58,954 nucleotides of DNA from a virus. The stretch covers positions 1 to 58,954 of the IMG/VR virus record IMGVR_UViG_3300044997_000299; one strand, 5' to 3'. A program made the position numbers and the translations under genes. Positions 1-58,954 of this stretch are shown here, one piece after another. Below the pieces are notes generated by a model. The model was not told the origin of the DNA. It saw nothing but the letters and a program-made list of their open reading frames with translations, and ran no database searches. Every line of letters starts with the position of its first letter. The stretch's first letter is position 1.

Positions 1-331
1 GTTGTGATCTATTTATTAAAGCAAAAGATATTTGTCCAGAAATTTTATTTGCTGTGCCAACTTGAAATTTTAACGAATCTCCAGCTTCTAATACTAATAC
101 ATTATGTACCGCGTTATCATGTGAGTTTGCTGCTACGCTTGCATGATAAAATTTATAGTCAGTTGTTTCTGAAATATCATGAAAAAAATAATTTGCTTCA
201 ACAGCAGTACTATCATCATTAGCCACAGAAATTTCTTTTACTAATGCAACAGAAGAAACGTTAATAGTTAACACCGTTGTTAAATTAGTTGTGGTTAAAT
301 CATAACCTTGAACTTTATAAAATATTGTCAT
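1..331 (-). CDS. Partial CDS at left edge, virion-region protein of unknown function
   Basis: An open frame of 110 codons starts with ATG at 331 and runs off the left end with no stop. The visible protein begins MTIFYKVQGYDL, is rich in Thr, Val, Asn and Ala and looks like beta-structured virion material. Its ATG overlaps the TGA of the preceding gene (ATGA at 328-331), so the two are translationally coupled and belong to the late operon. If the window closes into a circle, the frame would add four residues (QRRS) and stop near 58941. I do not recognise the family. Confidence 0.75.
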   Translation of the reverse strand, partial: MTIFYKVQGYDLTTTNLTTVLTINVSSVALVKEISVANDDSTAVEANYFFHDISETTDYKFYHASVAANSHDNAVHNVLVLEAGDSLKFQVGTANKISGQISFALINRSQ

Positions 332-507
332 GTGCTATTTCCTGAACTTAAAAACCAAGTAAAAATTTGCAATTCTTCTTTTGTTTCTTCGTTATAACTT
401 GTGTTAAGTTGTGTTTTTAATGTATCAATTGCTTGTATAATTTGACGTTGTGTATCCTTATTATAAACATCTGATGGCTCTGGAACATAAAAATCTATTT
501 TAGCCAT
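328..507 (-). CDS. Small hypothetical protein, 59 aa
   Basis: This frame begins MAKIDFYVPEPSDVYNKD and ends in SSGNST. The ATG at 507 shares its last base with the TAA of the preceding 711-aa gene, and its own TGA overlaps the next ATG. The fit between neighbours is therefore exact on both sides, which is the main support for it being real. Residues 15-48 are charged, Gln-rich and probably helical. Its place beside a gp10-like protein suggests a small neck or tail accessory factor, but that is inference only. Confidence 0.7.
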   Translation of the reverse strand: MAKIDFYVPEPSDVYNKDTQRQIIQAIDTLKTQLNTSYNEETKEELQIFTWFLSSGNST

Positions 508-2642
508 TATCTTCTTCCATCTGGTCTAACATCTACTCTAAAAATACCATATCGCCAATTAGTATTTACAGCATCGTTTTCTATTTTAATACTAGCTAAT
601 CTTGCACGTCCGCGAGTATCTATTTTATCTGTGCTTGAATTTACAGTAAAAGGACCTATAGATGTTTCACCTTTTGCAGTTGTCGTATCTGCTGGATAAG
701 ATCTCAAAAATAATGTGACTTTACAATTACCATCAATAACCTTGAAATCTGGAATAAATCTTTTTATAGATAGGAAAAATTCTCCATCTCCTTCAACATC
801 TAAATCAAAATCTCCCGATCTGATAAATGCAGGTATGGCTGTTTCAACTCCTGATGCACTAACTTCATTAATACCTATTTCATGTTTATATAACAAACTT
901 GCACCAGCACTTACACCATTTACTGTTGGAAAAGTTGGCGTAATTGTCGAATCAAATTCTGTAGCATAAGGATTATCATAAACAGAGGCGTCAAACCAAG
1001 TTGTTCTAGCTAAAGATCCAGTTGTCCAAACCTTTTCTAAATAATTATATGTCACCACTCTATCAACTTCTGTTGATCCAGATTTTGGATAAAACCACAT
1101 TATTTCTTGAAATAAACTATTATGGGCTGCAAATACAAGTTCATCTGAATCATGATTTATGCCTAAATTATCACCACTAGTAGTAAAAACAAAATCTTCA
1201 ACTAAACTTGGCATTGACATAACAGTTCCATCAAAAGCAAAAAATCCTCCAGAATCACCCATCCAGAATACAAGTCCTTGAGCAAACACTACTGCATGCT
1301 GACCAAGGCAACCACAATTAGATCCAACTTTTCTTATACTAAATGTAAAAGGTGGTCCTACAAATTGCATAGAATAAGCAGCATCATCAGTAAGAATTAA
1401 TATATAATCCTTTGCTCTAACCGCTGCTACAATTTTAGTGCCAGCATCTAATCTAAAAGTCCCCGCAGTATTTGTGGATGTCGGTGTGTAATTGTTAAAA
1501 TCTTCTTGATCAGAAAACCTAATTAGCATTTTATCTTGTGTGCCATTTGGTAATGTTTCATTTGTGCCCAAATGTATTAAATGTCTGTCTCTATCTGATA
1601 CTATAGTCATTACAGATTTTTGAGGCATTGAAGCATTTATTACAGCTCTTGTCGTTAGTCCACTTGATGGATTCCAAATAAATGTAGGACCATTGTGCAT
1701 TGTTGCGATTAATATTTGACCAAAATTATCTAACGACCAATTGGCTGGATCTATGGCTACAGTTGTTGCAACTGTCGAAGCTACACCCCAACCAACAAAG
1801 GTGGTTGCATCATAAACTACAGCATTATCTGCATGTGCTGCAGCAGTCGTGCCGTTGGTTCCTCTGCCTGCCCCTGTAAAAGTTGTTGCAGTTTTGCCTG
1901 AATAAGTAATTAGCTCTTGATCTATTAATATTGTTCCTGTTGCGGCAAATCCTGTTGTTGAATCTACTGGTATAGTTGAAACTGCATTATTGATTCCTCC
2001 TACTTGATTTATTGCAGTTTGCGTAACAGTTGAATTAAAACCACTCCAATTAAAAGTACCCCACCCATAACCATAAGTCTGTCCTAAAGGTCCAAAATTG
2101 AAATAAGGATTACATGTTGCAGATCCAGAGGCCGAAGCTGTTCCAGATGAAGTAGTTGGCATTGTAATTGTGAATGTTCCAGATGTAGGAGTAGTTTTAA
2201 CTTCAAATGCATTTGCAAAGTTAGAAGCTACAAATCCAGTAGGTGTTGTAACATTTGAAAAAATTACAATATCTCCTATTGTTAAACTGTGTCCAGCTTT
2301 ATTTACTGTAACTGTTGCTGATCCTGAAGTTGTATTAAATGTACAAGAAGTAAGTGCTGTGTCTAATGGTGTAATATCGTAAAACGCACCCTCAAAGTAT
2401 ATAACTAATAATTTGTTTGTGCCAATAGCAACGTATCTATTACCATCTAAATCTGACCATATTAATTGATTTCTAGCAGCTCCAACTAAAGTATTAGATA
2501 ATAACTCTTGCCAACCCCCTATTTTTTGAGGGTTACCGTAACGAAAGCGTACATTATCTCCATCTATCCAACGACCTTCCGCTTGAGATGCGGTATCTTG
2601 TTTATCGAATCCTGGTGCTAATGGTATTTTTCTTAAAGGCAT
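507..2642 (-). CDS. P22 gp10-like neck/tail protein (packaged-DNA stabilisation type)
   Basis: This 711-aa virion protein opens with MPLRKIPLAPGFDKQDT and RWIDGDNVRFRYGNPQKIGG, an N-terminus I associate with gp10-like tail-hub or DNA-stabilisation proteins of short-tailed marine phages. Repeated beta-rich blades (for example GTNKLLVIYFEG near residue 75) suggest a propeller. Residues about 218-278 hold an insert of the type STTGFAATGTILIDQELITY that is common in phage tail proteins. Known gp10 sits below the portal and gp4 and closes the channel. The gp4-like gene at 10480-11172 supports the role. The exact assignment rests on resemblance and was not searched. Confidence 0.55.
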   Translation of the reverse strand: MPLRKIPLAPGFDKQDTASQAEGRWIDGDNVRFRYGNPQKIGGWQELLSNTLVGAARNQLIWSDLDGNRYVAIGTNKLLVIYFEGAFYDITPLDTALTSCTFNTTSGSATVTVNKAGHSLTIGDIVIFSNVTTPTGFVASNFANAFEVKTTPTSGTFTITMPTTSSGTASASGSATCNPYFNFGPLGQTYGYGWGTFNWSGFNSTVTQTAINQVGGINNAVSTIPVDSTTGFAATGTILIDQELITYSGKTATTFTGAGRGTNGTTAAAHADNAVVYDATTFVGWGVASTVATTVAIDPANWSLDNFGQILIATMHNGPTFIWNPSSGLTTRAVINASMPQKSVMTIVSDRDRHLIHLGTNETLPNGTQDKMLIRFSDQEDFNNYTPTSTNTAGTFRLDAGTKIVAAVRAKDYILILTDDAAYSMQFVGPPFTFSIRKVGSNCGCLGQHAVVFAQGLVFWMGDSGGFFAFDGTVMSMPSLVEDFVFTTSGDNLGINHDSDELVFAAHNSLFQEIMWFYPKSGSTEVDRVVTYNYLEKVWTTGSLARTTWFDASVYDNPYATEFDSTITPTFPTVNGVSAGASLLYKHEIGINEVSASGVETAIPAFIRSGDFDLDVEGDGEFFLSIKRFIPDFKVIDGNCKVTLFLRSYPADTTTAKGETSIGPFTVNSSTDKIDTRGRARLASIKIENDAVNTNWRYGIFRVDVRPDGRR

Positions 2643-2662
2643 AAACCATTATACCTTATATT

Positions 2663-3559
2663 TTATTGAGTAGAAATAGGTTTATTTATTAATTCGTATT
2701 TAAACGTTAAAACCATTCTTAATTGATTACAGAACTTACTCAAAGGTCTTGGGCCATGAAAAATAAATCCATCAAATATTACAGCTCTTGCTGGTTTAGG
2801 TATGACAGCATTTTGAATTTCATTTCTATTTTCATTTAAAAAAAAAGTTTCTCCGCCAAAATTTATATTCCAATTATCGTTAAGATAAAACATTATAGTA
2901 ACTATTTCGTTATATTCTTTAGCACCATCGTCTACGTGATATTCTCCAGAAAATCCATAAGTATTTGCACTTGCGTAACATCTAGAAAGCTTAAAAATTT
3001 TATTTAACCCGTAATATTTTAATAAATCTTCAGAAAGATTTAAAAAATTTTTTTCGAAAACATTTTTAAAGTTTAAATGATAATTCCATTTTACAGATTC
3101 TTCAGTTACATTTTTACCACTGAATGTCCATTCTAAGTTTTTAAAATATTCATATATATTTTTTGAAGATTCTAAATCATATAAATTGTCTTCTATAATA
3201 AATAATCTTTTTTGATCTAAAGAATTAGCTAAATTTAATATAATTAACTCAAGATCATCACTTTGATTAATTTTATTTCTATCGCAGTTAACGAATTTAT
3301 ACACTAAACTTTCTGCTTTTTCTCCGATTAAATTTTTTATCTCTTCTCTAGATACATTTAAATTAGGATCAAAATGTTTGTTTCCGTAAATATTATGAAA
3401 CATACCTGCAATACATAAATCTTCAGATTGCCTCCATTTTTTTAAAATATTAAATGTTCCAATTAAATGATTTAAAAAATTTGAATGAGAATGTTTAATG
3501 TGTTGACAATTTTTATTATGTAAATAATTTATGTATTTTTGATATTTTTCAACAAACAT
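2663..3559 (-). CDS. Two-domain protein: DUF6817 (HD-like) fused to a 2OG-Fe(II) oxygenase
   Basis: This 298-aa protein has two parts. Residues 1-100 resemble DUF6817, an HD-like helical domain, with the signature AGMFHNIYG at 51-59 and an earlier His at 31; the HD dyad reads HN. Residues about 185-292 are a 2OG-Fe(II) dioxygenase domain with H208-V-D210 and distal H268 as iron ligands, and R271 or R281 for 2-oxoglutarate. Family knowledge predicts oxidation of a protein, nucleotide or sugar; the substrate is unknown. It overlaps the next gene by one base and leads a run with two more oxygenases. The fusion is unusual. The oxygenase call is firm; the DUF6817 call is moderate. Confidence 0.75.
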   Translation of the reverse strand: MFVEKYQKYINYLHNKNCQHIKHSHSNFLNHLIGTFNILKKWRQSEDLCIAGMFHNIYGNKHFDPNLNVSREEIKNLIGEKAESLVYKFVNCDRNKINQSDDLELIILNLANSLDQKRLFIIEDNLYDLESSKNIYEYFKNLEWTFSGKNVTEESVKWNYHLNFKNVFEKNFLNLSEDLLKYYGLNKIFKLSRCYASANTYGFSGEYHVDDGAKEYNEIVTIMFYLNDNWNINFGGETFFLNENRNEIQNAVIPKPARAVIFDGFIFHGPRPLSKFCNQLRMVLTFKYELINKPISTQ

Positions 3560-3777
3560 TATTTACTATCTATTTTAGTATCTGTGTAAGTTTGTTTATT
3601 AACAATGTCTTCACTAAATTTTGTTTGCCAATCCATAACCATTTTAACAAGATTATTTCCAAAATGTCTTAAATTTTCATCTGTTAGATGAAGTTTTCCT
3701 TTTCTAAAAAGAATTAACCTTTCTTTCCAAGAGAATTCTATATCACAAGATCCATTATCGTACTGTTTAAATTTCAT
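3559..3777 (-). CDS. Small hypothetical protein between oxygenases, 72 aa
   Basis: This small charged protein (MKFKQYDNGSCDIEFSWKER) ends exactly where the oxygenase fusion begins and overlaps the preceding oxygenase by four bases. It has an ordinary ATG start, and no membrane segment or metal-binding cluster is visible. Tight coupling to the oxygenases on both sides suggests it works with them, but I do not recognise the family. Confidence 0.7.
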   Translation of the reverse strand: MKFKQYDNGSCDIEFSWKERLILFRKGKLHLTDENLRHFGNNLVKMVMDWQTKFSEDIVNKQTYTDTKIDSK

Positions 3778-4319
3778 TTTGATATTCCAAATAATAATCT
3801 TTTATCTTTAAACCATTCTTTATTTTCACCGTTTTTATTTACATAATGTAAAAATGTTTGAGCATGCCAATCCCCTTTAAATTCTTTTCTCCAGTGTTCT
3901 ATTTCACATCCCAAATAAATCGCTGCATCTCCCGGTCCCATATTCAGCTCTGTGCCATTCATGTATATTGGCCATGGTGTTCCATCCGAACCTATCATAA
4001 CAGTTACACTTATCTCACAAGCAGGTCTATCTTTATGTTTTTTTAAATCTGCATTTATTGTATACATTCTCCAAAATGCATATGTTGGTAGCAATTCAAG
4101 ACCAGTTTCTTTTTGCATTAATTCTAATTTGTTGACCATTAAAGATTCCATTAACGGGTCTCCATAAAAAAAAGTGTCTCCATTATCATTCTGATGAAAA
4201 TCAAATGAATCAAAATTAATTCTATGTTTTATTCTACAATAGTCTGTTAATAATTTAATTTCTTCTTTGGTTAAAAAGTTTTTAACTAATTTATATTTAA
4301 AATCTTTTATAGTGCCCAT
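3774..4319 (-). CDS. 2OG-Fe(II) oxygenase family protein
   Basis: This 181-aa single-domain dioxygenase has a jelly-roll core at residues about 80-160. H95-K-D97 is the HxD pair, within KKHKDRPACEISVTVMIG. GPGDAAIYLGCEIEHWR follows with the distal iron His at 142, and the last strand is QTFLHYV. Proteins of this subfamily are common in ocean phages, and their substrates are unknown. It overlaps the next oxygenase by 13 bases and the 72-aa protein by four, so these genes are co-translated. Confidence 0.85.
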   Translation of the reverse strand: MGTIKDFKYKLVKNFLTKEEIKLLTDYCRIKHRINFDSFDFHQNDNGDTFFYGDPLMESLMVNKLELMQKETGLELLPTYAFWRMYTINADLKKHKDRPACEISVTVMIGSDGTPWPIYMNGTELNMGPGDAAIYLGCEIEHWRKEFKGDWHAQTFLHYVNKNGENKEWFKDKRLLFGISK

Positions 4320-4876
4320 GCTACAACCGAATATCTTTTTCCCTTCGTTACTGGTTTAACTGTATGAGGATATAAAAAATTACTTGGCCAAATAATCATT
4401 CTATTTGGTTTAACCTCAATTTCAAATTCCCCAGAACCATCTGGATTTCTAAAACATAAATTTCCACCCTCGTAATCATTATTTAATAATAAAATACAGC
4501 TCATAGTCCTAGGTATTGCTGCAAAATGATCTACATGCCAAGTGTAAAAACCAGTGTTCTCATATTTTAAAATTTCAATATCAAAAATGTCTCTGTATTC
4601 ATAATCTAAAATACTAGCATCAAATTTGTATTTTTTTAAATTTTTATTAAAAAAATGATATAACAAATTAAACCAGTGCACATTAGAAATTGAATTGTTT
4701 AAATTTGTCAAAGATAAGGCATAAGTTCTTCTAACATTAAAATCAGTTCTCAATAAATCACCTCCACCAATTTTAGTTTCTTCAAAGTTTGAATTATTTG
4801 CAAAACGAATTAAATTACTTAAAACTTTCCAAGGTAAAACTTCATCATAAGTTTTAATAAAATTTTTTATCTCCAT
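4307..4876 (-). CDS. 2OG-Fe(II) oxygenase, prolyl-hydroxylase-like
   Basis: This 189-aa dioxygenase matches the prolyl-4-hydroxylase-like group. It has H114-V-D116 (in FYTWHVDHFAA), a strand LLNNDYEGGNLCF, distal H171 in LYPHTVKPV and R181 in KRYSVVAWAL for 2-oxoglutarate. All expected catalytic residues are present, so it is probably active. The substrate cannot be told from sequence; a virion or host protein side chain is one possibility. It overlaps its neighbours on both sides (13 and 10 bases). Confidence 0.88.
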   Translation of the reverse strand: MEIKNFIKTYDEVLPWKVLSNLIRFANNSNFEETKIGGGDLLRTDFNVRRTYALSLTNLNNSISNVHWFNLLYHFFNKNLKKYKFDASILDYEYRDIFDIEILKYENTGFYTWHVDHFAAIPRTMSCILLLNNDYEGGNLCFRNPDGSGEFEIEVKPNRMIIWPSNFLYPHTVKPVTKGKRYSVVAWAL

Positions 4877-5628
4877 GTTTTTTTTTGCCAGCTTTTATGT
4901 TTATATCTATCTAAGAAAGTCAAGCTAAAAAAAATAGAAGAATTTTGTATTTCTTTTTGTTTTCTTTTATTTAATGTCATTTTCCAAGAATCTCTCTTGA
5001 AAGGTATAACTTGAACGTAAGGAGTACCTTTTTTAATTACTGTTTCTAGGGTAGGGTATTTATCTCCATTTACAACTATCGGAAAATTTATTTCTAAATT
5101 ATATGAATCTGTATCAACAATTCCAGGTATTATTGAAAATCTATCATCAGAATTGTTTAAAGGTGAGACAAATAAACATGAATAACCTTTGGGTGTTTTA
5201 ATCTTCCAAGGATTTAATATTTTGTGAAAAGGTAAATTTTTGTTTTTTTCAACTAATGGAGACCCTTCAAGTTGAAATGTTTTATGAATTTCTAAAGAAG
5301 AAGCAGAATTTAAATTAATGTATTTTGCATTGAGTAATTGCCAAAAATTATCTAAACTAAATTGTTGATAAGAGTCTTTTATATTATTTCCCTTTTCATC
5401 TTTAGCATCTGCATTGTGTTTTAGAGCAATATCTTGCGGTATTTTTAATAAGTAACCAGCAGTTAATGAATCTAAAAAAGGCATACATCCTTTTGCAGTT
5501 CTTTTAGAAAGTGTATGTTCTAGATTTTTGTACCAATCTGGTATATTTAATTTTGCTGGTATTGGATAATCTTCCTTTAGTGCAAAATAGTCCTCGTGAG
5601 CACTAAACTCTATTTCTTTATGAAACAT
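4867..5628 (-). CDS. DUF6065-like protein of unknown function
   Basis: This 253-aa protein has the conserved core IPDWYKNLEHTLSKRTAKGC followed by MPFLDSLTAGYLLKIPQD (residues about 29-66). I recall this pattern from DUF6065-type proteins found next to oxygenases and glycosyl-modification genes in marine phages. A beta-rich C-terminal half follows (GIVDTDSYNLEINFPIVV). No catalytic motif is evident. It overlaps the oxygenase downstream by ten bases, so a shared pathway is plausible. The family name is from memory and should be checked. Confidence 0.65.
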   Translation of the reverse strand: MFHKEIEFSAHEDYFALKEDYPIPAKLNIPDWYKNLEHTLSKRTAKGCMPFLDSLTAGYLLKIPQDIALKHNADAKDEKGNNIKDSYQQFSLDNFWQLLNAKYINLNSASSLEIHKTFQLEGSPLVEKNKNLPFHKILNPWKIKTPKGYSCLFVSPLNNSDDRFSIIPGIVDTDSYNLEINFPIVVNGDKYPTLETVIKKGTPYVQVIPFKRDSWKMTLNKRKQKEIQNSSIFFSLTFLDRYKHKSWQKKTWR

Positions 5629-5647
5629 GCTAAAGAAATAGTAATTT

Positions 5648-6094
5648 TTAAGGTAATTGTAAAGGACTTAAAGATGCTTGTCCTAAATCATTAAAGTATT
5701 GTTCTAATGATTTATTTAAAGGATATGTAATAGTGTTCACATTAAAATTATTAAGTTGAGTAAAATAAGTATTCCATTGTTGGAACAAAGGATGAGTTGG
5801 ATTAATTTTTAAAAAGTTATTAATCTCATTTTTGTAATTTGTAATGTAATCTATTAAATTTTTTTTCTCTAAAAAAATTCTTTCTAAGTTAGCATAAGTA
5901 ATTACATTTCCACTATAACTTATAGCCTGTTTTGTCGAATATTTAACTGCGTTAAAATTTTCTTGCGAATCTTGAATTATTTTATAATCATTAATATTTA
6001 TATTTAAATTATTTAAATCATATTCATTCGCTGCAATTTTATAAAATGTATTTTCTACACCATCACTATTTTTTAAAAAAATAAAATAAGACAT
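5648..6094 (-). CDS. Hypothetical protein next to tail fibre, 148 aa
   Basis: This Asn- and Tyr-rich protein (MSYFIFLKNSDGVENTFYKI) has a helical, coiled-coil-prone middle around residues 65-115. It lies three bases downstream of the tail-fibre gene, the usual place for a fibre chaperone or a second fibre subunit. No known chaperone motif is seen, so the role is inferred from position alone. Confidence 0.65.
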   Translation of the reverse strand: MSYFIFLKNSDGVENTFYKIAANEYDLNNLNININDYKIIQDSQENFNAVKYSTKQAISYSGNVITYANLERIFLEKKNLIDYITNYKNEINNFLKINPTHPLFQQWNTYFTQLNNFNVNTITYPLNKSLEQYFNDLGQASLSPLQLP

Positions 6095-6097
6095 ATT

Positions 6098-7339
6098 TTA
6101 AGTACCTGTATTTTCAAAAATAATTAACGCCCCAGGCTGATTAGTCGAGCCAGCAGAAGGTACTCTTCCTTGTCCAAATCCTACCCAATCAGCAACTAAA
6201 CTAGCTCCTGGGCAATTACCTGGTGTTCCAGGAGTATTGCTGCCCCCACCAGCTCCGCTCCCACCGTTAGCGGTTCCTACCCCTGCCAAATTTGTATTTC
6301 CACCAGCACCTCCAGAAAAACCTTGGCCTTGACCGCCTTGAAAACCACCGGCACCTCCAGCACCTATAGAAAAAGGTGCTACAAAAGGTTGAGTGATTGG
6401 TTTATTAAAAAAACCAAAACCACCTGTTCCACCGGGTGCTCCACCAGGTCCATCTGAAGTAGTCCCCCCCGTTCCCCCTCCACCCGCATACATATAGACA
6501 CCAATCCTATTCGCAGTTGGGGAGGCTGTATAAGTACCACCAGCCGGTCCTGCTTTTGCTAAAACAGGTATTCCCATTCCAGCACCCGCTGATCCAGAAG
6601 ATGCAGAGGTAATACGACCATCAGCATCGACTGTAATTGTTGCTGATGAATAAGTTCCTGCAGTAACTGCAGTTGCAATTAATTGATCTGATCCAACTGA
6701 GTTTGTGGCAAGTTTTGATTGAGTAATTGTTGATTGTGTAATTTTAATTGCTGTAACTGCATTAGTTGCAAGTTTAGCAGATGTCACTGCAAATGATGCA
6801 AGTTTAGCAGATGTCACTGCAAATGATTCAAGTCTAGCAGAAGTTATCGCAAAAGAAGCAATTTTAGAAGAAGTTATTGACAAATCTTCAATTTGTGCAG
6901 TAGCAATTGTTCCAGATAAAGTATCTAAATCAACTGAATTAATATTTGTTCCATCTGCAAATAATATTTTTATACCTTTATCTGTTGTAGAAAATGTAGT
7001 TCCTGTGCCACTAACTGTTTTGAATTCTACTGTAAAAGCACCCGTTGTTCCATTTTGAACAATATAAGTTTTTTCAATACCATTTGGAACTGTAACAATT
7101 TGATTTCCAGTAATTACCCCTGTTAATTTTATAACTGCATTTCTAGCTTGAGATAATGTAGCATTAGACATTAAAAGATTTGTTGTTTGAGCTCCGCCTG
7201 CAATAGATATTGCTTCGAAGCCAGCTATTGCTTGTTGTACTAAATTTAAATTTGTATTGGTTTTATCACCCCAAGTACCAGCGTTTTCGCCAGTAACCAT
7301 GAGTTCTAGTTTTAGATCTGTAGAAAAACTTGATGGCAT
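6098..7339 (-). CDS. Tail fibre protein with glycine-rich receptor-binding region
   Basis: This 413-aa fibre has three parts. Residues 1-45 are the widespread fibre attachment domain (TDLKLELMVTGENAGTWGD, then LNLVQQAIAG). Residues about 150-215 carry seven or so short repeats of the type SFAVTSAKLA, expected to form a trimeric shaft. Residues about 265-395 are extremely rich in Gly, with runs such as GGGGTGGTTSDGPGGAPGG. Glycine-rich tips of this kind bind host receptors in other phages, for example the adhesins of some T-even phages. The protein is probably homotrimeric and set at the baseplate. The shaft repeats are nearly identical in DNA, which favours slippage. Confidence 0.85.
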   Translation of the reverse strand: MPSSFSTDLKLELMVTGENAGTWGDKTNTNLNLVQQAIAGFEAISIAGGAQTTNLLMSNATLSQARNAVIKLTGVITGNQIVTVPNGIEKTYIVQNGTTGAFTVEFKTVSGTGTTFSTTDKGIKILFADGTNINSVDLDTLSGTIATAQIEDLSITSSKIASFAITSARLESFAVTSAKLASFAVTSAKLATNAVTAIKITQSTITQSKLATNSVGSDQLIATAVTAGTYSSATITVDADGRITSASSGSAGAGMGIPVLAKAGPAGGTYTASPTANRIGVYMYAGGGGTGGTTSDGPGGAPGGTGGFGFFNKPITQPFVAPFSIGAGGAGGFQGGQGQGFSGGAGGNTNLAGVGTANGGSGAGGGSNTPGTPGNCPGASLVADWVGFGQGRVPSAGSTNQPGALIIFENTGT

Positions 7340-7371
7340 ATTAACTCCTATTTAATTTATAAATAAATCAT

Positions 7372-8922
7372 TTATGCAGCTAAGTCAACTGGAGTCCAAG
7401 TATTAGAAGCCCCTGTTTGCACCTCTGCCCATGTTGTAATATTAGCAGATCCCATAGTTAAATTCAACTGCATTCCTGTCAAATTTACGACTGCATTAGC
7501 AGTAACGTTAGTGCTTCCAACTGTTAAATTTAATTGTAATCCTGTTACATTATAGCCAAAATTAATATTTACTTGACCAGGAATTAAATTTATCTGTGAT
7601 CCAGAAACATTTACATTAACATCTACAATGATACCTTCATTACCGATCGCTAGATTAATTTGTGTTCCTGTAACTTCAGCTATAGTTTCAAGACCTCCTT
7701 CAACTTGTCCTATAGTTAAATTACTTTGTAATCCAGTAACGTCTACATTTGCAATTCCTGTAACGCTTAATGAACCAACAGAAACAACTAAAGTATGCTC
7801 TGCAACATTAACAAAAATATTACCATCTGCAGATATATCAATTGTTCCAACATCTGAATTAATTTGAGTTCCTGTTACAAAAACATTTGCATCTGCTACA
7901 ATATCTTCATTACCAATAGTAACATTAATTTGAGATCCGGTAACTGTTACTATTTTATCATCTTCCTCACCCCAAGAAACTTCGCCCCAAGCATTATTAC
8001 CCCAACCTGCGTCTGGTTGAAAATCGGTAATAACTGATCCTTCATCTAAATTTATTTGGAAACCTGTTACTGATAAATTACCATCCGCATTTGTATTAAC
8101 TGATGTTACAGATATATTATTTTGAATCCCTGTTAAATTAATATTTGCATCAGCTGCAACAGATTCGTTTCCAATTAGAGAATTAATTTGAATACCTGTA
8201 GCATCAATATTAGCGTTTGCTATAGTTGTAACTCCAGTTTGCAATACATTTAATTGAGATCCTGAAATAAAAATCTCTGTTACAATATTTTCAGTAACAC
8301 CAGTTATAGATAAATTAACTTGTGTTCCTGTTACATCAACAGCTGTTAATAAATTTATTGTTACTGAATTTTGTGCAACATTTATTTGTGTTCCAGTTAG
8401 ATTGACAACTATATCATTTTCTAGTCCCCATGGAACAGCTCCCCAAGTAGAAACTCCCCAACCTGCATCTGGTTGAAAGTCTGTAGTGATTATACCTTCA
8501 TCTACATTTATTTGAGATCCCGCTACATTTGTTTGAGTAAATATATCAACTGTTACAGAGCCAATATCAAAATTAACTTGACTCCCGGTAATATCAACGT
8601 TTGCACCTCCTGTTAAACTTACTCCAGTAATTGCAAAATTTATTTGTTGACCGGTTAAACTTACAGAAACGTCTGTAATTGCTGTTTCTTCACCAATAGA
8701 TAAATTTATTTGTGAGCCAGTTACCTCAGCAACATCTCCTAGAATTCCGTAAGTAAATTGTCCCCAACTATTTGAACCCCAGCCATTAACAAAAACAAAC
8801 TCTACGCTACCAATAGAAAGTTCTAAAGATAAAGCATCTCCGCCCCAACTATCAGCATTCCAAGTAGATTCACCAAATGCAAGGATGCCAGGTGACGTTA
8901 CAGGTACTGTTATGCCCGCCAC
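7372..8922 (-). CDS. Long repeat virion protein, TGxQxN(x)G repeats with WG boxes
   Basis: This 516-aa protein is built almost wholly from about sixteen degenerate units of the form VTGSQINLSIGxxxV (27-33 aa apart). They are interrupted by three Trp-Gly boxes (NGWGSNSWGQF, AGWGVSTWGAVPWG, AGWGNNAWGEVSWG). The start is GTG at 8922, set by a strong Shine-Dalgarno AGGAGG five bases upstream; no ATG fits. The repeats suggest a beta-solenoid or an Ig-like fibre. Its position between the fibre and the neck genes suggests a tail spike, fibre or capsid-surface protein. The function is unknown. Confidence 0.8.
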   Translation of the reverse strand: MAGITVPVTSPGILAFGESTWNADSWGGDALSLELSIGSVEFVFVNGWGSNSWGQFTYGILGDVAEVTGSQINLSIGEETAITDVSVSLTGQQINFAITGVSLTGGANVDITGSQVNFDIGSVTVDIFTQTNVAGSQINVDEGIITTDFQPDAGWGVSTWGAVPWGLENDIVVNLTGTQINVAQNSVTINLLTAVDVTGTQVNLSITGVTENIVTEIFISGSQLNVLQTGVTTIANANIDATGIQINSLIGNESVAADANINLTGIQNNISVTSVNTNADGNLSVTGFQINLDEGSVITDFQPDAGWGNNAWGEVSWGEEDDKIVTVTGSQINVTIGNEDIVADANVFVTGTQINSDVGTIDISADGNIFVNVAEHTLVVSVGSLSVTGIANVDVTGLQSNLTIGQVEGGLETIAEVTGTQINLAIGNEGIIVDVNVNVSGSQINLIPGQVNINFGYNVTGLQLNLTVGSTNVTANAVVNLTGMQLNLTMGSANITTWAEVQTGASNTWTPVDLAA

Positions 8923-8937
8923 CTGACCCTCCTAAAC

Positions 8938-9375
8938 TTATGCAATTCTTATAATTGCACTACTTGTTGAAAACGCTGGAAATTGAATTGTAAAAGTTCC
9001 AGCTGTTGCAGTTTTTGCTCCGCCAAAATCTAATACACATACAGATTTGTTTGATGCTGATGAATTATAAATTAATGCACCTCTTGCTGTCAAAGTAACT
9101 CCTGTAAAAGATAGATTTGCAAAATTTGTAAAAGCTATATCACCTGATAAAAGTGTTCCTGAATTTACTAAACTTTTTCCACCTGATGAATATCCTGATG
9201 AGGATACTTGTCCTGATGTAGTAAAGGATGTTGTTGATTTTCCAATCGTTGCAGAAGTTAAGTACATTGCTAATTTAAATTTATTTCCTGTTCCCGCTGT
9301 TGTTCCAAAATTATGTGTTGCTTGTATTAATTCTTTTTTAAAAGAATTACAAATCGCGTTTGTTGTTATCGGCAT
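8938..9375 (-). CDS. Virion structural protein, 145 aa
   Basis: A Ser/Thr/Gly-rich beta-type protein (MPITTNAICNSFKKELIQ) with a C-terminal strand pattern FTIQFPAFSTSSAIIRIA. It is one of a run of small neck and tail genes on the same strand and is preceded by a good ribosome site (AAAGGAG). I recognise it only as a type common in marine phage structural modules; no function is known. Confidence 0.7.
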   Translation of the reverse strand: MPITTNAICNSFKKELIQATHNFGTTAGTGNKFKLAMYLTSATIGKSTTSFTTSGQVSSSGYSSGGKSLVNSGTLLSGDIAFTNFANLSFTGVTLTARGALIYNSSASNKSVCVLDFGGAKTATAGTFTIQFPAFSTSSAIIRIA

Positions 9376-9389
9376 TTTTTCTCCTTTAA

Positions 9390-10055
9390 TTATGGTGAGG
9401 GAGAGTCAATTTTAATTCTTGGCACTCCACTATCGTATTCACCTCTTCGTCTTCTACCCATTTGTTGAAGAGCAAAGTTTTGAATTTCACTATCATACTT
9501 TCCTTTATACAAATTGTACATATCCATAGGTCCTTTTAAAAAAGAAAATGCCTCGGTCAAAACGCCATATAATAACATATTTTCTGCATAAGTTGACAAA
9601 TACGTATTTGTAGTTGAGTTAAAATGCTGTGGTTCTTTAATATATTCTAATTGCACAGGATAAGCTTGGTCTGGTGTTGGAGCTACAATTAAAGTAAAAT
9701 CATCGAAATTTCCATAAAATTTAGGTACTCCTGTAGCATTTGACGAATTAAACTCTCTCATAAAAGTTTGATCTCTTCTTTCCATATATTCAACAGTACC
9801 AGAAGCAAGTGTTCCAGTAGTTGCTACAAATAAAGCTCTTGGTATTAAAAAGTCTGCTGGCATTGCTAAAAATTTATTATTTGCAATAAATATTGAATTT
9901 GCATATTTTCTTAAATCATCATAATCTACCTTTCCAGCAACATTTAATTCTGTATTTCTTATAAAGCCATCAATGATTGTATTTGTTAAAACATTACTAT
10001 CTGCTTCAGTATAATCTCTTACTTGAGTTAAAAAATTTGCGTGTGTTATGGACAT
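9390..10055 (-). CDS. Head-tail adaptor-like protein (SU10 adaptor type)
   Basis: This 221-aa, mostly helical protein starts MSITHANFLTQVRDYTEAD and contains FIRNTELNVAGKVDYDDLRK, then AMPADFLIPRALFV and a later PVQLEYIKEP. This order (terminal-residue helix, LPADFL-like strand, tyrosine-rich helix) resembles the phage adaptor family typified by SU10. Such proteins form a ring under the portal and link it to the tail. It shares one base with the upstream gene. The call is by pattern and not confirmed. Confidence 0.6.
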   Translation of the reverse strand: MSITHANFLTQVRDYTEADSNVLTNTIIDGFIRNTELNVAGKVDYDDLRKYANSIFIANNKFLAMPADFLIPRALFVATTGTLASGTVEYMERRDQTFMREFNSSNATGVPKFYGNFDDFTLIVAPTPDQAYPVQLEYIKEPQHFNSTTNTYLSTYAENMLLYGVLTEAFSFLKGPMDMYNLYKGKYDSEIQNFALQQMGRRRRGEYDSGVPRIKIDSPSP

Positions 10056-10480
10056 TATGTTATATTCACTGTTATTGAACCAACAGCGATCAGAGCAATT
10101 CTCCCTCTAGCTTGTTGATCTGGATTAAGAGGTATCATTCCTCTTGACAAAAATGCAAAATCACCAGGTAAATCTAATAATGCTGTAGCCATTCCAGCTC
10201 CACCAGAATCTGCGAATAAACCAGTGTTGGGTGGTACAACTGTTGTAGGCTCTGCACCTCTTCCCAATTTAGGTGTTTGAAAATCTTGGTTTCTACTATT
10301 CAATAATGCTTCAGGATCTGCTCCGTATACTTTTGGATCTAATTGTGGATGTTTGGGTTCATATTCTGAAATATGCACCATTGATCCTTGCCATTCTTTA
10401 ACCATTTCTTGATAAGGAAAAGACTGACCAGATCGGTCAGATTTCATCTTTGATCTTTTACCTGTTGCAAATCTACCCAT
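10055..10480 (-). CDS. Conserved virion protein, 141 aa
   Basis: A protein with a basic N-terminus (MGRFATGKRSKMKSDRSGQS), a Pro/Gly-rich middle and a small hydrophobic C-terminal strand region (GRIALIAVGSITVNIT). It sits between two neck-type genes with one-base overlaps at both ends, so it is almost certainly a head-tail joining or structural component. No specific family is recognised. Confidence 0.7.
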   Translation of the reverse strand: MGRFATGKRSKMKSDRSGQSFPYQEMVKEWQGSMVHISEYEPKHPQLDPKVYGADPEALLNSRNQDFQTPKLGRGAEPTTVVPPNTGLFADSGGAGMATALLDLPGDFAFLSRGMIPLNPDQQARGRIALIAVGSITVNIT

Positions 10481-11172
10481 TAAAATGACCCCGATGGATA
10501 ATAGTTTGCTGGTGAAATAAAAACAGATGCACTTTGAGAATCCTCGACTAATGCTCTTTGTAATTCATCCTCATAATACATTTTTAACTGTTCAGTTCTT
10601 TGCGGTGCTTTAGATTGTGATATGTAAAAAGCAAGACCTGAAACTAAACACGGCAAAAATCTAAATGGTACATCAGGATTATTTGTATAAACACCTGTAT
10701 CTTCAATTCTTTCTAATGCATAAAATTTTAAATGAGTATAAGTATTTAAATCTGGTGCTGGATATAAAGTTATTGTAGGTGTTAATAGTCTATCAACATA
10801 ATATTGTGAAGGTGTTCCAGATTGTCCTTTATTAGGTAATGACGCATAAGTTGATCTATCAATTTTTGATAACGATACATCTTGAGTGCTTGTTGTCGTT
10901 CCGGAAGTTGATGAAATATATGCTTCTAACACATCGCTTACTGAAGAAGCTACATTGTAAGTTGCGGTGCCTGAGGCAAGAGCTTGAGTTTTTAATTCCA
11001 CTTTCCAAAGATGTACTCCTCTATTGCCCCATTCTGAAAATATTAAATTACAAAGAACTCTAGCTCTTTTTAAATCATATCCAGAATTAAGAGATAAACC
11101 ACATCTCTGATATGCTTCTTCAATCATTTCTTCAATTGATAAATTAAAACTTGTTGTTCCTGATGTAGCCAT
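10480..11172 (-). CDS. P22 gp4-like tail accessory / head-completion protein
   Basis: This 230-aa protein resembles the gp4 family. It has an N-terminal helix IEEMIEEAYQRCGL, then LKRARVLCNLIFSEWGNRGV and LWKVELKTQALASGTATYNV, and further on the strand-turn FYALERIEDTG and PDVPFRFLPCLVSGLAFYIS. In P22, gp4 binds the portal and starts tail assembly. Length and motif order fit. The adjacent adaptor-like gene and the gp10-like gene downstream complete a P22-type neck set. Confidence 0.72.
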   Translation of the reverse strand: MATSGTTSFNLSIEEMIEEAYQRCGLSLNSGYDLKRARVLCNLIFSEWGNRGVHLWKVELKTQALASGTATYNVASSVSDVLEAYISSTSGTTTSTQDVSLSKIDRSTYASLPNKGQSGTPSQYYVDRLLTPTITLYPAPDLNTYTHLKFYALERIEDTGVYTNNPDVPFRFLPCLVSGLAFYISQSKAPQRTEQLKMYYEDELQRALVEDSQSASVFISPANYYPSGSF

Positions 11173-11375
11173 TAAAACACTCCTTTAAATTTTGTTCCTT
11201 TAATTGCTATACCACCACCTTTTAATTTAAAAAAATATTGACCTGTTTTTTTAAAATTCTTTTCGTTTCTGTTTTTTATTTTCTCGTCAGTAAAGATTTT
11301 AGCCGCGTCCTTTGTAGTATTTTCTTTAATAACATCCATAGCTGATTTATCTTGATTTATTTTTTTCTCAGACAT
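11172..11375 (-). CDS. Small basic protein with C-terminal KGTKFKGVF motif
   Basis: This 67-aa lysine-rich protein ends KLKGGGIAIKGTKFKGVF. Related tails (KxGG-hydrophobic, then a basic stretch and a final aromatic) recur at the ends of the 139-aa (21280-21699) and 66-aa (24325-24525) proteins in this genome. A ribosome site AAGGGA precedes the ATG. It is probably a minor virion or DNA-binding protein; the function is unknown. Confidence 0.65.
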   Translation of the reverse strand: MSEKKINQDKSAMDVIKENTTKDAAKIFTDEKIKNRNEKNFKKTGQYFFKLKGGGIAIKGTKFKGVF

Positions 11376-11452
11376 TTTTATCCCTTACTTTACGATTAAA
11401 TAATTTTTTTGATTTTATCACTCTAGGATAAAATAGTCTAGAAGCTAGTTTT
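11376..11452 (-). other. Intergenic gap with AT hairpin
   Basis: This is the only sizeable gap in this part of the late block. It contains an eight-base-pair AT stem (11412-11419 with 11427-11434) and a CTAG-flanked repeat near 11440-11460. There is no U-tract for the minus strand, so it is not a classical terminator. Confidence 0.35.
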
Positions 11453-11704
11453 TTAGCTAGTGGATTTTTTAAGGATTGTTTTAACATAACTTGGCCGTGG
11501 TCCGGTGTTACTTGCTTGTTGTTTTCGCTTTACAGCACTTGCTTTTTGACCTCGGCTCATGGCTCTAGCTTTTGCTAAAGGGACACACTTTGGATAGTTT
11601 TTTCTTTTCTCTCCACCACTTCTACCACATTTTGGGTAAGATCCATCAGGTCTACGATTTGCAATATCAACCCAATTTTCTTGAACCCATTTACGTAAAC
11701 CCAT
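11453..11704 (-). CDS. DUF5872-like small basic protein
   Basis: This 83-aa protein has the pattern KWVQENWVDIANRRPDGSYP, then KCGRSGGEKRKNYPKCVPLA and KARAMSRGQKASA. It fits DUF5872, whose members share a W(V/I)DI segment and two PKC motifs with basic flanks. The paired cysteines may bind metal. Members are common in giant-virus and phage genomes, but no role is established. It is separated from the next gene by a single base. Confidence 0.75.
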   Translation of the reverse strand: MGLRKWVQENWVDIANRRPDGSYPKCGRSGGEKRKNYPKCVPLAKARAMSRGQKASAVKRKQQASNTGPRPSYVKTILKKSTS

Positions 11705-11705
11705 A

Positions 11706-11960
11706 TTAACTTTTTTTAGTTACTTTTCTTCGATCTTCCATCACAGCTCCACAGCCTTTTGCAATTCCACCTTGTTCGTAATTAGAAATTTTTTTTCTTT
11801 CTTGTGAAACACTTCCACCCTTAACCATTTTTTTCTTCTTACCACCTGGAACTATTTTTCCAGAACAAACTGCAGATGCATACATATTAGCATAAGCTGA
11901 TGGATATACTTTAAATTTTGCTTTTGCAGCGGCTTTTCCTCTTGGACAAAGTTTTCCCAT
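11706..11960 (-). CDS. Small basic Cys-containing protein, 84 aa
   Basis: The protein starts MGKLCPRGKAAAKAKFKVYP and continues SAYANMYASAVCSGKIVPGG, then Lys-rich segments and two KxGG motifs (MVKGGSVSQ, YEQGGIAKG). This N-terminus is one I have seen in many marine phages, always beside DUF5872-type proteins. High basic charge suggests DNA or virion binding. No function is known. The start shares its T with the stop of the 34-aa gene upstream. Confidence 0.7.
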   Translation of the reverse strand: MGKLCPRGKAAAKAKFKVYPSAYANMYASAVCSGKIVPGGKKKKMVKGGSVSQERKKISNYEQGGIAKGCGAVMEDRRKVTKKS

Positions 11961-12064
11961 TATTTTTTCTTCTTTCTTTTTGATTTAGACATAGCTTTTG
12001 AGGGTTTAGCTCCTCTAAGCTTGCCCTCTACTTCCTTAGATATTTGTGCTCTACCAATTGGCAT
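11960..12064 (-). CDS. Very small basic protein, 34 aa
   Basis: The frame reads MPIGRAQISKEVEGKLRGAK and ends in a lysine-rich tail (SKSKRKKKK). It runs from ATG at 12064 to a TAA that overlaps the next ATG, and begins one base after the stop of the lysin gene, so it fills the gap exactly. The composition matches the neighbouring basic mini-proteins. It is probably a virion accessory peptide; its small size makes it easy to miss. Confidence 0.65.
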   Translation of the reverse strand: MPIGRAQISKEVEGKLRGAKPSKAMSKSKRKKKK

Positions 12065-12065
12065 A

Positions 12066-12524
12066 TTAGCTCATTGTTGAATATATTACCTTACCATTAA
12101 CTTTATTAGCTTTCAAGAACTGTGCCCTGTTTTTTAGAGTATTAAAACTGCAGTGCACCCATCCTGAATTAGGCTCATTTTCATTCCAAAATTCAAGTAT
12201 ACATTGATCATAATTTAAGTTTTTAACAATAAATTCTGCTAACTCTTTATTGGCTACACTAAAAATTTCAAAATCTGCTGCTTGCCCTTTAGTGTGTTGA
12301 CTGCTAGTCGATGAACCTATTACTTCACAAAGTTCTTTAGATCTATATCCAGAACTTACAAATACTGGCATACCATAATAGTCTCTAATAGGTTGTAAAA
12401 TATTATTACATAATAATTTAAGGTTTAATATTTGTTCTTCATTTGGAGTGTTATCTATCCCTAATCTTATAGCTTCTTGAGATTTAGTTAACTCATTTAA
12501 TGTAAAATTTTTACTCAAATACAT
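12066..12524 (-). CDS. Endolysin, M15-type D,D-carboxypeptidase/L,D-endopeptidase
   Basis: This 152-aa peptidase of the M15 family (Peptidase_M15_3 type) has SSGYRS at 57-62 and zinc ligands H77 and D84 in SSQHTKGQAADFE and H124 in GWVHCSF. It would cleave the peptide stems of host peptidoglycan at lysis. There is no signal peptide, so export would rely on the holin. It is adjacent to a fourth oxygenase and a second muralytic enzyme (13127-13687), making a lysis cluster. Confidence 0.92.
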   Translation of the reverse strand: MYLSKNFTLNELTKSQEAIRLGIDNTPNEEQILNLKLLCNNILQPIRDYYGMPVFVSSGYRSKELCEVIGSSTSSQHTKGQAADFEIFSVANKELAEFIVKNLNYDQCILEFWNENEPNSGWVHCSFNTLKNRAQFLKANKVNGKVIYSTMS

Positions 12525-12525
12525 T

Positions 12526-13140
12526 TTAAAATTCTATACATGAATCATCTTCTCCAATTTCACCTTTTGGATTGATATTAAAAGCAATTGAATATCTTAA
12601 ATCTTGATTTTCATTACATTCTATAAGATGAGTTAAATCACTAGGAAACAAAATTAATGTGTTGTTTTCTATAATAGAAAAAGTTATTTTTTGTGAATTA
12701 AATTGATTATACTGTTTACACAAAATAAACCAAAAATTGTTACAACTTTTAAAAAAAGTTATTTTTGTTTTTTCATTTCCTAAAGGATAATAAACACCAC
12801 TTAAAAAAGAATTCCCATGCTTGTGTTTCTCTCCTTGTCCATTAAATTTTGTTTTTGTTGCCCAAGAAGTAGTAAACTTATAATTCATTTTATAATGAAA
12901 AATTTCGTTAATATAAAAATGTATATGTTTATTAATTTCTTCTTTTAAAAAATTTAAATTATTATCAAAAATATGTAAATTTTTTGATATAAAAACATCA
13001 CGATTGTCTCCTTTTTTATTTGGAACAAATTGTAAATTTTTAAGGTATTCTATTACTTTATTATTATCTACATTTAATTTTTTTAAAAATATCACAGCCT
13101 CAGGAAAAATAGGAATTATTTCAAAATTATTTTCTGTCAT
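12526..13140 (-). CDS. 2OG-Fe(II) oxygenase (2OG-FeII_Oxy_5 type) between the lysins
   Basis: This 204-aa protein carries the Oxy_5 signature: KHKHGNSFLSGVYYPLG (H106 and H108), a long insert, then FPSDLTHLIECN with distal H171 and R182 in LRYSIAFNI. Members are widespread in cyanophages and pelagiphages; the substrate is unknown. The gene is one base from the M15 lysin and overlaps the Bax-like gene by 14 bases, so it is co-expressed with lysis functions and is separate from the other oxygenases at 2.7-4.9 kb. Confidence 0.82.
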   Translation of the reverse strand: MTENNFEIIPIFPEAVIFLKKLNVDNNKVIEYLKNLQFVPNKKGDNRDVFISKNLHIFDNNLNFLKEEINKHIHFYINEIFHYKMNYKFTTSWATKTKFNGQGEKHKHGNSFLSGVYYPLGNEKTKITFFKSCNNFWFILCKQYNQFNSQKITFSIIENNTLILFPSDLTHLIECNENQDLRYSIAFNINPKGEIGEDDSCIEF

Positions 13141-13687
13141 TTTTTAAATTTAATATAACTTCAATTACATGTTTTTCATACTGTTTGTTTGTAGAAAAAT
13201 TACCTAAAGTTTTTGCCATTAATATAGAATCTTTATTTGATGTAATCTCCCTAACTTTTCTAAATTCTTCATATACTTTTTTTGTATTTAAAATTTTAAT
13301 GTAGTATTTAACAGATTCACATTTATTTTTAAAAATTCTTACACGCCATTTTATTGATTCAGGTTGTAATAATGGCAACATTCCTTCTTTTGACCACACC
13401 CGTATACCAAATAAATTGTGACCTTCCCGTGCAAATCTTGATTTTCCATAATTACTTTCAACAATTGCTTGAGCTACGATTAGTTCTTGATTTATTTGTT
13501 GTGTTTTTGGTATGCTAAAATTTAGGTAAGATATACAGGATTTGAGAGCAGAGATGAATTCTTTGTTGTTTGAATACTCAAACCTTGGAATCTCCTTTTT
13601 GGGGGCGGGATTTGGAAAGAATGTACCTAATACAAATGCTACTAGAGCTATAATCAAATATTTTGTTGCTGTGGTCTTTATTATCAT
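13127..13687 (-). CDS. Membrane-anchored Bax-like N-acetylglucosaminidase
   Basis: This 186-aa protein has one hydrophobic segment at residues 9-25 (YLIIALVAFVLGTFF) followed by a glucosaminidase domain. The active-site region is LIVAQAIVESNYGKSRFARE, with E77 as the likely general acid, then GHNLFGIRVW. This is close to the Bax/FlgJ arrangement. It should cut the glycan strands of peptidoglycan. The N-terminal helix has no clear signal-peptidase site, so it could be a signal anchor, as in SAR endolysins that reach the periplasm without a holin pore. It overlaps the oxygenase gene. Confidence 0.85.
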   Translation of the reverse strand: MIIKTTATKYLIIALVAFVLGTFFPNPAPKKEIPRFEYSNNKEFISALKSCISYLNFSIPKTQQINQELIVAQAIVESNYGKSRFAREGHNLFGIRVWSKEGMLPLLQPESIKWRVRIFKNKCESVKYYIKILNTKKVYEEFRKVREITSNKDSILMAKTLGNFSTNKQYEKHVIEVILNLKNDRK

Positions 13688-13740
13688 AACATTTACAGTA
13701 ATTTAAAAGACAGCATCCAGTTGTTAAATTGTTTGTACAA

Positions 13741-14400
13741 TTAACTTTTTTTTGACTCATCTACGTGATAAAACATATCATCCGTATCTTCTAATTTCCA
13801 GTCCTTGTTTTCAACGTTCCATTCATTAGTTTGTACCTTATAATCCGGCCAATGTGTTGAATATGTAAAACTAGGAATACTCCACAGAATACGATTATTA
13901 GGTTGAGCTGCATAATTGCCGTTATCAAGAGCCAGTACATGAGCACACTTATGCTGATCGGGAATTTCAGAATGTTCAGTATCGAGGATATTAGGTTCCG
14001 GATGAGCCCAATCAATTGTAAATAAATATTCTCCATAAATAAATTTTTTGTCTTTACCTAAATATTTACAGCGCTGTCCTATTAAAAAATCAAAAGTAGT
14101 AATAGCAGGATAATAACTAAATGAATTCCACAACTCAAGATCTTCGAGATTTGGATGTTCCACTTGTCTTTTATGCACATCACTGCTGTCTCCTCTTTGA
14201 AGAAAAGCAGAGATAGGAAGCCTCCAATATATTGCACCATTCGTAAGTAAAGCATGAAATAAGATTGCATGCCCTGGAATACTTGCAATAGCAAAGACCA
14301 CACAATCTTCAGTTTCGCCTTGATTTTTTCGTAAGTCATATAAATACTCCCTTCTTATTTTACAATATATAGGAGGAATGTTTGCGTTTAAATAGGACAT
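13741..14400 (-). CDS. Conserved marine-phage protein of unknown function, 219 aa
   Basis: A Trp/Tyr/His-rich globular protein (MSYLNANIPPIYCKIRREYL) with conserved-looking stretches EDCVVFAIASIPGHAILFH, GAIYWRLPISAFLQR and QPNNRILWSIPSFTY. I recognise the type from cyanophages and pelagiphages, where it is unannotated. It lies between the lysis genes and SpeD in the late operon. A metabolic or virion role cannot be decided. Confidence 0.75.
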   Translation of the reverse strand: MSYLNANIPPIYCKIRREYLYDLRKNQGETEDCVVFAIASIPGHAILFHALLTNGAIYWRLPISAFLQRGDSSDVHKRQVEHPNLEDLELWNSFSYYPAITTFDFLIGQRCKYLGKDKKFIYGEYLFTIDWAHPEPNILDTEHSEIPDQHKCAHVLALDNGNYAAQPNNRILWSIPSFTYSTHWPDYKVQTNEWNVENKDWKLEDTDDMFYHVDESKKS

Positions 14401-14415
14401 TAATAATCTAATTCA

Positions 14416-14808
14416 TCATAATTTTTTTTCAATTATTTCGCTTAAACCATTTTCTCTGTCTAGAAATTTATAATCTATCTTTTCTACAATAAAATCGCTA
14501 GTAATTTTTTCACATATTTTTTTAGGGTTAAATTCACCACAACTGTAAACATCAAATTGCATTAATGCTGGATTTGGTTCATCCCATACATGCATGACAA
14601 TGTGAGATGTCTCAATGATTGCTACTCCTGTAATTCCACGATTACCTGTCATGTTAGAATACTTAATGTAAGGACCCATCATTACTTTCATTTCAATTTC
14701 TTTTATAAATTTTTCAAACCACCATTTTAAATAATCCTCTTCCATTGGAGGACTGTATGTTTCTGCTCTAATAATTAAATGTTTGTGTACTAATAACTTG
14801 CTGTTCAT
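14416..14808 (-). CDS. speD: SpeD-family pyruvoyl decarboxylase (S-adenosylmethionine decarboxylase)
   Basis: This 130-aa, single-chain proenzyme of the bacterial SpeD type has the cleavage and active site IIETSHIVMHVWDEPNP. S68 would become the pyruvoyl group, with H73 and C90 (in FDVYSCGEFNP) equivalent to the T. maritima catalytic His and Cys. Classic SpeD makes decarboxylated AdoMet for spermidine synthesis. Some SpeD relatives, including viral ones, are known to act instead on arginine or ornithine. The residue before the cleavage Ser is Thr, not the usual Glu, so the substrate is open. It lies among late virion genes, as in other marine phages. Confidence 0.88.
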   Translation of the reverse strand: MNSKLLVHKHLIIRAETYSPPMEEDYLKWWFEKFIKEIEMKVMMGPYIKYSNMTGNRGITGVAIIETSHIVMHVWDEPNPALMQFDVYSCGEFNPKKICEKITSDFIVEKIDYKFLDRENGLSEIIEKKL

Positions 14809-14826
14809 ACCCTACCTTTTTTGTTA

Positions 14827-15162
14827 TTAGCACTTCCATCGTCTACGTGCTTGTCGTAAACGTGAATTAGGATCTTTAGCTGCGTTTGGAAACATTTTCA
14901 TTTGTCCAGCTGATCTAGCACAAAAAGATTTTCTTCTCTGAGCTGCTTTACTACCAGGTTTTACTTTTCCAGTAACAGCTGTGCTTAGTTTGGATCCAGG
15001 ATTTTCTCGCCTGTATCTTTCAACTCCAGCTCTGGTCATTCCAGCTCCAGATTTAGTGGGTCTAAAATATTTTTTAGTTTTTGGAGGTTGCACATCGCCC
15101 CCGCGCGCGTACGCGAGAATTGCTTTACCAGTTCCTTTTACTTGAATGCCGTGTTTAGGCAT
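14827..15162 (-). CDS. DUF6321-like basic protein, 111 aa
   Basis: The protein has the signature GAGMTRAGVERYRRENPGSK, then LSTAVTGKVKPGSKAAQRRK, SFCARSAGQMKMFP and a C-terminus RLRQARRRWKC, which fits DUF6321. It is strongly basic with conserved Cys. I start it at ATG 15162 (MPKHGIQVKGTGK), one base after the preceding stop, rather than at a TTG four codons upstream. It is thought to be virion- or DNA-associated; the function is unknown. Confidence 0.78.
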   Translation of the reverse strand: MPKHGIQVKGTGKAILAYARGGDVQPPKTKKYFRPTKSGAGMTRAGVERYRRENPGSKLSTAVTGKVKPGSKAAQRRKSFCARSAGQMKMFPNAAKDPNSRLRQARRRWKC

Positions 15163-15163
15163 T

Positions 15164-15493
15164 TTATTTATCAATAAATAAAATTACATTTAAACTAGCA
15201 CTATTCCCGGTAATTCCAATTCCATCAATTATTCCTATACCATTTCTTTTGGCATATAAAACACCATCTTCTGGAATACTAAGTGTTTCTGTTTGATTAG
15301 CTCCAACTCTTACTGGAATAAAAACTTGCGTGTTAGTTGATGAACTTACTGTTGAAACTGTTGCCAATCCATTAATTATAACAGATCCAGCAGTTCCAGT
15401 TGATTGAACAGCATATCCTCTTAAACGTGTGGGTCCTGTAAATAATACAGCATTACTTGCACTCGATACGACTGGTTTTACATCTGACTTCAT
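15164..15493 (-). CDS. Small beta-rich virion protein, possible capsid decoration, 109 aa
   Basis: A Ser/Thr/Val-rich protein without Cys or Trp, with alternating hydrophobic strands (SVIINGLATVSTVSSS, TQVFIPVRVGANQTETLSI). The size and composition are like capsid decoration or head-fibre proteins, and it is two genes downstream of the major capsid gene. A UUCG-loop hairpin separates it from the preceding gene. The role is by analogy only. Confidence 0.6.
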   Translation of the reverse strand: MKSDVKPVVSSASNAVLFTGPTRLRGYAVQSTGTAGSVIINGLATVSTVSSSTNTQVFIPVRVGANQTETLSIPEDGVLYAKRNGIGIIDGIGITGNSASLNVILFIDK

Positions 15494-15509
15494 AATTTTT
15501 TCCCTTTTA

Positions 15510-15533
15510 TAAGGAGCTCCGAAGAGCTCCTTA
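15510..15533 (-). promoter_or_regulatory. Intercistronic hairpin with UUCG tetraloop
   Basis: A perfect ten-base-pair stem (TAAGGAGCTC paired with its complement) reads with a C(UUCG)G loop on the minus strand, an exceptionally stable RNA hairpin. It lies between the stop at 15544 and the start at 15493, just before the ribosome site AAAAGGG. There is no U-tract, so processing, mRNA protection or partial attenuation is more likely than full termination. Confidence 0.6.
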
Positions 15534-15543
15534 AATTAATTTA

Positions 15544-16065
15544 TTAAGCTGCAAAAGCAAAAGTACCTGTTGTTCCTGTGCTTGCTGGATTCATTTTAAA
15601 ATCAAAATTTATTGTCCATATACCATTTGTTGTACATGAAAAGAAAATTTTTGATCCAATACTAAATAAATTTGTAACAGCGTTGGCTGGTGTGTAAACA
15701 AGTCTTGTTTCACCTACAATTGACGTATCAAATGATACAGCACTTGCCGTTCTGCTTTCAACCACTGATCCTGTTTGAAATGCATCTGACCCTGCACAAT
15801 CAAAAATAAGAGTATTTGTACCACCAGTTGTATCAACTGATTGAGCATGCACTACTACCACGCCCACGTTTGCTTCTGGTAACGTTACAAGTTGTGCCGC
15901 AGCTCCTGTAAAATTATTTACTGTTATAGTATTTGCTACATAAGTTAAAGTTGCTGCTGTTGCAACTGTTGATACAGTTAATCCTGTGTAGCCAGGTGTT
16001 ATTGATCCAATAAATCCACTTCCGCTTTGGGAAAGGACTGGTCCTGAAAACGTAGTTTTTGCCAT
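15544..16065 (-). CDS. Virion protein near capsid gene, possible decoration protein, 173 aa
   Basis: A Thr/Ala/Val-rich beta protein (MAKTTFSGPVLSQSGSGFIG) with repeated strand signatures VVVVHAQSVDTTGG and IFFSCTTNGIWTINFDFKMN. It is the first gene after the major capsid gene and its terminator and has its own leader. That position and the composition suggest a highly expressed head decoration or spike protein. No family name is recognised. Confidence 0.65.
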   Translation of the reverse strand: MAKTTFSGPVLSQSGSGFIGSITPGYTGLTVSTVATAATLTYVANTITVNNFTGAAAQLVTLPEANVGVVVVHAQSVDTTGGTNTLIFDCAGSDAFQTGSVVESRTASAVSFDTSIVGETRLVYTPANAVTNLFSIGSKIFFSCTTNGIWTINFDFKMNPASTGTTGTFAFAA

Positions 16066-16084
16066 ATTTATATTCTCCTAGTTT

Positions 16085-16131
16085 TTTTAATCTAGTCTCT
16101 AGGCCGTCTACTATACGCGTCTAGATTAAAA
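16085..16131 (-). promoter_or_regulatory. Inverted repeat in post-capsid leader
   Basis: Eleven bases at 16085-16095 (TTTTAATCTAG) are exactly complementary to 16121-16131, with 25 bases between. The structure lies downstream of the capsid terminator and upstream of the 173-aa gene, so it could fold the 5' leader of a reinitiated transcript or mark a second pause site. Confidence 0.45.
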
Positions 16132-16163
16132 GTTAATGTATAGTGAAATAATTATAAATGAAA

Positions 16164-16191
16164 AAGGGGCCTGTGTAAACACAAGCCCCTT
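16164..16191 (-). terminator. Rho-independent terminator after the major capsid gene
   Basis: AAGGGGC pairs with GCCCCTT. After one mismatch a further four pairs follow, closing on a four-base loop. On the minus strand the stem is followed by TTTTTC. The structure begins 20 bases after the capsid stop. It probably terminates or weakens transcription beyond the capsid gene, so downstream genes are made at lower levels. Confidence 0.75.
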
Positions 16192-16210
16192 AATAAAAAC
16201 TTAATTTATA

Positions 16211-17119
16211 TTAAGCTCCTGGTGATCCGAAGACTCCTCTAGGATCAGAGAATCCAAAAGAATATCTCTCTCTAGCTTTAAATCTTGTATTACCAGTGTC
16301 AAAGTCACCTTCAATCGCTGTTCTTAATGGAGCTCTTACAAAATGCTTAAGTCCATTAGGAGCATCAGTCATGATGAAAAACGCATCACTATCAGTTAAG
16401 AAATTGTTGATTCTATAACCCTCTGGAATCATTCCCATATTCTTAAGTGCATTGATATCGTTATCAGCAGTGCTAACTCTAAGAGGTGATTTTAAAATTC
16501 TCTCTGCAGTAAATTGTAATTCTTTTGGAATTATTAATTTTCTGCCTTGTAGAGCAATTTTTAATCCTCTCTCGTCAACAAATGCTTGAATGTCGATTAA
16601 AGATTGTTCAAGTGAAGTTTCGGATAAATCAGCTGCTGTTGATAATTCATTACTGAAAGTTCCGCCACTTACTAGAGGATGATCAGTAGCACAAAGCTCT
16701 TTTCCATCTCCTCCAGGGAAGCTTGAACTAAACGCATTGTTTAGTACAGCCGCCGCTTTAACTTGTTTTGTGTTAGCCATAGATCTTGCTAACGCTCTTG
16801 TGTAACGAGCCGCTAATCGATCATACAAATTATCTTCAATTGCTTCTTCAGTAATTGCAAAAGCAAGAGCAATAGTTTCATGTGTGTATCTAGCTGTAAA
16901 GCTTTCTACTGCATCATCAAATTCTACTGCTGCACCTTCATTTTTTACTGGAGCAGAACCAAAACCTGATAACATTACTTCCTCCTCGAAAGCTCTGTCT
17001 GAAGTTTCAGTTGAAAATATTTCAGTATGCTGATTTTCGTATCGTGCATATTCCAAGCCGAACAAAGCGTTCAGACCTGGCTCTAGTTCTTTAACTAGTT
17101 GTGCTCTTGAAATAGCCAT
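16211..17119 (-). CDS. Major capsid protein, HK97 fold (Mu gpT-like)
   Basis: This 302-aa protein begins MAISRAQLVKELEPGLNALF. It has a beta-hinge region PVKNEGAAVEFDDAVESFTA, then RYTHETIALAFAITEEAIED and the ALARSMANTKQ spine helix. A P-domain segment LKIALQGRKLIIPKELQFTA follows, and the end is RYSFGFSDPRGVFGSPGA. The order and residues resemble the gpT group of HK97-fold capsid proteins. Its location follows scaffold-like and small head genes, and a strong terminator follows it. It forms the icosahedral shell. Confidence 0.85.
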   Translation of the reverse strand: MAISRAQLVKELEPGLNALFGLEYARYENQHTEIFSTETSDRAFEEEVMLSGFGSAPVKNEGAAVEFDDAVESFTARYTHETIALAFAITEEAIEDNLYDRLAARYTRALARSMANTKQVKAAAVLNNAFSSSFPGGDGKELCATDHPLVSGGTFSNELSTAADLSETSLEQSLIDIQAFVDERGLKIALQGRKLIIPKELQFTAERILKSPLRVSTADNDINALKNMGMIPEGYRINNFLTDSDAFFIMTDAPNGLKHFVRAPLRTAIEGDFDTGNTRFKARERYSFGFSDPRGVFGSPGA

Positions 17120-17131
17120 AGTTTAAACTCC

Positions 17132-17710
17132 TTATGCTTTGCCGACGGTACCAGCACGGTACTCGTGAGCGTTAATTAATACTAGTACACCAACATTTGA
17201 TGTAGTCTGATCAGAGTTATCTGGATCTTGAGATATATCAATTGCTTTAAGTACAAAAGTTGTTGCCGCAGAAATTGTTGAGGCATCCAATGCTTCTTTT
17301 GATACTCCTGAGAGTGTACTTCCAACTGTAGCCACAATACTGTAGTTTCCAAACAAATCAGCATTTGGGAATGATTCGTCAGATGCGATTGAGTAAACTA
17401 CATTTGGGTCATCTATTACATTGGCAATAATGTTATTCGCACTTATTGAACCAGGGTAAAAGTTTTTAAAAGTTGGCTTTTGTGTTGTAGGATCAGTATA
17501 AAACACTCCATTAAATACTCCAACAACAGGATTGTCACCAGCAGCCGCTCTTTCGATTGTACCATTAGTAACAGTTTTAACTAGATCCCCTTGAAATATG
17601 GCTGTGCCATAATTTTTCAAGATTCTATATCTGTTTTGAGAGTTATTAAACGGCGTGCCACCAAGCATCCTAACAGGTGTTAAGCCAGATGGTTTTTGTG
17701 TGTTAGCCAT
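17132..17710 (-). CDS. Head protein upstream of capsid gene (decoration-like), 192 aa
   Basis: A beta-rich protein (MANTQKPSGLTPVRMLGGTP) with IFQGDLVKTVTNGTIERAAA and VVGVFNGVFYTDPTTQKPTF. The first 100 residues resemble small trimeric head-decoration folds, in which a GDLV strand and a PVVGV strand recur. Immediate adjacency to the capsid gene fits. The assignment is by pattern; it could also be a minor head protein. Confidence 0.65.
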   Translation of the reverse strand: MANTQKPSGLTPVRMLGGTPFNNSQNRYRILKNYGTAIFQGDLVKTVTNGTIERAAAGDNPVVGVFNGVFYTDPTTQKPTFKNFYPGSISANNIIANVIDDPNVVYSIASDESFPNADLFGNYSIVATVGSTLSGVSKEALDASTISAATTFVLKAIDISQDPDNSDQTTSNVGVLVLINAHEYRAGTVGKA

Positions 17711-17768
17711 AGTTTTTTATTCCTATTTTATTTTAAGTTTAATAACTCGATGGTCTATTTCTAAAAAA

Positions 17769-18245
17769 TTATTTTTTAGATCCTCCACCGAATGTCACAC
17801 GAGATTGTCTATCAATATTAATAGGCATCTCAGGTCGTTGTTCCTTTAAAACGTCTTGGTCAACCGCGTCCATTTGTTGTTTTGTCTTACTCCTAAAGTA
17901 ATTCTTGCGCGATTCCACGATTTCCTCAGGTATCCTAGCCAACAATAGGCCACCAACCCCAACTACGCCTGCGTGTCTTCCTTCAGAGATAACTGGATAA
18001 TCATTCTCTCCAATTTGAGATTTTAATTCCTCAGCTCGTACTAATTCATATCCTTCTCTTAGTTTTTTAGATACATTTGCAGTATCTTGAAAACCCATTG
18101 TCTCTGCTCTAATCCAACGATGATGAAATCCAGTTGGTGGCGGAGGCGCATCTAGACTTGATGGTGGAGTCCAAACTTTTTTTCTTAGATCTTTTGATCT
18201 TTGCTCAGACTCGCGCGAAACCCTTTTATTTTCTTCTTTTTTCAT
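17769..18245 (-). CDS. Conserved head-module protein, 158 aa
   Basis: A very basic N-terminus (MKKEENKRVSRESEQRSKDL) precedes a Pro-rich segment (WTPPSSLDAPPPPTGFHHRW), then the conserved-looking IRAETMGFQDTANVSKKL and REGYELVRAEEL. I know similar proteins from marine phages between scaffold and capsid genes, without a known role. It is probably a head assembly factor. Confidence 0.7.
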   Translation of the reverse strand: MKKEENKRVSRESEQRSKDLRKKVWTPPSSLDAPPPPTGFHHRWIRAETMGFQDTANVSKKLREGYELVRAEELKSQIGENDYPVISEGRHAGVVGVGGLLLARIPEEIVESRKNYFRSKTKQQMDAVDQDVLKEQRPEMPINIDRQSRVTFGGGSKK

Positions 18246-18256
18246 TTTAGCTCCTT

Positions 18257-19285
18257 TTAGTTTTTCACATATTTCGCGTATTCTTCAGGTGGCACCCCTA
18301 ATTTTTTAGAAATAGCCAACTGTGATTTGGTGAGTCTCACAGTCCTGCGTCCAGTTTGATTTCTATTAGCAGTTGCAACGTTTTGGACGACTTTACGTGG
18401 CTCCTGTTTATTCTCATCAACTTCTAGTTGAGAGTTAGCAAACTTTTGAGGAAAATAATCTCTCAATCGTTTATCTAATTCATTATAGTACTCATCACTA
18501 TCTACTTCAATACCCTCACTTTTTATCTTTGCATCAATTTTTAATGCGGCATCTGTCATGATGTCATCATTTAGAAACCAATCATTTTTCTCAGCCCATT
18601 TTCTAGCTTTTTCGCTAGTTTTGGGCATGTTTGCATAAATTTGTTCTTCATTAAATTGCTGTTTAGGAGCAATTTTGGCTTTTTCAGCTTCTTGCTCTCT
18701 CATATATTTTGTATTTGAAAGTCTTTCTTTTTCTATAGAAATTTGAACTAATCTCTGATTAGCTTTTGATATTGCTACAGCATCTTGAGATTCAATTGCC
18801 GATTGAAGTTCTCTCGTTGCTTGAATTTGATCAGATTCCACCCTAGCCTCAAATTCTTTTAAGTAACTTTCTTCTATTTTTGGAAATCTTATTTTAACTT
18901 CCTCAACTTGTTTTTGTAAACCTTTTGCATATTGAAGTGCAGCTTTTTCTCTTCTTTGAGCTTCTCGCATTTTGCCTGTAAGTTCATTTATTCGTAACCT
19001 TACATCTTTTGAATATGATGAAAGATCATCGGGTTTTGATTGAGGTTTAGAATCTTTAGATTCTGTGGTGTTTGTTTTTTCAGTTTCCTCTTGTACTTGT
19101 ATTTCAACTTTATCATCTTTATGTTGATTAACAATTGTGCCTTCAGGAATAACTTCTTCGCTGACTATTTTTACTTTTTCGTTCTCTTTTTTGCTTTCTT
19201 GAACAACAACATCTTTATCTTCATAACCGTCAGTATCTAACTCAACAGTTTTTTGACTTGGTTTTAGTATTTCAGTTTCTGACAT
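18257..19285 (-). CDS. Putative scaffolding protein, acidic coiled coil
   Basis: The 342-aa chain is highly charged. Residues 1-90 are acidic and low-complexity (KENEKVKIVSEEVIPEG), residues about 95-215 form long helices with coiled-coil character (MREAQRREKAALQYAKGLQK), and the C-terminal 40 residues are basic (ANRNQTGRRTVRLTKSQLAI). This architecture, with a basic tail that docks on the capsid protein, is typical of phage scaffolds, and the gene is two genes upstream of the capsid. No protease gene was identified nearby. Confidence 0.72.
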   Translation of the reverse strand: MSETEILKPSQKTVELDTDGYEDKDVVVQESKKENEKVKIVSEEVIPEGTIVNQHKDDKVEIQVQEETEKTNTTESKDSKPQSKPDDLSSYSKDVRLRINELTGKMREAQRREKAALQYAKGLQKQVEEVKIRFPKIEESYLKEFEARVESDQIQATRELQSAIESQDAVAISKANQRLVQISIEKERLSNTKYMREQEAEKAKIAPKQQFNEEQIYANMPKTSEKARKWAEKNDWFLNDDIMTDAALKIDAKIKSEGIEVDSDEYYNELDKRLRDYFPQKFANSQLEVDENKQEPRKVVQNVATANRNQTGRRTVRLTKSQLAISKKLGVPPEEYAKYVKN

Positions 19286-19303
19286 TTTAGCTCCTTTTTA
19301 TTC

Positions 19304-19765
19304 TTAATATGTATGCAATATATCCTCTGGATTATTGATTGTTGCGATGATTTCATCATCGTTTAAAATTCGAACTTCTCCGCCATCTATTTTGAAACGG
19401 CTTCCTGCATATCTTCCAAAAATGATCCATTGATTTTCTTTACACCACGCACCCAATGGAAATTTTTTTCTATCTCTGTAACAAAGAGATCCCATTTTTA
19501 AAACTAAACCTACAACTGTAGTTTGTTGAATTGTGGATTGTGTTACATCAGAATAAATTATTCCACCTTTAGTTTTTTGCGGACCAGAATATGGAAGAAC
19601 TAAAATTCTCCAACCTGTAGGTGTAGGTAATTTATCAATTAATTTTTCATCAAGAGATGATGAATCGAGATAGAGTTTTTCTACCTCTTCCTTGGTCTTA
19701 TATGCATTTAAGAGACCGTTTTCTTTCGAATCAGTCTCGGGCGCCTGAGGCGTTGTCGTCGTCAT
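19304..19765 (-). CDS. groES: GroES-like co-chaperonin (Cpn10)
   Basis: This 153-aa protein has a variable 48-residue N-terminal extension, then a Cpn10 domain. PTPTGWRILVLPYSGPQKTK leads into the mobile loop around 64-73 (KTKGGIIYSD), where the hydrophobic tripeptide should contact GroEL. It is followed by VVGLVLKMGSLCYRDRK, GAWCKENQWIIFGRYAG and EVRILNDDEIIATI. Known phage GroES homologues (such as T4 gp31) replace host GroES so that large capsid proteins can fold. The place next to the scaffold and capsid genes fits that role. Confidence 0.88.
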   Translation of the reverse strand: MTTTTPQAPETDSKENGLLNAYKTKEEVEKLYLDSSSLDEKLIDKLPTPTGWRILVLPYSGPQKTKGGIIYSDVTQSTIQQTTVVGLVLKMGSLCYRDRKKFPLGAWCKENQWIIFGRYAGSRFKIDGGEVRILNDDEIIATINNPEDILHTY

Positions 19766-19946
19766 TTAGCTCCTGTTTTTTTAACAAGTCCGTTAGGTCT
19801 TGTAGCAGATCATCAAGTGATCTGATTTGACCTATTATATATTGATATGTTGTAAAATTGTCAACACCTATGATAATTTTATCACACAACAAGGATCTTT
19901 TCTCTTTTATCCTTTTTTGAATGTACCTTAATGTATCAAAATCCAT
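19731..19946 (-). CDS. Small conserved helical protein, 71 aa
   Basis: A compact helical protein (MDFDTLRYIQKRIKEKRSLL, then YQYIIGQIRSLDDLLQDLTD). It overlaps the GroES gene by 35 bases and follows the 54-aa gene after two bases. Similar proteins precede GroES in other ocean phages, by my recollection. The function is unknown; helix pairing suggests a dimer. Confidence 0.72.
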   Translation of the reverse strand: MDFDTLRYIQKRIKEKRSLLCDKIIIGVDNFTTYQYIIGQIRSLDDLLQDLTDLLKKQELNDDDNASGARD

Positions 19947-19948
19947 AA

Positions 19949-20113
19949 TTACATCTTGTGAAATCTGCCTTTTCTTTTGTAATTCTTCCAGTTACATATA
20001 ATCTCCAAAACGTTATCTTTGCTATCTACAATTTTAAATATATGACCTGTTTCTGTAGAATGTATCCAATGTTGCATATAATCGTTAATTACTATCTTTT
20101 TTTTTCTAGGCAT
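19949..20113 (-). CDS. Small basic protein, 54 aa
   Basis: The frame starts MPRKKKIVINDYMQHWIHST, continues ETGHIFKIVDSKDN and ends in KNYKRKGRFHKM. ATG at 20113 lies inside the end of the methyltransferase gene (22-base overlap), and the TAA at 19949 falls two bases before the next start. The coding pattern and gap-filling position support a real gene. It is basic and may bind nucleic acid; no family is known. Confidence 0.65.
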   Translation of the reverse strand: MPRKKKIVINDYMQHWIHSTETGHIFKIVDSKDNVLEIICNWKNYKRKGRFHKM

Positions 20114-20655
20114 ATTTTATTTTCACCTTTATCTAATATTTCAAAATTATAATATTTTAAGCATTTAGATACTGTATCCATATCAAATTTTTGATAATCG
20201 TCAAAAACAAATCTTGAATTTATAATACTGCGTTCAGCAAAAAATACTGCTTCATTTAATACATCTTTTGTCATATGAGGACCGTCAAAATGAACCAATA
20301 TAAAATTATTATATTCTGGATAACGTCGCATAAATTCTCTATCTGTCATATGATATAATTTAAATTCTTTATAATCAGATAAATCTTTTTCTAACTGCAA
20401 TCGCATTTCATTTGTGTAATCAGCAGTGAAAGAAGGGGAATTGTCGTAATGTTGATAGTTTAAATTTCCATAGGGATCTATGCCGATGTGAGTATATTGT
20501 TTTGGACAGTTTAATCTAAAACCGTCCATTATAATTTTAGAACCAAGCCCTTCGCGAACCCCTATCTCACAAGTTAAAACGTTATCTGATTTTAATTTTA
20601 TGTTTCGTACCCAATTATCAAGTAAATTGTAATCTTTACTGTCACCACGGATCAT
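20092..20655 (-). CDS. Class I SAM-dependent methyltransferase-like protein
   Basis: This 187-aa Rossmann-type protein has motif I TCEIGVREGLGSKIIMDGF (residues 28-46), an acidic loop at the second strand (HIGIDPYGNLN, 56-65) and motif IV-like FILVHFDGPH. This matches the Methyltransf_24/TylF-like group, which act on small molecules or sugars. The target is unknown. It overlaps the 65-aa gene by four bases. Glycosyltransferases elsewhere in the window could share a surface-modification pathway, but this is only an inference. Confidence 0.72.
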   Translation of the reverse strand: MIRGDSKDYNLLDNWVRNIKLKSDNVLTCEIGVREGLGSKIIMDGFRLNCPKQYTHIGIDPYGNLNYQHYDNSPSFTADYTNEMRLQLEKDLSDYKEFKLYHMTDREFMRRYPEYNNFILVHFDGPHMTKDVLNEAVFFAERSIINSRFVFDDYQKFDMDTVSKCLKYYNFEILDKGENKICLEKKR

Positions 20656-20849
20656 TCAATAATTTTTTTTTCTCTAGTGACATGACCTAAAACAACACCT
20701 TTATGTTCACCTTCCTTTATCATATAACCATGCGTTCCATTACCATTAATTTCTACTTCTTTTCGACTTTTTAAAAGAACATTATTTTTTTCTTGAATTT
20801 TTTTTGTAATATAATTCTTTACAATTAAGTCTTTTAATCTTTCTAACAT
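20652..20849 (-). CDS. Small hypothetical protein, 65 aa
   Basis: A basic helical N-terminus (MLERLKDLIVKNYITKKIQE) precedes a short strand-rich tail (GTHGYMIKEGEHKGVVLGHV). It is coupled to both neighbours by one-base and four-base overlaps. No family is recognised. Confidence 0.65.
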   Translation of the reverse strand: MLERLKDLIVKNYITKKIQEKNNVLLKSRKEVEINGNGTHGYMIKEGEHKGVVLGHVTREKKIIE

Positions 20850-21280
20850 TATCCATTCTCCTGATCTTTTGCTTGAGATCTGTTCGCCATTGTTCTAGCA
20901 ACAGATTCTGCAGATCTTCCTACAACATAACCACCAAGACCTATTTGCAGTAATGTCCAAACATCATCAGGTAATTCTACAATTATAATAGATGATTTAA
21001 AAAAATATAATATGAGAGGCCCTAAAACATAATTCCATATTAAAATAAAAATCAATACATACATTAATAATGGTCGCCAACTTGCTGCAAACCAACCTGC
21101 TTTTGCTTCAGCTTCAACTACTTTAGCAGCTGCTTGAAGTTCCGCTGTGTTAGATTGTAATAATTGAATTTGTAATTGTGCTTTTAATTTTTCTTGTAAA
21201 TCTTTATCGGTGACAGCTTTATCAATTGTATTGAATAATATTTTAGCTAATGGTGCGACAGCACCTAACATTTGAATCAT
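20849..21280 (-). CDS. Holin, GTA_holin_3TM-like
   Basis: This 143-aa protein has an amphipathic helical N-terminal half (AELQAAAKVVEAEAKA) and two clear membrane segments at about 70-94 (PLLMYVLIFILIWNYVLGPL) and 106-121 (DVWTLLQIGLGGYVVG). The ASWRP...ELPDDVWTLLQIGLGGYVVGRS pattern matches the gene-transfer-agent holin family. It would form the lesion that releases the M15 lysin. It lies about 8 kb from the lysins in the same late transcript. Confidence 0.82.
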   Translation of the reverse strand: MIQMLGAVAPLAKILFNTIDKAVTDKDLQEKLKAQLQIQLLQSNTAELQAAAKVVEAEAKAGWFAASWRPLLMYVLIFILIWNYVLGPLILYFFKSSIIIVELPDDVWTLLQIGLGGYVVGRSAESVARTMANRSQAKDQENG

Positions 21281-21699
21281 TAAAATATGCCTTTAAAAAC
21301 CTTTTTTTTAACTTGGATTTCTTTCTGACCCATTGAAGAACCACCTTCTATTCCCATTTTATCATTGTGAATCATTCCGCCATCTTTCAAGCCTCGTGAC
21401 ATAGGACCTTTTTTAGGAGGAACTCCATATTTTTTGCCTCCGGATAATCCACCCATTTTCATTCCAGGTTTTTTTTCTTCCTCTTCTTTTTTTCCTACAA
21501 ATCCACTTAATGGCGCAATCATAGCAGCTGGATTATTTAAGGGTGTTGGCGCAGTAGATTTTTTTCCACCCAACAATGCTGAACCAGCCATTCCTGCAAG
21601 TGCTCCAATAGCTGCAATTTCTAAACCAGTCATTGCTTTTATCGGTTTTTGTTTTATTTGTTTTTTAGGCTTTTGGCCTTTTTTAGCTCCGCTCATCAT
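21280..21699 (-). CDS. Gly/Lys-rich virion-region protein, 139 aa
   Basis: The protein has a basic N-terminus (MMSGAKKGQKPKKQIKQKP), one small-residue hydrophobic helix (GLEIAAIGALAGMAGSALLG, about 25-44), then Met/Gly/Lys-rich low-complexity sequence with several KxGG motifs (MKMGGLSGG, LKDGGMIHN). It ends in KKKVFKGIF, a tail also seen at the end of the 67-aa protein (11172-11375). The membrane-active segment suggests an ejected or internal component. No family is assigned. Confidence 0.6.
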   Translation of the reverse strand: MMSGAKKGQKPKKQIKQKPIKAMTGLEIAAIGALAGMAGSALLGGKKSTAPTPLNNPAAMIAPLSGFVGKKEEEEKKPGMKMGGLSGGKKYGVPPKKGPMSRGLKDGGMIHNDKMGIEGGSSMGQKEIQVKKKVFKGIF

Positions 21700-21974
21700 G
21701 TGAATTTTTTATTGCTCATTGCCATTTGTTTATGCATTCGAATTAAACCACCGTCTGCTTTTTTCATAATGCCACCTTTTTTCTTAATGACACCTCTACC
21801 TTTTAAAATATCTTTCATAGTCACCTTGCCATCACCTGTTAAATCTGGAAAACTTTTTTTCTTTATTCGTCCACCTTCTTTTTTTCCAACTTTTTTGGCA
21901 GTAGAAGGAGTTTTTTTAATTTCTTTCATCATTTTATCTTTAGGACTTCTCTCTTTTGTAGAATCATATGGCAT
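21696..21974 (-). CDS. Basic protein with a dockerin/EF-hand-like loop, 92 aa
   Basis: The protein is very Lys-rich but holds one acidic island, FPDLTGDGKVTMKDILKGRG (residues about 42-61). There D-x-T-G-D-G-K-V-T-x-x-D matches the calcium-binding loop of dockerins and EF-hands. KKADGGLIRMHKQMAM follows. A single loop could bind calcium when dimerised. It lies between the portal and the holin, overlapping the latter's upstream neighbour by four bases. Confidence 0.65.
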   Translation of the reverse strand: MPYDSTKERSPKDKMMKEIKKTPSTAKKVGKKEGGRIKKKSFPDLTGDGKVTMKDILKGRGVIKKKGGIMKKADGGLIRMHKQMAMSNKKFT

Positions 21975-21977
21975 TTT

Positions 21978-24323
21978 TTACTCCTTTTTTTGCGTAGGTT
22001 TTTTTAAATCTTGTTTTAATTTAGCTTCTGCTATGTTTATTCTCTTTTTTCCTAATTCTTCATTTAAATTAAGTTTGTCCTCTTGTAAAGTCTGCTGAGC
22101 ACTGAACTTATTACGTTCAAAATTCATTTTTTTAGCTTCTTCAACAGCTTTTCTTTGAATATCCATGGCTTTGAGGTCTAATTCACGTTGTTTTAAACCA
22201 ATTAATGGGTCTTGCCCCTTCTGAGCATCAAATTGTGTCTCCATTTGAGCCAATTCTTGTGTCATTTTTGCTTGTCTTTTTGCCACTTCACTATCAAATT
22301 CAATGGCAAATGCATCTTCATCGCTTTGTTGAAGCTGTATCATAGCTGAATTACTTTGAAAGTCAGCTAAAACTTGTTGTTTTATTTTTAAACTTACATG
22401 TTCCATTAAATGACCTTGTAGTAATGCATAAACTTGAGGATTAATCTGCACCATTCTACTCATCATAAATGCCATATGGGCTGCAATGTGTGCATCATGA
22501 TCTTGTTGTGGAAACGCTTTCGGTAAAACCATTTGTAATGCACCTGTATTTTCAATAGCTGGATCTAATGGTCGAGGTGGTTCAGGAGGTGGTTTTAAAA
22601 TTCCATTAATATTTTTAACTCCAAGTGCTTCATACATGCGTCTGTAAGCTTCATGGATATTGTGCATCTGTGGATTAGTTTGAGCTAATTGCAATTCAGC
22701 TTGTGCAACTTGTATTCGTTGTGTCATAGAAAATATGTCAGGATCTGCCACTGGAATAATGTCTACTCTTCTATCAAAATCTTGAGCTTTAATTTTTCTC
22801 TCACCGCCATAAACATCGTATGGATACTCTGGTGGTAAATAATCTGCAAACACTTGTGCAAGAATTTTAAATTCTTGTTTCATTGCGTAATAACATCGTT
22901 TGTGGATTGCGGACATAACTTTTGAACCACGTTCTAATAATGCCATTGTTGTTCCAACAGGTGCTTGTTGATTCATGTCACCAATTTGCATATCAGCAAT
23001 CGAAGCAAATCTTTTTCCTGACTCAACACAATAATTTAACAAACTAAATAATGTTCCACTGGGTTCTTTGAAAGGAAGTAATTGAAATTGATCTTTTATA
23101 TTACCGCCCGGAGCATCTACATCTCTAAATTCACCTGGTTGCAGTGGCTCAGAATCATCTCTTATTCTCATTCCTCTAGATTTAAATCCAGCAGGTAAAT
23201 TAGATAATGTTCCCGCATCAAGTAATTGTCTTAAAGCTGAAGTTGCAGTTCTGGATAAACCACCAATCATATGAATTAAACCAAAGCCATAAAATCCTAA
23301 ACCAGGTAAAAATTTAAAATGAACGAAATAATTTTTTCTTTTTTTCATTAAATCATCAGGATTATAATTTCTGTAAATAGATAATACTTTTTGAGAATCT
23401 TCATCGATCGTTACGATATATGGGACTTTAATATTTCCCTCTTCTTCAAAGTTAGGTAAATCTAAAAATGTATGTACTTCAATTAAATTATAAGTATCCT
23501 CAGCTGTTTCAGGAGTTGGTGATATACCTTCTAGTTCATTCACTTTATCTTTTGCATCATTTTGAGAATAGTAGGGTTTTGGCAAATTAATGTCTAAATA
23601 CATTCCTGAAATTTGCATTTTTTTTAATTCGTTTGAATTCATTTTTACAACTTGTGTAATTCGTTGAGCATCTTGCAGATCTGTTGCATTATAAGGAACT
23701 ATTAAATCTTCTGCTGGTATAAATTTTGAAACTGCCCTCTGCATTAATTCATCGTAGTAAACTTTTTTAAATGCTGAACCTGCAAGTGGAAGATAAAATA
23801 ACATTTGATCAAAGTCAGGAGTATATTCTTCCATTTTGTCCATGAGCATATAATTCATGAAATCTTTTACTCTTTGAGCTTGTTGTATTTTTTCTTCTGT
23901 CTCTGCTCCAATAACCTCTGTTCTTACTGGGCCAGAGCTTGGTAGTAATTCTTTAATTGCTTGTGCTTGAAATTGTGTTACTGATTCTGCAAGAAGAGGG
24001 TGTGTTACTCCTGATGCTCCAATAAATGGTCTCGTTAAAGATTGATACTTGAATCCCAAAAGATCTAATCCTTTAACATAACCTTGAACCCAATCATCTC
24101 GTGAAGTTCTGTCATAATTTACTTCAGTAACTAATTGATATCCTATTTTTTTCAATTCTTGTTCATCTAATTTTTCTGCAAGATTTGCAAAAAAATTTTC
24201 CTGCTCTCCCTCTTCGGGTAAGGGCTCACCAGCTATGAGATTATTTTCTTCATCAATAACTGTAGTCACCGGTTCTGGAATAGTACCAACAGTTTCTTCA
24301 ATTTGAATATCTTCTTCTGCCAT
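21978..24323 (-). CDS. Portal protein, large P22-like type
   Basis: The 781-aa product has an acidic N-terminus, then SRDDWVQGYVKGLDLLGFKY, PFIGASGVTHPLLAESVTQF, QAQAIKELLPSSGPVRTEVI and PLAGSAFKKVYYDELMQRAV, and a long helical C-terminal barrel (about 640-770). The length and order match the long portals of P22-like and marine podoviruses, which form the dodecameric DNA gate bound by terminase. It lies between TerL and the head genes, as expected. The C-terminal barrel is rich in Gln and Lys. Confidence 0.85.
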   Translation of the reverse strand: MAEEDIQIEETVGTIPEPVTTVIDEENNLIAGEPLPEEGEQENFFANLAEKLDEQELKKIGYQLVTEVNYDRTSRDDWVQGYVKGLDLLGFKYQSLTRPFIGASGVTHPLLAESVTQFQAQAIKELLPSSGPVRTEVIGAETEEKIQQAQRVKDFMNYMLMDKMEEYTPDFDQMLFYLPLAGSAFKKVYYDELMQRAVSKFIPAEDLIVPYNATDLQDAQRITQVVKMNSNELKKMQISGMYLDINLPKPYYSQNDAKDKVNELEGISPTPETAEDTYNLIEVHTFLDLPNFEEEGNIKVPYIVTIDEDSQKVLSIYRNYNPDDLMKKRKNYFVHFKFLPGLGFYGFGLIHMIGGLSRTATSALRQLLDAGTLSNLPAGFKSRGMRIRDDSEPLQPGEFRDVDAPGGNIKDQFQLLPFKEPSGTLFSLLNYCVESGKRFASIADMQIGDMNQQAPVGTTMALLERGSKVMSAIHKRCYYAMKQEFKILAQVFADYLPPEYPYDVYGGERKIKAQDFDRRVDIIPVADPDIFSMTQRIQVAQAELQLAQTNPQMHNIHEAYRRMYEALGVKNINGILKPPPEPPRPLDPAIENTGALQMVLPKAFPQQDHDAHIAAHMAFMMSRMVQINPQVYALLQGHLMEHVSLKIKQQVLADFQSNSAMIQLQQSDEDAFAIEFDSEVAKRQAKMTQELAQMETQFDAQKGQDPLIGLKQRELDLKAMDIQRKAVEEAKKMNFERNKFSAQQTLQEDKLNLNEELGKKRINIAEAKLKQDLKKPTQKKE

Positions 24324-24324
24324 T

Positions 24325-24525
24325 TTAAAAAATTTTTGTTAATTTTAATCTAGCTAATTTTTGACCTCTAGAAACTATACCACCTGATTTTAATTTTACG
24401 CCGTATTTTTTCTTTTGACCCTCTAAACCTAGTCCTGTTTCTTGAACTTGGCTTAATTGATCTTTGATTGTTGCCTCTGCACTTGTACCTTTTTTAATAT
24501 AATCAGCTATAAATTTATCAAACAT
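24325..24525 (-). CDS. Small basic protein upstream of portal, 66 aa
   Basis: The protein reads MFDKFIADYIKKGTSAEATI, then QETGLGLEGQKKKYGVKLKS and a C-terminus GGIVSRGQKLARLKLTKIF. The SGGIV and basic tail resemble the other small KxGG proteins in this module. It abuts the portal gene and overlaps the 897-aa gene by one base. It is possibly a virion accessory protein. Confidence 0.62.
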   Translation of the reverse strand: MFDKFIADYIKKGTSAEATIKDQLSQVQETGLGLEGQKKKYGVKLKSGGIVSRGQKLARLKLTKIF

Positions 24526-27218
24526 TAAATTAATGGTACGAAGAACTCTCTTTTGACTTCTACCAATCCTCCTAGTTTATACCCTTTGCTTGGCGTTTTT
24601 TTCATGCCTTGTGTATCTATTACTATACTTTCGACATAATTTATAGGATCGTTATTGTCTACCACATCATAGTTTCTACCACCATATTTTCTAGAATAAT
24701 TATTTCTGTATATCTCGCTTTTAAATGCTCTAACAGGTCTCATCTCTACTCCTTCACGTTTTGTGCTTAATACCTTGTAAGGTTTTGTTGGATCAGTTAA
24801 ATACACTTTTTTAACGGATAAATTGCCTCCCATTTCTTTTACTATATCCTGAGCAGCTTTTGGTAGAACTGCTGTGCCTGATAATTTACCTGGATAAAAT
24901 TCCTCTCCTTGTTTATCAGGACCAGTTTTAATAGCAGTATTTTCTCTGTACTTACCGATGCCTTCAGGCCCTCCTTTAAAAACAATATTTTCATTTTTAA
25001 TTTTAGGATTTTTTTTGAAATACGGCATTAAATCTCCAGCCCCTAGACCATAAAATTGTTCTATTTTGAATTTATTATTTTGATCCAACTGAAAAAATTC
25101 TGCTGGGGCAAGGGCTACATAACGTTTGTTCTCTCTTTGAGCAGAATTTATTAAACTTTTTAAACTTAATTTAACCCAAGTTTCTTCTCTGCCCATTGGA
25201 AAATAATCATAAGATTTTTTATTTTGCCTAAATATTTCATTACCACTGTAATACATATTTACTTTTTGTTGCAATGTGGGCTCAGGTGCCTTAAAATCCA
25301 TGGTTATTAATTTTTGTCTTAAGTCTGTTAATTCTTTCATCTCGACATCATTCAATGGTCTGGTCGAAGCAATATCGGTATATTTTTTCATCTCATCAAT
25401 TATTTCTTGTTTTTCTCTTTTTGCAATTTGAGTGGATATTTTATTTGCAAAAGGATTATTTCTTACCATCATGTCGGAAGTTATACTTACAGGTTGATTT
25501 TTTTCTATTAAATCTCTAGCTTTGTCATTAATACTTTTAAAACCTTTACTAATATTTTGATGAGGATCTGATTGTAATTCAAATAAAAAAAAAGTATCTC
25601 CATACGAATCTACACCACGAACATCGTATCGTGTAAACGCTACTGGATTTGGTTCAGGAAAGTGTGATGTAAAAGCGTTTTTTGAACTTGAATTATTAGG
25701 TATTGGATTGTCATAAAAAATAACTTTTTCTCTATAATCAATGCCCCCTAATGGTTTAGCTTTAGAATGTCTTGGAGTTGGAAAAAGTTTTTCTATCTTA
25801 AGTGCCTCTGAATTTATTGCATTAATTTTTTGATAATATTCTTTTAAAGCTCTCACAGTTAAAGCTTTATTTTGTGGCAGATCAATTAATAATTGATCCA
25901 ACTGATTTATTAATTTTGTAAAAGTATCAGATTTGATTCCTCTTAAATCACTGGACATTGTGTCAAGTAAAGTTTCTGCACCATCAATATCATCTATAAT
26001 TTTTCCAAAAACTTCTCTGTTTAATGGATTTGTTGCAAATGATTTTTCAAGCAATATTTTTGTAACATCCTCGATTAATGGTTGTTGACTTTGTCTTATA
26101 TCAATTAATTTTTCTAATTTGATTGGATATTCATAATCTCTTATTTTCAAATTAAATGCAGGATTTGTTTCAAGAGAAGCTAATATTTCTTGTTTAGTAA
26201 TTATTGCTTTTGGACTTGTTCTGGATATACTAAACAATTCTCCACTAATAGGTTCCCCTTTTGAATTGAATGTTAATAATCCAGAATCTGCAAGCTCTTC
26301 AGATTTAACTCCTTTTGCTCTCGCATTTCTTAAAAACCCAATCCATTGATCGGCTGTTCCACGCTCAACTCCTGATTTTGCAATCACATCATAAGACTCA
26401 GAACCAATAAATTCTCTAACATGTTTTTGTTTTTCACCTATATTTTTTAATGAACCTTGGCCAAATGTAAGTGGATCGTTGACCGTGGTCATCTCTCTGC
26501 CTTTACTTGGTTTAGTAACGGCTAGTTCGTACTTTTGAATTAATTTTTCTTTTTCTTTTTCTACTTGTGCATACTCATTAAAAGCTTTTTTTTCACTAAT
26601 TAATCTTGGTTCATTTACATCTATTGCTCTAGTTCCAATAAGTTCTTGTCGTTGAGCTGTGGACAAATTTTGATATTCTCTTAAATTTTCTGCAAAGGTA
26701 TTTCTTCTATACTCAGGCAATCCTCTTACAAAAATTTCAAAAACAGGATCTCTTTGAATCATTTGCGAATGTATCTCTGAGTTAGCTTGATCTAAGGAAC
26801 TTGGTGATCTACTTGTTGTGACAGCGCTTTCAGTTGGTTGTGAAGATTTTACGACTTCATCAGTCTTGGATCCTGGGCCTATAGCTTCATACAGTTTTTG
26901 TAGACCACGGTTCGCGATCCGTGTTCCATAGCCCACGATTGGAATAGCACCTAGCACACCAAGACCTATTCCTAAACCTTGTGCAACCATATTAATTTTA
27001 TCAGGATCTTTAGATAAAATATTTTGAACTAAATTTCTTGCTTCATCTTGTGCGTATTGCAGAGACCTAAACTCACCAGTCACTGGTGCTAGATCATAAC
27101 CCAAGGACGCTATGCCAGATAAAAATTGCTGTTTGTTTTTAGCAACTTCTTCAGCGCTTAAAACATTTGCAAATTCCATTAGCGACGTATCAGGATCCTT
27201 GAAATCTTGTACGGCCAT
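24525..27218 (-). CDS. Large virion-associated protein with LPD-like (EIQSDWH-type) domain
   Basis: This 897-aa protein has an N-terminal glycine-rich hydrophobic stretch (MVAQGLGIGLGVLGAIPIVG, about 77-96). A domain at about 490-720 has the order YREKVIFYDNP, FFLFELQSDPHQNISKGFK, NNPFANK and WVKLSLKSLINSAQRENKRY. This follows the pattern of polyvalent-protein-associated domains (EIQSDWHQ ... PF ... W..L.LKR.I..A), found in injected phage polyproteins. It may enter the cell with the DNA or act in the head. It lies between TerL and the portal. The domain match is from memory and moderate. Confidence 0.65.
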   Translation of the reverse strand: MAVQDFKDPDTSLMEFANVLSAEEVAKNKQQFLSGIASLGYDLAPVTGEFRSLQYAQDEARNLVQNILSKDPDKINMVAQGLGIGLGVLGAIPIVGYGTRIANRGLQKLYEAIGPGSKTDEVVKSSQPTESAVTTSRSPSSLDQANSEIHSQMIQRDPVFEIFVRGLPEYRRNTFAENLREYQNLSTAQRQELIGTRAIDVNEPRLISEKKAFNEYAQVEKEKEKLIQKYELAVTKPSKGREMTTVNDPLTFGQGSLKNIGEKQKHVREFIGSESYDVIAKSGVERGTADQWIGFLRNARAKGVKSEELADSGLLTFNSKGEPISGELFSISRTSPKAIITKQEILASLETNPAFNLKIRDYEYPIKLEKLIDIRQSQQPLIEDVTKILLEKSFATNPLNREVFGKIIDDIDGAETLLDTMSSDLRGIKSDTFTKLINQLDQLLIDLPQNKALTVRALKEYYQKINAINSEALKIEKLFPTPRHSKAKPLGGIDYREKVIFYDNPIPNNSSSKNAFTSHFPEPNPVAFTRYDVRGVDSYGDTFFLFELQSDPHQNISKGFKSINDKARDLIEKNQPVSITSDMMVRNNPFANKISTQIAKREKQEIIDEMKKYTDIASTRPLNDVEMKELTDLRQKLITMDFKAPEPTLQQKVNMYYSGNEIFRQNKKSYDYFPMGREETWVKLSLKSLINSAQRENKRYVALAPAEFFQLDQNNKFKIEQFYGLGAGDLMPYFKKNPKIKNENIVFKGGPEGIGKYRENTAIKTGPDKQGEEFYPGKLSGTAVLPKAAQDIVKEMGGNLSVKKVYLTDPTKPYKVLSTKREGVEMRPVRAFKSEIYRNNYSRKYGGRNYDVVDNNDPINYVESIVIDTQGMKKTPSKGYKLGGLVEVKREFFVPLI

Positions 27219-27219
27219 T

Positions 27220-27951
27220 TTAGTAATACTTGGTTTTTTTTATTCTATCCTTTAAAACTTTACCATTACCTTTAACTACACCACCCTCAGAAAATCTTTT
27301 TGTAAAAGTTCCCATTACACTATCATACAATTCATTTACTTCCTTTTCTTTCATATTTTTCATCATGTCAGTGTAGCCTTTTTTTTCTAAAGTTTGTCTT
27401 TCAAAAGATTTAGGATTAGTCATTCCACCTTCTTTAAAATTAGCACTTTGCATCATTGATGTATCTGGATCTACAATAGGAGATTCAAACGAAGTTTTAC
27501 CACTTGCTGTTCCATAATAGGTGCTTGGTGTAATTGGAGGTTTATCTTTTTGATCATAAAACCCTTCTTTGAATTCGTTACGGTCTAAATAATTATCTTT
27601 CACTATTTTTTTTGGTTTTGTTTTTTTATCCACTTTTCCTCCTAATTGAAAATTTATTTTTCCTTTTACACCAAATCCCTCTTTAGAACCACTTAAGCTA
27701 ATGTTTCCTTGGCTCTCATTAAAATTTTTTCCAATACCAATTTGATTAATTCCTTTTGGACCAATTGCACCATACAGGTAGCTTGTGTCATTAGTATCGC
27801 TTCGTTTTGCTCCTATGATTGCTTCTGGTCTGTCCTTTGGATTAATGCCTACGCCAAAATCAAAATCAACTCCTCCAGCTGAACCTATTGTGGTTAATGG
27901 TATTGTTTTAGGTATTTTTTTTAATTCCTCTTTAATTTTTTTTCCGCTCAT
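27220..27951 (-). CDS. Gly/Lys-rich virion-region protein, 243 aa
   Basis: Beta-type repeats (GVDFDFGVGINPKDRPEAII, then GNISLSGSKEGFGVKGKINF) occupy the first half. The second half contains PDTSMMQSANFKEGGMTNPK, which echoes the PDTSLMEFANVL segment at the N-terminus of the next gene, and later FSEGGVVKG. The shared DPDTSxM(x)xAN element suggests these two neighbours use a common docking signal. No family is recognised. Confidence 0.62.
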   Translation of the reverse strand: MSGKKIKEELKKIPKTIPLTTIGSAGGVDFDFGVGINPKDRPEAIIGAKRSDTNDTSYLYGAIGPKGINQIGIGKNFNESQGNISLSGSKEGFGVKGKINFQLGGKVDKKTKPKKIVKDNYLDRNEFKEGFYDQKDKPPITPSTYYGTASGKTSFESPIVDPDTSMMQSANFKEGGMTNPKSFERQTLEKKGYTDMMKNMKEKEVNELYDSVMGTFTKRFSEGGVVKGNGKVLKDRIKKTKYY

Positions 27952-28118
27952 TTTTTTTTTGGTTTTTTACCAGCTTTTTTCATCGATATAGCAATAGCTG
28001 CTTGTCTTGCTAAACCACCTTTTACTTTACCCAACCTTACACAATTAGGAACTAATTTATTTCCTTTTTTCTTCATTCCTTTTTGTTCGTATCCATGCCA
28101 ACAAGTCCCTCTAGCCAT
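27948..28118 (-). CDS. Small basic protein, MARGTCWxGYE type, 56 aa
   Basis: The protein is MARGTCWHGYEQKGMKKKGN, KLVPNCVRLGKVKGGLARQA and AIAISMKKAGKKPKKK. I start it at ATG 28118, which overlaps the end of TerL by eight bases; the longer frame only reads antisense-like TerL codons. Proteins with this N-terminus are frequent next to TerL in marine phages. The function is unknown. Two Cys and high basicity may indicate a structured DNA-binding peptide. Confidence 0.72.
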   Translation of the reverse strand: MARGTCWHGYEQKGMKKKGNKLVPNCVRLGKVKGGLARQAAIAISMKKAGKKPKKK

Positions 28119-29589
28119 AGTATTGATACTCCGCTGGTAATCTTGATTGTTTCTCTTCAACAAAATCATGTTGAGCACTGATAAAATTACCTTCTCGATA
28201 TCTTAACACAGCTTGAGTGGTGCTGTCGACTAGGTCATCATGATCTCCATTTGGAAAGGAAGCACATTCTTCAATTACTTCTAAGGCAAATTGTTTACCC
28301 TCTGGATAATAAACCATACCTGATGCAAAGATTGGTGCACAAGCGTTTACTCTAGAATGTTTATCCCTTCCTCTTCCAGGCACAAAATCTAAAACAGGTA
28401 TTCCCATTCTACGTAATTCTTGTATCAGAGGCATACCTGATGCTTTTGCTTCAATGACCACGGACTCTGGTTTCCAATAATTATATTGTTCTAACGCGAT
28501 AGATTTTAATTCTGGAAATTCATATCTACCTCTTATTGAGTCTAATAAAATTAAACATGTTGGAGAATCATCGTATGGTTTAAATATTCCCCAAGTTGTA
28601 ATCGCAGAATAATCTGAAGTTTCTTTTTTTGTAAATGCAGTATCATAGCTTTGTATAACATATTGCAGAGCAGGTATTTGTCCTTGCCAAGGAATCCACC
28701 ATTCACGTTTAATTAATGCACCTTCTTCTGCTGTTGGATTTTGCATATATTGTGCATTCCATCTTTTAGGAGGTATAGATGCTTTAACAGATTCTAATTC
28801 TTCAATACGCCAATACTCTGGCCATACAGGTTGTCCGCTGTCCAAGATTGCTGGAAATTGTATTACCTCCCAATTATCTGCTCTTTCATTTACTTGTGCT
28901 TTCAAAAGTTGTCCTGTTAAATCATTTGTTGCCCAGCGTGTCATAACAATCACAATCGCTCCACCTGGTTGTAAACGCTGACGAGGTCCAGACACATACC
29001 AGTCATAAGTTTTTTCCATAGCATTCTCTGACATGATATTTTGTTCAGTATGAGGGTCATCAATAATTAAAAAATCAGCACCTCTACCGGTTATTGCACC
29101 ACCGACGCCGGCTGCAAAATATTCACCACCATGATTTGTTTCCCAACGACCAGCAGCTTTTGAATCTTCTGATAAATCCAAATTATTAAAAACTTTTTTA
29201 TACTCCTCCCCCTGTATCAAGTTTCTTACTTTTCTACCAAATCGAAAAGATAATTCTGCGTTGTGAGAGACTTGCATAATTTTAGACTTGGGCAGGAGTC
29301 CCATGATCCATGCCGGAAAAAGATAAGAGGCAAACTCTGATTTTGTATGTCTAGGTGGCATGTTGACTATTAATCTTTTAATTTTGCCTTGAGCAACTTG
29401 AGTCAACTTATCCGCAATAATTTGATGGTGCCCCCATGTAGAAGGTTCCTTACCCTCTCTGCAAATAAAATCTGGCCAGACTTGTTTAACAAAATAAATA
29501 AAATTTTCTCTGGCTAATAGTATCTTTTGTGCCTTTAAAAGTTTTGCAGTTTTTTCTAATTTTTCACGAGGGACTAGCTCCAAATTCAT
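28111..29589 (-). CDS. terL: Terminase large subunit
   Basis: TerL has an N-terminal ATPase and a C-terminal nuclease. From ATG 29589 (492 aa), the Walker A-like PPRHTKSE is near 78-85 and Walker B LIIDDPH is near 174-180. A coupling segment VMTRWATNDLTGQL follows, and the nuclease motifs are QSYDTAF, VVIEAKASG and FPNGDHDDLVDS. It packages DNA through the portal. A TTG start 15 codons upstream is possible but would translate promoter-like TTGAC elements, so ATG is preferred. It heads the late block. The small subunit is 4.5 kb away. Confidence 0.93.
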   Translation of the reverse strand: MNLELVPREKLEKTAKLLKAQKILLARENFIYFVKQVWPDFICREGKEPSTWGHHQIIADKLTQVAQGKIKRLIVNMPPRHTKSEFASYLFPAWIMGLLPKSKIMQVSHNAELSFRFGRKVRNLIQGEEYKKVFNNLDLSEDSKAAGRWETNHGGEYFAAGVGGAITGRGADFLIIDDPHTEQNIMSENAMEKTYDWYVSGPRQRLQPGGAIVIVMTRWATNDLTGQLLKAQVNERADNWEVIQFPAILDSGQPVWPEYWRIEELESVKASIPPKRWNAQYMQNPTAEEGALIKREWWIPWQGQIPALQYVIQSYDTAFTKKETSDYSAITTWGIFKPYDDSPTCLILLDSIRGRYEFPELKSIALEQYNYWKPESVVIEAKASGMPLIQELRRMGIPVLDFVPGRGRDKHSRVNACAPIFASGMVYYPEGKQFALEVIEECASFPNGDHDDLVDSTTQAVLRYREGNFISAQHDFVEEKQSRLPAEYQYYG

Positions 29590-29722
29590 AAGTAAAATGC
29601 AGTATATATTTGTGTCAATGTTTGCACAAGTCAACGACTGTAAGATACATCTGCAGTTTTAAGGGGGTGTAGGGTGCTAGAAGTATGTTTTAATAGGTTG
29701 CAAGAAATAGAGATACTAATTT

Positions 29723-29749
29723 AACTAGGGCGTGAAACACGCCCTAGTT
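29723..29749 (-). terminator. Strong hairpin terminator before the late block
   Basis: A perfect twelve-base-pair inverted repeat (AACTAGGGCGTG and its complement) flanks a three-base loop. It lies ten bases after the stop of the 95-aa gene and ahead of the TerL leader. The minus strand continues AAATTAG, so the U-tract is poor, but the stem is very strong. It probably insulates early from late transcription. Confidence 0.65.
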
Positions 29750-29758
29750 GTAAGATAG

Positions 29759-30046
29759 TTAGTGTTGTGTTGTTTGCCGATTAGCCATGTCCCTTTGTAC
29801 GTTAAACTTGTCCGCCAAGTCTTGAGATAATTCACGTCCGAAGTTAGCTATTTTCAAGTCACTCTGATTCGCGATAATAAATTCAAATATCTTCGAATCA
29901 AGATAACTAGCTAATAGTTGCCAATCGATAAATTGTATTTTGTTTTTAAAAGTATCGATTTGTTTTTTTAACTCAATAATTATCTCATCACTACTTTTAT
30001 TTTGAGACACAATCTGGTTAAGTTTTTCTAATTCGAATTTTTTCAT
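29759..30046 (-). CDS. Early-region hypothetical protein, 95 aa
   Basis: A helical charged protein (MKKFELEKLNQIVSQNKSSD, later FGRELSQDLADKFNVQRDMA). Its ATG overlaps the stop of the 109-aa gene by four bases, forming a two-gene unit driven by the palindromic promoter at 30403-30430 and closed by the 29723 hairpin. No family is recognised. Confidence 0.65.
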   Translation of the reverse strand: MKKFELEKLNQIVSQNKSSDEIIIELKKQIDTFKNKIQFIDWQLLASYLDSKIFEFIIANQSDLKIANFGRELSQDLADKFNVQRDMANRQTTQH

Positions 30047-30372
30047 ATTAACTCCTTAATGTCATGAGTATATGAGGTTCGAATAGACTTTGTCGAGAAC
30101 TTTTTAAACAATTCCATATTGTCTTTTTTAAAGTCCTCTTGAGAAAAAATATTTATCTCTTTAACATCTTTGTTAATCGAATAAATAAATTTATCTTTTT
30201 GTATCGTTAGATTATTTGTTTTTAACAAATCAAAAAGTTGAACTAATTCTGGCTTGATAATTCTATTCCAGTCAGAATTTAACTCCGCTTTTTTTTCTAA
30301 CAAATCACACGCGCGAACTATCAACTGTTTATTTTTAGTTGATAATTCTATTTTTGTTTTTTGTTTTGTCAT
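30043..30372 (-). CDS. Early-region hypothetical protein, 109 aa
   Basis: I start this frame at ATG 30372 because AAAGGGAAAC lies at ribosome-site distance; an in-frame TTG ten codons upstream has none. The protein is helical and rich in Lys, Leu and Asn (TKNKQLIVRACDLLEKKAEL). Next comes an IRTSYTHDIKELI tail. It is the first gene of its unit. The function is unknown. Confidence 0.65.
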   Translation of the reverse strand: MTKQKTKIELSTKNKQLIVRACDLLEKKAELNSDWNRIIKPELVQLFDLLKTNNLTIQKDKFIYSINKDVKEINIFSQEDFKKDNMELFKKFSTKSIRTSYTHDIKELI

Positions 30373-30402
30373 TGTTTCCCTTTCATTAGTTATTAATGAC
30401 AA

Positions 30403-30430
30403 TAATTATCTTATATACATAAGATAATTA
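30403..30430. promoter_or_regulatory. Palindromic operator copy 1 (12-bp arms)
   Basis: TAATTATCTTAT and its exact complement flank ATAC, upstream of the 109-aa gene. The core TATCTTAT-ATAC-ATAAGATA is repeated in front of the next two upstream units. Read on the minus strand it includes TATAAGAT, usable as a -10. The perfect dyad suggests binding of a homodimeric regulator. Confidence 0.65.
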
Positions 30431-30599
30431 AAACAAGAAATATTTTTAATTATGTACAATTATTTTTTTACTGTTGCTTCTTTGCAACATTCATATCAAA
30501 TTTAAAAATCTAATGTTTAAAACCAAAACACTACCCTGCAACCAACTCCACCAGTTCCACCGTTGTCAGCTGCATCCCATCCGCTGCTTTAATAAATTA

Positions 30600-30635
30600 A
30601 TCACGGAACGGGAACAGGATGGGAAACGGGACGGG
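30600..30635 (+). repeat. G-rich repeat copy 1 (four GGG tracts)
   Basis: ATCACGGAACGGGAAC is followed by GATGGGAAACGGGACGGG. Four GGG tracts have loops of 8, 4 and 2 bases, so the plus strand could fold as a G-quadruplex with one long loop. The first 16 bases are identical to copy 2 at 31101. It lies downstream of a minus-strand early gene. Confidence 0.7.
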
Positions 30636-30674
30636 ATTAGAGAAGAAGTAAAATTAAAAATAAAAGTAAAAGCA

Positions 30675-30705
30675 ATTGGCCTGCTGTGGTAAACAACAGG
30701 CCAAT
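30675..30705 (-). terminator. Rho-independent terminator of the 77-aa gene unit
   Basis: ATTGGCCTG pairs with CAGGCCAAT (nine pairs), with a further partial stem inside. On the minus strand it is followed by TGCTTTTACTTTTATTTTT, a good U-rich tract. It lies 27 bases downstream of the stop at 30732. Confidence 0.75.
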
Positions 30706-30731
30706 CACTGCAAGGATTGAAATCCAAAACA

Positions 30732-30965
30732 TTAAACCACTACTTCAATCCAAGTATCATTCCTTAAAACTTTTTTAACTTGATTGATGTAAACTGATCC
30801 GGCCTCATCGAACAAACCAACCTCTGACCCTTTACAGTCAACTAAGATTGTCTGTTTAAGACCGCGACCTTGTTTCGGTGACTCCAAAAGAACGCCGGAA
30901 GTTTCAAGACCTAACTGATTTGTTTTTACTTTATCACCTTTTTTTAACTCTATTGCTTTTATCAT
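30732..30965 (-). CDS. Early single-gene unit, small beta-barrel-like protein, 77 aa
   Basis: The protein (MIKAIELKKGDKVKTNQLGL, then GVLLESPKQGRGLKQTILVD) has the KKGDKV turn and alternating strands of a small SH3- or KOW-like barrel. A strong ribosome site (AAAGGAG) precedes ATG 30965. It forms a complete unit of its own, with a palindromic promoter upstream and a terminator downstream. The function is unknown; a host-RNA or protein binder is possible. Confidence 0.68.
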   Translation of the reverse strand: MIKAIELKKGDKVKTNQLGLETSGVLLESPKQGRGLKQTILVDCKGSEVGLFDEAGSVYINQVKKVLRNDTWIEVVV

Positions 30966-30983
30966 AGTGCTCCTTTTGTTTGT

Positions 30984-31003
30984 TATCTTATATACATAAG
31001 ATA
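30984..31003. promoter_or_regulatory. Palindromic operator copy 2
   Basis: TATCTTAT-ATAC-ATAAGATA, eight-base arms, identical in the core to copy 1. It covers the -10 of the promoter for the 77-aa gene, so a bound dimer would block or recruit RNA polymerase. Confidence 0.65.
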
Positions 31004-31021
31004 GCTTATTACTGAAGTCAA
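30993..31021 (-). promoter_or_regulatory. Sigma70-like promoter of the 77-aa gene
   Basis: On the minus strand TTGACT (31016-31021) is 17 bases from TATGTA (30993-30998). A second, tandem TTGACT sits five bases further upstream. Spacer and flank (TCAG.AAT.A.CTATCT) are shared with the promoter at 32944. Confidence 0.6.
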
Positions 31022-31100
31022 GTCAAAAATAGAAAAAATTGCAGGGAGATCCAGGATGCGCTGGATGGTATTATTATTAACATCTGCAAACAAGTCACGC

Positions 31101-31124
31101 ATCACGGAACGGGAACGGGACGGG
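31101..31124 (+). repeat. G-rich repeat copy 2
   Basis: ATCACGGAACGGGAACGGGA continues CGGG. Three GGG tracts are at 3- and 2-base spacing, with a GG before. It runs directly into a very GC-rich hairpin. It is downstream of the 197-aa gene. Confidence 0.7.
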
Positions 31125-31141
31125 CGACCGTGGTCGCCCGT
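31120..31141 (-). terminator. GC-rich hairpin after the 197-aa gene
   Basis: ACGGGCGACC and GGTCGCCCGT form a ten-base-pair stem around two bases, eleven bases from the stop at 31153. The minus strand continues CCCGTTCCCG rather than U, so it is not a standard intrinsic terminator. It still stands out in this AT-rich genome. Confidence 0.5.
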
Positions 31142-31152
31142 GAACTTTTAAT

Positions 31153-31746
31153 TTAGCAAATTTTAAAACCGCCTGACTCTTCGGCAAACTCTGCGAACTC
31201 TTGAACGTTTTTTATATTAAACGGATAATCGCCAGTCCAGTCTTTTTTATTTTGTATTACGTTCCATTTTTCGTAATCTTCTTTAGGATAATCACGCGGA
31301 GCAATACCCATTCCATGCTTTTTTACCATTTCTTGATGGAACTTTTGCGCCTCTTCTTCAACTTTTTTGTTGTGTGCCTCTGCTTTCTTATAATCTGCCA
31401 TGTGTTGTTCGGCATACATTTTTGTATGTCCGACCTTAATTAAATGTTTTAACTGTTTAGCAATTTCTCTTGCAACAGTTTCATTTACCTTAAAACCACT
31501 ATTCTCGTGCCAGTAGTCTACATGTTCTTCTTCCACACAACCAGTGAACTCGATTATATAATTCGCAAGAGGTCTCCACCACCAAACATTATTGCGAAAG
31601 TAATAACCTTTGTTCTCTTCTTCAAACTTGTCCATCTGCTTGAAGTAATCGTCTTTTTCTTTTTCGGTTGCTGTGTTCCAGTCTATTTTAGGTTTCACAG
31701 AACCTTCTTTAATTTTCGGATTTAATCCGTACACGTCCATACCCAT
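31153..31746 (-). CDS. Conserved early phage protein MGMDVYG family, 197 aa
   Basis: The protein opens MGMDVYGLNPK and has NKGYYFRNNVWWWRPLANYI, GCVEEEHVDYWHENSGFKVN and a C-terminal VQEFAEFAEESGGFKIC. I recognise this type (VYGLNP, FRNNVWWWRPL, ENSG) as widespread in phages of many hosts, but no function is known. It has its own promoter with a palindrome and a GC hairpin behind it. The ribosome site is AAGGAGC. Trp/Tyr/His richness suggests a ligand-binding surface. Confidence 0.8.
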   Translation of the reverse strand: MGMDVYGLNPKIKEGSVKPKIDWNTATEKEKDDYFKQMDKFEEENKGYYFRNNVWWWRPLANYIIEFTGCVEEEHVDYWHENSGFKVNETVAREIAKQLKHLIKVGHTKMYAEQHMADYKKAEAHNKKVEEEAQKFHQEMVKKHGMGIAPRDYPKEDYEKWNVIQNKKDWTGDYPFNIKNVQEFAEFAEESGGFKIC

Positions 31747-31772
31747 GGTTGCTCCTTATGTTGTTTATTTAT

Positions 31773-31792
31773 TATCTTATATATATGAGATA
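31773..31792. promoter_or_regulatory. Palindromic operator copy 3 (one mismatch)
   Basis: TATCTTAT-ATAT-ATGAGATA, the same dyad as copies 1 and 2 with one T/G mispair. It overlaps the -10 region of the promoter for the 197-aa gene. Confidence 0.6.
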
Positions 31793-31805
31793 CTTTTAAA
31801 GTCAA
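31776..31805 (-). promoter_or_regulatory. Sigma70-like promoter of the 197-aa gene
   Basis: Minus-strand TTGACT (31800-31805) lies 16 bases from TATATA (31778-31783), or 18 from TATAAG. Transcription would begin near 31770 and give a leader of about 25 bases with AAGGAG before the ATG at 31746. Confidence 0.55.
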
Positions 31806-31925
31806 TTAACTTTTTAGTTGTATTTAAAATAAATCATATTAGTCCTCTCAATGCAGGAATTTCCGCACCTTTTTCCGATGCAGCTACCTTCAGGATGGTG
31901 AACTTCTCTTTGATTAATCAAGACT

Positions 31926-31958
31926 ACGGGAACGGGACGTGGGATGCGGGAACGGGAC
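31926..31958 (+). repeat. G-rich repeat copy 3, canonical G-quadruplex motif
   Basis: Five GGG tracts at 31928-31956 are separated by loops of 3, 4, 4 and 3 bases, satisfying the classical G-quadruplex rule on the plus strand. It contains ACGGGAACGGGAC twice with small changes. It lies between two minus-strand genes. Confidence 0.78.
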
Positions 31959-31994
31959 TACATCAACAAAATCAACAGAAGCAGCAGAGCTACC

Positions 31995-32024
31995 TGCCCT
32001 GGTACTGTGAACAGCAGCAGGGCA
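31995..32024 (-). terminator. Possible hairpin terminator
   Basis: TGCCCTG pairs with CAGGGCA across a 16-base loop that can itself form CTG/CAG. It is about 50 bases after the stop of the 32-aa ORF. The following minus strand is only moderately U-rich, so efficiency is uncertain. Confidence 0.4.
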
Positions 32025-32050
32025 AGTAATAATAGTAACAACCAAAACAT

Positions 32051-32069
32051 GATGCGGGAACGGGATCAG
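32051..32069 (+). repeat. G-rich repeat copy 4 (short)
   Basis: GATGCGGGAACGGGATCAG, two GGG tracts. It shares GATGCGGGAACGGGA with copy 3, so it looks like a truncated copy. It lies just after the stop of the 32-aa ORF. Confidence 0.6.
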
Positions 32070-32076
32070 CTTTTGT

Positions 32077-32175
32077 CTATTTTAAATTAGGCCTTGTAAC
32101 TCTATCTCTAATAGTTCCTGCAAACTCAGGATAAAGAATCGCAATGAGTGCAGGAACTATTATTAATGTCCACAT
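32077..32175 (-). CDS. Tiny chimeric membrane peptide, 32 aa
   Basis: The peptide is MWTLIIVPALIAILYPEFAG followed by TIRDRVTRPNLK. Residues 2-18 are a hydrophobic helix. The last part, RDRVTRPN, is encoded by a 25-base segment (32086-32110) identical to the C-terminal codons of the 100-aa gene (32621-32645) in the same frame. ATG 32175 is one base after the stop of the 79-aa gene, with AAAGGT nearby. It could be a real small gene built on duplicated DNA, or a relic. Confidence 0.5.
   Translation of the reverse strand: MWTLIIVPALIAILYPEFAGTIRDRVTRPNLK
32086..32110. repeat. 25-bp direct repeat, copy A
   Basis: ATTAGGCCTTGTAACTCTAT and the next five bases (CTCTA) are identical to 32621-32645. 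Flanking bases on both sides partly agree, indicating a local duplication of about 30-40 bases that has begun to diverge. Confidence 0.85.
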
Positions 32176-32176
32176 G

Positions 32177-32416
32177 TTACGCTACCTTTTTCCGATGACC
32201 AAACAAATCTAAGATGTGTGTATCCAGAATTTCCCACGAGATGCCAACATTTGCATCATGATACTTCAAACACAAATCAAGAACTTGACGGCATTCCTCC
32301 TTGTTTAGTCTGATATTTATGTTTTGGGCTTGTTCCTTAACGTCTTCGACATTCCACAAAATGGAGATGTGATCATCATCAACCCAACCCCACTTCGGTA
32401 ATTTTTTCTTTCTCAT
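32177..32416 (-). CDS. Small hypothetical protein, 79 aa
   Basis: A charged helical protein (MRKKKLPKWGWVDDDHISIL, then NIRLNKEECRQVLDLCLKYH, DANVGISWEIL). It sits two bases downstream of the 59-aa gene and immediately before the 32-aa peptide. It is similar to small phage proteins with a DANVGI(S/N)WE motif. The role is unknown. Confidence 0.65.
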   Translation of the reverse strand: MRKKKLPKWGWVDDDHISILWNVEDVKEQAQNINIRLNKEECRQVLDLCLKYHDANVGISWEILDTHILDLFGHRKKVA

Positions 32417-32418
32417 AA

Positions 32419-32598
32419 TTAAAACCTAATTGGTTCAGCTTTTCTAAAATCGTCTTCAAGAAAAATTGGCTCTCCTGATATTTCATAGCCCGCTTGTTCT
32501 ATTAAAATTTTTTTAGCCATTCTTTCATTTTTTGCATAGATCTTATATTGCATAGTTGCAGGTATATCGTATACAAAAAGTTTATTTTTATTTTTCAT
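32419..32598 (-). CDS. Small hypothetical protein, 59 aa
   Basis: The frame starts MKNKNKLFVYDIPATMQYKI, continues YAKNERMAKKILIEQAGYEI and ends SGEPIFLEDDFRKAEPIRF. ATG 32598 is one base after the stop of the 100-aa gene, and the TAA at 32419 is two bases before the next ATG, so it fills the gap perfectly. Predicted strand-helix-strand pattern. No family is recognised. Confidence 0.68.
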   Translation of the reverse strand: MKNKNKLFVYDIPATMQYKIYAKNERMAKKILIEQAGYEISGEPIFLEDDFRKAEPIRF

Positions 32599-32599
32599 T

Positions 32600-32902
32600 T
32601 TAATATTTTAATTTAATTTGATTAGGCCTTGTAACTCTATCTCTACCAGTTTCATAAAACAAAGTATCATGAAGTTTCCATTTTTTAAGATGACGAGCTT
32701 CGTTGGCCACAGTCCCAAAACCACGGCGCTGAGTTCCTGATCTTATCTGCACCCACATCTTTTCGTTTACATTACCTTCAGTAAACCATACGTAAACAAA
32801 ATTTTTAAAGTCCTTTAATAGTTCTTGTTTTTTTATTTTGAAGTAAGTTTCTTTACCGTGCTCTTTGCACGTATAAATCATATTTTCTTTCGGCTTCTGC
32901 AT
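32600..32902 (-). CDS. Early-region protein, 100 aa
   Basis: A basic protein (MQKPKENMIYTCKEHGKETY, then NFVYVWFTEGNVNEKMWVQI and RSGTQRRGFGTVANEARHLK). The ending is GRDRVTRPNQIKLKY, part of which is duplicated downstream. A strong ribosome site (AAAGGAGC) and a near-consensus promoter (32944-32972) precede it, so it heads a four-gene unit. The function is unknown. Confidence 0.7.
   Translation of the reverse strand: MQKPKENMIYTCKEHGKETYFKIKKQELLKDFKNFVYVWFTEGNVNEKMWVQIRSGTQRRGFGTVANEARHLKKWKLHDTLFYETGRDRVTRPNQIKLKY
32621..32645. repeat. 25-bp direct repeat, copy B
   Basis: The partner of 32086-32110, lying within the 3' coding end of the 100-aa gene (codons for RDRVTRPN on the minus strand). 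It is probably the parent copy, since it is inside the longer gene. Confidence 0.85.
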
Positions 32903-32943
32903 CGTGGCTCCTTTTGTTAATTGTTAAAGCAAACTGTCCCATA

Positions 32944-32972
32944 CATATAAGATAAGTAATTCCTAATGTCAA
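32944..32972 (-). promoter_or_regulatory. Near-consensus sigma70 promoter of the 100-aa gene unit
   Basis: On the minus strand TTGACA (32967-32972) is 17 bases from TATATG (32944-32949). The spacer ends in TATCTTAT, the left half of the palindrome found complete at three other early promoters; the right half is lost here (ATGGGACA). Confidence 0.7.
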
Positions 32973-33101
32973 GTATAATTTTAAAATATTTTTCTACTAC
33001 GCCACAGATTGTGACGCACCGACCACAGACCTTGGTGAGCAGCATGCTACCCTGGTGAAGTAGAATCCTGATCCGTGATTCGATGTTTGTGGATCTTGGC
33101 T

Positions 33102-33131
33102 ACGGGACGGGAACTAGAAACGGGAATGGGA
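33102..33131 (+). repeat. G-rich repeat copy 5
   Basis: ACGGGACGGGAAC, then AACGGGAATGGGAG: four GGG tracts with loops of 2, 10 and 3 bases. It lies about 105 bases downstream of the stop of the nuclease gene (33236) and before the next unit's promoter. Confidence 0.65.
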
Positions 33132-33235
33132 GCTTAAAAATGGTAGCCCAACGGACACTAAACAGGAGCTAATTATTTAGAGGATGTCGAGCTACCGACC
33201 ACAAATATAATCATCATGGGATGTGATGTCAACAA

Positions 33236-33667
33236 TTATTTTTTATTTGTTTTTGAACTTGCATCCTGGTGCCCTGAAGTAGATGCCTGATGGGTGATTA
33301 TCTTATTTAAAACCGCGGTCCATGAAACGGGGTGCGGGAAATGGGAAACGGGAAGCGTGAATAACGGATCAGGGTGCAAGCAAGAATTGTAGTCATAAAG
33401 TTTTACGGCCCTCAGCCTGAGGTCGAAATTTAAGATAAAAACTCTGCCACCAGCACTACCGCGTTTTAAAATCCACGCTTTTTGATATTTAGTTAATGAA
33501 GTTTGTTTTCTCTTTTTTACCTTCAACTCGAGCCAAAATTCAGTTCCTCGATAACATCCATTGACATCGGGAATGCCAAGTCCAACATTAGTTTCGATTC
33601 TTTGAAAGTGTACGTTTGGCAACGCTTTTTTTATTTTTTGGTATAGCTTCGATTCTTCTTTTTGCAT
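33236..33667 (-). CDS. VRR-NUC-type PD-(D/E)XK nuclease
   Basis: This 143-aa protein has QRIETNVGLGIPDVNGCYRG with E25 and D34, then FWLELKVKKRK with E47-L-K49, the VRR-NUC arrangement of the PD-(D/E)XK fold. Family members cut branched or single-stranded DNA in recombination and replication. I start at ATG 33667, not at the TTG one codon upstream. The last 45 codons are Pro/His/Ser-rich and overlap a G-rich repeat (33325-33357), so the C-terminus looks extended by inserted repeat DNA. It overlaps the metallopeptidase gene by 80 bases. Confidence 0.8.
   Translation of the reverse strand: MQKEESKLYQKIKKALPNVHFQRIETNVGLGIPDVNGCYRGTEFWLELKVKKRKQTSLTKYQKAWILKRGSAGGRVFILNFDLRLRAVKLYDYNSCLHPDPLFTLPVSHFPHPVSWTAVLNKIITHQASTSGHQDASSKTNKK
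33325..33357 (+). repeat. G-rich repeat copy 6, canonical G-quadruplex motif inside a gene
   Basis: GGGG-TGC-GGG-AAAT-GGG-AAAC-GGG spans 33329-33352 on the plus strand, a classical G-quadruplex pattern. Unlike the others it lies in coding DNA, where the minus strand encodes LPVSHFPHPVS near the C-terminus of the nuclease. Confidence 0.78.
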
Positions 33668-34016
33668 CAAATTTTCCGCAAACTAAATGCGTTTGTAGAT
33701 AGGGTAAAAACCATTTGTTATCTCTAAAAACTTGTGAAAGACTGTTTGAAATAGCGTTAACAATTAATTCCTCGTTTTTTTCTTTAAAAAGTAAATTTCC
33801 TTGTGAGCTAAGTCCCGCTTGATAGACACAAGCGTGAATAATTTCGTGTAAGAGGGTATTGGCCTCTGATCTAGCATTCTGTTCTTTTTGGATATCGATT
33901 TTAGCGTTGCTACTGTCATATTCTCCTAAAACATTATCATCCTTCTTGTCTTTTGTCTCAAAATTAATTAAATTAATTGCAATATCTTCAAATCCAATTT
34001 TAATCTTTTTTTTCAT
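33588..34016 (-). CDS. HEXXH metallopeptidase-like protein (ImmA/IrrE- or SprT-like)
   Basis: The 142-aa protein begins MKKKIKIGFEDIAINLINFE and carries ANTLLHEIIHACVYQAGLS with H57-E58-x-x-H61, a gluzincin-type zinc site, followed by ELIVNAISNSLSQVFRDN. The ATG at 34016 has GGAG upstream and is preferred to GTG 34037. ImmA/IrrE relatives cleave repressors, while phage proteins of this small type are unassigned. It may remove a host or phage regulator early in infection. It overlaps the nuclease gene. Confidence 0.72.
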   Translation of the reverse strand: MKKKIKIGFEDIAINLINFETKDKKDDNVLGEYDSSNAKIDIQKEQNARSEANTLLHEIIHACVYQAGLSSQGNLLFKEKNEELIVNAISNSLSQVFRDNKWFLPYLQTHLVCGKFDAKRRIEAIPKNKKSVAKRTLSKNRN

Positions 34017-34096
34017 TAGTTTTAATCTCCACCGCACCTAAAGACATGTTTAAGTGCTTGTTATGTACTCTATTAAACTGCACCCAAAAATCTTCT

Positions 34097-34603
34097 TTAA
34101 GAAGATTTTTTGTTTTCTTCGATTTCAAGGACTTTTTCAAACGATATCTCATCTTTAAGCTCATTGATTGTTTTGATTAATTCATCTTTTGTCATCGCTG
34201 ACAAGTCTTGCACTTTAATCTCTTTTCGATCAATGTAAAAGCCTGCTGCTTGCCCAAGCCTAAATTCTGCATTAATAGCCGCAGCAAGTTGGTTTTTATC
34301 TTCGGCTTTTTTTGAAAGTGAGTCTAATCTTTTTAAATGTCTTAAATAATCCTTATAGGTATTTGTTTTTGTCTCACGCAATCTTTCAATATACGCAACA
34401 ACATGAGGAAACTTATCTGGGTTTGTTAATAGACTTCCCCATTTACCAGTGGTTGTTTCGGCATAACCTGCGTGACGGGCAGCTTCTTGTTTTGTACAAT
34501 CAGGGTAATTAGCAACATAAAATTCTGCAAATGCACGTTGTTTACCAGTTAAAAGCTCAGCCCCTTTCAAATTTGCTTTAACTTCTTGAACTAAAGTTTC
34601 CAT
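34097..34603 (-). CDS. terS: Terminase small subunit
   Basis: The 168-aa protein has the N-terminal DNA-binding helix-turn-helix of small terminases: LTGKQRAFAEFYVANYPDCT, then KQEAARHAGYAETTTGKWGS. A helical oligomerisation region and an acidic/Lys tail follow. It selects viral DNA for packaging with TerL. It is separated from terL (28111-29589) by the whole 4.5-kb early region, which is unusual. A TATAAT at 34613-34618 sits ten bases from the ATG, so its transcript may be nearly leaderless. Confidence 0.85.
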   Translation of the reverse strand: METLVQEVKANLKGAELLTGKQRAFAEFYVANYPDCTKQEAARHAGYAETTTGKWGSLLTNPDKFPHVVAYIERLRETKTNTYKDYLRHLKRLDSLSKKAEDKNQLAAAINAEFRLGQAAGFYIDRKEIKVQDLSAMTKDELIKTINELKDEISFEKVLEIEENKKSS

Positions 34604-34750
34604 GAATTTTTAATTATAATATAGATATTTCTATGTAAATAACACTGTAAAGGTAAGAAAAGTTTTCTTGTCCAGTAGAATAATAGTACATATATGTTAA
34701 CTATATTGATTATTATTGTTATTTTATTTGTATTTATTGAATTTAGTGTT

Positions 34751-34835
34751 CAGTGTACTTTCAGGGTAGTATGCTGAAAGAATAACTATTGGTATATCTA
34801 TCTTATTTGATGTTTTCAGCTTGTCAGTGTACTTT
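34751..34835. repeat. Direct repeat pair CAGTGTACTTT
   Basis: Two copies, 34751-34761 and 34825-34835, are 74 bases apart in the intergenic region, with further similarity on either side (TTCAG before or after each). They may be paired binding sites. Confidence 0.5.
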
Positions 34836-34919
34836 TAAGTTTATTTTTATGTAGAGACATGAAAAGGTCTAATGTATCTATATATGTGGCTGAAATTTGT
34901 GATTTAATTGATTTTTTTG

Positions 34920-34948
34920 ATGGTGGACTGAATGAATCAGCCCACCAT
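34920..34948. promoter_or_regulatory. Strong hairpin in the long intergenic region
   Basis: ATGGTGG pairs with CCACCAT. One mismatch follows, then CTGA with TCAG around a five-base loop. It lies about 100 bases after the stop of the acidic gene at 35047. The minus strand continues with A-rich sequence, not U, so a terminator role is doubtful. Confidence 0.5.
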
Positions 34949-35046
34949 AACTAATGAAAGGTAGGTGTGTTATTTATATCACAGTCCGTGATCCGTTGTC
35001 CACACCCCTGCGTTCAATAATTGCCTAAATTAATGCAGGCAATAGG

Positions 35047-35202
35047 TTAATTGTCCTTATCGTCCTCGTCTTGATCTTTCAGATCTTCATCTTCATCTTC
35101 ATCTTGTATTTCAAGAACTGACTTAATATTTTCTACGTCAGATTCTAGTTTTTCGATTTTTTCTTGTAGTTGTTCTATAACGTTTTTGTTGTCTTCACTC
35201 AT
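35047..35202 (-). CDS. Acidic coiled-coil mini-protein B, 51 aa
   Basis: The peptide is MSEDNKNVIEQLQEKIEKLE, SDVENIKSVLEIQ, then a tail made mostly of Asp and Glu (DEDEDEDLKDQDEDDKDN). A short coiled coil at residues 8-33 precedes the acidic tail. The ribosome site is AGGAG. It is the same length and layout as the gene just upstream (35226-35381) and probably a duplicate. The strong acidity suggests DNA mimicry or binding to a basic partner, by inference. Confidence 0.72.
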   Translation of the reverse strand: MSEDNKNVIEQLQEKIEKLESDVENIKSVLEIQDEDEDEDLKDQDEDDKDN

Positions 35203-35225
35203 TGTATTCTCCTATTTTTTTTATT

Positions 35226-35381
35226 TTACTCTTCGTCTTCGTCTTCGTCTTGGTTCTTATCTTCATCCTCGTCATTTTCAACATCATTTTCGAGCTCTAT
35301 TACCTTATCTCGTAAAGCAATTAAATCATCTTCAATTCTGTCGATAATGTCTTGGATTGTTTCTTTTTTTTTCTTTCCCAA
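35226..35381 (-). CDS. Acidic coiled-coil mini-protein A, 51 aa, TTG start
   Basis: The frame begins at TTG 35381, placed by a full Shine-Dalgarno GGAGGT five to six bases upstream; no ATG fits. The peptide is MGKKKKETIQDIIDRIEDDL, IALRDKVIELENDVEND, then an Asp/Glu tail to the end. It is a paralogue of the 51-aa gene downstream. A TATAAT at 35418 could be its -10. The antisense strand gives a long Ser-rich frame, which is a shadow. Confidence 0.7.
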   Translation of the reverse strand: MGKKKKETIQDIIDRIEDDLIALRDKVIELENDVENDEDEDKNQDEDEDEE

Positions 35382-35507
35382 AATCTACCTCCACGAGGCC
35401 AAATATACAAAAAATTATATGGGATAAAGCCCCGTAAAAGCCTTAATTTTCGCGATGTATGCTCAGTAGACGATAAATGCTCAATAGACTATGAAAATTA
35501 AAAATAT

Positions 35508-35633
35508 TTATTTTTTAAATGTTTTAAATAAATCTTCTGCAGCATCTGTGTAAAACTTTTGAATATTATTAAAATAATTGCTCCAAAATGCTTTAACATC
35601 ACTATAAGAAGGTATTATAAATAGTTTTTCCAT
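35508..35633 (-). CDS. Small amphipathic protein, 41 aa
   Basis: The peptide is MEKLFIIPSYSDVKAFWSNY, FNNIQKFYTDAAEDLFKTFK, K. A strong ribosome site (AGGAG seven bases before ATG 35633) and a promoter at 35656 support it. The amphipathic, Phe/Tyr-rich helix recalls phasin-like or apolipoprotein-like helices that bind surfaces. No family is recognised. Confidence 0.68.
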   Translation of the reverse strand: MEKLFIIPSYSDVKAFWSNYFNNIQKFYTDAAEDLFKTFKK

Positions 35634-35655
35634 GTTATTTCTCCTGTTTTCTAAA

Positions 35656-35684
35656 TATATATGTTGCAGTGCAACAAAATTCAA
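35656..35684 (-). promoter_or_regulatory. Sigma70-like promoter for the 41-aa gene
   Basis: Minus-strand TTGAAT (35679-35684) is 17 bases from TATATA (35656-35661). The spacer contains the inverted repeat GTTGCA-CT-GCAAC, a possible operator. The -35 overlaps the stop of the HNH gene. Confidence 0.5.
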
Positions 35685-36211
35685 GTGGTTAAATGCTCAA
35701 TCATATTATTTTTAGCAATGAGCTTACAAATCATTATAAAATCTTTCAAATTCAAATTATTTTTCATGCTATTAATAATAGCACAGCAAAATACAAGGTT
35801 ACCATCTATGTAGGGTTTTGTACTATCAATCCGATCAATAGAAATATTATATAAAGTTTTACCAACACCTAACGTGTGCGTCATTTCAATTCCAGAGTAC
35901 GGACACCGCATTCCAAATTTTTGATATTGTTCTTGCCAAACATCTAAAAACTCACTTAATGAAATTAAACATTCGGCTCTTTTTGAATTTTTACGTTGTC
36001 TATTTAATCCTTGATAAGTTCGTCTTACAAAAGCAATTGAATTCAAAGACCATCTTTGTTTTTGTTCCTTATTTTTACAATCCTTACACCAAGAATCAAG
36101 GGTTTCTCGATCACCTCTTTTATAAAAAAGTGTTGATAATTTTTTTTGTTTGCATTTTGGACAATTTTTATAAGAAGTTTCCTGTGCCGTTGTCAATGTT
36201 TCTTCGTTCAT
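35681..36211 (-). CDS. HNH endonuclease with N-terminal zinc ribbon
   Basis: The 176-aa protein has a zinc ribbon (C17-x2-C20 and C42-x2-C45) joined to an HNH-like nuclease. The nuclease has MRCPYSGIEMT around C103, then NISIDRIDS (D126, D129), DGNLVFCCAIINSMKN with N138 and N147. This is the DRIDS...GN...N layout of phage HNH enzymes, some of which are free-standing homing nucleases. It overlaps the next gene by 44 bases. A role in host DNA degradation or mobility is possible. Confidence 0.8.
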   Translation of the reverse strand: MNEETLTTAQETSYKNCPKCKQKKLSTLFYKRGDRETLDSWCKDCKNKEQKQRWSLNSIAFVRRTYQGLNRQRKNSKRAECLISLSEFLDVWQEQYQKFGMRCPYSGIEMTHTLGVGKTLYNISIDRIDSTKPYIDGNLVFCCAIINSMKNNLNLKDFIMICKLIAKNNMIEHLTT

Positions 36212-36515
36212 TGTATTTTTTTCGCCAGTTAATGTAATTAATTTGTTCTTTAGTGAAATAAATTTGTTCGTTGTCGACCATTTTAAGATATTTTTCTCTA
36301 ACTGTTTTATCGTTTAAATCTGCTAAGTTACAAATGATCTTAAAGTTTTCACTATTATTTATAAACCACAAGTGAGCTTGATATTTAAACATAATTAACG
36401 ATCGTTCCATTCCGGGATAAATAACATCCTCGAATGCTCGTTGAATTACTGCTCTCCAAAGTTTTGTTTCTGGTAAGACTTCGTCTTCGTAAATTTCTGT
36501 TTTTAGCTCCTGCAT
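36168..36515 (-). CDS. Conserved phage protein with HTH-like C-terminus, 115 aa
   Basis: The protein has TKLWRAVIQRAFEDVIYPGM, IMFKYQAHLWFINNSENFKI and ICNLADLNDKTVREKYLKMV. The stretch W.....S..F..IC..A.L....VR..Y is conserved in many phage proteins and looks like a helix-turn-helix. It probably binds DNA as a regulator or replication factor, but this is inferred. Confidence 0.72.
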   Translation of the reverse strand: MQELKTEIYEDEVLPETKLWRAVIQRAFEDVIYPGMERSLIMFKYQAHLWFINNSENFKIICNLADLNDKTVREKYLKMVDNEQIYFTKEQINYINWRKKYNERRNIDNGTGNFL

Positions 36516-36587
36516 TGTAGTTCATTTAGACGAAGGCCGGCTAGGTATGGTAGCTCTTTAACGAGATCAAACCGACCTTCATCCAAA
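36516..36587 (-). promoter_or_regulatory. Short leader with hairpin
   Basis: The 72-base gap holds GAAGG-C-CGG and CCG-A-CCTTC as an inverted repeat enclosing AT-rich sequence. It may act as a leader structure or a weak terminator for the 72-aa gene that ends at 36588. No gene was found. Confidence 0.35.
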
Positions 36588-36806
36588 TCACTTTACTACA
36601 CGTAGGCCACGCATAGCCAAACGATCCTTATTGGTTCGTTTATAAACTTCATCAAGATAGGATTTAAATCCTAATGTACTATCACTAAAGCCAAAAGTGG
36701 TGCCACAATAGAGACCGAATAGTACAGACGATATTTTTCTATACTCTTCTCTCGTTGTGCGAGATGCGATAATCGCTAATGTTTTTCCAAATTCTGTCTT
36801 GTTCAC
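36588..36806 (-). CDS. Small hypothetical protein, 72 aa, GTG start
   Basis: MNKTEFGKTLAIIASRTTRE, EYRKISSVLFGLYCGTTFGF and SDSTLGFKSYLDEVYKRTNK show a compact helical protein. The start is GTG at 36806, six bases after the 29-aa membrane peptide, with no obvious Shine-Dalgarno. No family is recognised. Confidence 0.6.
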   Translation of the reverse strand: MNKTEFGKTLAIIASRTTREEYRKISSVLFGLYCGTTFGFSDSTLGFKSYLDEVYKRTNKDRLAMRGLRVVK

Positions 36807-36812
36807 AAGTTT

Positions 36813-36902
36813 TCATTTGTTGTGCCAGCAGATTATTAGAATTAAAGACACAAAAACAAATATTATCTCAATCCAATGTAAACCAACTAGCAGTTCAAGC
36901 AT
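36813..36902 (-). CDS. Single-TM peptide, 29 aa
   Basis: The peptide is MLELLVGLHWIEIIFVFVSL, ILIICWHNK: almost entirely one membrane helix, with a short basic tail. ATG 36902 overlaps the stop of the zinc-ribbon gene (AATGCTTGA). The position between coupled genes supports it. It is probably inserted in the inner membrane; the function is unknown. Confidence 0.58.
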   Translation of the reverse strand: MLELLVGLHWIEIIFVFVSLILIICWHNK

Positions 36903-37080
36903 TGTCCGTGATTCGTGTTTCTTGAGTCGTTTTCCGTGAGTCTAGGTGTGATGTACACTTGGGGCAATTTATAAAGTTATTTAAGTCCTTGTACAAGAAA
37001 AAAATTGAAGGATAAAAACCTTGTTTTTTAATATAATTATTACCCTTACAAACTGTGCAATTATTTTGATTTTTGGCCAT
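36895..37080 (-). CDS. Zinc-ribbon mini-protein, 61 aa
   Basis: From ATG 37080 the protein is MAKNQNNCTVCKGNNYIKKQ and later NFINCPKCTSHLDSRKTTQE. Two CxxC pairs 35-40 residues apart form a rubredoxin-like zinc knuckle. A longer frame from 37107 would overlap the RHH-like gene more and has no ribosome site. The last codons include a TCACGGA word also seen in the intergenic repeats. It may bind nucleic acid or a protein partner. Confidence 0.65.
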   Translation of the reverse strand: MAKNQNNCTVCKGNNYIKKQGFYPSIFFLYKDLNNFINCPKCTSHLDSRKTTQETRITDNA

Positions 37081-37276
37081 TTTTATGTTCCTTAAAGATT
37101 TTTTCAAGGTAGGCCTCTGGACTCATTTTTTTTAAATTTGCACGTCTTTCTATTTCTTTATCAACTAATAAAGCTATAAAAGCTGCAGGGTTACGATACT
37201 CTTTATCGCAAAGCGCTAATAATTTATCATAGCTTGATTTTCTAACCGCAACTGACTTCCAGTTTTTTATGTCCAT
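37061..37276 (-). CDS. Ribbon-helix-helix-like small protein, 71 aa
   Basis: The segment WKSVAVRKSSYDKLLALCDK, then EYRNPAAFIALLVDKEIERR has the strand-helix-helix pattern of RHH regulators (VAVR strand, KLL helix, AFIALLVDKEI helix). A dimer of this kind would fit the dyad operators at 30.4-31.8 kb, but no link is shown. Its ATG is directly after the stop of the lipoprotein gene. Confidence 0.6.
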   Translation of the reverse strand: MDIKNWKSVAVRKSSYDKLLALCDKEYRNPAAFIALLVDKEIERRANLKKMSPEAYLEKIFKEHKNGQKSK

Positions 37277-37426
37277 TTATTTTTCTCTTTTATTTATTAA
37301 TGTTTCAATTTTATGAGGCATTGTTATTACATCACTTGCAGTTATTTTAAATCCATTTACTGTAAATAAAGTGGGACCCATACATCCAATTAATAATAAT
37401 AGTATAGATATTAAAATTATTTTCAT
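37277..37426 (-). CDS. Small lipoprotein, 49 aa
   Basis: The peptide is MKIILISILLLLIGCMGPTL, FTVNGFKITASDVITMPHKI, ETLINKREK. Residues 1-14 are a lipoprotein signal, with the lipobox LLIGC giving Cys15 as the lipidated residue. The mature 35 residues are polar. ATG 37426 and TAA 37277 fit its neighbours exactly. Phage lipoproteins act in superinfection exclusion or, with a partner, as spanins; no inner-membrane spanin partner is evident in the lysis cluster, so exclusion is the more likely guess. Confidence 0.75.
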   Translation of the reverse strand: MKIILISILLLLIGCMGPTLFTVNGFKITASDVITMPHKIETLINKREK

Positions 37427-37608
37427 ATTTTAAAATCTCGTATCATTGCCCAACGTTCCTCGATTGTGGGTTCGTTACGCAGTTTCCAAAAAATTCTTAA
37501 TCGATTTTTTAATGGCGGGTAACTTTTGCCATCTGGGTGATTGTCCATATAATATTTTCTAGACGTGTATAATAAAAAATTATTAATTATTCTTTTAATA
37601 TATTTCAT
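37423..37608 (-). CDS. Small basic protein, 61 aa
   Basis: From ATG 37608: MKYIKRIINNFLLYTSRKYY, MDNHPDGKSYPPLKNRLRIF, then WKLRNEPTIEERWAMIRDFK. The ATG overlaps the TGA of the 30-aa peptide (37605-37697), and its own stop overlaps the lipoprotein ATG. It is basic and Tyr/Trp-rich, and possibly peripheral to the membrane. No family is known. Confidence 0.65.
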   Translation of the reverse strand: MKYIKRIINNFLLYTSRKYYMDNHPDGKSYPPLKNRLRIFWKLRNEPTIEERWAMIRDFKI

Positions 37609-37697
37609 GTGTATAGAACAATTGTTAAGATCATTAATAACCAACAAATTATGATGAACAATAACCAAGGGTAAGGCTCAAAATTATTTAATTTCAT
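37605..37697 (-). CDS. Single-TM peptide, 30 aa
   Basis: The peptide is MKLNNFEPYPWLLFIIICWL, LMILTIVLYT, one membrane helix from residue 11 to the end. ATGA overlap with the 61-aa gene downstream and a one-base gap from the 25-aa peptide upstream support translation. Confidence 0.6.
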   Translation of the reverse strand: MKLNNFEPYPWLLFIIICWLLMILTIVLYT

Positions 37698-37698
37698 A

Positions 37699-37776
37699 TT
37701 AATCCCTATAAATTTTTATGGCTATAATTATAGTAACTACTAAAGTTGATAAAATAACAAAATCAGTTAATACCAT
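37699..37776 (-). CDS. Single-TM peptide, 25 aa
   Basis: MVLTDFVILSTLVVTIIIAI followed by KIYRD: one hydrophobic helix with a short basic end. The ATG at 37776 lies within the last codons of the 35-aa basic peptide in another frame. It is very short, so support comes only from the tight chain of similar peptides. Confidence 0.5.
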   Translation of the reverse strand: MVLTDFVILSTLVVTIIIAIKIYRD

Positions 37777-37870
37777 TTTTTTTCTTTCTTAGATTACCAA
37801 ATACATCATATTTTTTTTTATACATTGCTATTCCTTTTTTTAACCATGCAGGTTGTTTACTTTTCTTCAT
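37763..37870 (-). CDS. Basic peptide, 35 aa
   Basis: MKKSKQPAWLKKGIAMYKKK, YDVFGNLRKKKNGIN. It starts one base after the stop of the 77-aa gene and overlaps the 25-aa peptide by 14 bases. Highly basic and amphipathic, it could bind RNA or a membrane surface. No family is known. Confidence 0.55.
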   Translation of the reverse strand: MKKSKQPAWLKKGIAMYKKKYDVFGNLRKKKNGIN

Positions 37871-37871
37871 A

Positions 37872-38105
37872 TCAATGTCTAAACCCCCTAATATCTAAAA
37901 TTGCTTGTTCTGGAGTATAATTATATTTTTGTCCTAATGCTACAAAAAAGTTTAAAACTCTTTTTTGAGCTTCTTTTTCATTTTTAGGTTTTTTCCCATT
38001 ACAATAAACATGTTCTGCAATTAAACTATTGCAGTCATATTTTTTCGTTAACATTTCAATCCATTTATATAAAGGATGGTTTTTATCAACTACTATTTTT
38101 TTCAT
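37872..38105 (-). CDS. Small hypothetical protein, 77 aa
   Basis: From ATG 38105, MKKIVVDKNHPLYKWIEMLT, KKYDCNSLIAEHVYCNGKKP, then VLNFFVALGQKYNYTPEQAI: a helical globular protein. The ATG overlaps the TGA of the 32-aa membrane peptide; a start eight codons earlier would lie deeper in that gene. No family is recognised. Confidence 0.65.
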   Translation of the reverse strand: MKKIVVDKNHPLYKWIEMLTKKYDCNSLIAEHVYCNGKKPKNEKEAQKRVLNFFVALGQKYNYTPEQAILDIRGFRH

Positions 38106-38200
38106 AAGAAACTCCACAATACAAAACACGTTACCAGTAAACTAAATCTTGGTAACAATGTGTAAAACAAAATTAATGTAACAAATAAAAATAAAATCAT
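38102..38200 (-). CDS. Hydrophobic peptide, 32 aa
   Basis: MILFLFVTLILFYTLLPRFS, LLVTCFVLWSFL: almost wholly hydrophobic with one Arg in the middle, compatible with a helical hairpin. It is linked by ATGA overlaps to both the 68-aa gene upstream and the 77-aa gene downstream, which argues for coupled translation. Confidence 0.6.
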   Translation of the reverse strand: MILFLFVTLILFYTLLPRFSLLVTCFVLWSFL

Positions 38201-38403
38201 TTAACACCTTGGTATTGTTTAATTATATGATCTGCAATATCACTGTCTATTAAAACATATCCTGTGTCGTTTAACTGTAATTTTAAATTACAAAGTTTTT
38301 CTTTACATGCTTTATAAAACACGCTATCTGACAAATCATTTTTAGGCACAGCTTTAGCTATGTCTTGTACTTCTTTTAAATACTCAAACCAATCTTTAGC
38401 CAT
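38197..38403 (-). CDS. Small hypothetical protein, 68 aa
   Basis: MAKDWFEYLKEVQDIAKAVP, then SDSVFYKACKEKLCNLKLQL and YVLIDSDIADHIIKQYQGVK. Mixed helix and strand. It overlaps both neighbours by one to four bases. The function is unknown. Confidence 0.65.
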   Translation of the reverse strand: MAKDWFEYLKEVQDIAKAVPKNDLSDSVFYKACKEKLCNLKLQLNDTGYVLIDSDIADHIIKQYQGVK

Positions 38404-38687
38404 TATTTTTTTATTGAATTAATAAATTTTCTATAAACACTTGCTGCTGAAGTTTTACCCATAACTCTTGCTCTTTGTTCCATGGCGATAGCCGCTTGTA
38501 TTTTATGTGCATGTGTTTTACCACTATTTTTTATTTTAGATACGCTTTTTTTAGCGTCCGCTAAAGTTGCAAATTTTAATCCCCTAATTGTCCCTTTGGG
38601 ATTTTCATCTGTGTACAAATCTGAGTGTTTTTTTGATTTAGCTGGTTGTCCAGGTTTTCTAGGAATTCTTTTCATTGCATTTTCCAT
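38403..38687 (-). CDS. Basic phage protein with HAHKIQAAIAMEQRA motif, 94 aa
   Basis: The protein is rich in Lys and Arg: RIPRKPGQPAKSKKHSDLYT, GTIRGLKFATLADAKKSVSK, then IKNSGKTHAHKIQAAIAMEQ and RARVMGKTSAASVYRKFINS. The last part, K.HAHKIQAAIAMEQRA, is a conserved element I know from phages and giant viruses without a settled function. It may be a small DNA-associated protein. It overlaps the 73-aa gene by 16 bases. Confidence 0.7.
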   Translation of the reverse strand: MENAMKRIPRKPGQPAKSKKHSDLYTDENPKGTIRGLKFATLADAKKSVSKIKNSGKTHAHKIQAAIAMEQRARVMGKTSAASVYRKFINSIKK

Positions 38688-38893
38688 AAATTAATTATTT
38701 TATTTGTTTGATCTAATAATTCATTAAATTTTTCAATTGTCGTATCAAAAGTCATTGAAACTTTTCTGTGGTTCACAAACATTGAAATTGTTTTTTCTTT
38801 ATTATTAAATTCTACAGAAAAAGACTCAATACTCAATGGATTAAGTTTAATTAATTCCCTTGTATCTAACTTAAATTCAGTAGTTACATTCAT
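38672..38893 (-). CDS. First gene of the small-gene chain, 73 aa
   Basis: MNVTTEFKLDTRELIKLNPL, SIESFSVEFNNKEKTISMFV, then MTFDTTIEKFNELLDQTNKI. It has alternating strands and a terminal helix. ATG 38893 is only nine bases from a TATATT -10, so the transcript should be nearly leaderless. It heads the run of mini-genes down to 34 kb. No family is recognised. Confidence 0.65.
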   Translation of the reverse strand: MNVTTEFKLDTRELIKLNPLSIESFSVEFNNKEKTISMFVNHRKVSMTFDTTIEKFNELLDQTNKIINLWKMQ

Positions 38894-38901
38894 ATCCCAT
38901 G

Positions 38902-38929
38902 AATATATAAATTAAGAAGATAATGTCAA
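38902..38929 (-). promoter_or_regulatory. Leftward promoter of a divergent pair
   Basis: Minus-strand TTGACA (38924-38929) is 16 bases from TATATT (38902-38907). It starts the mini-gene operon with almost no 5' leader. It is 28 bases from the rightward -35, so the two could compete or share a regulator. Confidence 0.65.
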
Positions 38930-38957
38930 GTAAAAAAACAACTAAATATTAAGGATA

Positions 38958-38986
38958 TTGACAAACTATCCCATAATATCTACTAA
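38958..38986 (+). promoter_or_regulatory. Rightward promoter of a divergent pair
   Basis: Plus-strand TTGACA (38958-38963) is 17 bases from TACTAA (38981-38986). The predicted start site coincides with the ATG at 38993, which implies a leaderless mRNA. Confidence 0.6.
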
Positions 38987-38992
38987 TACCTC

Positions 38993-39250
38993 ATGAAATT
39001 ATATCGTTTCATTGCACGTTATGCAGGGCAACGTATAATAATAGACGTTAAAGCACATAACGATGATGAAGCTAAGGTTAATTTCATAAATGGGTTAAAG
39101 CAAGGCGGAGGAACGTGGAGAGATGAAAATATGTATTCTCCTTCCAAAGTTTTCATAACTTATGAAGAAATAAATGATGATAGAAACGTTACAGTCTCTG
39201 TTACTAAAAAAGATCAGCTTGGAATCCAAGTGGAACCAATCTTATCTTGA
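38993..39250 (+). CDS. Rightward small protein, 85 aa
   Basis: MKLYRFIARYAGQRIIIDVK, AHNDDEAKVNFINGLKQGGG, then KVFITYEEINDDRNVTVSVT. It has a strand-rich N-terminus and an AHNDDEA helix. It is one of only three plus-strand genes, driven by the divergent promoter and probably leaderless. It may be a small regulator or inhibitor; no family is recognised. Confidence 0.72.
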   Translation: MKLYRFIARYAGQRIIIDVKAHNDDEAKVNFINGLKQGGGTWRDENMYSPSKVFITYEEINDDRNVTVSVTKKDQLGIQVEPILS

Positions 39251-39383
39251 TAATGGTTGCGAGACACCAGATATGAAGTGGATAGATCTTGAACTTAAAA
39301 AAACAAGACTAGCAATGAGAGATCTAGCCAATGTTGTTGCAAGACAAGAATTATTAAGAGAATACTCAGATATTTCTAGTTAA
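39174..39383 (+). CDS. Rightward small helical protein, 69 aa
   Basis: The protein contains SLESKWNQSYLDNGCETPDM, KWIDLELKKTRLAMRDLANV, VARQELLREYSDIS. The WIDLELKKTR..MR..AN..AR pattern is familiar from small marine-phage proteins of unknown role. The ATG at 39174 gives a 77-base overlap with the preceding gene in another frame; later starts (ATG 39271) would lose conserved residues, so the overlap is probably real. Confidence 0.65.
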   Translation: MMIETLQSLLLKKISLESKWNQSYLDNGCETPDMKWIDLELKKTRLAMRDLANVVARQELLREYSDISS

Positions 39384-39390
39384 GGCAACA

Positions 39391-39416
39391 AAAAAAATAG
39401 AATAGTTAAAATTCTA
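39391..39416 (-). terminator. AT-rich terminator of the replication operon
   Basis: TAGAAT (39398-39403) pairs with ATTCTA (39411-39416). On the minus strand the stem is followed by eight Ts. It overlaps the stop of the zinc-ribbon gene and faces the end of the convergent rightward pair. The stem is weak but the U-tract is good. Confidence 0.5.
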
Positions 39417-39605
39417 AAGGATACTTTCGTCTTTAATATTTAAATTCATTTTTGTAAATAAAACTTTACCGTTTTTATATTGTCTAGATTTTTCTAAACA
39501 AATCGGACAAGCAAAAATACTTTCTTCTTTTGTTTTTCTAAAATGCACCGGGGTTCCACAATGAGGACAAATTCCTAAATTGACATATACTTCCTCTAAA
39601 TCCAT
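39414..39605 (-). CDS. Zinc-ribbon protein downstream of polymerase, 63 aa
   Basis: MDLEEVYVNLGICPHCGTPV, HFRKTKEESIFACPICLEKS: two CPxC pairs about 20 residues apart make a zinc ribbon. It overlaps the polymerase gene by one base and ends the replication operon. A role as a small DNA- or polymerase-binding factor is plausible but unproven. Confidence 0.72.
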   Translation of the reverse strand: MDLEEVYVNLGICPHCGTPVHFRKTKEESIFACPICLEKSRQYKNGKVLFTKMNLNIKDESIL

Positions 39606-41467
39606 TATGCATCTCCCCAGTCCTTTCCAATTGTAACATCGACTTTAGACGGCACAACTAATTCTGGAATAGAACTTTCCATTATTTTTTTTATTTCTTC
39701 TGAATCTTTGCTTTCCCTTACACTAAAGCATAATTCGTCATGTATTTGCAACATAGGTAAAAATCCAGCATTATAACAGTCAATCATAGCTTGTTTAACT
39801 TGATCTGCAGCTGAACCTTGAATGAGTCTATTTAAAGCTTTAAATGTACCGGATCTTCTAATGTTATTAATTCCATACTTTTGAACTGCATCATCATAAG
39901 TTGTTGATTTATTTAATCCCCAACTTGCAACTTCCCATTTATCAAATCTGCAACGTCTTCCTCTAATTGTTCTTATAGACCCATTTGCTTCTGCTGATTC
40001 TTGACACTTTGACGCTAATTGTTTTACGAAAGGAACTTTCTTGTTGTAATTCTCCAAAAGTTTTTTTGCTTCTTCTTCTCCGATTCCAAGTTGAGCGGAT
40101 AATTTTTTGGCACCCATTCCATAAAAAAGTCCCAAGTTAATAGTTTTCGCTTGTCCTCTAGGTATGCCCGCCATATCTGCGACTGTTTGATGGAAGTCTG
40201 CGTCGTCTTTCTCATAAGCTTTTATTAATTGATCTGATCCCTTAAATCCAACTGTGTAAGCATAGTGTGCCACAAGTCTTGGCTCCTGTTGCGAATAGTC
40301 GAATGAACCCCATAGTAAATTAAAATCAGGTTTAAATATAGATCTAATTTTAGATCCAAACTCTTTATTTTTTGCTGGAACTTGCTGTAAGTTTGGATTT
40401 GACATGGATAATCTGCCAGAAACTGTGCCCCCTGAATCTGATTTTAATTGATTTATTTCCGCGTGAATTCTGCCTTTATGTTGATACTTTATAATTGAAT
40501 CAATAAATGTAGATGTAAATTTGTTTATTTCTCTTGCTTCTCGCAGGTATTTTGCAATCGGTGCAGAACAATTTAATAGCCAATTTGCTGTAAAGCTTGG
40601 TTCTTTTGTCTTCTCTGTTCTTGGATAGTCTATCTTTAATTTATCGAAAGCTTTTGCTATACTTCTTGCCTCCCAAATTTCTACATTCAAACCGCATTCT
40701 TTGTTAATTTGATGTAATAAAGTTTTTTCTTTTTCTAAAAATTCTTTCTTTAATTTTTCAGCCTGCATGACATTTACACGTATTCCTTTTGCTCTCATTG
40801 AAATTAGAATCGGCGTAAGTCTAGTCTCTAAATCAAATATAGTTTGTAAAGAGTTGTCGTAAATTTTGAATTTTAAATATTGCCAAAGTTTTAAAGTTAA
40901 TGATGCATCTTGTTCGGCATAAAATCCTACATACTGTGCTGGTAGTTTATAAAGCTCCTGTTTAGCGTCTAGACCCCAATCGGCCGCTGCTTCTTTAAGC
41001 TCTTGTTCAGATTTTGTTTCGCCTAACCAATCGAAGCCGAGAGAATTTAGTGAATAGGAAAATCTATTTTCGTCTACAATAGCTGCAGCTATCATAGTAT
41101 CAATTATTCTTCCATTTTTAATATTGATCCCGTGCGCTCTTAACCAACCCACATCGTATGATGAATTGTGAAATATTTTATCACCTGAACCACTTACTAT
41201 GTCTTGAACCCAATCCATTACCATTTTGTAATCCATGTTGGAACCAACTTCATGACTGATAGGGTAATAACCAACAAAGCCTTCCGTGGCCACACCTATG
41301 CCTACAATGTTTCCGTCCATGGTAGGCCAACCAGATCCCTTTTCTTTTATGTTTGGATCTTTTGTTTCTAAGTCTATTGCTATTTCTTTTGCATTTTTTA
41401 AATCAGGAAAGTGTGTCGGGGGAGTCCAATCGGATTCTTTAAATACAAAATTTATTTGATGACTCAT
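39605..41467 (-). CDS. polA: Family A DNA polymerase with 3'-5' exonuclease
   Basis: The 620-aa enzyme has an exonuclease domain with D32 and E34 (AIDLETKDP), D105 (NSSYDVGWL) and D187 (YAEQDASLT). The polymerase domain has motif A WGSFDYSQQEPR (D390), motif B RGQAKTINLGLFYG (R437, K441, Y449) and motif C QIHDELCFS (D577, E578). There is no 5'-3' exonuclease. The position matching E. coli Phe762 is Leu445, a variant linked in viral ecology to slower, possibly temperate-like replication. It replicates the phage genome. Confidence 0.95.
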   Translation of the reverse strand: MSHQINFVFKESDWTPPTHFPDLKNAKEIAIDLETKDPNIKEKGSGWPTMDGNIVGIGVATEGFVGYYPISHEVGSNMDYKMVMDWVQDIVSGSGDKIFHNSSYDVGWLRAHGINIKNGRIIDTMIAAAIVDENRFSYSLNSLGFDWLGETKSEQELKEAAADWGLDAKQELYKLPAQYVGFYAEQDASLTLKLWQYLKFKIYDNSLQTIFDLETRLTPILISMRAKGIRVNVMQAEKLKKEFLEKEKTLLHQINKECGLNVEIWEARSIAKAFDKLKIDYPRTEKTKEPSFTANWLLNCSAPIAKYLREAREINKFTSTFIDSIIKYQHKGRIHAEINQLKSDSGGTVSGRLSMSNPNLQQVPAKNKEFGSKIRSIFKPDFNLLWGSFDYSQQEPRLVAHYAYTVGFKGSDQLIKAYEKDDADFHQTVADMAGIPRGQAKTINLGLFYGMGAKKLSAQLGIGEEEAKKLLENYNKKVPFVKQLASKCQESAEANGSIRTIRGRRCRFDKWEVASWGLNKSTTYDDAVQKYGINNIRRSGTFKALNRLIQGSAADQVKQAMIDCYNAGFLPMLQIHDELCFSVRESKDSEEIKKIMESSIPELVVPSKVDVTIGKDWGDA

Positions 41468-41679
41468 TTTGTGTAATCTCTTTTAATAATCATTTCACAA
41501 TAATGTATTGCTTTTTTAATATCAGCCAACTTACCTTTGTCTTGATGTCGTGTTATATATTTTACTACATTACCCTCTGCAAAAAATAATTTATTTTTAT
41601 TTATATATTGCGATGGTTGAATGGCATACTTTTTATAATGTTTTCCACCAACTTGTTTAAAAAAATTTTTATTTGTCAT
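41464..41679 (-). CDS. DUF3310 protein, 71 aa
   Basis: KQVGGKHYKKYAIQPSQYIN, AEGNVVKYITRHQDKGKLAD, then IKKAIHYCEMIIKRD match DUF3310, a small domain common in phage replication modules and sometimes described as nucleotide-kinase-like. The conserved GG.HY, Q...Y, GNV.KY..R and D..KA..Y are all present. It overlaps the polymerase by four bases. Its activity is not established. Confidence 0.82.
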   Translation of the reverse strand: MTNKNFFKQVGGKHYKKYAIQPSQYINKNKLFFAEGNVVKYITRHQDKGKLADIKKAIHYCEMIIKRDYTK

Positions 41680-41800
41680 AAATATATCTTATTTTTGGCT
41701 TAAATTTTTTATGATATTCGTCTCTAATTATTCTTAATCTTTTACACATTAACTGTAATATTTTTAAACGTTTTCTTATTAGTATTAATTCTTTTTTCAT
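41669..41800 (-). CDS. Small basic protein, 43 aa
   Basis: MKKELILIRKRLKILQLMCK, RLRIIRDEYHKKFKPKIRYI, YDK. A strongly basic helix, overlapping the DUF3310 start by 11 bases in another frame. It is probably nucleic-acid binding. Support is from position and coding-like composition only. Confidence 0.5.
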   Translation of the reverse strand: MKKELILIRKRLKILQLMCKRLRIIRDEYHKKFKPKIRYIYDK

Positions 41801-41877
41801 GTTTTTTATGCTGTTAAAATTGCATAACTCTATTTTTCAACCAACTGTAGCACAACTGAGTTTTTACAATTTAAACA

Positions 41878-43458
41878 TTAAATATTTCTTTTAATTTCAT
41901 TTAACATTCTACAAAGTGGAAACGTATATTGATGATTACTTCTCAATATATGTAAGTTTTGTTTAGCTCTTGTTACTCCTACATACCATACTCTATATTC
42001 AGAGCAACGATCTTTTCCTATTTTATTTTCTAAATGAGCAGGCCAATTAGATTTTTCATAAATTACTACATCATTAGCTTCACCACCTTTAATTGAATGA
42101 ATTGTGTCTATAATAATTTCAGAATCTAAATCAGGATTGATATCAGCTTCAATTAATTTATTAAAATAATATTTGTCATGCTCAGAAAAATTTCTATTAA
42201 ATATGTTAGTCCAATCATCTTTAGGAACTCTAAGACCAGCTTCTGTAACTAAAAAATTATAGTCAAATAATAAATTGTTATTTATAGCCATCCATTTTTT
42301 ACTGTCTAAGCTTCTCCAACCATATGTTATTTCATTAATATAAGTGTAAAGAATTTGACATTGTTCTTTATTAATTTTATTACCACGCATTAATTGGTTC
42401 CAAAGTTTAATCGCTCTCCATTTATGTATGTCAAAAGACTTTGAACCTTTTGCACTTTGAAAAAATAAACCCAAAGTTTTTGCTTCTTGTTTTAATTCAT
42501 CTACAATTTCATTTGTTCGGCCAAGTATCATCCAACTGTCTGATGCACCAAAATTTATATCTTTAAGTCTTTGATATATAGTAATATTTCCTATATTTAT
42601 TTTAGGCACAAAATCTTTTTTCTTTCTACCTTTAATATAAGTTGCAATGTATTGAGAAAAATCGTGTATTGTTTTAGGTATTCTATAAGAAGTTTTTAAA
42701 ATAAAATCTTTACCAGGAAACTCATTAAAGTACTCTACTTCAGCTCCGTTCCACTCATAAATCGCCTGATCATCATCTCCCGCTATATAAATTCTATTAG
42801 AGTTGTTAGCTAACTTATAAATTAATTTCCATTGCAAAGGAGTTAAATCTTGAGCTTCATCTATAATTAAAACTTTTAATTTTGGTGCTGGAGCATTTTT
42901 AATATAATGCTCGATCATATCAGTAAAATCTACTCTATGATCTTGCTTATATTCATCATAAGCTTCAATAATTAATCTAAATTTTTCGTAAACAACTCTT
43001 TTAATTTTTTCTTCTTTGTATTGATCATCTGGATGAATTAATCTATTTCTTGCTTTGTCGTACACTCGTAAAGACCAATCATTCCAAACAAGATGTCCAT
43101 TGTAATTTTCAAATCTAACTCTAGGCAAACCTAATGTTTGAGCAAACTCTACCATATCTATATCAGGATCAACTACTGGAACTTGCTTATAATTTTGTCT
43201 GCAAAAACTATGTATTGTTCTAAAATTTCTTAAATCATCATCTGTGCAGCCTACAAATTTTTTAAATGCTCTATATCTTGCCTCATTAACTGCTTTATTT
43301 GTAAATGATAAGTAGGCCATGTCCCTAGGTTTGATGCCTCTTGTTATAAATTTATCAACTCTTTCTAGTAGAGTTGTTGTTTTTCCTGTGCCTGGAGGAC
43401 CATATATTTTAATGGTTCGGTTCTTCAAACGGTGCTTTTTCTCTTTTGAATAAGACAT
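41878..43458 (-). CDS. UvrD/Rep-like SF1 helicase
   Basis: The 526-aa protein has Walker A IYGPPGTGKTTTL (residues 18-30), motif Ia LSFTNKAVNEA, Walker B LIIDEAQDLTPLQWKL, motif III YIAGDDDQAIYEWNGA, motif IV TSYRIP and late motifs DTIHSIKGGEANDVVI and YVGVTRAKQNLHIL. All UvrD-type motifs are present, so it is a 3'-5' DNA helicase. It is short for UvrD and lacks large accessory domains. With no DnaB-type helicase visible, it may be the replicative helicase. It overlaps the primase gene by 50 bases. Confidence 0.92.
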   Translation of the reverse strand: MSYSKEKKHRLKNRTIKIYGPPGTGKTTTLLERVDKFITRGIKPRDMAYLSFTNKAVNEARYRAFKKFVGCTDDDLRNFRTIHSFCRQNYKQVPVVDPDIDMVEFAQTLGLPRVRFENYNGHLVWNDWSLRVYDKARNRLIHPDDQYKEEKIKRVVYEKFRLIIEAYDEYKQDHRVDFTDMIEHYIKNAPAPKLKVLIIDEAQDLTPLQWKLIYKLANNSNRIYIAGDDDQAIYEWNGAEVEYFNEFPGKDFILKTSYRIPKTIHDFSQYIATYIKGRKKKDFVPKINIGNITIYQRLKDINFGASDSWMILGRTNEIVDELKQEAKTLGLFFQSAKGSKSFDIHKWRAIKLWNQLMRGNKINKEQCQILYTYINEITYGWRSLDSKKWMAINNNLLFDYNFLVTEAGLRVPKDDWTNIFNRNFSEHDKYYFNKLIEADINPDLDSEIIIDTIHSIKGGEANDVVIYEKSNWPAHLENKIGKDRCSEYRVWYVGVTRAKQNLHILRSNHQYTFPLCRMLNEIKRNI

Positions 43459-44938
43459 TTGACCTTTCGATTATTGGTTCTTCTGGTTTCCTACAATACC
43501 AAATATTTTTAATTTTTAATTTATCATAATATTCTTTTTTAATTGAACCATTCTTTTTTAGTGTATTGATAATTTCAAATTTTTTTATTGCCTTATTATT
43601 TTTTCTAATAAATCTTTCAAAAGTTTTATATTTAAAAACTACATTATTATTGTGTAAATACCACATGTCTGCCTCTACTTGCGAAGCATTGTCTGCTTGT
43701 TGAGTTTCTTGTGTGAATTGAATCATTAAATCTGCAAATTCTTCTTGTGCTTCTTTATCTTCATCGTAACCCTCAATGTCTTGTTGCATTGTTTTTAATT
43801 GATTTAAAAATACTCTGAACTCCTTGTCTTTCAATTTTTGCCAAACCATATCAGCTTGATCAAATAATGCTTCTGCAAATAATTGTTGTTGATTACATTG
43901 TTTGCCATTTAATTCTATAGTTTTTTTGTCTATTGTTAAAAAATAAATTGGCGGATTAGTTTTTAATCTTTGAAACGAATCTACTTTTGGCATGTAAGCT
44001 GAACTGTCAATGCCATATAATAATGTTCTACATAAGCCAGCGTTACAGTGATCTTTCATTGGTTTGTCACTACACTTATATCCATAATCTTTTTTTTCAT
44101 AACTTTTAATTACAGCTTGAACTTCATGTGCAGGTAATTGTTCATAGAACTGATCATTACGATCCCAAACTTCTTTTTGCCATCCATCTGGATTTTTCTT
44201 TTTTGCAAGAGTCGCAAAAGCAGTAAGAGCATTATTTCTATATCCACCTTCACATCCATTTCTTATTATAGCTTGTAAGCAGGGAGGAAATTGATTAAAT
44301 TCTTTTTCTTCAATTAAACTATCATCTACTTTTATTGAAAAAAATTGTTCTTTTGTTAATCTAAACTTATCAATAAAACTATACCAATCAATTAAAGGTA
44401 TTCCTGCTCCATTATCATAAAGTGCATAACGTGTTGTCCTAGCCGCTTTTTGATAAGGAATATTTAACCAATTACCTAAATCATTTCTGTGAACCATGAT
44501 TTGTCTTTGTTTTGGGAATATTTCACAACTAGATAGTCCTAAATCAGTCGATAACAAACTAAGTTTATCAATCATATCAGAGGCCTGTATTGGTTCTTTT
44601 GTATGTAAAAATAAATGCACTCCACCTGACTTTGACCTATAAGGCACAAGTGGATACTTTTTTTTTCTAATATTTCCTATTAAATTTTTTACGTTTAAAT
44701 CGTATTTATCTACGTCTATGCATCCCCAAATACACGTATTGTCTTGTCGAATGGGTATAACACCTAAATTAATTTCACCATTTAAATGTTTTTGAAATAA
44801 TTCTTGAGTGAGAGGAGCACGCTTAGTTACAGCGCGCCCTCTCTCTTTTCCAGTCTTTTGGTCTTTATCGCCTTCAAGATAATATTCCCCGTAGGCAATA
44901 TCTAAGCCTTGAAATATTTCGATAAATTTCTCGACCAT
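43409..44938 (-). CDS. Archaeo-eukaryotic-type primase (AEP/PrimPol)
   Basis: The 509-aa protein carries the AEP core near the N-terminus: CIWGCIDVDKYDLN with D75-V-D77, PYRSKSGGVHLFLH with H108, and SCEIFPKQRQIMVH. A middle domain has GCEGGYRNNALTAFATLAKK. A probable zinc site follows (GYKCSDKPMKDHCNAGLCRT), and a helical C-terminal part. The TOTE-type and phage AEPs make RNA or DNA primers. It is encoded just before the UvrD helicase, so the two may form the primase-helicase pair. Confidence 0.82.
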   Translation of the reverse strand: MVEKFIEIFQGLDIAYGEYYLEGDKDQKTGKERGRAVTKRAPLTQELFQKHLNGEINLGVIPIRQDNTCIWGCIDVDKYDLNVKNLIGNIRKKKYPLVPYRSKSGGVHLFLHTKEPIQASDMIDKLSLLSTDLGLSSCEIFPKQRQIMVHRNDLGNWLNIPYQKAARTTRYALYDNGAGIPLIDWYSFIDKFRLTKEQFFSIKVDDSLIEEKEFNQFPPCLQAIIRNGCEGGYRNNALTAFATLAKKKNPDGWQKEVWDRNDQFYEQLPAHEVQAVIKSYEKKDYGYKCSDKPMKDHCNAGLCRTLLYGIDSSAYMPKVDSFQRLKTNPPIYFLTIDKKTIELNGKQCNQQQLFAEALFDQADMVWQKLKDKEFRVFLNQLKTMQQDIEGYDEDKEAQEEFADLMIQFTQETQQADNASQVEADMWYLHNNNVVFKYKTFERFIRKNNKAIKKFEIINTLKKNGSIKKEYYDKLKIKNIWYCRKPEEPIIERSNVLFKREKAPFEEPNH

Positions 44939-45762
44939 TAAAAAGGAGTTTGTTCAGATTTTGAGCTTTGTTGAGTTTCAGTTGCAACTGGCGTATCATC
45001 TTCATAATTTACAGACACACCTTTGCGACAAGTTTCGTACAAATCAACTGCAGATTTAAATGCATTTTGATTTGATACCTGCCCTATATGATTTATAGCC
45101 CAACCAGTCCATTGACCCTTACCGTTTGATTCTTGAACAGTAGTTAGTTTATAAACTTGGCTAAATGATGGTTGTGATACCAAATCACCCTTACTGTTTT
45201 TAACTTTTGGTAAGGCTCTCATCATTGAGTTCCACTTTCGAGATTTTTTAGCTTGAGTTCTACTCATGGAAATTAACCCTGTAGTGTTTGGACTTTGATC
45301 CTCATTTAATAAAAGAACAAAGTGAGATGCTGTTCCCTCTAAATAGTTTCCGTTTAAAAGCCTGTCTCTATTTTGAGCATCCCTTTTTGTTTGAGATACA
45401 ATATCTGAATCAGCAGAGTAAATTTTAACAGGTGCATTTACACCTCCAGTTCCTCTTTCTTTCCATTCAATATATTCAAACTTATAATAACAAGGAACAA
45501 CTAATATACCTTTGGCTCCGTCATACAGTTTTTTTGTAACAGAGTTACAAATCATTCCTGTTTGAGCACCTTCAATATATTTTTCGTGTCCAAGTCTTTT
45601 TTCGTAAGATGCATCGCTAATTAATTTAATAAACGGCATAGCCATTTGATTGGCTGTTACGTTTTCTAGCCCTGCATCACCGTACTGATCAATTATAGAA
45701 GCTACATTAAATGTAGGTTTTTCTACGATTGCAGTTTTTTCTTTCTTGACTTGTGTTTGCAT
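44938..45762 (-). CDS. Putative ssDNA-binding protein, 274 aa
   Basis: The protein has a conserved-looking middle: MAMPFIKLISDASYEKRLGH, DGAKGILVVPCYYKFEYIEW, SHFVLLLNEDQSPNTTGLIS and MSRTQAKKSRKWNSMMRALP. It ends in a flexible polar tail that finishes SEQTPF, reminiscent of the PF terminus of SSBs. Proteins of this type sit before primases in marine phages and are suspected SSB equivalents. Its one-base overlap with the primase supports a replication role. The identity is inferred. Confidence 0.55.
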   Translation of the reverse strand: MQTQVKKEKTAIVEKPTFNVASIIDQYGDAGLENVTANQMAMPFIKLISDASYEKRLGHEKYIEGAQTGMICNSVTKKLYDGAKGILVVPCYYKFEYIEWKERGTGGVNAPVKIYSADSDIVSQTKRDAQNRDRLLNGNYLEGTASHFVLLLNEDQSPNTTGLISMSRTQAKKSRKWNSMMRALPKVKNSKGDLVSQPSFSQVYKLTTVQESNGKGQWTGWAINHIGQVSNQNAFKSAVDLYETCRKGVSVNYEDDTPVATETQQSSKSEQTPF

Positions 45763-45763
45763 T

Positions 45764-46312
45764 TTAGTCCTTAGTGGTTAGTTTAGTCTTACTAGAAATG
45801 TGCACTCCAAACAAATCATCAGGTATGTCCATTCCTCTTTCAGTTTGTTCCTTAACAAACGTAGACAAAGTCATATGATGAACATGTTCTTTTTGAATTG
45901 GAGTTGTGCCTTTAGATCTTAGAAGTTCTAGCACTTCTCTTGCTTTACTATCTTCACCCATACTAAACTCAACAGAAATATCGTGTTTAATAATATCTCC
46001 GTAGCCATTTTTCCTTAGCCAATCAAATGCCTTAGATTGATTCGCTTTAGTAATATAAGCTTTGTATGTTGGAACAGCCTCAACCATAGTTCCATCAGAG
46101 AGTTTAATCATTGATATATCCATCTCAGCCATTAAATTAGGAATTAGCTCAGAGGATATTAGGGCTTCTTTTTCAACAAGCTTTTTTACTTCTGCTTGTT
46201 TTTCTTCAATATCAGTTTGTGTTTTTTTTAAATCTTGACATAATTTTGATATTGAGTGCATTTTATCTTGATCAACACTTTGCAGTGCATCAAGACTGTT
46301 TGTTGCCACCAT
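45764..46312 (-). CDS. First gene of replication operon, 182 aa
   Basis: The coiled-coil N-terminal half (MHSISKLCQDLKKTQTDIEE, KQAEVKKLVEKEALISSELI) is followed by DISMIKLSDGTMVEAVPTYK and KAFDWLRKNGYGDIIKHDIS. The ATG at 46312 has AAGGAG five bases upstream and is chosen over a TTG 15 codons earlier. I recognise the type (LSDG...V......A.I....A..WL...G.GD.IK) from phage replication operons; no activity is known. Confidence 0.7.
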   Translation of the reverse strand: MVATNSLDALQSVDQDKMHSISKLCQDLKKTQTDIEEKQAEVKKLVEKEALISSELIPNLMAEMDISMIKLSDGTMVEAVPTYKAYITKANQSKAFDWLRKNGYGDIIKHDISVEFSMGEDSKAREVLELLRSKGTTPIQKEHVHHMTLSTFVKEQTERGMDIPDDLFGVHISSKTKLTTKD

Positions 46313-46329
46313 TTTTTCTCCTTGACGTC

Positions 46330-46357
46330 TTATTAAACTACTATAAACACATGTCAA
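46330..46357 (-). promoter_or_regulatory. Promoter of the replication operon
   Basis: Minus-strand TTGACA (46352-46357) is 16 bases from TAATAA (46330-46335), with AAGGAG and ATG 46312 close behind. It lies back to back with the plus-strand helicase start at 46368. Confidence 0.62.
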
Positions 46358-46367
46358 ACATAATTTT

Positions 46368-47792
46368 GTGGTAGCAAAATATATTTTTAAAACTGAACCT
46401 TTTGCACATCAACGCAAAGCATTGGAGCTTTCTTGGAATAAAGAGAGTTACGCTCTTTTTATGGAGATGGGCACAGGAAAAACTAAAGTTTTATTGGATA
46501 ATGTTGGAGTATTATACACATTAAATAATATAAATGCTTCATTAATAATAGCAACAAAATCTGTATACACAGTATGGTTTAATGATGAAATACCTAAACA
46601 TCTAAACGTTCCTTATGAAACTTATTTATGGAAACCAACAAAAGAAAAAACTTGTCAAGAATTTATTTTAAAACAAAGTGATAAACTTAAATTGTTTGTC
46701 ATGAACATAGAAGCTTTGTCTACGATTAAGGGTTACCAATTTGCAGTACAATTTTTAATAAAACATAATGCATTAATTGCAGTAGACGAATCATCTACTG
46801 TTAAAAACTATAGAGCTAAAAGAACTAAAAATCTTTTAAAATTAAGAAAAATTTCTAAGTATCGTAGAATTTTGACAGGATCACCGGTGACTAAAAGTCC
46901 GGTAGATTTATATACTCAGTGCGAATTTTTAGACCCTAAACATTTAGGTTTTAATTCATTTGTAGCTTTTAAAAATAGATACTGTGTATTTGATATTGTT
47001 CATATTACAGGGGACAGACAAATTGCTGTACCAGTAGGATTTAAGAATCTTGAAGAGCTAGAACAAAAATTAAAAACGTTTTCTTTTAGAATTAAAAAAG
47101 AAGATTGTTTAGATTTACCAGATAAAGTATATACAAAAAGAGTGGTGCAATTAACTGAAGAACAGAAAAAAGTTTACAATGAAATAAAAGAACAAGCTAT
47201 TGCAAACTTAGACGGAGATAGAATGACTGTCAATAATGTGCTCACTGAAATTATTAGACTTCATCAAATTACTGCGGGTTTTTTTTCTGGAGAATCTGGT
47301 AAGATACAAAAATTAAATAATAATAAATTAGATGCACTATTAGAAATTATAGAAGACACTGACGAAAAAATTATTATATGGGCAAACTGGGTTTATAATA
47401 TTGAAGAGATAACTAATAAACTTATAGACATTTATGGTCCGTCGTCCGTTGTTAATTTTTACGGCGCAGTAAATTCTGAAAAAAGAAGTAAAGCTATTGA
47501 TTTATTTATGAATGATCGCAATTGTAGATTTTTTGTCGCTAACCCATCAACTGGAGGATTTGGTTTAACACTGACATCGGCCACATTAGTTATTTATTAT
47601 TCAAATAGTTTTAATGCTGAGCATAGAATTCAATCTGAAGAAAGAGCTCATCGAATAGGCCAAACTAAAAAAGTAACTTATATTGATTTAATAACTGAAG
47701 ATAGTGTAGATGAAAAAATTGTGCTTTCTTTAAAAAATAAATTTAAACTATCGGCTGCAACCTTGGGAGAGGTTGTTCGGACTTGGTTATAA
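46368..47792 (+). CDS. SNF2-like SF2 helicase, opposite strand
   Basis: The 474-aa protein has Walker A MEMGTGKTKVLL (residues 34-39 core), IIATKSVYTVW, a DExx box AVDESSTVKN (D140-E141-S-S), LTGSPV near 169-174, IIIWANWVYNIEEI, and motifs V-VI with STGGFGLTLTSATLVIYYSN and EERAHRIGQTKKVTYIDLI. This is the SNF2/DEAD-like phage helicase group, thought to remodel DNA or strip proteins. The start is GTG 46368 with no good ribosome site. It is the only large plus-strand gene, and its end overlaps the nuclease gene tail to tail by 50 bases. Confidence 0.9.
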   Translation: MVAKYIFKTEPFAHQRKALELSWNKESYALFMEMGTGKTKVLLDNVGVLYTLNNINASLIIATKSVYTVWFNDEIPKHLNVPYETYLWKPTKEKTCQEFILKQSDKLKLFVMNIEALSTIKGYQFAVQFLIKHNALIAVDESSTVKNYRAKRTKNLLKLRKISKYRRILTGSPVTKSPVDLYTQCEFLDPKHLGFNSFVAFKNRYCVFDIVHITGDRQIAVPVGFKNLEELEQKLKTFSFRIKKEDCLDLPDKVYTKRVVQLTEEQKKVYNEIKEQAIANLDGDRMTVNNVLTEIIRLHQITAGFFSGESGKIQKLNNNKLDALLEIIEDTDEKIIIWANWVYNIEEITNKLIDIYGPSSVVNFYGAVNSEKRSKAIDLFMNDRNCRFFVANPSTGGFGLTLTSATLVIYYSNSFNAEHRIQSEERAHRIGQTKKVTYIDLITEDSVDEKIVLSLKNKFKLSAATLGEVVRTWL

Positions 47793-48441
47793 TTTTATAT
47801 TCTTCAAATTTTTTCCACCATTTGTCTTTCCACATTTTCATTTGATCTCCGAATATTTCAAACGATTGAAATTGTAAATCTCTTGAACACATTAACACTA
47901 CACCGCCCTCTATTTCTCCATAATGTTTACTATGTGCTTCAGCATATGCTGCTAACTGTAAAAAATAATCTTCGATCCACTCAGCTCGTTTAGGTTTATT
48001 AGTTTGTTTAAAATCAATGATTGTTGGTTTATCCTTATAAATACCTATTAAATCTGTAGTTCCAGCATACAGGTCTTCATATCTTAAACTAGTTTCAGAT
48101 CCCCAAGCTTCTTTCACATTCTTCAATCCTTCCTTAATAATCATATTAGCCATGTCCTTAGCTTTCTGTCCTTCATCTGTCATGGACATATAATTGGTGC
48201 CTTCAATATATTTCTCTAAATATTTATGCATCTCAATTCCAATTTTAGATGCTTCTTGTTTAATTCGTTCTGCTTCTTCGTTACCAACTTTTTTTATCCA
48301 TTTATCAAGATTTAATCTATCTTTTGTTTTAGATAGTATAGTTGTAACTGACGGAATCTTCATTCCATTAACAACATATGTTCTTCCACTCTCTTGAGTG
48401 TCTTTGTCGTATTTTAAATAATTGTATTTTTTAATTAACAC
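47743..48441 (-). CDS. PD-(D/E)XK exonuclease, Cas4/MGME1-like
   Basis: The 232-aa protein has IPSVTTILSKTKDRLNLDKW, GIEMHKYLEKY with H72, LYAGTTDLIGIYKDKPTIID with D130 and D143, then FKQTNKPKRAEWIEDYFLQL with K145 and Q162, and AAYAEAH. This is the RecB/Cas4-like exonuclease set (H, D, DxK, QxxxY). It probably trims 5' or 3' ends in recombination or host DNA breakdown. The start is GTG 48441, with weak ribosome support. The 3' end overlaps the helicase gene on the other strand. Confidence 0.85.
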   Translation of the reverse strand: MLIKKYNYLKYDKDTQESGRTYVVNGMKIPSVTTILSKTKDRLNLDKWIKKVGNEEAERIKQEASKIGIEMHKYLEKYIEGTNYMSMTDEGQKAKDMANMIIKEGLKNVKEAWGSETSLRYEDLYAGTTDLIGIYKDKPTIIDFKQTNKPKRAEWIEDYFLQLAAYAEAHSKHYGEIEGGVVLMCSRDLQFQSFEIFGDQMKMWKDKWWKKFEEYKIITKSEQPLPRLQPIV

Positions 48442-48450
48442 ACTAACTTA

Positions 48451-48657
48451 TTACTTTAATACAGCCGTAAGTAAAGTAACAATTATACTGCCCATAGCTG
48501 CGATAATTACACCCGCTGACACCATAATTACTTTTTCAAGTCTAACGATTCTTTCATGTAATTGATCAATTTTTTTAAACGTTTCTCTTTGCATCATTCT
48601 GCAAAGTTTTTCGTGTTCATTAATTCTAGTTAAGGCTGTTTTACCGTTTTTATACAT
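48451..48657 (-). CDS. XhlA-like small membrane protein, 68 aa
   Basis: A helical N-terminal half (KLCRMMQRETFKKIDQLHER, IVRLEKVIM) is followed by a C-terminal membrane helix (VSAGVIIAAMGSIIVTLLTA, about 46-65). This coiled-coil plus terminal TM layout resembles the haemolysin XhlA family, which partners holins. It overlaps the 965-aa gene by eight bases and is far from the lysins. It may be an accessory holin or an anchor; moderate confidence. Confidence 0.6.
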   Translation of the reverse strand: MYKNGKTALTRINEHEKLCRMMQRETFKKIDQLHERIVRLEKVIMVSAGVIIAAMGSIIVTLLTAVLK

Positions 48658-51547
48658 TTTCCCTACCTTGTGCTGCTAATATTCCTAAAGTATCAGTTGG
48701 AAAAGCTGCGGCAAATCTTTGTGCATTAATCGGTTGTTGTGCAGACAAAGGCACAATACCTGGCAATCTTGGTAATGCTGCTTGTAAAGGCCCTGGAGGA
48801 GCTTGTCTTACTGCTTCTCTCATTAATTGTTCTTCACTATCATTTCTTGGTGCTCCGCCAATTGGTCTAAATAAATCATCAATTTCTGGTGGAGGTAAAA
48901 CTTTTCCTAACATGTTATCAGGAACCGAAGCAAACAATCTTTCTTTTTGTTTTGGATCTATATGTAAACCTTTTAAATCATCTGGAACATATTTTTCATT
49001 CGATAATCTTTGCAATAGTTCCTGAGTAGATATGTTTCTACCTTCAAATTTTCTTGGATCATTTGGATAATCATTAGACAAAACATTTAATATTTTTATA
49101 ATTGATCTACGCATTGCTGCTGCGACTAATGTTGTGTCGCCTGTTTCAGCGGCTTCTAAATAAGTTTTAAAAGAACTATTAATTGCTTTTAATCTTTGAG
49201 GACTTGCAAAAAATCTATTAGTAAAATAACCTAAAGCTAACAAAGGCACCATACCCAAAGGACCAAAACCATACATTCCAAGTGCTAAACCTGCTACGTT
49301 ACCTGATAATATTAACCTTCTCGCTAAGAAAGTAGATGCATCAGGAACTATCATTTTATTTAAAGCTGTTACATAACCAATTAAATCTTCAAGTTCCTTA
49401 ACCATTTTTTTACCTTGTTCAGGTCCTAAAATCATTTCAAATTTTTTAGCATGTTCGGCTGTTGGTAAAACTAATTTTCTAAAAGTATCTGGATCAAATT
49501 GGATATTTCCTCTAGCATATTGTGAAACACTATTTCCATTTGGTAATTTCATATCTGCAATTCTAGTTGCTGGTAAACCTGCCTCTTGAAAAGTTCGTTC
49601 TCTGCCAATCAAATCTAAAATAAAATTATCTTCACCAGCCGCTCTTACAAATGATTTTTGATAAGCATCTGATAAATATGCTGAATGAAGTCTTTTTAAA
49701 GTTTCATTACCTTCCTTTGAACCTGCTTTTAAAAATTGATATTGTCCAGTTTCTGGATTTATTTTATATTGATCCGCTTGTAATAATTTTTGTAAATCAG
49801 TCACAGCATCAAAACTTTGTCTGCTTGGTGCAGATGTAAAAATATTGTCGGCCACTGTTTTTGCAAGTTGGTCTGCATTTTTATTTCCTGATTCAAAAAA
49901 ACCAGCTACTTGTTTATCTGAGAATAAATTTTTACCAAAATTATTTCTTATTTTATCTGCTAAAGGTGTTTCAAATGAAATAATATTTTGAGCATATTGT
50001 TTATTAGCTTCAACTAATTGTTTTTCAAGTCTGCTTATAGCATCAGCGTTTAATTTAGCTCCTTGAGCACCAGTAACTTGACCAATAGTTGTTTTAATTG
50101 GTTGTGATACGTCTAAAATTTGATCAGCTATAGCCTTATTTGTTGGATTATATCTTAAAAAAATTTCAGCAGAAGGATCTAAGTTAATGCTTGCAAAATC
50201 TTTTTCCATGGATTGCACTAACTCTTTGTAAGTATTTATTAATTCTAAGTTATTCGGAGATCTCGCCACTGCATTATTTAATAGTTGCCTCATTCTTAAA
50301 TATTCATTAGGAGAAATCAATCTATTTGATCTAAGTAAATTTTCATAATCAAACATAAATCTACCAATAGGAGTCTGCAATACTTCATTAGTTAGACTTA
50401 ATTTGAATTCTACAGGTGAGGTATCGCTTTGCTTTATAAAATTATAATATTTTCTTTGATGATTCATTGGTATTATCATTGGATCTCCAAATTGATTAGA
50501 CATCTGTCTAAATAAATCGTAATTTACATCGTTCATATTTCTAAAATTCAAATAATTTTTTTCCATTTGACGAGCAACATTATCTGATACTGAGGCTAAT
50601 TGAGCTAAGTGCATATTAGGTTGTAAATTAAATACACTTTCAACTTTTTCTGCAAATGCAGCTATTCTTTTTGCTTTTGCTTGTTCAGCTGGTCTTCCAA
50701 CAAAAGGAACTTGTCCAAATACTTTATTAAAACCACTTAAAATTCTACCTCCTATTGTATTAGGATCTGCTGCTTCAAAAGCAGATGCCTCAAGTCCATT
50801 AGTCTCAGCTAATTGTTTAATTTTTTTTGCATAATCACCTTCAAGTCCTAAAAATTGTCTTGTTAATTTTCCTGCTCCAAAAGCAATAGGAGCTAATAAT
50901 TCTGCTCCAGCACTCCAAGCTAAACCAACTGCTAAATCATCAGCTGCCTGAATAAATGGATTAGCATTGATGTCTTTACCTTTATAACCTTTTGCCTCAA
51001 TTCCTTCTTTTGCTCTTATAATTTCATCTGCTATGTCATACGCTTGACCTCCGGCAGTGTATCCTAATGTTCCAGCAACTACAGGTCTTAAAATAGCTCC
51101 TATTGGTTTACTAGGATCCAATCCTCCAATTCTATCAAGGTTCATTAATGCATTTGAAAATTGAGTATTAGCTGGTTTTGTAAATGCTTCTGGTTTTAAT
51201 TTTGATATTAAAGAAGCATACTTAGTTGGATTAGCCACAATTTTAGCAAGTCTTGTTCTATCCATTAATAATTGAGCTCCAAAAGCTCCGATATCAAATA
51301 CAGATTGAACAGTATCTCTATTTAAAATATCGCCAGTTGCAGCTCGTATTGGGTCATATTCAGCAGTTTTTTGTTGAGCTAATTGATCTGCTACTCTTTT
51401 TTGATCTTCTAGAATGTCTTTTATAGGTCTTGTCTGAAGTTCACCTTTTTTTTGTAGGCCATCTAAAATATTTAATCTTTGTAAATCTAATTTACGCAAA
51501 TCGATTTGATTTGTATTTAACAATTCTTGTATTTCTTCTAATGTCAT
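48650..51547 (-). CDS. Large internal-virion-type protein, 965 aa
   Basis: The chain is mostly long helices rich in Ala, Gln, Asn and Leu (RPIKDILEDQKRVADQLAQQ). It has two glycine-rich hydrophobic stretches near 167-180 (VAGTLGYTAGGQAYDIAD) and near 747-780 (GNVAGLALGMYGFGPLGMVP). Such size, composition and membrane-active patches are typical of ejected internal proteins of podoviruses, which form a channel across the host envelope. No lytic transglycosylase motif was found. It is coupled to the 610-aa gene by a four-base overlap. Confidence 0.62.
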   Translation of the reverse strand: MTLEEIQELLNTNQIDLRKLDLQRLNILDGLQKKGELQTRPIKDILEDQKRVADQLAQQKTAEYDPIRAATGDILNRDTVQSVFDIGAFGAQLLMDRTRLAKIVANPTKYASLISKLKPEAFTKPANTQFSNALMNLDRIGGLDPSKPIGAILRPVVAGTLGYTAGGQAYDIADEIIRAKEGIEAKGYKGKDINANPFIQAADDLAVGLAWSAGAELLAPIAFGAGKLTRQFLGLEGDYAKKIKQLAETNGLEASAFEAADPNTIGGRILSGFNKVFGQVPFVGRPAEQAKAKRIAAFAEKVESVFNLQPNMHLAQLASVSDNVARQMEKNYLNFRNMNDVNYDLFRQMSNQFGDPMIIPMNHQRKYYNFIKQSDTSPVEFKLSLTNEVLQTPIGRFMFDYENLLRSNRLISPNEYLRMRQLLNNAVARSPNNLELINTYKELVQSMEKDFASINLDPSAEIFLRYNPTNKAIADQILDVSQPIKTTIGQVTGAQGAKLNADAISRLEKQLVEANKQYAQNIISFETPLADKIRNNFGKNLFSDKQVAGFFESGNKNADQLAKTVADNIFTSAPSRQSFDAVTDLQKLLQADQYKINPETGQYQFLKAGSKEGNETLKRLHSAYLSDAYQKSFVRAAGEDNFILDLIGRERTFQEAGLPATRIADMKLPNGNSVSQYARGNIQFDPDTFRKLVLPTAEHAKKFEMILGPEQGKKMVKELEDLIGYVTALNKMIVPDASTFLARRLILSGNVAGLALGMYGFGPLGMVPLLALGYFTNRFFASPQRLKAINSSFKTYLEAAETGDTTLVAAAMRRSIIKILNVLSNDYPNDPRKFEGRNISTQELLQRLSNEKYVPDDLKGLHIDPKQKERLFASVPDNMLGKVLPPPEIDDLFRPIGGAPRNDSEEQLMREAVRQAPPGPLQAALPRLPGIVPLSAQQPINAQRFAAAFPTDTLGILAAQGRENV

Positions 51548-53376
51548 TTTAATAATGCTCCACCTATTGCATCTCTAGAAAATATTTTATTAAAGATACT
51601 TTGATTATTTTTAGTTGTATTTTCAATTATATTTTTTGTTGAACTTGGTAAGTTGAATGCTTTGTTATATTTTTCGTCTATATCTGATAAATCAATACCA
51701 GCTGCAAAAGCGTCATTTATTGTAGCTTCCCTGCCAGATTTAAATTGATTACGTAATACGCTATATCTTGCTATAATCTCTTCATTTGATGGATTTAAGA
51801 AAGGAATATATGTAATCAAACCACCAGCAACATCTCTTGCATTATCTACGTCAGATACAGCTATTCTATCTTGTCTTTTATTAACTTGTGCTAAAGAATA
51901 TACAGCAATTAATTCAAAGGTTCGTAATTGAGCTTGATCTCGTAATGTTTCATCAGTACTATTTAAATTTGGTGAAATTTTTTTTAATTCAAAAAAAATT
52001 TCATTAGCTGCTTTAATCCCACTAGCTGTGTCTTTAGCATTTGCAGGAGGTTTGTTAGAATCAATTGCATTTGGTAAATCTGCTGATAATTCATCAACCA
52101 ACCTATTAATTGATTCAGCATAATCTTTACCGCCCATCAATTGGTTTATTTGTGCAAGACTTCTTCCAATAATTAAATTATATCCACCGAATGCACCAGA
52201 GGCACTTGGATTTCTTCTTACTATTTCTAACACAGATTCAGTTACTTTATCTCCAGCGGCTTTTGCTCGATAATCAGAAACAAATTTTCTACGTTCTATG
52301 GGATTTTCCTCTAATTTAAAAAAATTTAATATTTCTGATGGATCCACTTTATAAGGCGTAGGTGTTCCTTTAACATTTTCAAAAATAGTAAATTTACCAT
52401 CATCTGTGGGAGTGGCGTATCTTATTTTTTTTTCTCCAGTGATTTTATCTAAAAGTAATACTCTTTGTTTAGGTGGCTCTATTTTTTCAATTTTTTTTGT
52501 ATCTTTTCCTAATTGAGAAAGTATACTTTTTGTTAAGTCTAACTCATCTTTTTGTCTTTCTCTCTCTAAAGCTATAGCTATTGGAATTACTTTTTGACCT
52601 GCTTGTCCTAATACATCTAAAAAACCCCCTAAACCAGGTTTGTCAGTTCTTCCAGATAGTAAATTTGATGCAATTTGTAAAAGCATTAAATTTCCAGCTT
52701 TATCGTATCCTTCTTCACCCATTATATCTTTAACCAAATCTTTTACTGCTTGAAGTTGCACTAGTCGTCCTTGTTTAGCTGCAAGTAAATCTAATTTTAA
52801 AGCAGTAGAATCAGCATTTTGTAAAATATTTTTTTGAGCATCTATGCCAGCTTGAACTTGATTTGTTCCAAAAGGTTGTCCAGTAACCGTTGGCGGTTGT
52901 AAGTTTTGCACATTTCTATCGTACTGACCTATATCACCCATGGCCTCTCTTTCTAAATCTGCTTTACGACGTTCTTCTAATTCAGAACCTGGTATTGCAG
53001 GTCCTGTTTCTGATGCAATAAATGATTCTGCTTTTTTTTCTCTTGCACCTCTCCCTAATTGATAAATTAAATCATCTCTTTTTTGTTTTAATTGATCTCT
53101 GTCGGTTGTTAAATAATCTAATCCGCCTGCACCAGCAATTAAACCTGCTATACCTAAAGGACTTCTTAAAGTTTTAAGTGTTCCTTTTCCTAGATTTGCT
53201 AATGACTGACCTGAACCAGAAAAACTAGTTTCAAAAAAAGGAAAATATTTAGATCTTTGAAATTGTATTAAAGGTTTAGGAGTTTGTGGTATTTTTCCTC
53301 CTTGTTCAGGATATTCAAAAAATTTTCCTAACTGTGCTTTTTGAACTACTAATTTTCTTTTATGAATAGGAACCAT
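51544..53376 (-). CDS. Internal-virion-type protein, 610 aa
   Basis: The chain has a small hydrophobic helix near 75-90 (GIAGLIAGAGGLDYL) and long charged helices (DQLKQKRDDLIYQLGRGARE). A globular part around 210-280 reads DIMGEEGYDKAGNLMLLQIA, NLLSGRTDKPGLGGFLDVLG. The start at ATG 53376 has AGGAG upstream, within a GGTCCGTG word. It is coupled with the 965-aa gene, so the two are probably components of the same internal or ejection complex. Function by composition and context only. Confidence 0.6.
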   Translation of the reverse strand: MVPIHKRKLVVQKAQLGKFFEYPEQGGKIPQTPKPLIQFQRSKYFPFFETSFSGSGQSLANLGKGTLKTLRSPLGIAGLIAGAGGLDYLTTDRDQLKQKRDDLIYQLGRGAREKKAESFIASETGPAIPGSELEERRKADLEREAMGDIGQYDRNVQNLQPPTVTGQPFGTNQVQAGIDAQKNILQNADSTALKLDLLAAKQGRLVQLQAVKDLVKDIMGEEGYDKAGNLMLLQIASNLLSGRTDKPGLGGFLDVLGQAGQKVIPIAIALERERQKDELDLTKSILSQLGKDTKKIEKIEPPKQRVLLLDKITGEKKIRYATPTDDGKFTIFENVKGTPTPYKVDPSEILNFFKLEENPIERRKFVSDYRAKAAGDKVTESVLEIVRRNPSASGAFGGYNLIIGRSLAQINQLMGGKDYAESINRLVDELSADLPNAIDSNKPPANAKDTASGIKAANEIFFELKKISPNLNSTDETLRDQAQLRTFELIAVYSLAQVNKRQDRIAVSDVDNARDVAGGLITYIPFLNPSNEEIIARYSVLRNQFKSGREATINDAFAAGIDLSDIDEKYNKAFNLPSSTKNIIENTTKNNQSIFNKIFSRDAIGGALLK

Positions 53377-53387
53377 GGTCCGTGCTC

Positions 53388-54344
53388 CTATGATGGTTGA
53401 CGGTTAAAAACTGAATAAGCTGCAATGCCTGTTCCAACAGCTTGAGCAAGAGGAGATGTTTGTGGTGCAAAACCTTGCGTAACAGTTTGTTGAGAAGAAG
53501 GCACTCCTCTTTGAATATCTGATAGAAAAGATAACCTTTGATATGGATCTGTTGCCTGTTGAACAGCAGTTTGTCTGGCTGCTTCTAGTGTAGCTTGTTC
53601 TATTGCTCTTCCAGTTCCACCAGTTGCCATTAAATTTTGTATATCTTGAGTTTGTTGTCTAGATAAAGCATCACTAACACTTAAACCAACTTGTGCTGCT
53701 CCTAGTCCTGTTTGTGCTTGCAATGCTTGGTTAGCTTGAAAACCTTGTAACGCTTGCCCAAATCCAGCAAACTGAGCTTCACCTATTTTACCAAGTCGTG
53801 CTCTTTCAAATTCACCAGCAGCGATTGCTTGCCTACCACCACCAAAAGCTCCTTCAGCAATTGCTTTTGCTTGTAATTGATTCTGTGCCATTTGAGATTG
53901 TCTATTAATTTCATCAAGCACAAATTGATTATAGGGATTTAAAAATCTCTGAAATTGTGCAGAAGAAGGATCTAATTGTGAAGCAGAAACAGCTGCTCCA
54001 GCTCTTTGTTGAGCACCTGTTAAAGCACTAATACCCTGACCAGTTTGTCCAGCTAATGTTTGTGCAGCTCTTTCTGCTGTAGACAAAGGAGCCACTTGAA
54101 ACGCTGGTAATCCTAATGGTTGACTTGCAGTTATTGCAGCTTGATCCATTAAACCTAATCTTCTAGCTTCTATTTCTGGTGCTTCTCTTATCGTTTGAAC
54201 GTTTGTAGTATTTGCTGGTTGGCTTCCACCACCACCTCCTCCAGATGATCCGCAATGTGCAACAGATCCATTATACTCAAAAGACTCTTCTATAAGAATC
54301 TTATCTGTAGCCATATCAATAACTAGTTTTGTATAAATTTTCAT
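53388..54344 (-). CDS. Ala/Gln-rich virion protein, 318 aa
   Basis: From ATG 54344: MKIYTKLVIDMATDKILIEE, SFEYNGSVAHCGSSGGGGGG, then long Ala/Gln/Gly-rich helices (AQNQLQAKAIAEGAFGGGRQ, FAGFGQALQGFQANQALQAQ). The N-terminal KLVIDM.T..IL.EESFEY.G.VA.CG signature with a poly-Gly linker is one I know from marine podoviruses. An earlier frame start (54440) only re-reads the previous gene. The ATG overlaps the GNAT-like stop by four bases. It is probably an internal or tail-tube component. Confidence 0.68.
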   Translation of the reverse strand: MKIYTKLVIDMATDKILIEESFEYNGSVAHCGSSGGGGGGSQPANTTNVQTIREAPEIEARRLGLMDQAAITASQPLGLPAFQVAPLSTAERAAQTLAGQTGQGISALTGAQQRAGAAVSASQLDPSSAQFQRFLNPYNQFVLDEINRQSQMAQNQLQAKAIAEGAFGGGRQAIAAGEFERARLGKIGEAQFAGFGQALQGFQANQALQAQTGLGAAQVGLSVSDALSRQQTQDIQNLMATGGTGRAIEQATLEAARQTAVQQATDPYQRLSFLSDIQRGVPSSQQTVTQGFAPQTSPLAQAVGTGIAAYSVFNRQPS

Positions 54345-54754
54345 AATACTTTTTCTAATTGAACTTGCGTTTTTAAAAATCCTTTTGGTTTTAAAATTTT
54401 TTCCCAACCAGGTCTTGTAATCATTTCCATTTTCTTGCACCCTTCGTCTTTTGCAAATTCAAGTATATAATTCATAAAATTCACCCATCTTTTCATGTTA
54501 TTGCCTGTAGTTATTTTACAACTACAAACTTTGTATTTGGGATACTGTCTTATTTCAGTAATACAAACACATAAAACTTTTTTTTCTACATTGTCCCAAG
54601 CAATCCATAACTGCATGAGATCTTTTTCTAACCATTTTTTAAAGTCTTCAGCGTCTGCGAAACCTCCGTTGTATTCACAAGCTGCTTGAATCTTATCTTT
54701 AACTAAAATCCAAACATCTTTAACGTTTTCAGACTTAAATTTTACACAATACAT
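54341..54754 (-). CDS. GNAT-fold-like protein, 137 aa (T7 gp13-like context)
   Basis: The protein has WLEKDLMQLWIAWDNVEKKV, LCVCITEIRQYPKYKVCSCK, ITTGNNMKRWVNFMNYILEF and AKDEGCKKMEMITRPGWEKI, then LKPKGFLKTQVQLEKVL. This is the order of a GNAT fold (two strands, central helix, C-terminal strand pair). The clear acetyl-CoA loop R/Q-x-x-G-x-G/A is missing, so it may be structural, like T7 gp13 relatives placed among internal virion genes. It overlaps both neighbours by one to four bases. Confidence 0.6.
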   Translation of the reverse strand: MYCVKFKSENVKDVWILVKDKIQAACEYNGGFADAEDFKKWLEKDLMQLWIAWDNVEKKVLCVCITEIRQYPKYKVCSCKITTGNNMKRWVNFMNYILEFAKDEGCKKMEMITRPGWEKILKPKGFLKTQVQLEKVL

Positions 54755-56184
54755 TATGCAAATTTTTCTAATTCAGCCATTTGTTTGTAAAAAAATTGAG
54801 CACCTAAATTTCTTTGTTCTTCTTTAGATTTACCCCCCATTAATTTACCAGCACCAAGGACTGATTTAGATTTTGTAACAAACTCACCATCTGCTAGTTG
54901 AGCTAACATGGTGTCTTTATTTCCGCTTCCTTTACCAGTTTCATCTCTGACTAATTTACCGGAAGTTCTTTTGTAATTCATTTCATCATTTTCATTTCTA
55001 ATTAATTTTGAGGGTAATACATCAACCACGTCACCGCTCATAAATGCTTTTGGTGGTTCATTTACTGACCTTGCTTGTATTAATTCTATTAATCTTTGTA
55101 TATATTCTGGTGTATTAGGAGCCTTTGGTACACTTACATCGCTTTCACCAACAAGTCCTAGTATGCCTTTTAAATCATTTATTGGCATTTTAACATCATT
55201 TGATAAATTATTTAATATTTTTTTAGCCTGATTAATGTCAGCAATAGATAATCTATCTGTGTCTTTCATTTCTTGCGCAAATTTTATAGCAGTATTATTT
55301 GGGTCTGATTTATATTCCAAAATATATTTTCTTTTTAGGGCCTCTGGCAAATTTTCAGCAATAGTGTCAATTCCCAATGACATTGGTTCAGTTTCAGTTT
55401 GCAAAGATTCACCTTTTGATGGTTGCGGTAAAAATCTATTTTTAGCCATCGCGTACAAACTACTTATTGGCGATGAGGGTGTATTTATGGCCATTGCTGA
55501 TTGGTTCATTAAATCATCTGGTGATGCTAGACCACCTTCTTGCATTCCGCTGTAAGGAGATCCTTCTGGATATTTAGATGGATCTGGTCCGTATCTGCCA
55601 GAGAATGGTTGAAACATTCCAGGATCTGCTGCATAGAATCTATTAAATCCAGGGTACTTTGGTTGAGGTGCAGGTGTTGGCTTGAAAGCTCCAGCAGCAT
55701 ATAATCCTGCTCCTAATGCCCCAGCTCCTAATAAAACTTTTCCCTTATCATATTCTTTACTTGGTAAAATTTTACCAGCTTCATCTGTTTTTCTAAAAAA
55801 GTCTAATCCTTTATTTATTGCTTTACTTCCTTGCTCAAATGCATCACTTAATCCTTTTCCAAAAGAAAAAGAAGGAGAACCTTGAACACTTTGTTGAAAC
55901 TGCATGTAGTCACCTGCGTCATACTGCATTGGTAATTCTTTTCTAGTTGCAGCTAATCCCGCTTCTTGTGCTAATACTTCTCGTCCAACATTACTTCCTA
56001 CTTGACTTAGATCATCTATACCAGGAATTGTAGATATACCTTCTTGTGCTCCAGCAGAAGCTCCTTGAGTTGCATAAGCTAAAGCTGCATCGCTAATAGT
56101 GCTTTTAAGTAAATCTGAACCTCTTTTACCTTGTAATGCGTTGATACCTCCAGATATCAAAATCGACGCTGTAATCGGATCCAT
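54754..56184 (-). CDS. Virion protein with DxMLAxLxDGEFV motif, 476 aa
   Basis: The N-terminus is small-residue rich (MDPITASILISGGINALQGK). A hydrophobic helix follows near 152-166 (LLGAGALGAGLYAAG), then a Pro/Tyr-rich linker with GMQEGGLASPDDLMNQ. A C-terminal element DTMLAQLADGEFVTKSKSVL, known from many phage tail and virion proteins (M.A.L..GEFV), is present. It is probably an internal or tail-assembly component. No enzyme motif is seen. Confidence 0.62.
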   Translation of the reverse strand: MDPITASILISGGINALQGKRGSDLLKSTISDAALAYATQGASAGAQEGISTIPGIDDLSQVGSNVGREVLAQEAGLAATRKELPMQYDAGDYMQFQQSVQGSPSFSFGKGLSDAFEQGSKAINKGLDFFRKTDEAGKILPSKEYDKGKVLLGAGALGAGLYAAGAFKPTPAPQPKYPGFNRFYAADPGMFQPFSGRYGPDPSKYPEGSPYSGMQEGGLASPDDLMNQSAMAINTPSSPISSLYAMAKNRFLPQPSKGESLQTETEPMSLGIDTIAENLPEALKRKYILEYKSDPNNTAIKFAQEMKDTDRLSIADINQAKKILNNLSNDVKMPINDLKGILGLVGESDVSVPKAPNTPEYIQRLIELIQARSVNEPPKAFMSGDVVDVLPSKLIRNENDEMNYKRTSGKLVRDETGKGSGNKDTMLAQLADGEFVTKSKSVLGAGKLMGGKSKEEQRNLGAQFFYKQMAELEKFA

Positions 56185-56224
56185 ATATGGCTTGCTCCTG
56201 TTTTAAATACGTATTTAGAACACT

Positions 56225-56929
56225 TTATTCAATTTTAGCAAATTCGTCAATGAACCTAGCTTTAAATGGTGCCGATCCGTGATGGGTGATCTCTGCGTCA
56301 ATCAAAGCAAATATACTACCACCAGCTGCTTTAAACCTACTACAAAAAGCAAAATCTTCTCCAATAATTTTACCTTCAGATTCATCATACATTGTATCCC
56401 AAAAATTGTATGCAAATTTATCTTTTTTAAGTTTTAAATTTGAATAATAATTAATTAACCTTACAAAGGCTTCTCTTTTAATAACCATACATCCAGCAGG
56501 TCCTTTTTCTATTTCAACAATACCATTTTCACAAATCATGTCATTAGGATTTAAAACTTTTAATGGCCAAACGAAACCACCTTTGTCAATTGGAATTTTA
56601 TATTTAGTCCACATTTCGTCTGCTTTTTTCCAATCAAAATATTTAAGAGGATAAGGAATTAAAATTATTTCTTTTTCAGCATCAATCATTCTAAATATAT
56701 CTTTGGCATTGAATTGAATGTCAGTGTCTATAAATATCATATGAGTGCAATCACTTTGAAGAAAAGCATTGGTGCAATTATTACGCCCTACAGTTACTAG
56801 AGATGCTTTATGCAAATGTAAACTTATATGTTTTTTTCTTTTGCAACATTCTGATTGTAATAAAAATATTGATTGTAAATAATGCATATCCACTTGACCC
56901 ATGGTTGGTGAGCTAACAAAAAGTTTCAT
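56225..56929 (-). CDS. GT-A type glycosyltransferase 1, 234 aa
   Basis: The protein shows FVSSPTMGQVDMHYLQSIFL, KASLVTVGRNNCTNAFLQSD, and MIFIDTDIQFNAKDIFRMID with the D-T-D metal/nucleotide-sugar site. Next are GPAGCMVIKREAF and GEDFAFCSRFKAAGG, where ED is the likely catalytic acid. DAEITHHGS ends the core with a metal-binding His. It resembles phage GT-A enzymes that glycosylate DNA or virion proteins; the acceptor is unknown. It is a paralogue of the upstream gene, with a four-base overlap. Confidence 0.82.
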   Translation of the reverse strand: MKLFVSSPTMGQVDMHYLQSIFLLQSECCKRKKHISLHLHKASLVTVGRNNCTNAFLQSDCTHMIFIDTDIQFNAKDIFRMIDAEKEIILIPYPLKYFDWKKADEMWTKYKIPIDKGGFVWPLKVLNPNDMICENGIVEIEKGPAGCMVIKREAFVRLINYYSNLKLKKDKFAYNFWDTMYDESEGKIIGEDFAFCSRFKAAGGSIFALIDAEITHHGSAPFKARFIDEFAKIE

Positions 56930-57741
56930 TCTATTATTAATTCGTCAACAAATTTACCGCAGAATTGATGTTCGCCTACATGAGTTATGATGTCATTAAC
57001 ATACGCATGACATTTACCACCTATATCTTTCCATTTTTTACAAAATGCAAAATCCTCGCCCATATAAGTATGTTTTTCTTGATCAAACAAAGTATCAAAA
57101 AAATTATACAAAAAAGGTTTATCAATTGGTTTGCCATTTATAATTGTAGGTTGTATAATTTTTAAATGTGGATATTTATCAATCATTTTTTCTATTACAG
57201 ATCTTTTAATTAACATACATCCTGCTGGTGAATGAGAAACCTCTATAACACCATTTTCTACTTTTAAACGCTCTTGATCATCGATCCGCATAGGATAAGT
57301 ATTGCCACTTAGTGATAAATCCACTGCATTTTTAATTTTACCAGATTTAAAATTTTCAAATATTTTTTCCCAATTTATTGTTTTCATTGGATATGGAATT
57401 GAAATTACGTCTTTGTCTTTTTCAATCATTGTAAATATAGATTTTGCTTGAAAATCTATGTCAGCATCTATAAACAATAGGTGCGTGTGTCCAGTTTCCA
57501 TAAACCCTCCTACGCATAAATTTCTACCTTGTGTTACTAATGATGATTTAAACAATTGAATTGTGATCTTTACTTTTTTAGCGTAACATTCTTTTTGAAA
57601 TTCTAATAACGATTGTGTGTAATGAATAGATACCTCTGAGTGCACTGGAGTTGCTATAAATATTGAAAACCCTATTTCATTATCTTTAGGTTTATCAGCT
57701 GGTAAAGGCTTAATCCAAATTGGTTTACTTGAGTCTTGCAT
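56926..57741 (-). CDS. GT-A type glycosyltransferase 2, 271 aa
   Basis: It shares layout with its neighbour: FIATPVHSEVSIHYTQSLLE, KSSLVTQGRNLCVGGFMETG, LLFIDADIDFQAKSIFTMIE with D-A-D, SHSPAGCMLIKRSVI, GEDFAFCKKWKDIGGKC and DIITHVG. It has a 30-residue N-terminal extension. The two genes are tandem duplicates that have diverged, perhaps adding successive sugars. It overlaps the GT4-like gene by 17 bases. Confidence 0.82.
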   Translation of the reverse strand: MQDSSKPIWIKPLPADKPKDNEIGFSIFIATPVHSEVSIHYTQSLLEFQKECYAKKVKITIQLFKSSLVTQGRNLCVGGFMETGHTHLLFIDADIDFQAKSIFTMIEKDKDVISIPYPMKTINWEKIFENFKSGKIKNAVDLSLSGNTYPMRIDDQERLKVENGVIEVSHSPAGCMLIKRSVIEKMIDKYPHLKIIQPTIINGKPIDKPFLYNFFDTLFDQEKHTYMGEDFAFCKKWKDIGGKCHAYVNDIITHVGEHQFCGKFVDELIIE

Positions 57742-58660
57742 TTAAAGCACCTTTTATAAACTGTGTCCACTGATTACCTTGTTTTTTCCAGTTGTAAAAA
57801 TCATTTGTGTATTTTATTTGAAATTTTAAATGATTGACAATGTAATTTTCGTGCAAATGATTTGCAGCAATATCTATTGCCATGGCAAATTTTTTTGCTA
57901 ATCTAATAAAATCTTTTTCATAATTAACATAAATTGGAAATTCTGCACAAGTTTCAAACAAAGCACCAAAATTTGTTGTTATTAAATATAATCCAGCAGA
58001 CATTGATTCTAAAGCTGATATACAAGATGTTTCTTCCCAAATGCTTGGATAAGCAAATACATGATATTTATGTAAATTTTCTAATATAAATTCGTGTGGT
58101 TTATAACCAATATAATTTACATTAGATAAACGTCGTGCTTGATCGTAAAGCCCTTGATAAATAGTATCGTTTGCTTGTTTAAAATTATCTCCATAAACTT
58201 GTGTTGAGGAATACACATCTAATGTAATTAATGGATTGTTAATAAACTGCATTGCAGCAAGTATTACATTCAAACCTCGCCAAGGAGTTGGATGAAATAT
58301 TAATTTTATTGGATCTCCTTTTTTAAAACTAAAATCTACAGGTTTTATATTAACAACTCCATTTTTTATTACTGTGCAACGTTCAGTGGGTAAATCAAAA
58401 GCCATTCTAAATTTTTCATAATTCCAATGAGAATTAAACACATACCAATCATAAGCTTTATGATTTGATTTATCTTTAAACCAAGGTGCTATATTAGGTT
58501 GATCATAAGAATTTTTTTGCCAAAGAATATTTAATTTTGTAGGATGTAAAGGCACCTTACCTGGTATTGATGTACATATCTGTACTTGATCAAGTAAATC
58601 TGGACTTACATATTTTCTTAAAAACTCAAATTGAAGTTCGGTGCCACCTCTAGGATCCAT
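57725..58660 (-). CDS. GT-B (GT4-like) glycosyltransferase, 311 aa
   Basis: The protein begins MDPRGGTELQFEFLRKYVSP and has the GT4 order: NGVVNIKPVDFSF, LIFHPTPWRGLNVILAAMQF (donor loop), VNYIGYKPHEFILENLHKYH and FAYPSIWEETSCISALESMS, where the E-x7-E pair binds the sugar nucleotide, then AGLYLITTNFGALFE. The N-terminal acceptor domain is short. It would add a sugar in the same pathway as the two GT-A genes. Confidence 0.85.
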   Translation of the reverse strand: MDPRGGTELQFEFLRKYVSPDLLDQVQICTSIPGKVPLHPTKLNILWQKNSYDQPNIAPWFKDKSNHKAYDWYVFNSHWNYEKFRMAFDLPTERCTVIKNGVVNIKPVDFSFKKGDPIKLIFHPTPWRGLNVILAAMQFINNPLITLDVYSSTQVYGDNFKQANDTIYQGLYDQARRLSNVNYIGYKPHEFILENLHKYHVFAYPSIWEETSCISALESMSAGLYLITTNFGALFETCAEFPIYVNYEKDFIRLAKKFAMAIDIAANHLHENYIVNHLKFQIKYTNDFYNWKKQGNQWTQFIKGALNARLK

Positions 58661-58911
58661 TACCTAGTCTTACCAAATAATGACAAATGTGCAACAGTTA
58701 CTGTAACGTCTTGTGCGATATCCTCTTGTTTAGTTGGTGTATTAGGGTTTGCAACATCAGCATTTGCTTCCGCGGCCGATCCATAAACCTCACCCGTTAT
58801 TTTGTTTCTGTATGTAATTTTTGTAGGACATTTTATAACTGGCACCTCTTTACCATCTATAATTCTATATTCTTTTATATGTTGATCCGTTAATATTATT
58901 TCGTCATCCAT
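58660..58911 (-). CDS. Small conserved protein before the glycosyltransferases, 83 aa
   Basis: MDDEIILTDQHIKEYRIIDG, KEVPVIKCPTKITYRNKITG, EVYGSAAEANADVANPNTPT. The strand TYRN..TG.VY.S.AEA.ADVANP.T is familiar from marine phages. It shares one base with the GT4 gene. It is probably a virion or neck-associated small protein; no function is known. Confidence 0.7.
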   Translation of the reverse strand: MDDEIILTDQHIKEYRIIDGKEVPVIKCPTKITYRNKITGEVYGSAAEANADVANPNTPTKQEDIAQDVTVTVAHLSLFGKTR

Positions 58912-58912
58912 A

Positions 58913-58954
58913 TCAATTAAAACCCATTGGACATTTACGTTTAACTTCTTCTTT
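58913..58954 (-). CDS. Possible partial CDS at right edge (C-terminal 13 residues)
   Basis: The minus strand reads KEEVKRKCPMGFN and stops at TGA, one base before the next ATG. Such tight spacing is the rule in this genome, which supports a gene cut by the right edge. If the window is circular, however, this frame meets a stop a few codons earlier with no start codon between, so it would then be non-coding. Confidence 0.4.
   Translation of the reverse strand, partial: KEEVKRKCPMGFN

Follow-up and report, generated by a model that had tools for sequence, protein, structure and literature searches.

The window, by which we mean the whole stretch of 58,954 nucleotides of viral DNA analysed here, belongs to a relative of the Pelagibacter phages HTVC023P and HTVC027P and carries four early units on the minus strand. 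Unit 1 (31958-32902) consists of genes at 32600-32902, 32419-32598 and 32177-32416 together with a small membrane-protein ORF at 31958-32050, and unit 2 (31153-31746) of a single 197-aa gene (MGMDVYG). A 77-aa gene makes up unit 3 (30732-30965), followed by another small membrane-protein ORF (30637-30732) with which it shares an overlapping stop and start, while unit 4 (29759-30372) has two genes, 30043-30372 (ATG start at 30372) and 29759-30046.

Each unit is preceded by its own palindromic dyad, three of them perfect and one a single base off the symmetric consensus TATCYYAT-N4-ATRRGATA. The dyad of unit 4 lies at 30403-30430 with 12-bp arms, and its core (30407-30426) reads TATCTTAT-GTAT-ATAAGATA on the minus strand; those of units 3 (30984-31003) and 2 (31773-31792, with one mispair) lie downstream of TTGACT boxes at 31016-31021 and 31800-31805, respectively. 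All three positions are as an initial sequence-only reading had given them, and it had rightly placed the dyads upstream of separate early units. The fourth site was described there as a half-site at 32944-32972; it is in fact a near-complete 20-bp dyad at 32935-32954 (TATCTTAT-ATGT-ATGGGACA on the minus strand), the one that is a base off consensus, downstream of TTGACA at 32967-32972. A clear TTGAC promoter is thus present in three of the four units, the -35 of unit 4 being weak, and, judged by their position relative to TTGAC, the dyads overlap the region contacted by RNA polymerase. The motif search that had been proposed for the 20-mer, allowing up to 3 mismatches, found three places only in the window and none in 100 shuffles; with the consensus, the three perfect sites compare with 0 in 300 shuffles.

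The idea that every unit also ends in its own hairpin is unsupported as stated. The sole long terminator-like hairpin (30671-30709) and a second one at 31979-31998 fall inside the two small ORFs, each with relatives encoded by other genomes, while a third, at 31120-31144, lacks a T tract on the strand that is transcribed. The description of the units as interchangeable cassettes is partly supported: some gene families vary between genomes, and others are core. The 197-aa gene, for example, has a promoter of the same type in HTVC023P, L010, L031, L092 and L107. Homologous counterparts of unit 4 occur in L010 and L107, and in the MGLDQYA gene family the operators in front differ in arrangement from lineage to lineage.

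Throughout the HTVC023P/HTVC027P family, early promoters repeatedly carry the half-site ATRRGATA. Across 1.65 Mb of related sequence there are 12 perfect and 16 one-off dyads (0 and 1.3 in shuffles), and half-sites are enriched in promoter windows, for example 5 against 0.22 in the window phage and likewise 5 against 0.22 in HTVC027P; in DSL-LC04 and the L134-L167 lineage, enrichment in promoter windows is little or none. Only promoter-anchored searches resolve this signal, as unrestricted clustering of palindromes within each genome drowns it in chance families. An exact 20-mer scan of IMG/VR was too strict, returning 3 contigs of which 2 are the same virus as the window, and a nucleotide search of phage records gave no match. 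The genome is AT-rich (32% GC) and sites in near relatives are shared by descent, so one could suppose a functionless repeat that arose by chance or was inherited. However, such sites are absent from the shuffles and are kept at about 60% protein identity (L006), where the flanking sequence has diverged. The sites also show symmetric, compensating changes, and this explanation is close to excluded.

The arrangement of the half-sites depends on lineage. In phages near the window they are inverted with a 4-bp gap (12 bp spacing; 19 pairs against 0.27 expected), in HTVC027P-like phages they stand back-to-back, and other lineages have direct repeats. The element is always near TTGAC and often overlaps the -10, as would be expected of a core-promoter feature, such as a motif read by a modified RNA polymerase with no separate regulator. 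We consider this quite improbable, since the element occurs in both orientations and three arrangements, and since the spacing of a pair is fixed within a lineage whereas its distance to TTGAC varies; this variable register to the -35 points to an operator rather than to part of the core promoter.

Further half-sites in the window extend the set. One (ATGGGATA, 38893-38900) lies in the minus-strand promoter (38893-38929, TTGACA at 38924-38929) that heads the operon with the ribbon-helix-helix (RHH) gene, and another (TATCCCAT, 38967-38974) in a divergent plus-strand promoter (38958-38974, TTGACA at 38958-38963), downstream of which is an ORF (38993-39250, 85 aa) that is kept in relatives. A third, CATCCCAT at 33216-33223, is one base off and belongs to the minus-strand promoter of a candidate small RNA (33204-33232, TTGACA-17-TATATT). 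The data therefore support a regulon that is family-wide and broader than first proposed, taking in the RHH operon, the divergent gene and the candidate small RNA.

Which protein would bind these sites? The best candidate is the 71-aa, Arc/CopG-type RHH protein encoded at 37061-37276 on the minus strand, which is conserved throughout the phage family. Its gene is the first after a dyad promoter in L053, L058, L059, L074 and L086, and also after such a promoter in HTVC027P, where the half-sites are weaker. A half-site promoter heads the RHH operon, which contains other genes as well, in the window, L010, L110, L111, L118, L120, L027, L151, L161 and HTVC023P; none was found in the 2.2 kb preceding that gene in L107, L092, L113 and the L134-L167 lineage. 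The assignment to the RHH fold is predicted from model shape. The AF2 model (pLDDT 85.8) has an extended N-terminus followed by helices 13-26 and 30-48, and so the strand-then-two-helices layout, although it is a monomer and the N-terminal strand would form only in a dimer. Against the PDB it aligns with Arc, CopG, AmrZ, CopASO and TacA at target-normalised TM scores of 0.73-0.85, but the E values are above 0.5 and no fold match reaches significance by E value. The protein has no sequence match in Pfam or among PDB sequences and no RHH-family profile match, while 4 of its 19 relatives match the RepB-RCR_reg profile weakly (E 0.003). Because the RHH fold group is diverse in sequence, the absent profile match only lowers the claim of membership. 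The private operator-promoter regulon of the sequence-only reading, with the RHH protein as candidate binder, is supported by conservation, position and the half-sites at the RHH operon promoter, and was drawn too narrowly.

Another phage protein could bind the operators instead, most plausibly the helical 115-aa protein encoded at 36168-36515. Most of the family keeps its gene together with that of the RHH protein (immediately downstream of it in HTVC027P), and since it lies in the same operon, the argument from autoregulation applies to it too. However, its confident five-helix model has no convincing DNA-binding relative, it has no family matches, and 023Pt_psg01, which retains the RHH gene, yielded no copy of it; we give it a small chance. 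The earlier suggestion that it is an HTH-like binder found no independent evidence, and the HTH reading lacks structural support.

We favour, with somewhat more belief than doubt, a model in which the dyads are operators of a phage regulon and the RHH protein brings the early phase to an end by repressing both the early promoters and its own. On DNA entry, host RNA polymerase would transcribe the several small early units from their strong sigma70-type promoters, and the RHH protein would come from an operon that has the ATRRGATA half-site at its promoter. Its dimers would then bind half-sites where these overlap the spacer, the -10 or the start region, closing the early promoters as well as their own. 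Certain RHH proteins are activators, and gp33 and gp34 of HTVC027P, whose promoters have half-sites, peak at 6-9 h; these promoters might thus be activated, or switched at a middle stage, by the RHH protein or some other factor of the phage. The sites nevertheless cover the spacer, -10 or start region rather than preceding the -35, and with -35 boxes already near consensus this reading is unlikely. The regulator could also come from the host, the phage having captured a SAR11 operator, as SAR11 is the host of all cultured relatives. This is very improbable, as scans of 79 genomes, from the family that carries the SAR11 16S probe sequence, revealed a single perfect dyad.

The candidate small RNA (33139-33199, minus strand) is about 60 nt long, with an 11-bp stem and the loop UAGCUCCUGUUU; it is conserved and, unexpectedly, preceded by a promoter of the operator-bearing type. 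An Rfam search with it returned no known RNA. The loop shows complementarity to the ribosome-binding sites of genes for head morphogenesis, for the most part where the genome itself has the RNA; the matches in the window lie at 19765 (GroES-like), 19285 and 18245, and also at 56184. Pairing with the Shine-Dalgarno sites of the early units themselves was considered and dropped because the best matches fall in late genes. One could tentatively speculate about a two-tier timer, in our opinion possible and rather doubtful, in which the RHH protein controls both the early units and a small RNA whose loop blocks translation of late head genes: late translation would be blocked while the RNA is being made, and released once the RHH protein closes the promoter of the RNA. 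As a separate observation, the CCCGTTCCC repeats have a putative reading as Rho sites.

SAR11 is the commonest bacterium in the ocean, and the DNA switch seen here probably belongs to a control circuit not described before, in the phage group that is the most abundant one known for this host; the RHH protein probably turns the switch off. Together, an operator shared across the family, a candidate for its repressor and a putative small RNA make a concrete circuit that can be tested. Moreover, the operator flags small genes under early control, which would aid in finding host-takeover genes, and the half-sites, rearranged among lineages that all retain the candidate regulator, offer a natural series for studying repressor-operator coevolution.

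Several known systems invite comparison. The Arc repressor of P22 is a small RHH protein whose ant operator is an AT-rich dyad with half-sites about 11-12 bp apart, overlapping the promoter. Our candidate is likewise a small phage protein, predicted to be of the RHH type, its model resembling Arc chains in shape, and the dyad over promoters is likewise short and AT-rich. In contrast, Arc acts at one promoter, whereas here several dispersed early promoters of a lytic phage group are involved, the half-site arrangements vary by lineage and there is no sequence match to Arc. The plasmid proteins CopG and omega are autoregulated RHH repressors, and the binding of omega to direct or inverted repeats resembles the arrangements across this phage family; they serve plasmid copy-number or partition control rather than phage early genes, and again no sequence match was found. 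The small phage RNAs lambda OOP and P22 Sar act on phage mRNAs as cis-antisense, and the candidate in the window may similarly pair with phage messages. Unlike them, it would work in trans, a single loop serving several ribosome-binding sites. HTVC023P and HTVC027P, of the same phage group, both carry the operator half-site as well as the RHH gene (gp13 and gp21, respectively), and differ from the window in that our model of the small RNA finds no match in either. Both are reported to have early genes of unknown function and to rely on host RNA polymerase throughout (PMC12753301, PMC9599517); the main texts of these papers describe no promoter, operator or RHH regulator.

The 58,954 bases of this IMG/VR virus record encode a terminase and a DNA polymerase closest to those of HTVC023P (68% and 59%) and HTVC027P (65% and 50%), two phages whose host is SAR11 strain HTCC1062; by these proteins, 023Pt_psg01 and DSL-LC04 are also among the closest relatives. 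The sequence-only reading had placed palindromic dyads before the minus-strand early units at 30403-30430, 30984-31003 and 31773-31792. Indeed, a search for the 20-mer with up to three mismatches matches these three places only, and nothing in shuffled sequence. A fourth site, described as a half-site at 32944-32972, is present but is fuller than that: it is the dyad TATCTTAT-ATGT-ATGGGACA at 32935-32954, recognisable as such because relatives show two variable positions per arm. At these positions the left arm takes pyrimidines and the right arm purines, so that the consensus is TATCYYAT-N4-ATRRGATA. Read along the coding (minus) strand, the first three dyads are TATCTTAT-GTAT-ATAAGATA twice and TATCTCAT-ATAT-ATAAGATA once. 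In 1.65 Mb of related phage loci, many of them fragmentary and mutually related, the consensus has 12 perfect and 16 one-off sites, versus 0 and 1.3 in shuffles. Most lie directly after TTGAC and directly before a start codon, with gene starts assigned by simple rules. TTGAC and the dyad are separated by about 5, 13-14 or 18 nt in the window's lineage, and the dyad therefore overlaps the spacer, the -10 or the start region in turn. It is an operator, not a part of the promoter.

The half-site is common to the whole family, while its arrangement differs between lineages. The window/HTVC023P lineage has inverted pairs at 12 bp (19 cases versus 0.27 expected). Pairs of the HTVC027P lineage are either direct or back-to-back, the latter at 6, 7, 9 and 14 bp (for example, AATAGGATATCCTATATT), and the few cases from the L134-L167 lineage are direct repeats such as ATGGGATATGATAAGAC. 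Promoter windows are strongly enriched in half-sites in the window, L010, L107, L121, L059, HTVC023P and HTVC027P; the L134-L167 lineage and 023Pt_psg01 show weak enrichment or none, and DSL-LC04 shows none. Homologous genes are found behind differing arrangements. For example, the operator of the MGLDQYA gene is TATCTTAT-N4-ATGGGAGA in L018, TATAGGATAATCCTATA in L086 (protein 76% identical) and ATGGGATATGATAAGAC in L134; thus, the arrangement here goes with the lineage of the phage rather than with the gene. Judged from these sequences, this would be the pattern expected of sites co-evolving with a phage-encoded binder. That the dyads instead belong to a host regulon and are bound by a host regulator is unlikely: across about 80 Mb from 79 genomes of a family that we take to be SAR11, on the strength of a 16S probe sequence, a single perfect dyad occurs, and the profile of the putative ribbon-helix-helix (RHH) protein discussed below finds only two partial matches. 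The early regions of L121, L127, L059 and L086 also carry promoters that face each other (TTGAC...GTCAA) at a distance of about 30 bp; a half-site lies between the two, and they serve genes on both sides.

Other features mark the window's early region. Two related hydrophobic ORFs of 30-31 aa (..FTxxGQ[LV]..LL..) lie at unit ends on the minus strand (30637-30732 and 31958-32050), with relatives in L010, L107 and L092; a G+C hairpin inside each might also serve as a terminator. A different ORF pair (..IAFIFRA..) occupies similar places in HTVC023P. Repeats of the GGGAACGGGA type on the plus strand, which read CCCGTTCCC in transcripts, are concentrated in the spacers that follow early units, 10 of the 13 window matches falling within 30604-33353, possibly a Rho-type or other terminator region. 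A 53-nt direct repeat (ATTAGGCCTTGTAACTCTATCTCT..., 79% identity) stands near gene ends in unit 1 (32086-32138 and 32621-32673).

The candidate regulator is the 71-aa RHH-like protein (37061-37276, minus strand); 54 open frames in the loci encode relatives, among them HTVC023P gp13, HTVC027P gp21 and one in 023Pt_psg01. In its model, the N-terminus is extended and helices span 13-26 and 30-48 (pLDDT 85.8). Comparison with the PDB lists Arc, CopG, AmrZ, CopASO, TacA and Reg576; their target-normalised TM-scores reach 0.85, none being significant by E-value, and the viral-model list has several entries named RHH, CopG or repressor. Pfam profiles do not match the window protein; RepB-RCR_reg is matched weakly by 4 of 19 relatives. 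The strongest link to the operators is gene location. The RHH gene is first after a promoter bearing a dyad or half-site in L053, L058, L059, L074 and L086, and first after a promoter with one-off half-sites in HTVC027P. Similarly, a TTGAC promoter whose half-site is perfect and often lies at position 29 heads the RHH-containing operon in the window, L010, L110, L111, L118, L120, L027, L151, L161 and HTVC023P. No half-site promoter lies within 2.2 kb upstream of the RHH gene in L107, L092, L113 or the L134-L167 lineage. At the third position of the strand predicted to face DNA, most of the inverted-dyad lineage has R or K, with D, S, A or P found elsewhere, a difference that is suggestive only. 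The HTH-like protein (36168-36515), also proposed as a binder, is conserved and shares the operon with the RHH gene, and the location argument applies to it too; its confident helical model finds no DNA-binding relative. In the window, the half-site of the RHH-operon promoter (38893-38929, minus strand) runs right up to the start codon of the first gene (38672-38893), and this gene may therefore make a leaderless message; several relatives have a similar layout.

A further promoter (33204-33232, minus strand; 11 of 12 consensus bases) carries CATCCCAT, a near match to the half-site. Instead of a gene, what follows it is a stretch of some 60 nt folding as an 11-bp stem (z -3.7). This candidate small RNA (33139-33199, minus strand) combines a conserved structure, its own operator-like promoter and a loop complementary to late-gene ribosome-binding sites. 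Both its position and its structure are conserved, with 99% of cells paired, and its covariation score is matched by 1 of 500 shuffles, which ignore relatedness, with slid versions far lower. The covariance model detects it in lineages outside its building set (L028, L033/L034 and L118/L121) and finds no such RNA in HTVC023P or HTVC027P; Rfam holds nothing resembling it. Read across the loop, GCUCCUGUU is invariant in nine aligned sequences, one of which has a U-to-C change further on. In the window, L017, L020 and L023, the GroES-like gene has the loop complement AAACAGGAGCUA at its ribosome-binding site; the sequence at this site is different in HTVC023P, HTVC027P, L058 and L086. The window loop pairs 13 nt with the leader AAACAGGAGCUAA, and the L121 loop, UAUAGCUCCUGUUUUUU, can pair 17 nt with the leader AAAAAACAGGAGCUAUA; thus, loop and target differ in a matching way. 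Among leaders, AGGAGCTA occurs in 21 of 347 in RNA-bearing genomes versus 3 of 490 in those without (p 5e-6, the genomes being related), an excess we take as indicative only. Three control Shine-Dalgarno variants show no difference between the two sets and a fourth, ATAGGAGC, a weak one. There is no excess in the leaders of HTVC023P and HTVC027P, and no significant one in those of the partial genome L010.

The sites are present, conserved, set in definite arrangements and positioned at promoters, and half-sites stand at the RHH operon in many lineages. We propose that host RNA polymerase would start the early units, and that the RHH protein would accumulate and cover the promoters of all of them and of its own operon. 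This occupancy would end the early phase, with the candidate small RNA as a possible second tier of control. It is also possible that early promoters are activated rather than repressed. Searches of open-licence papers found neither this operator nor an RHH regulator described for pelagiphages, which is not proof of novelty. In HTVC027P, RNA-seq has described early genes of unknown function and the use of host RNA polymerase (PMC12753301).
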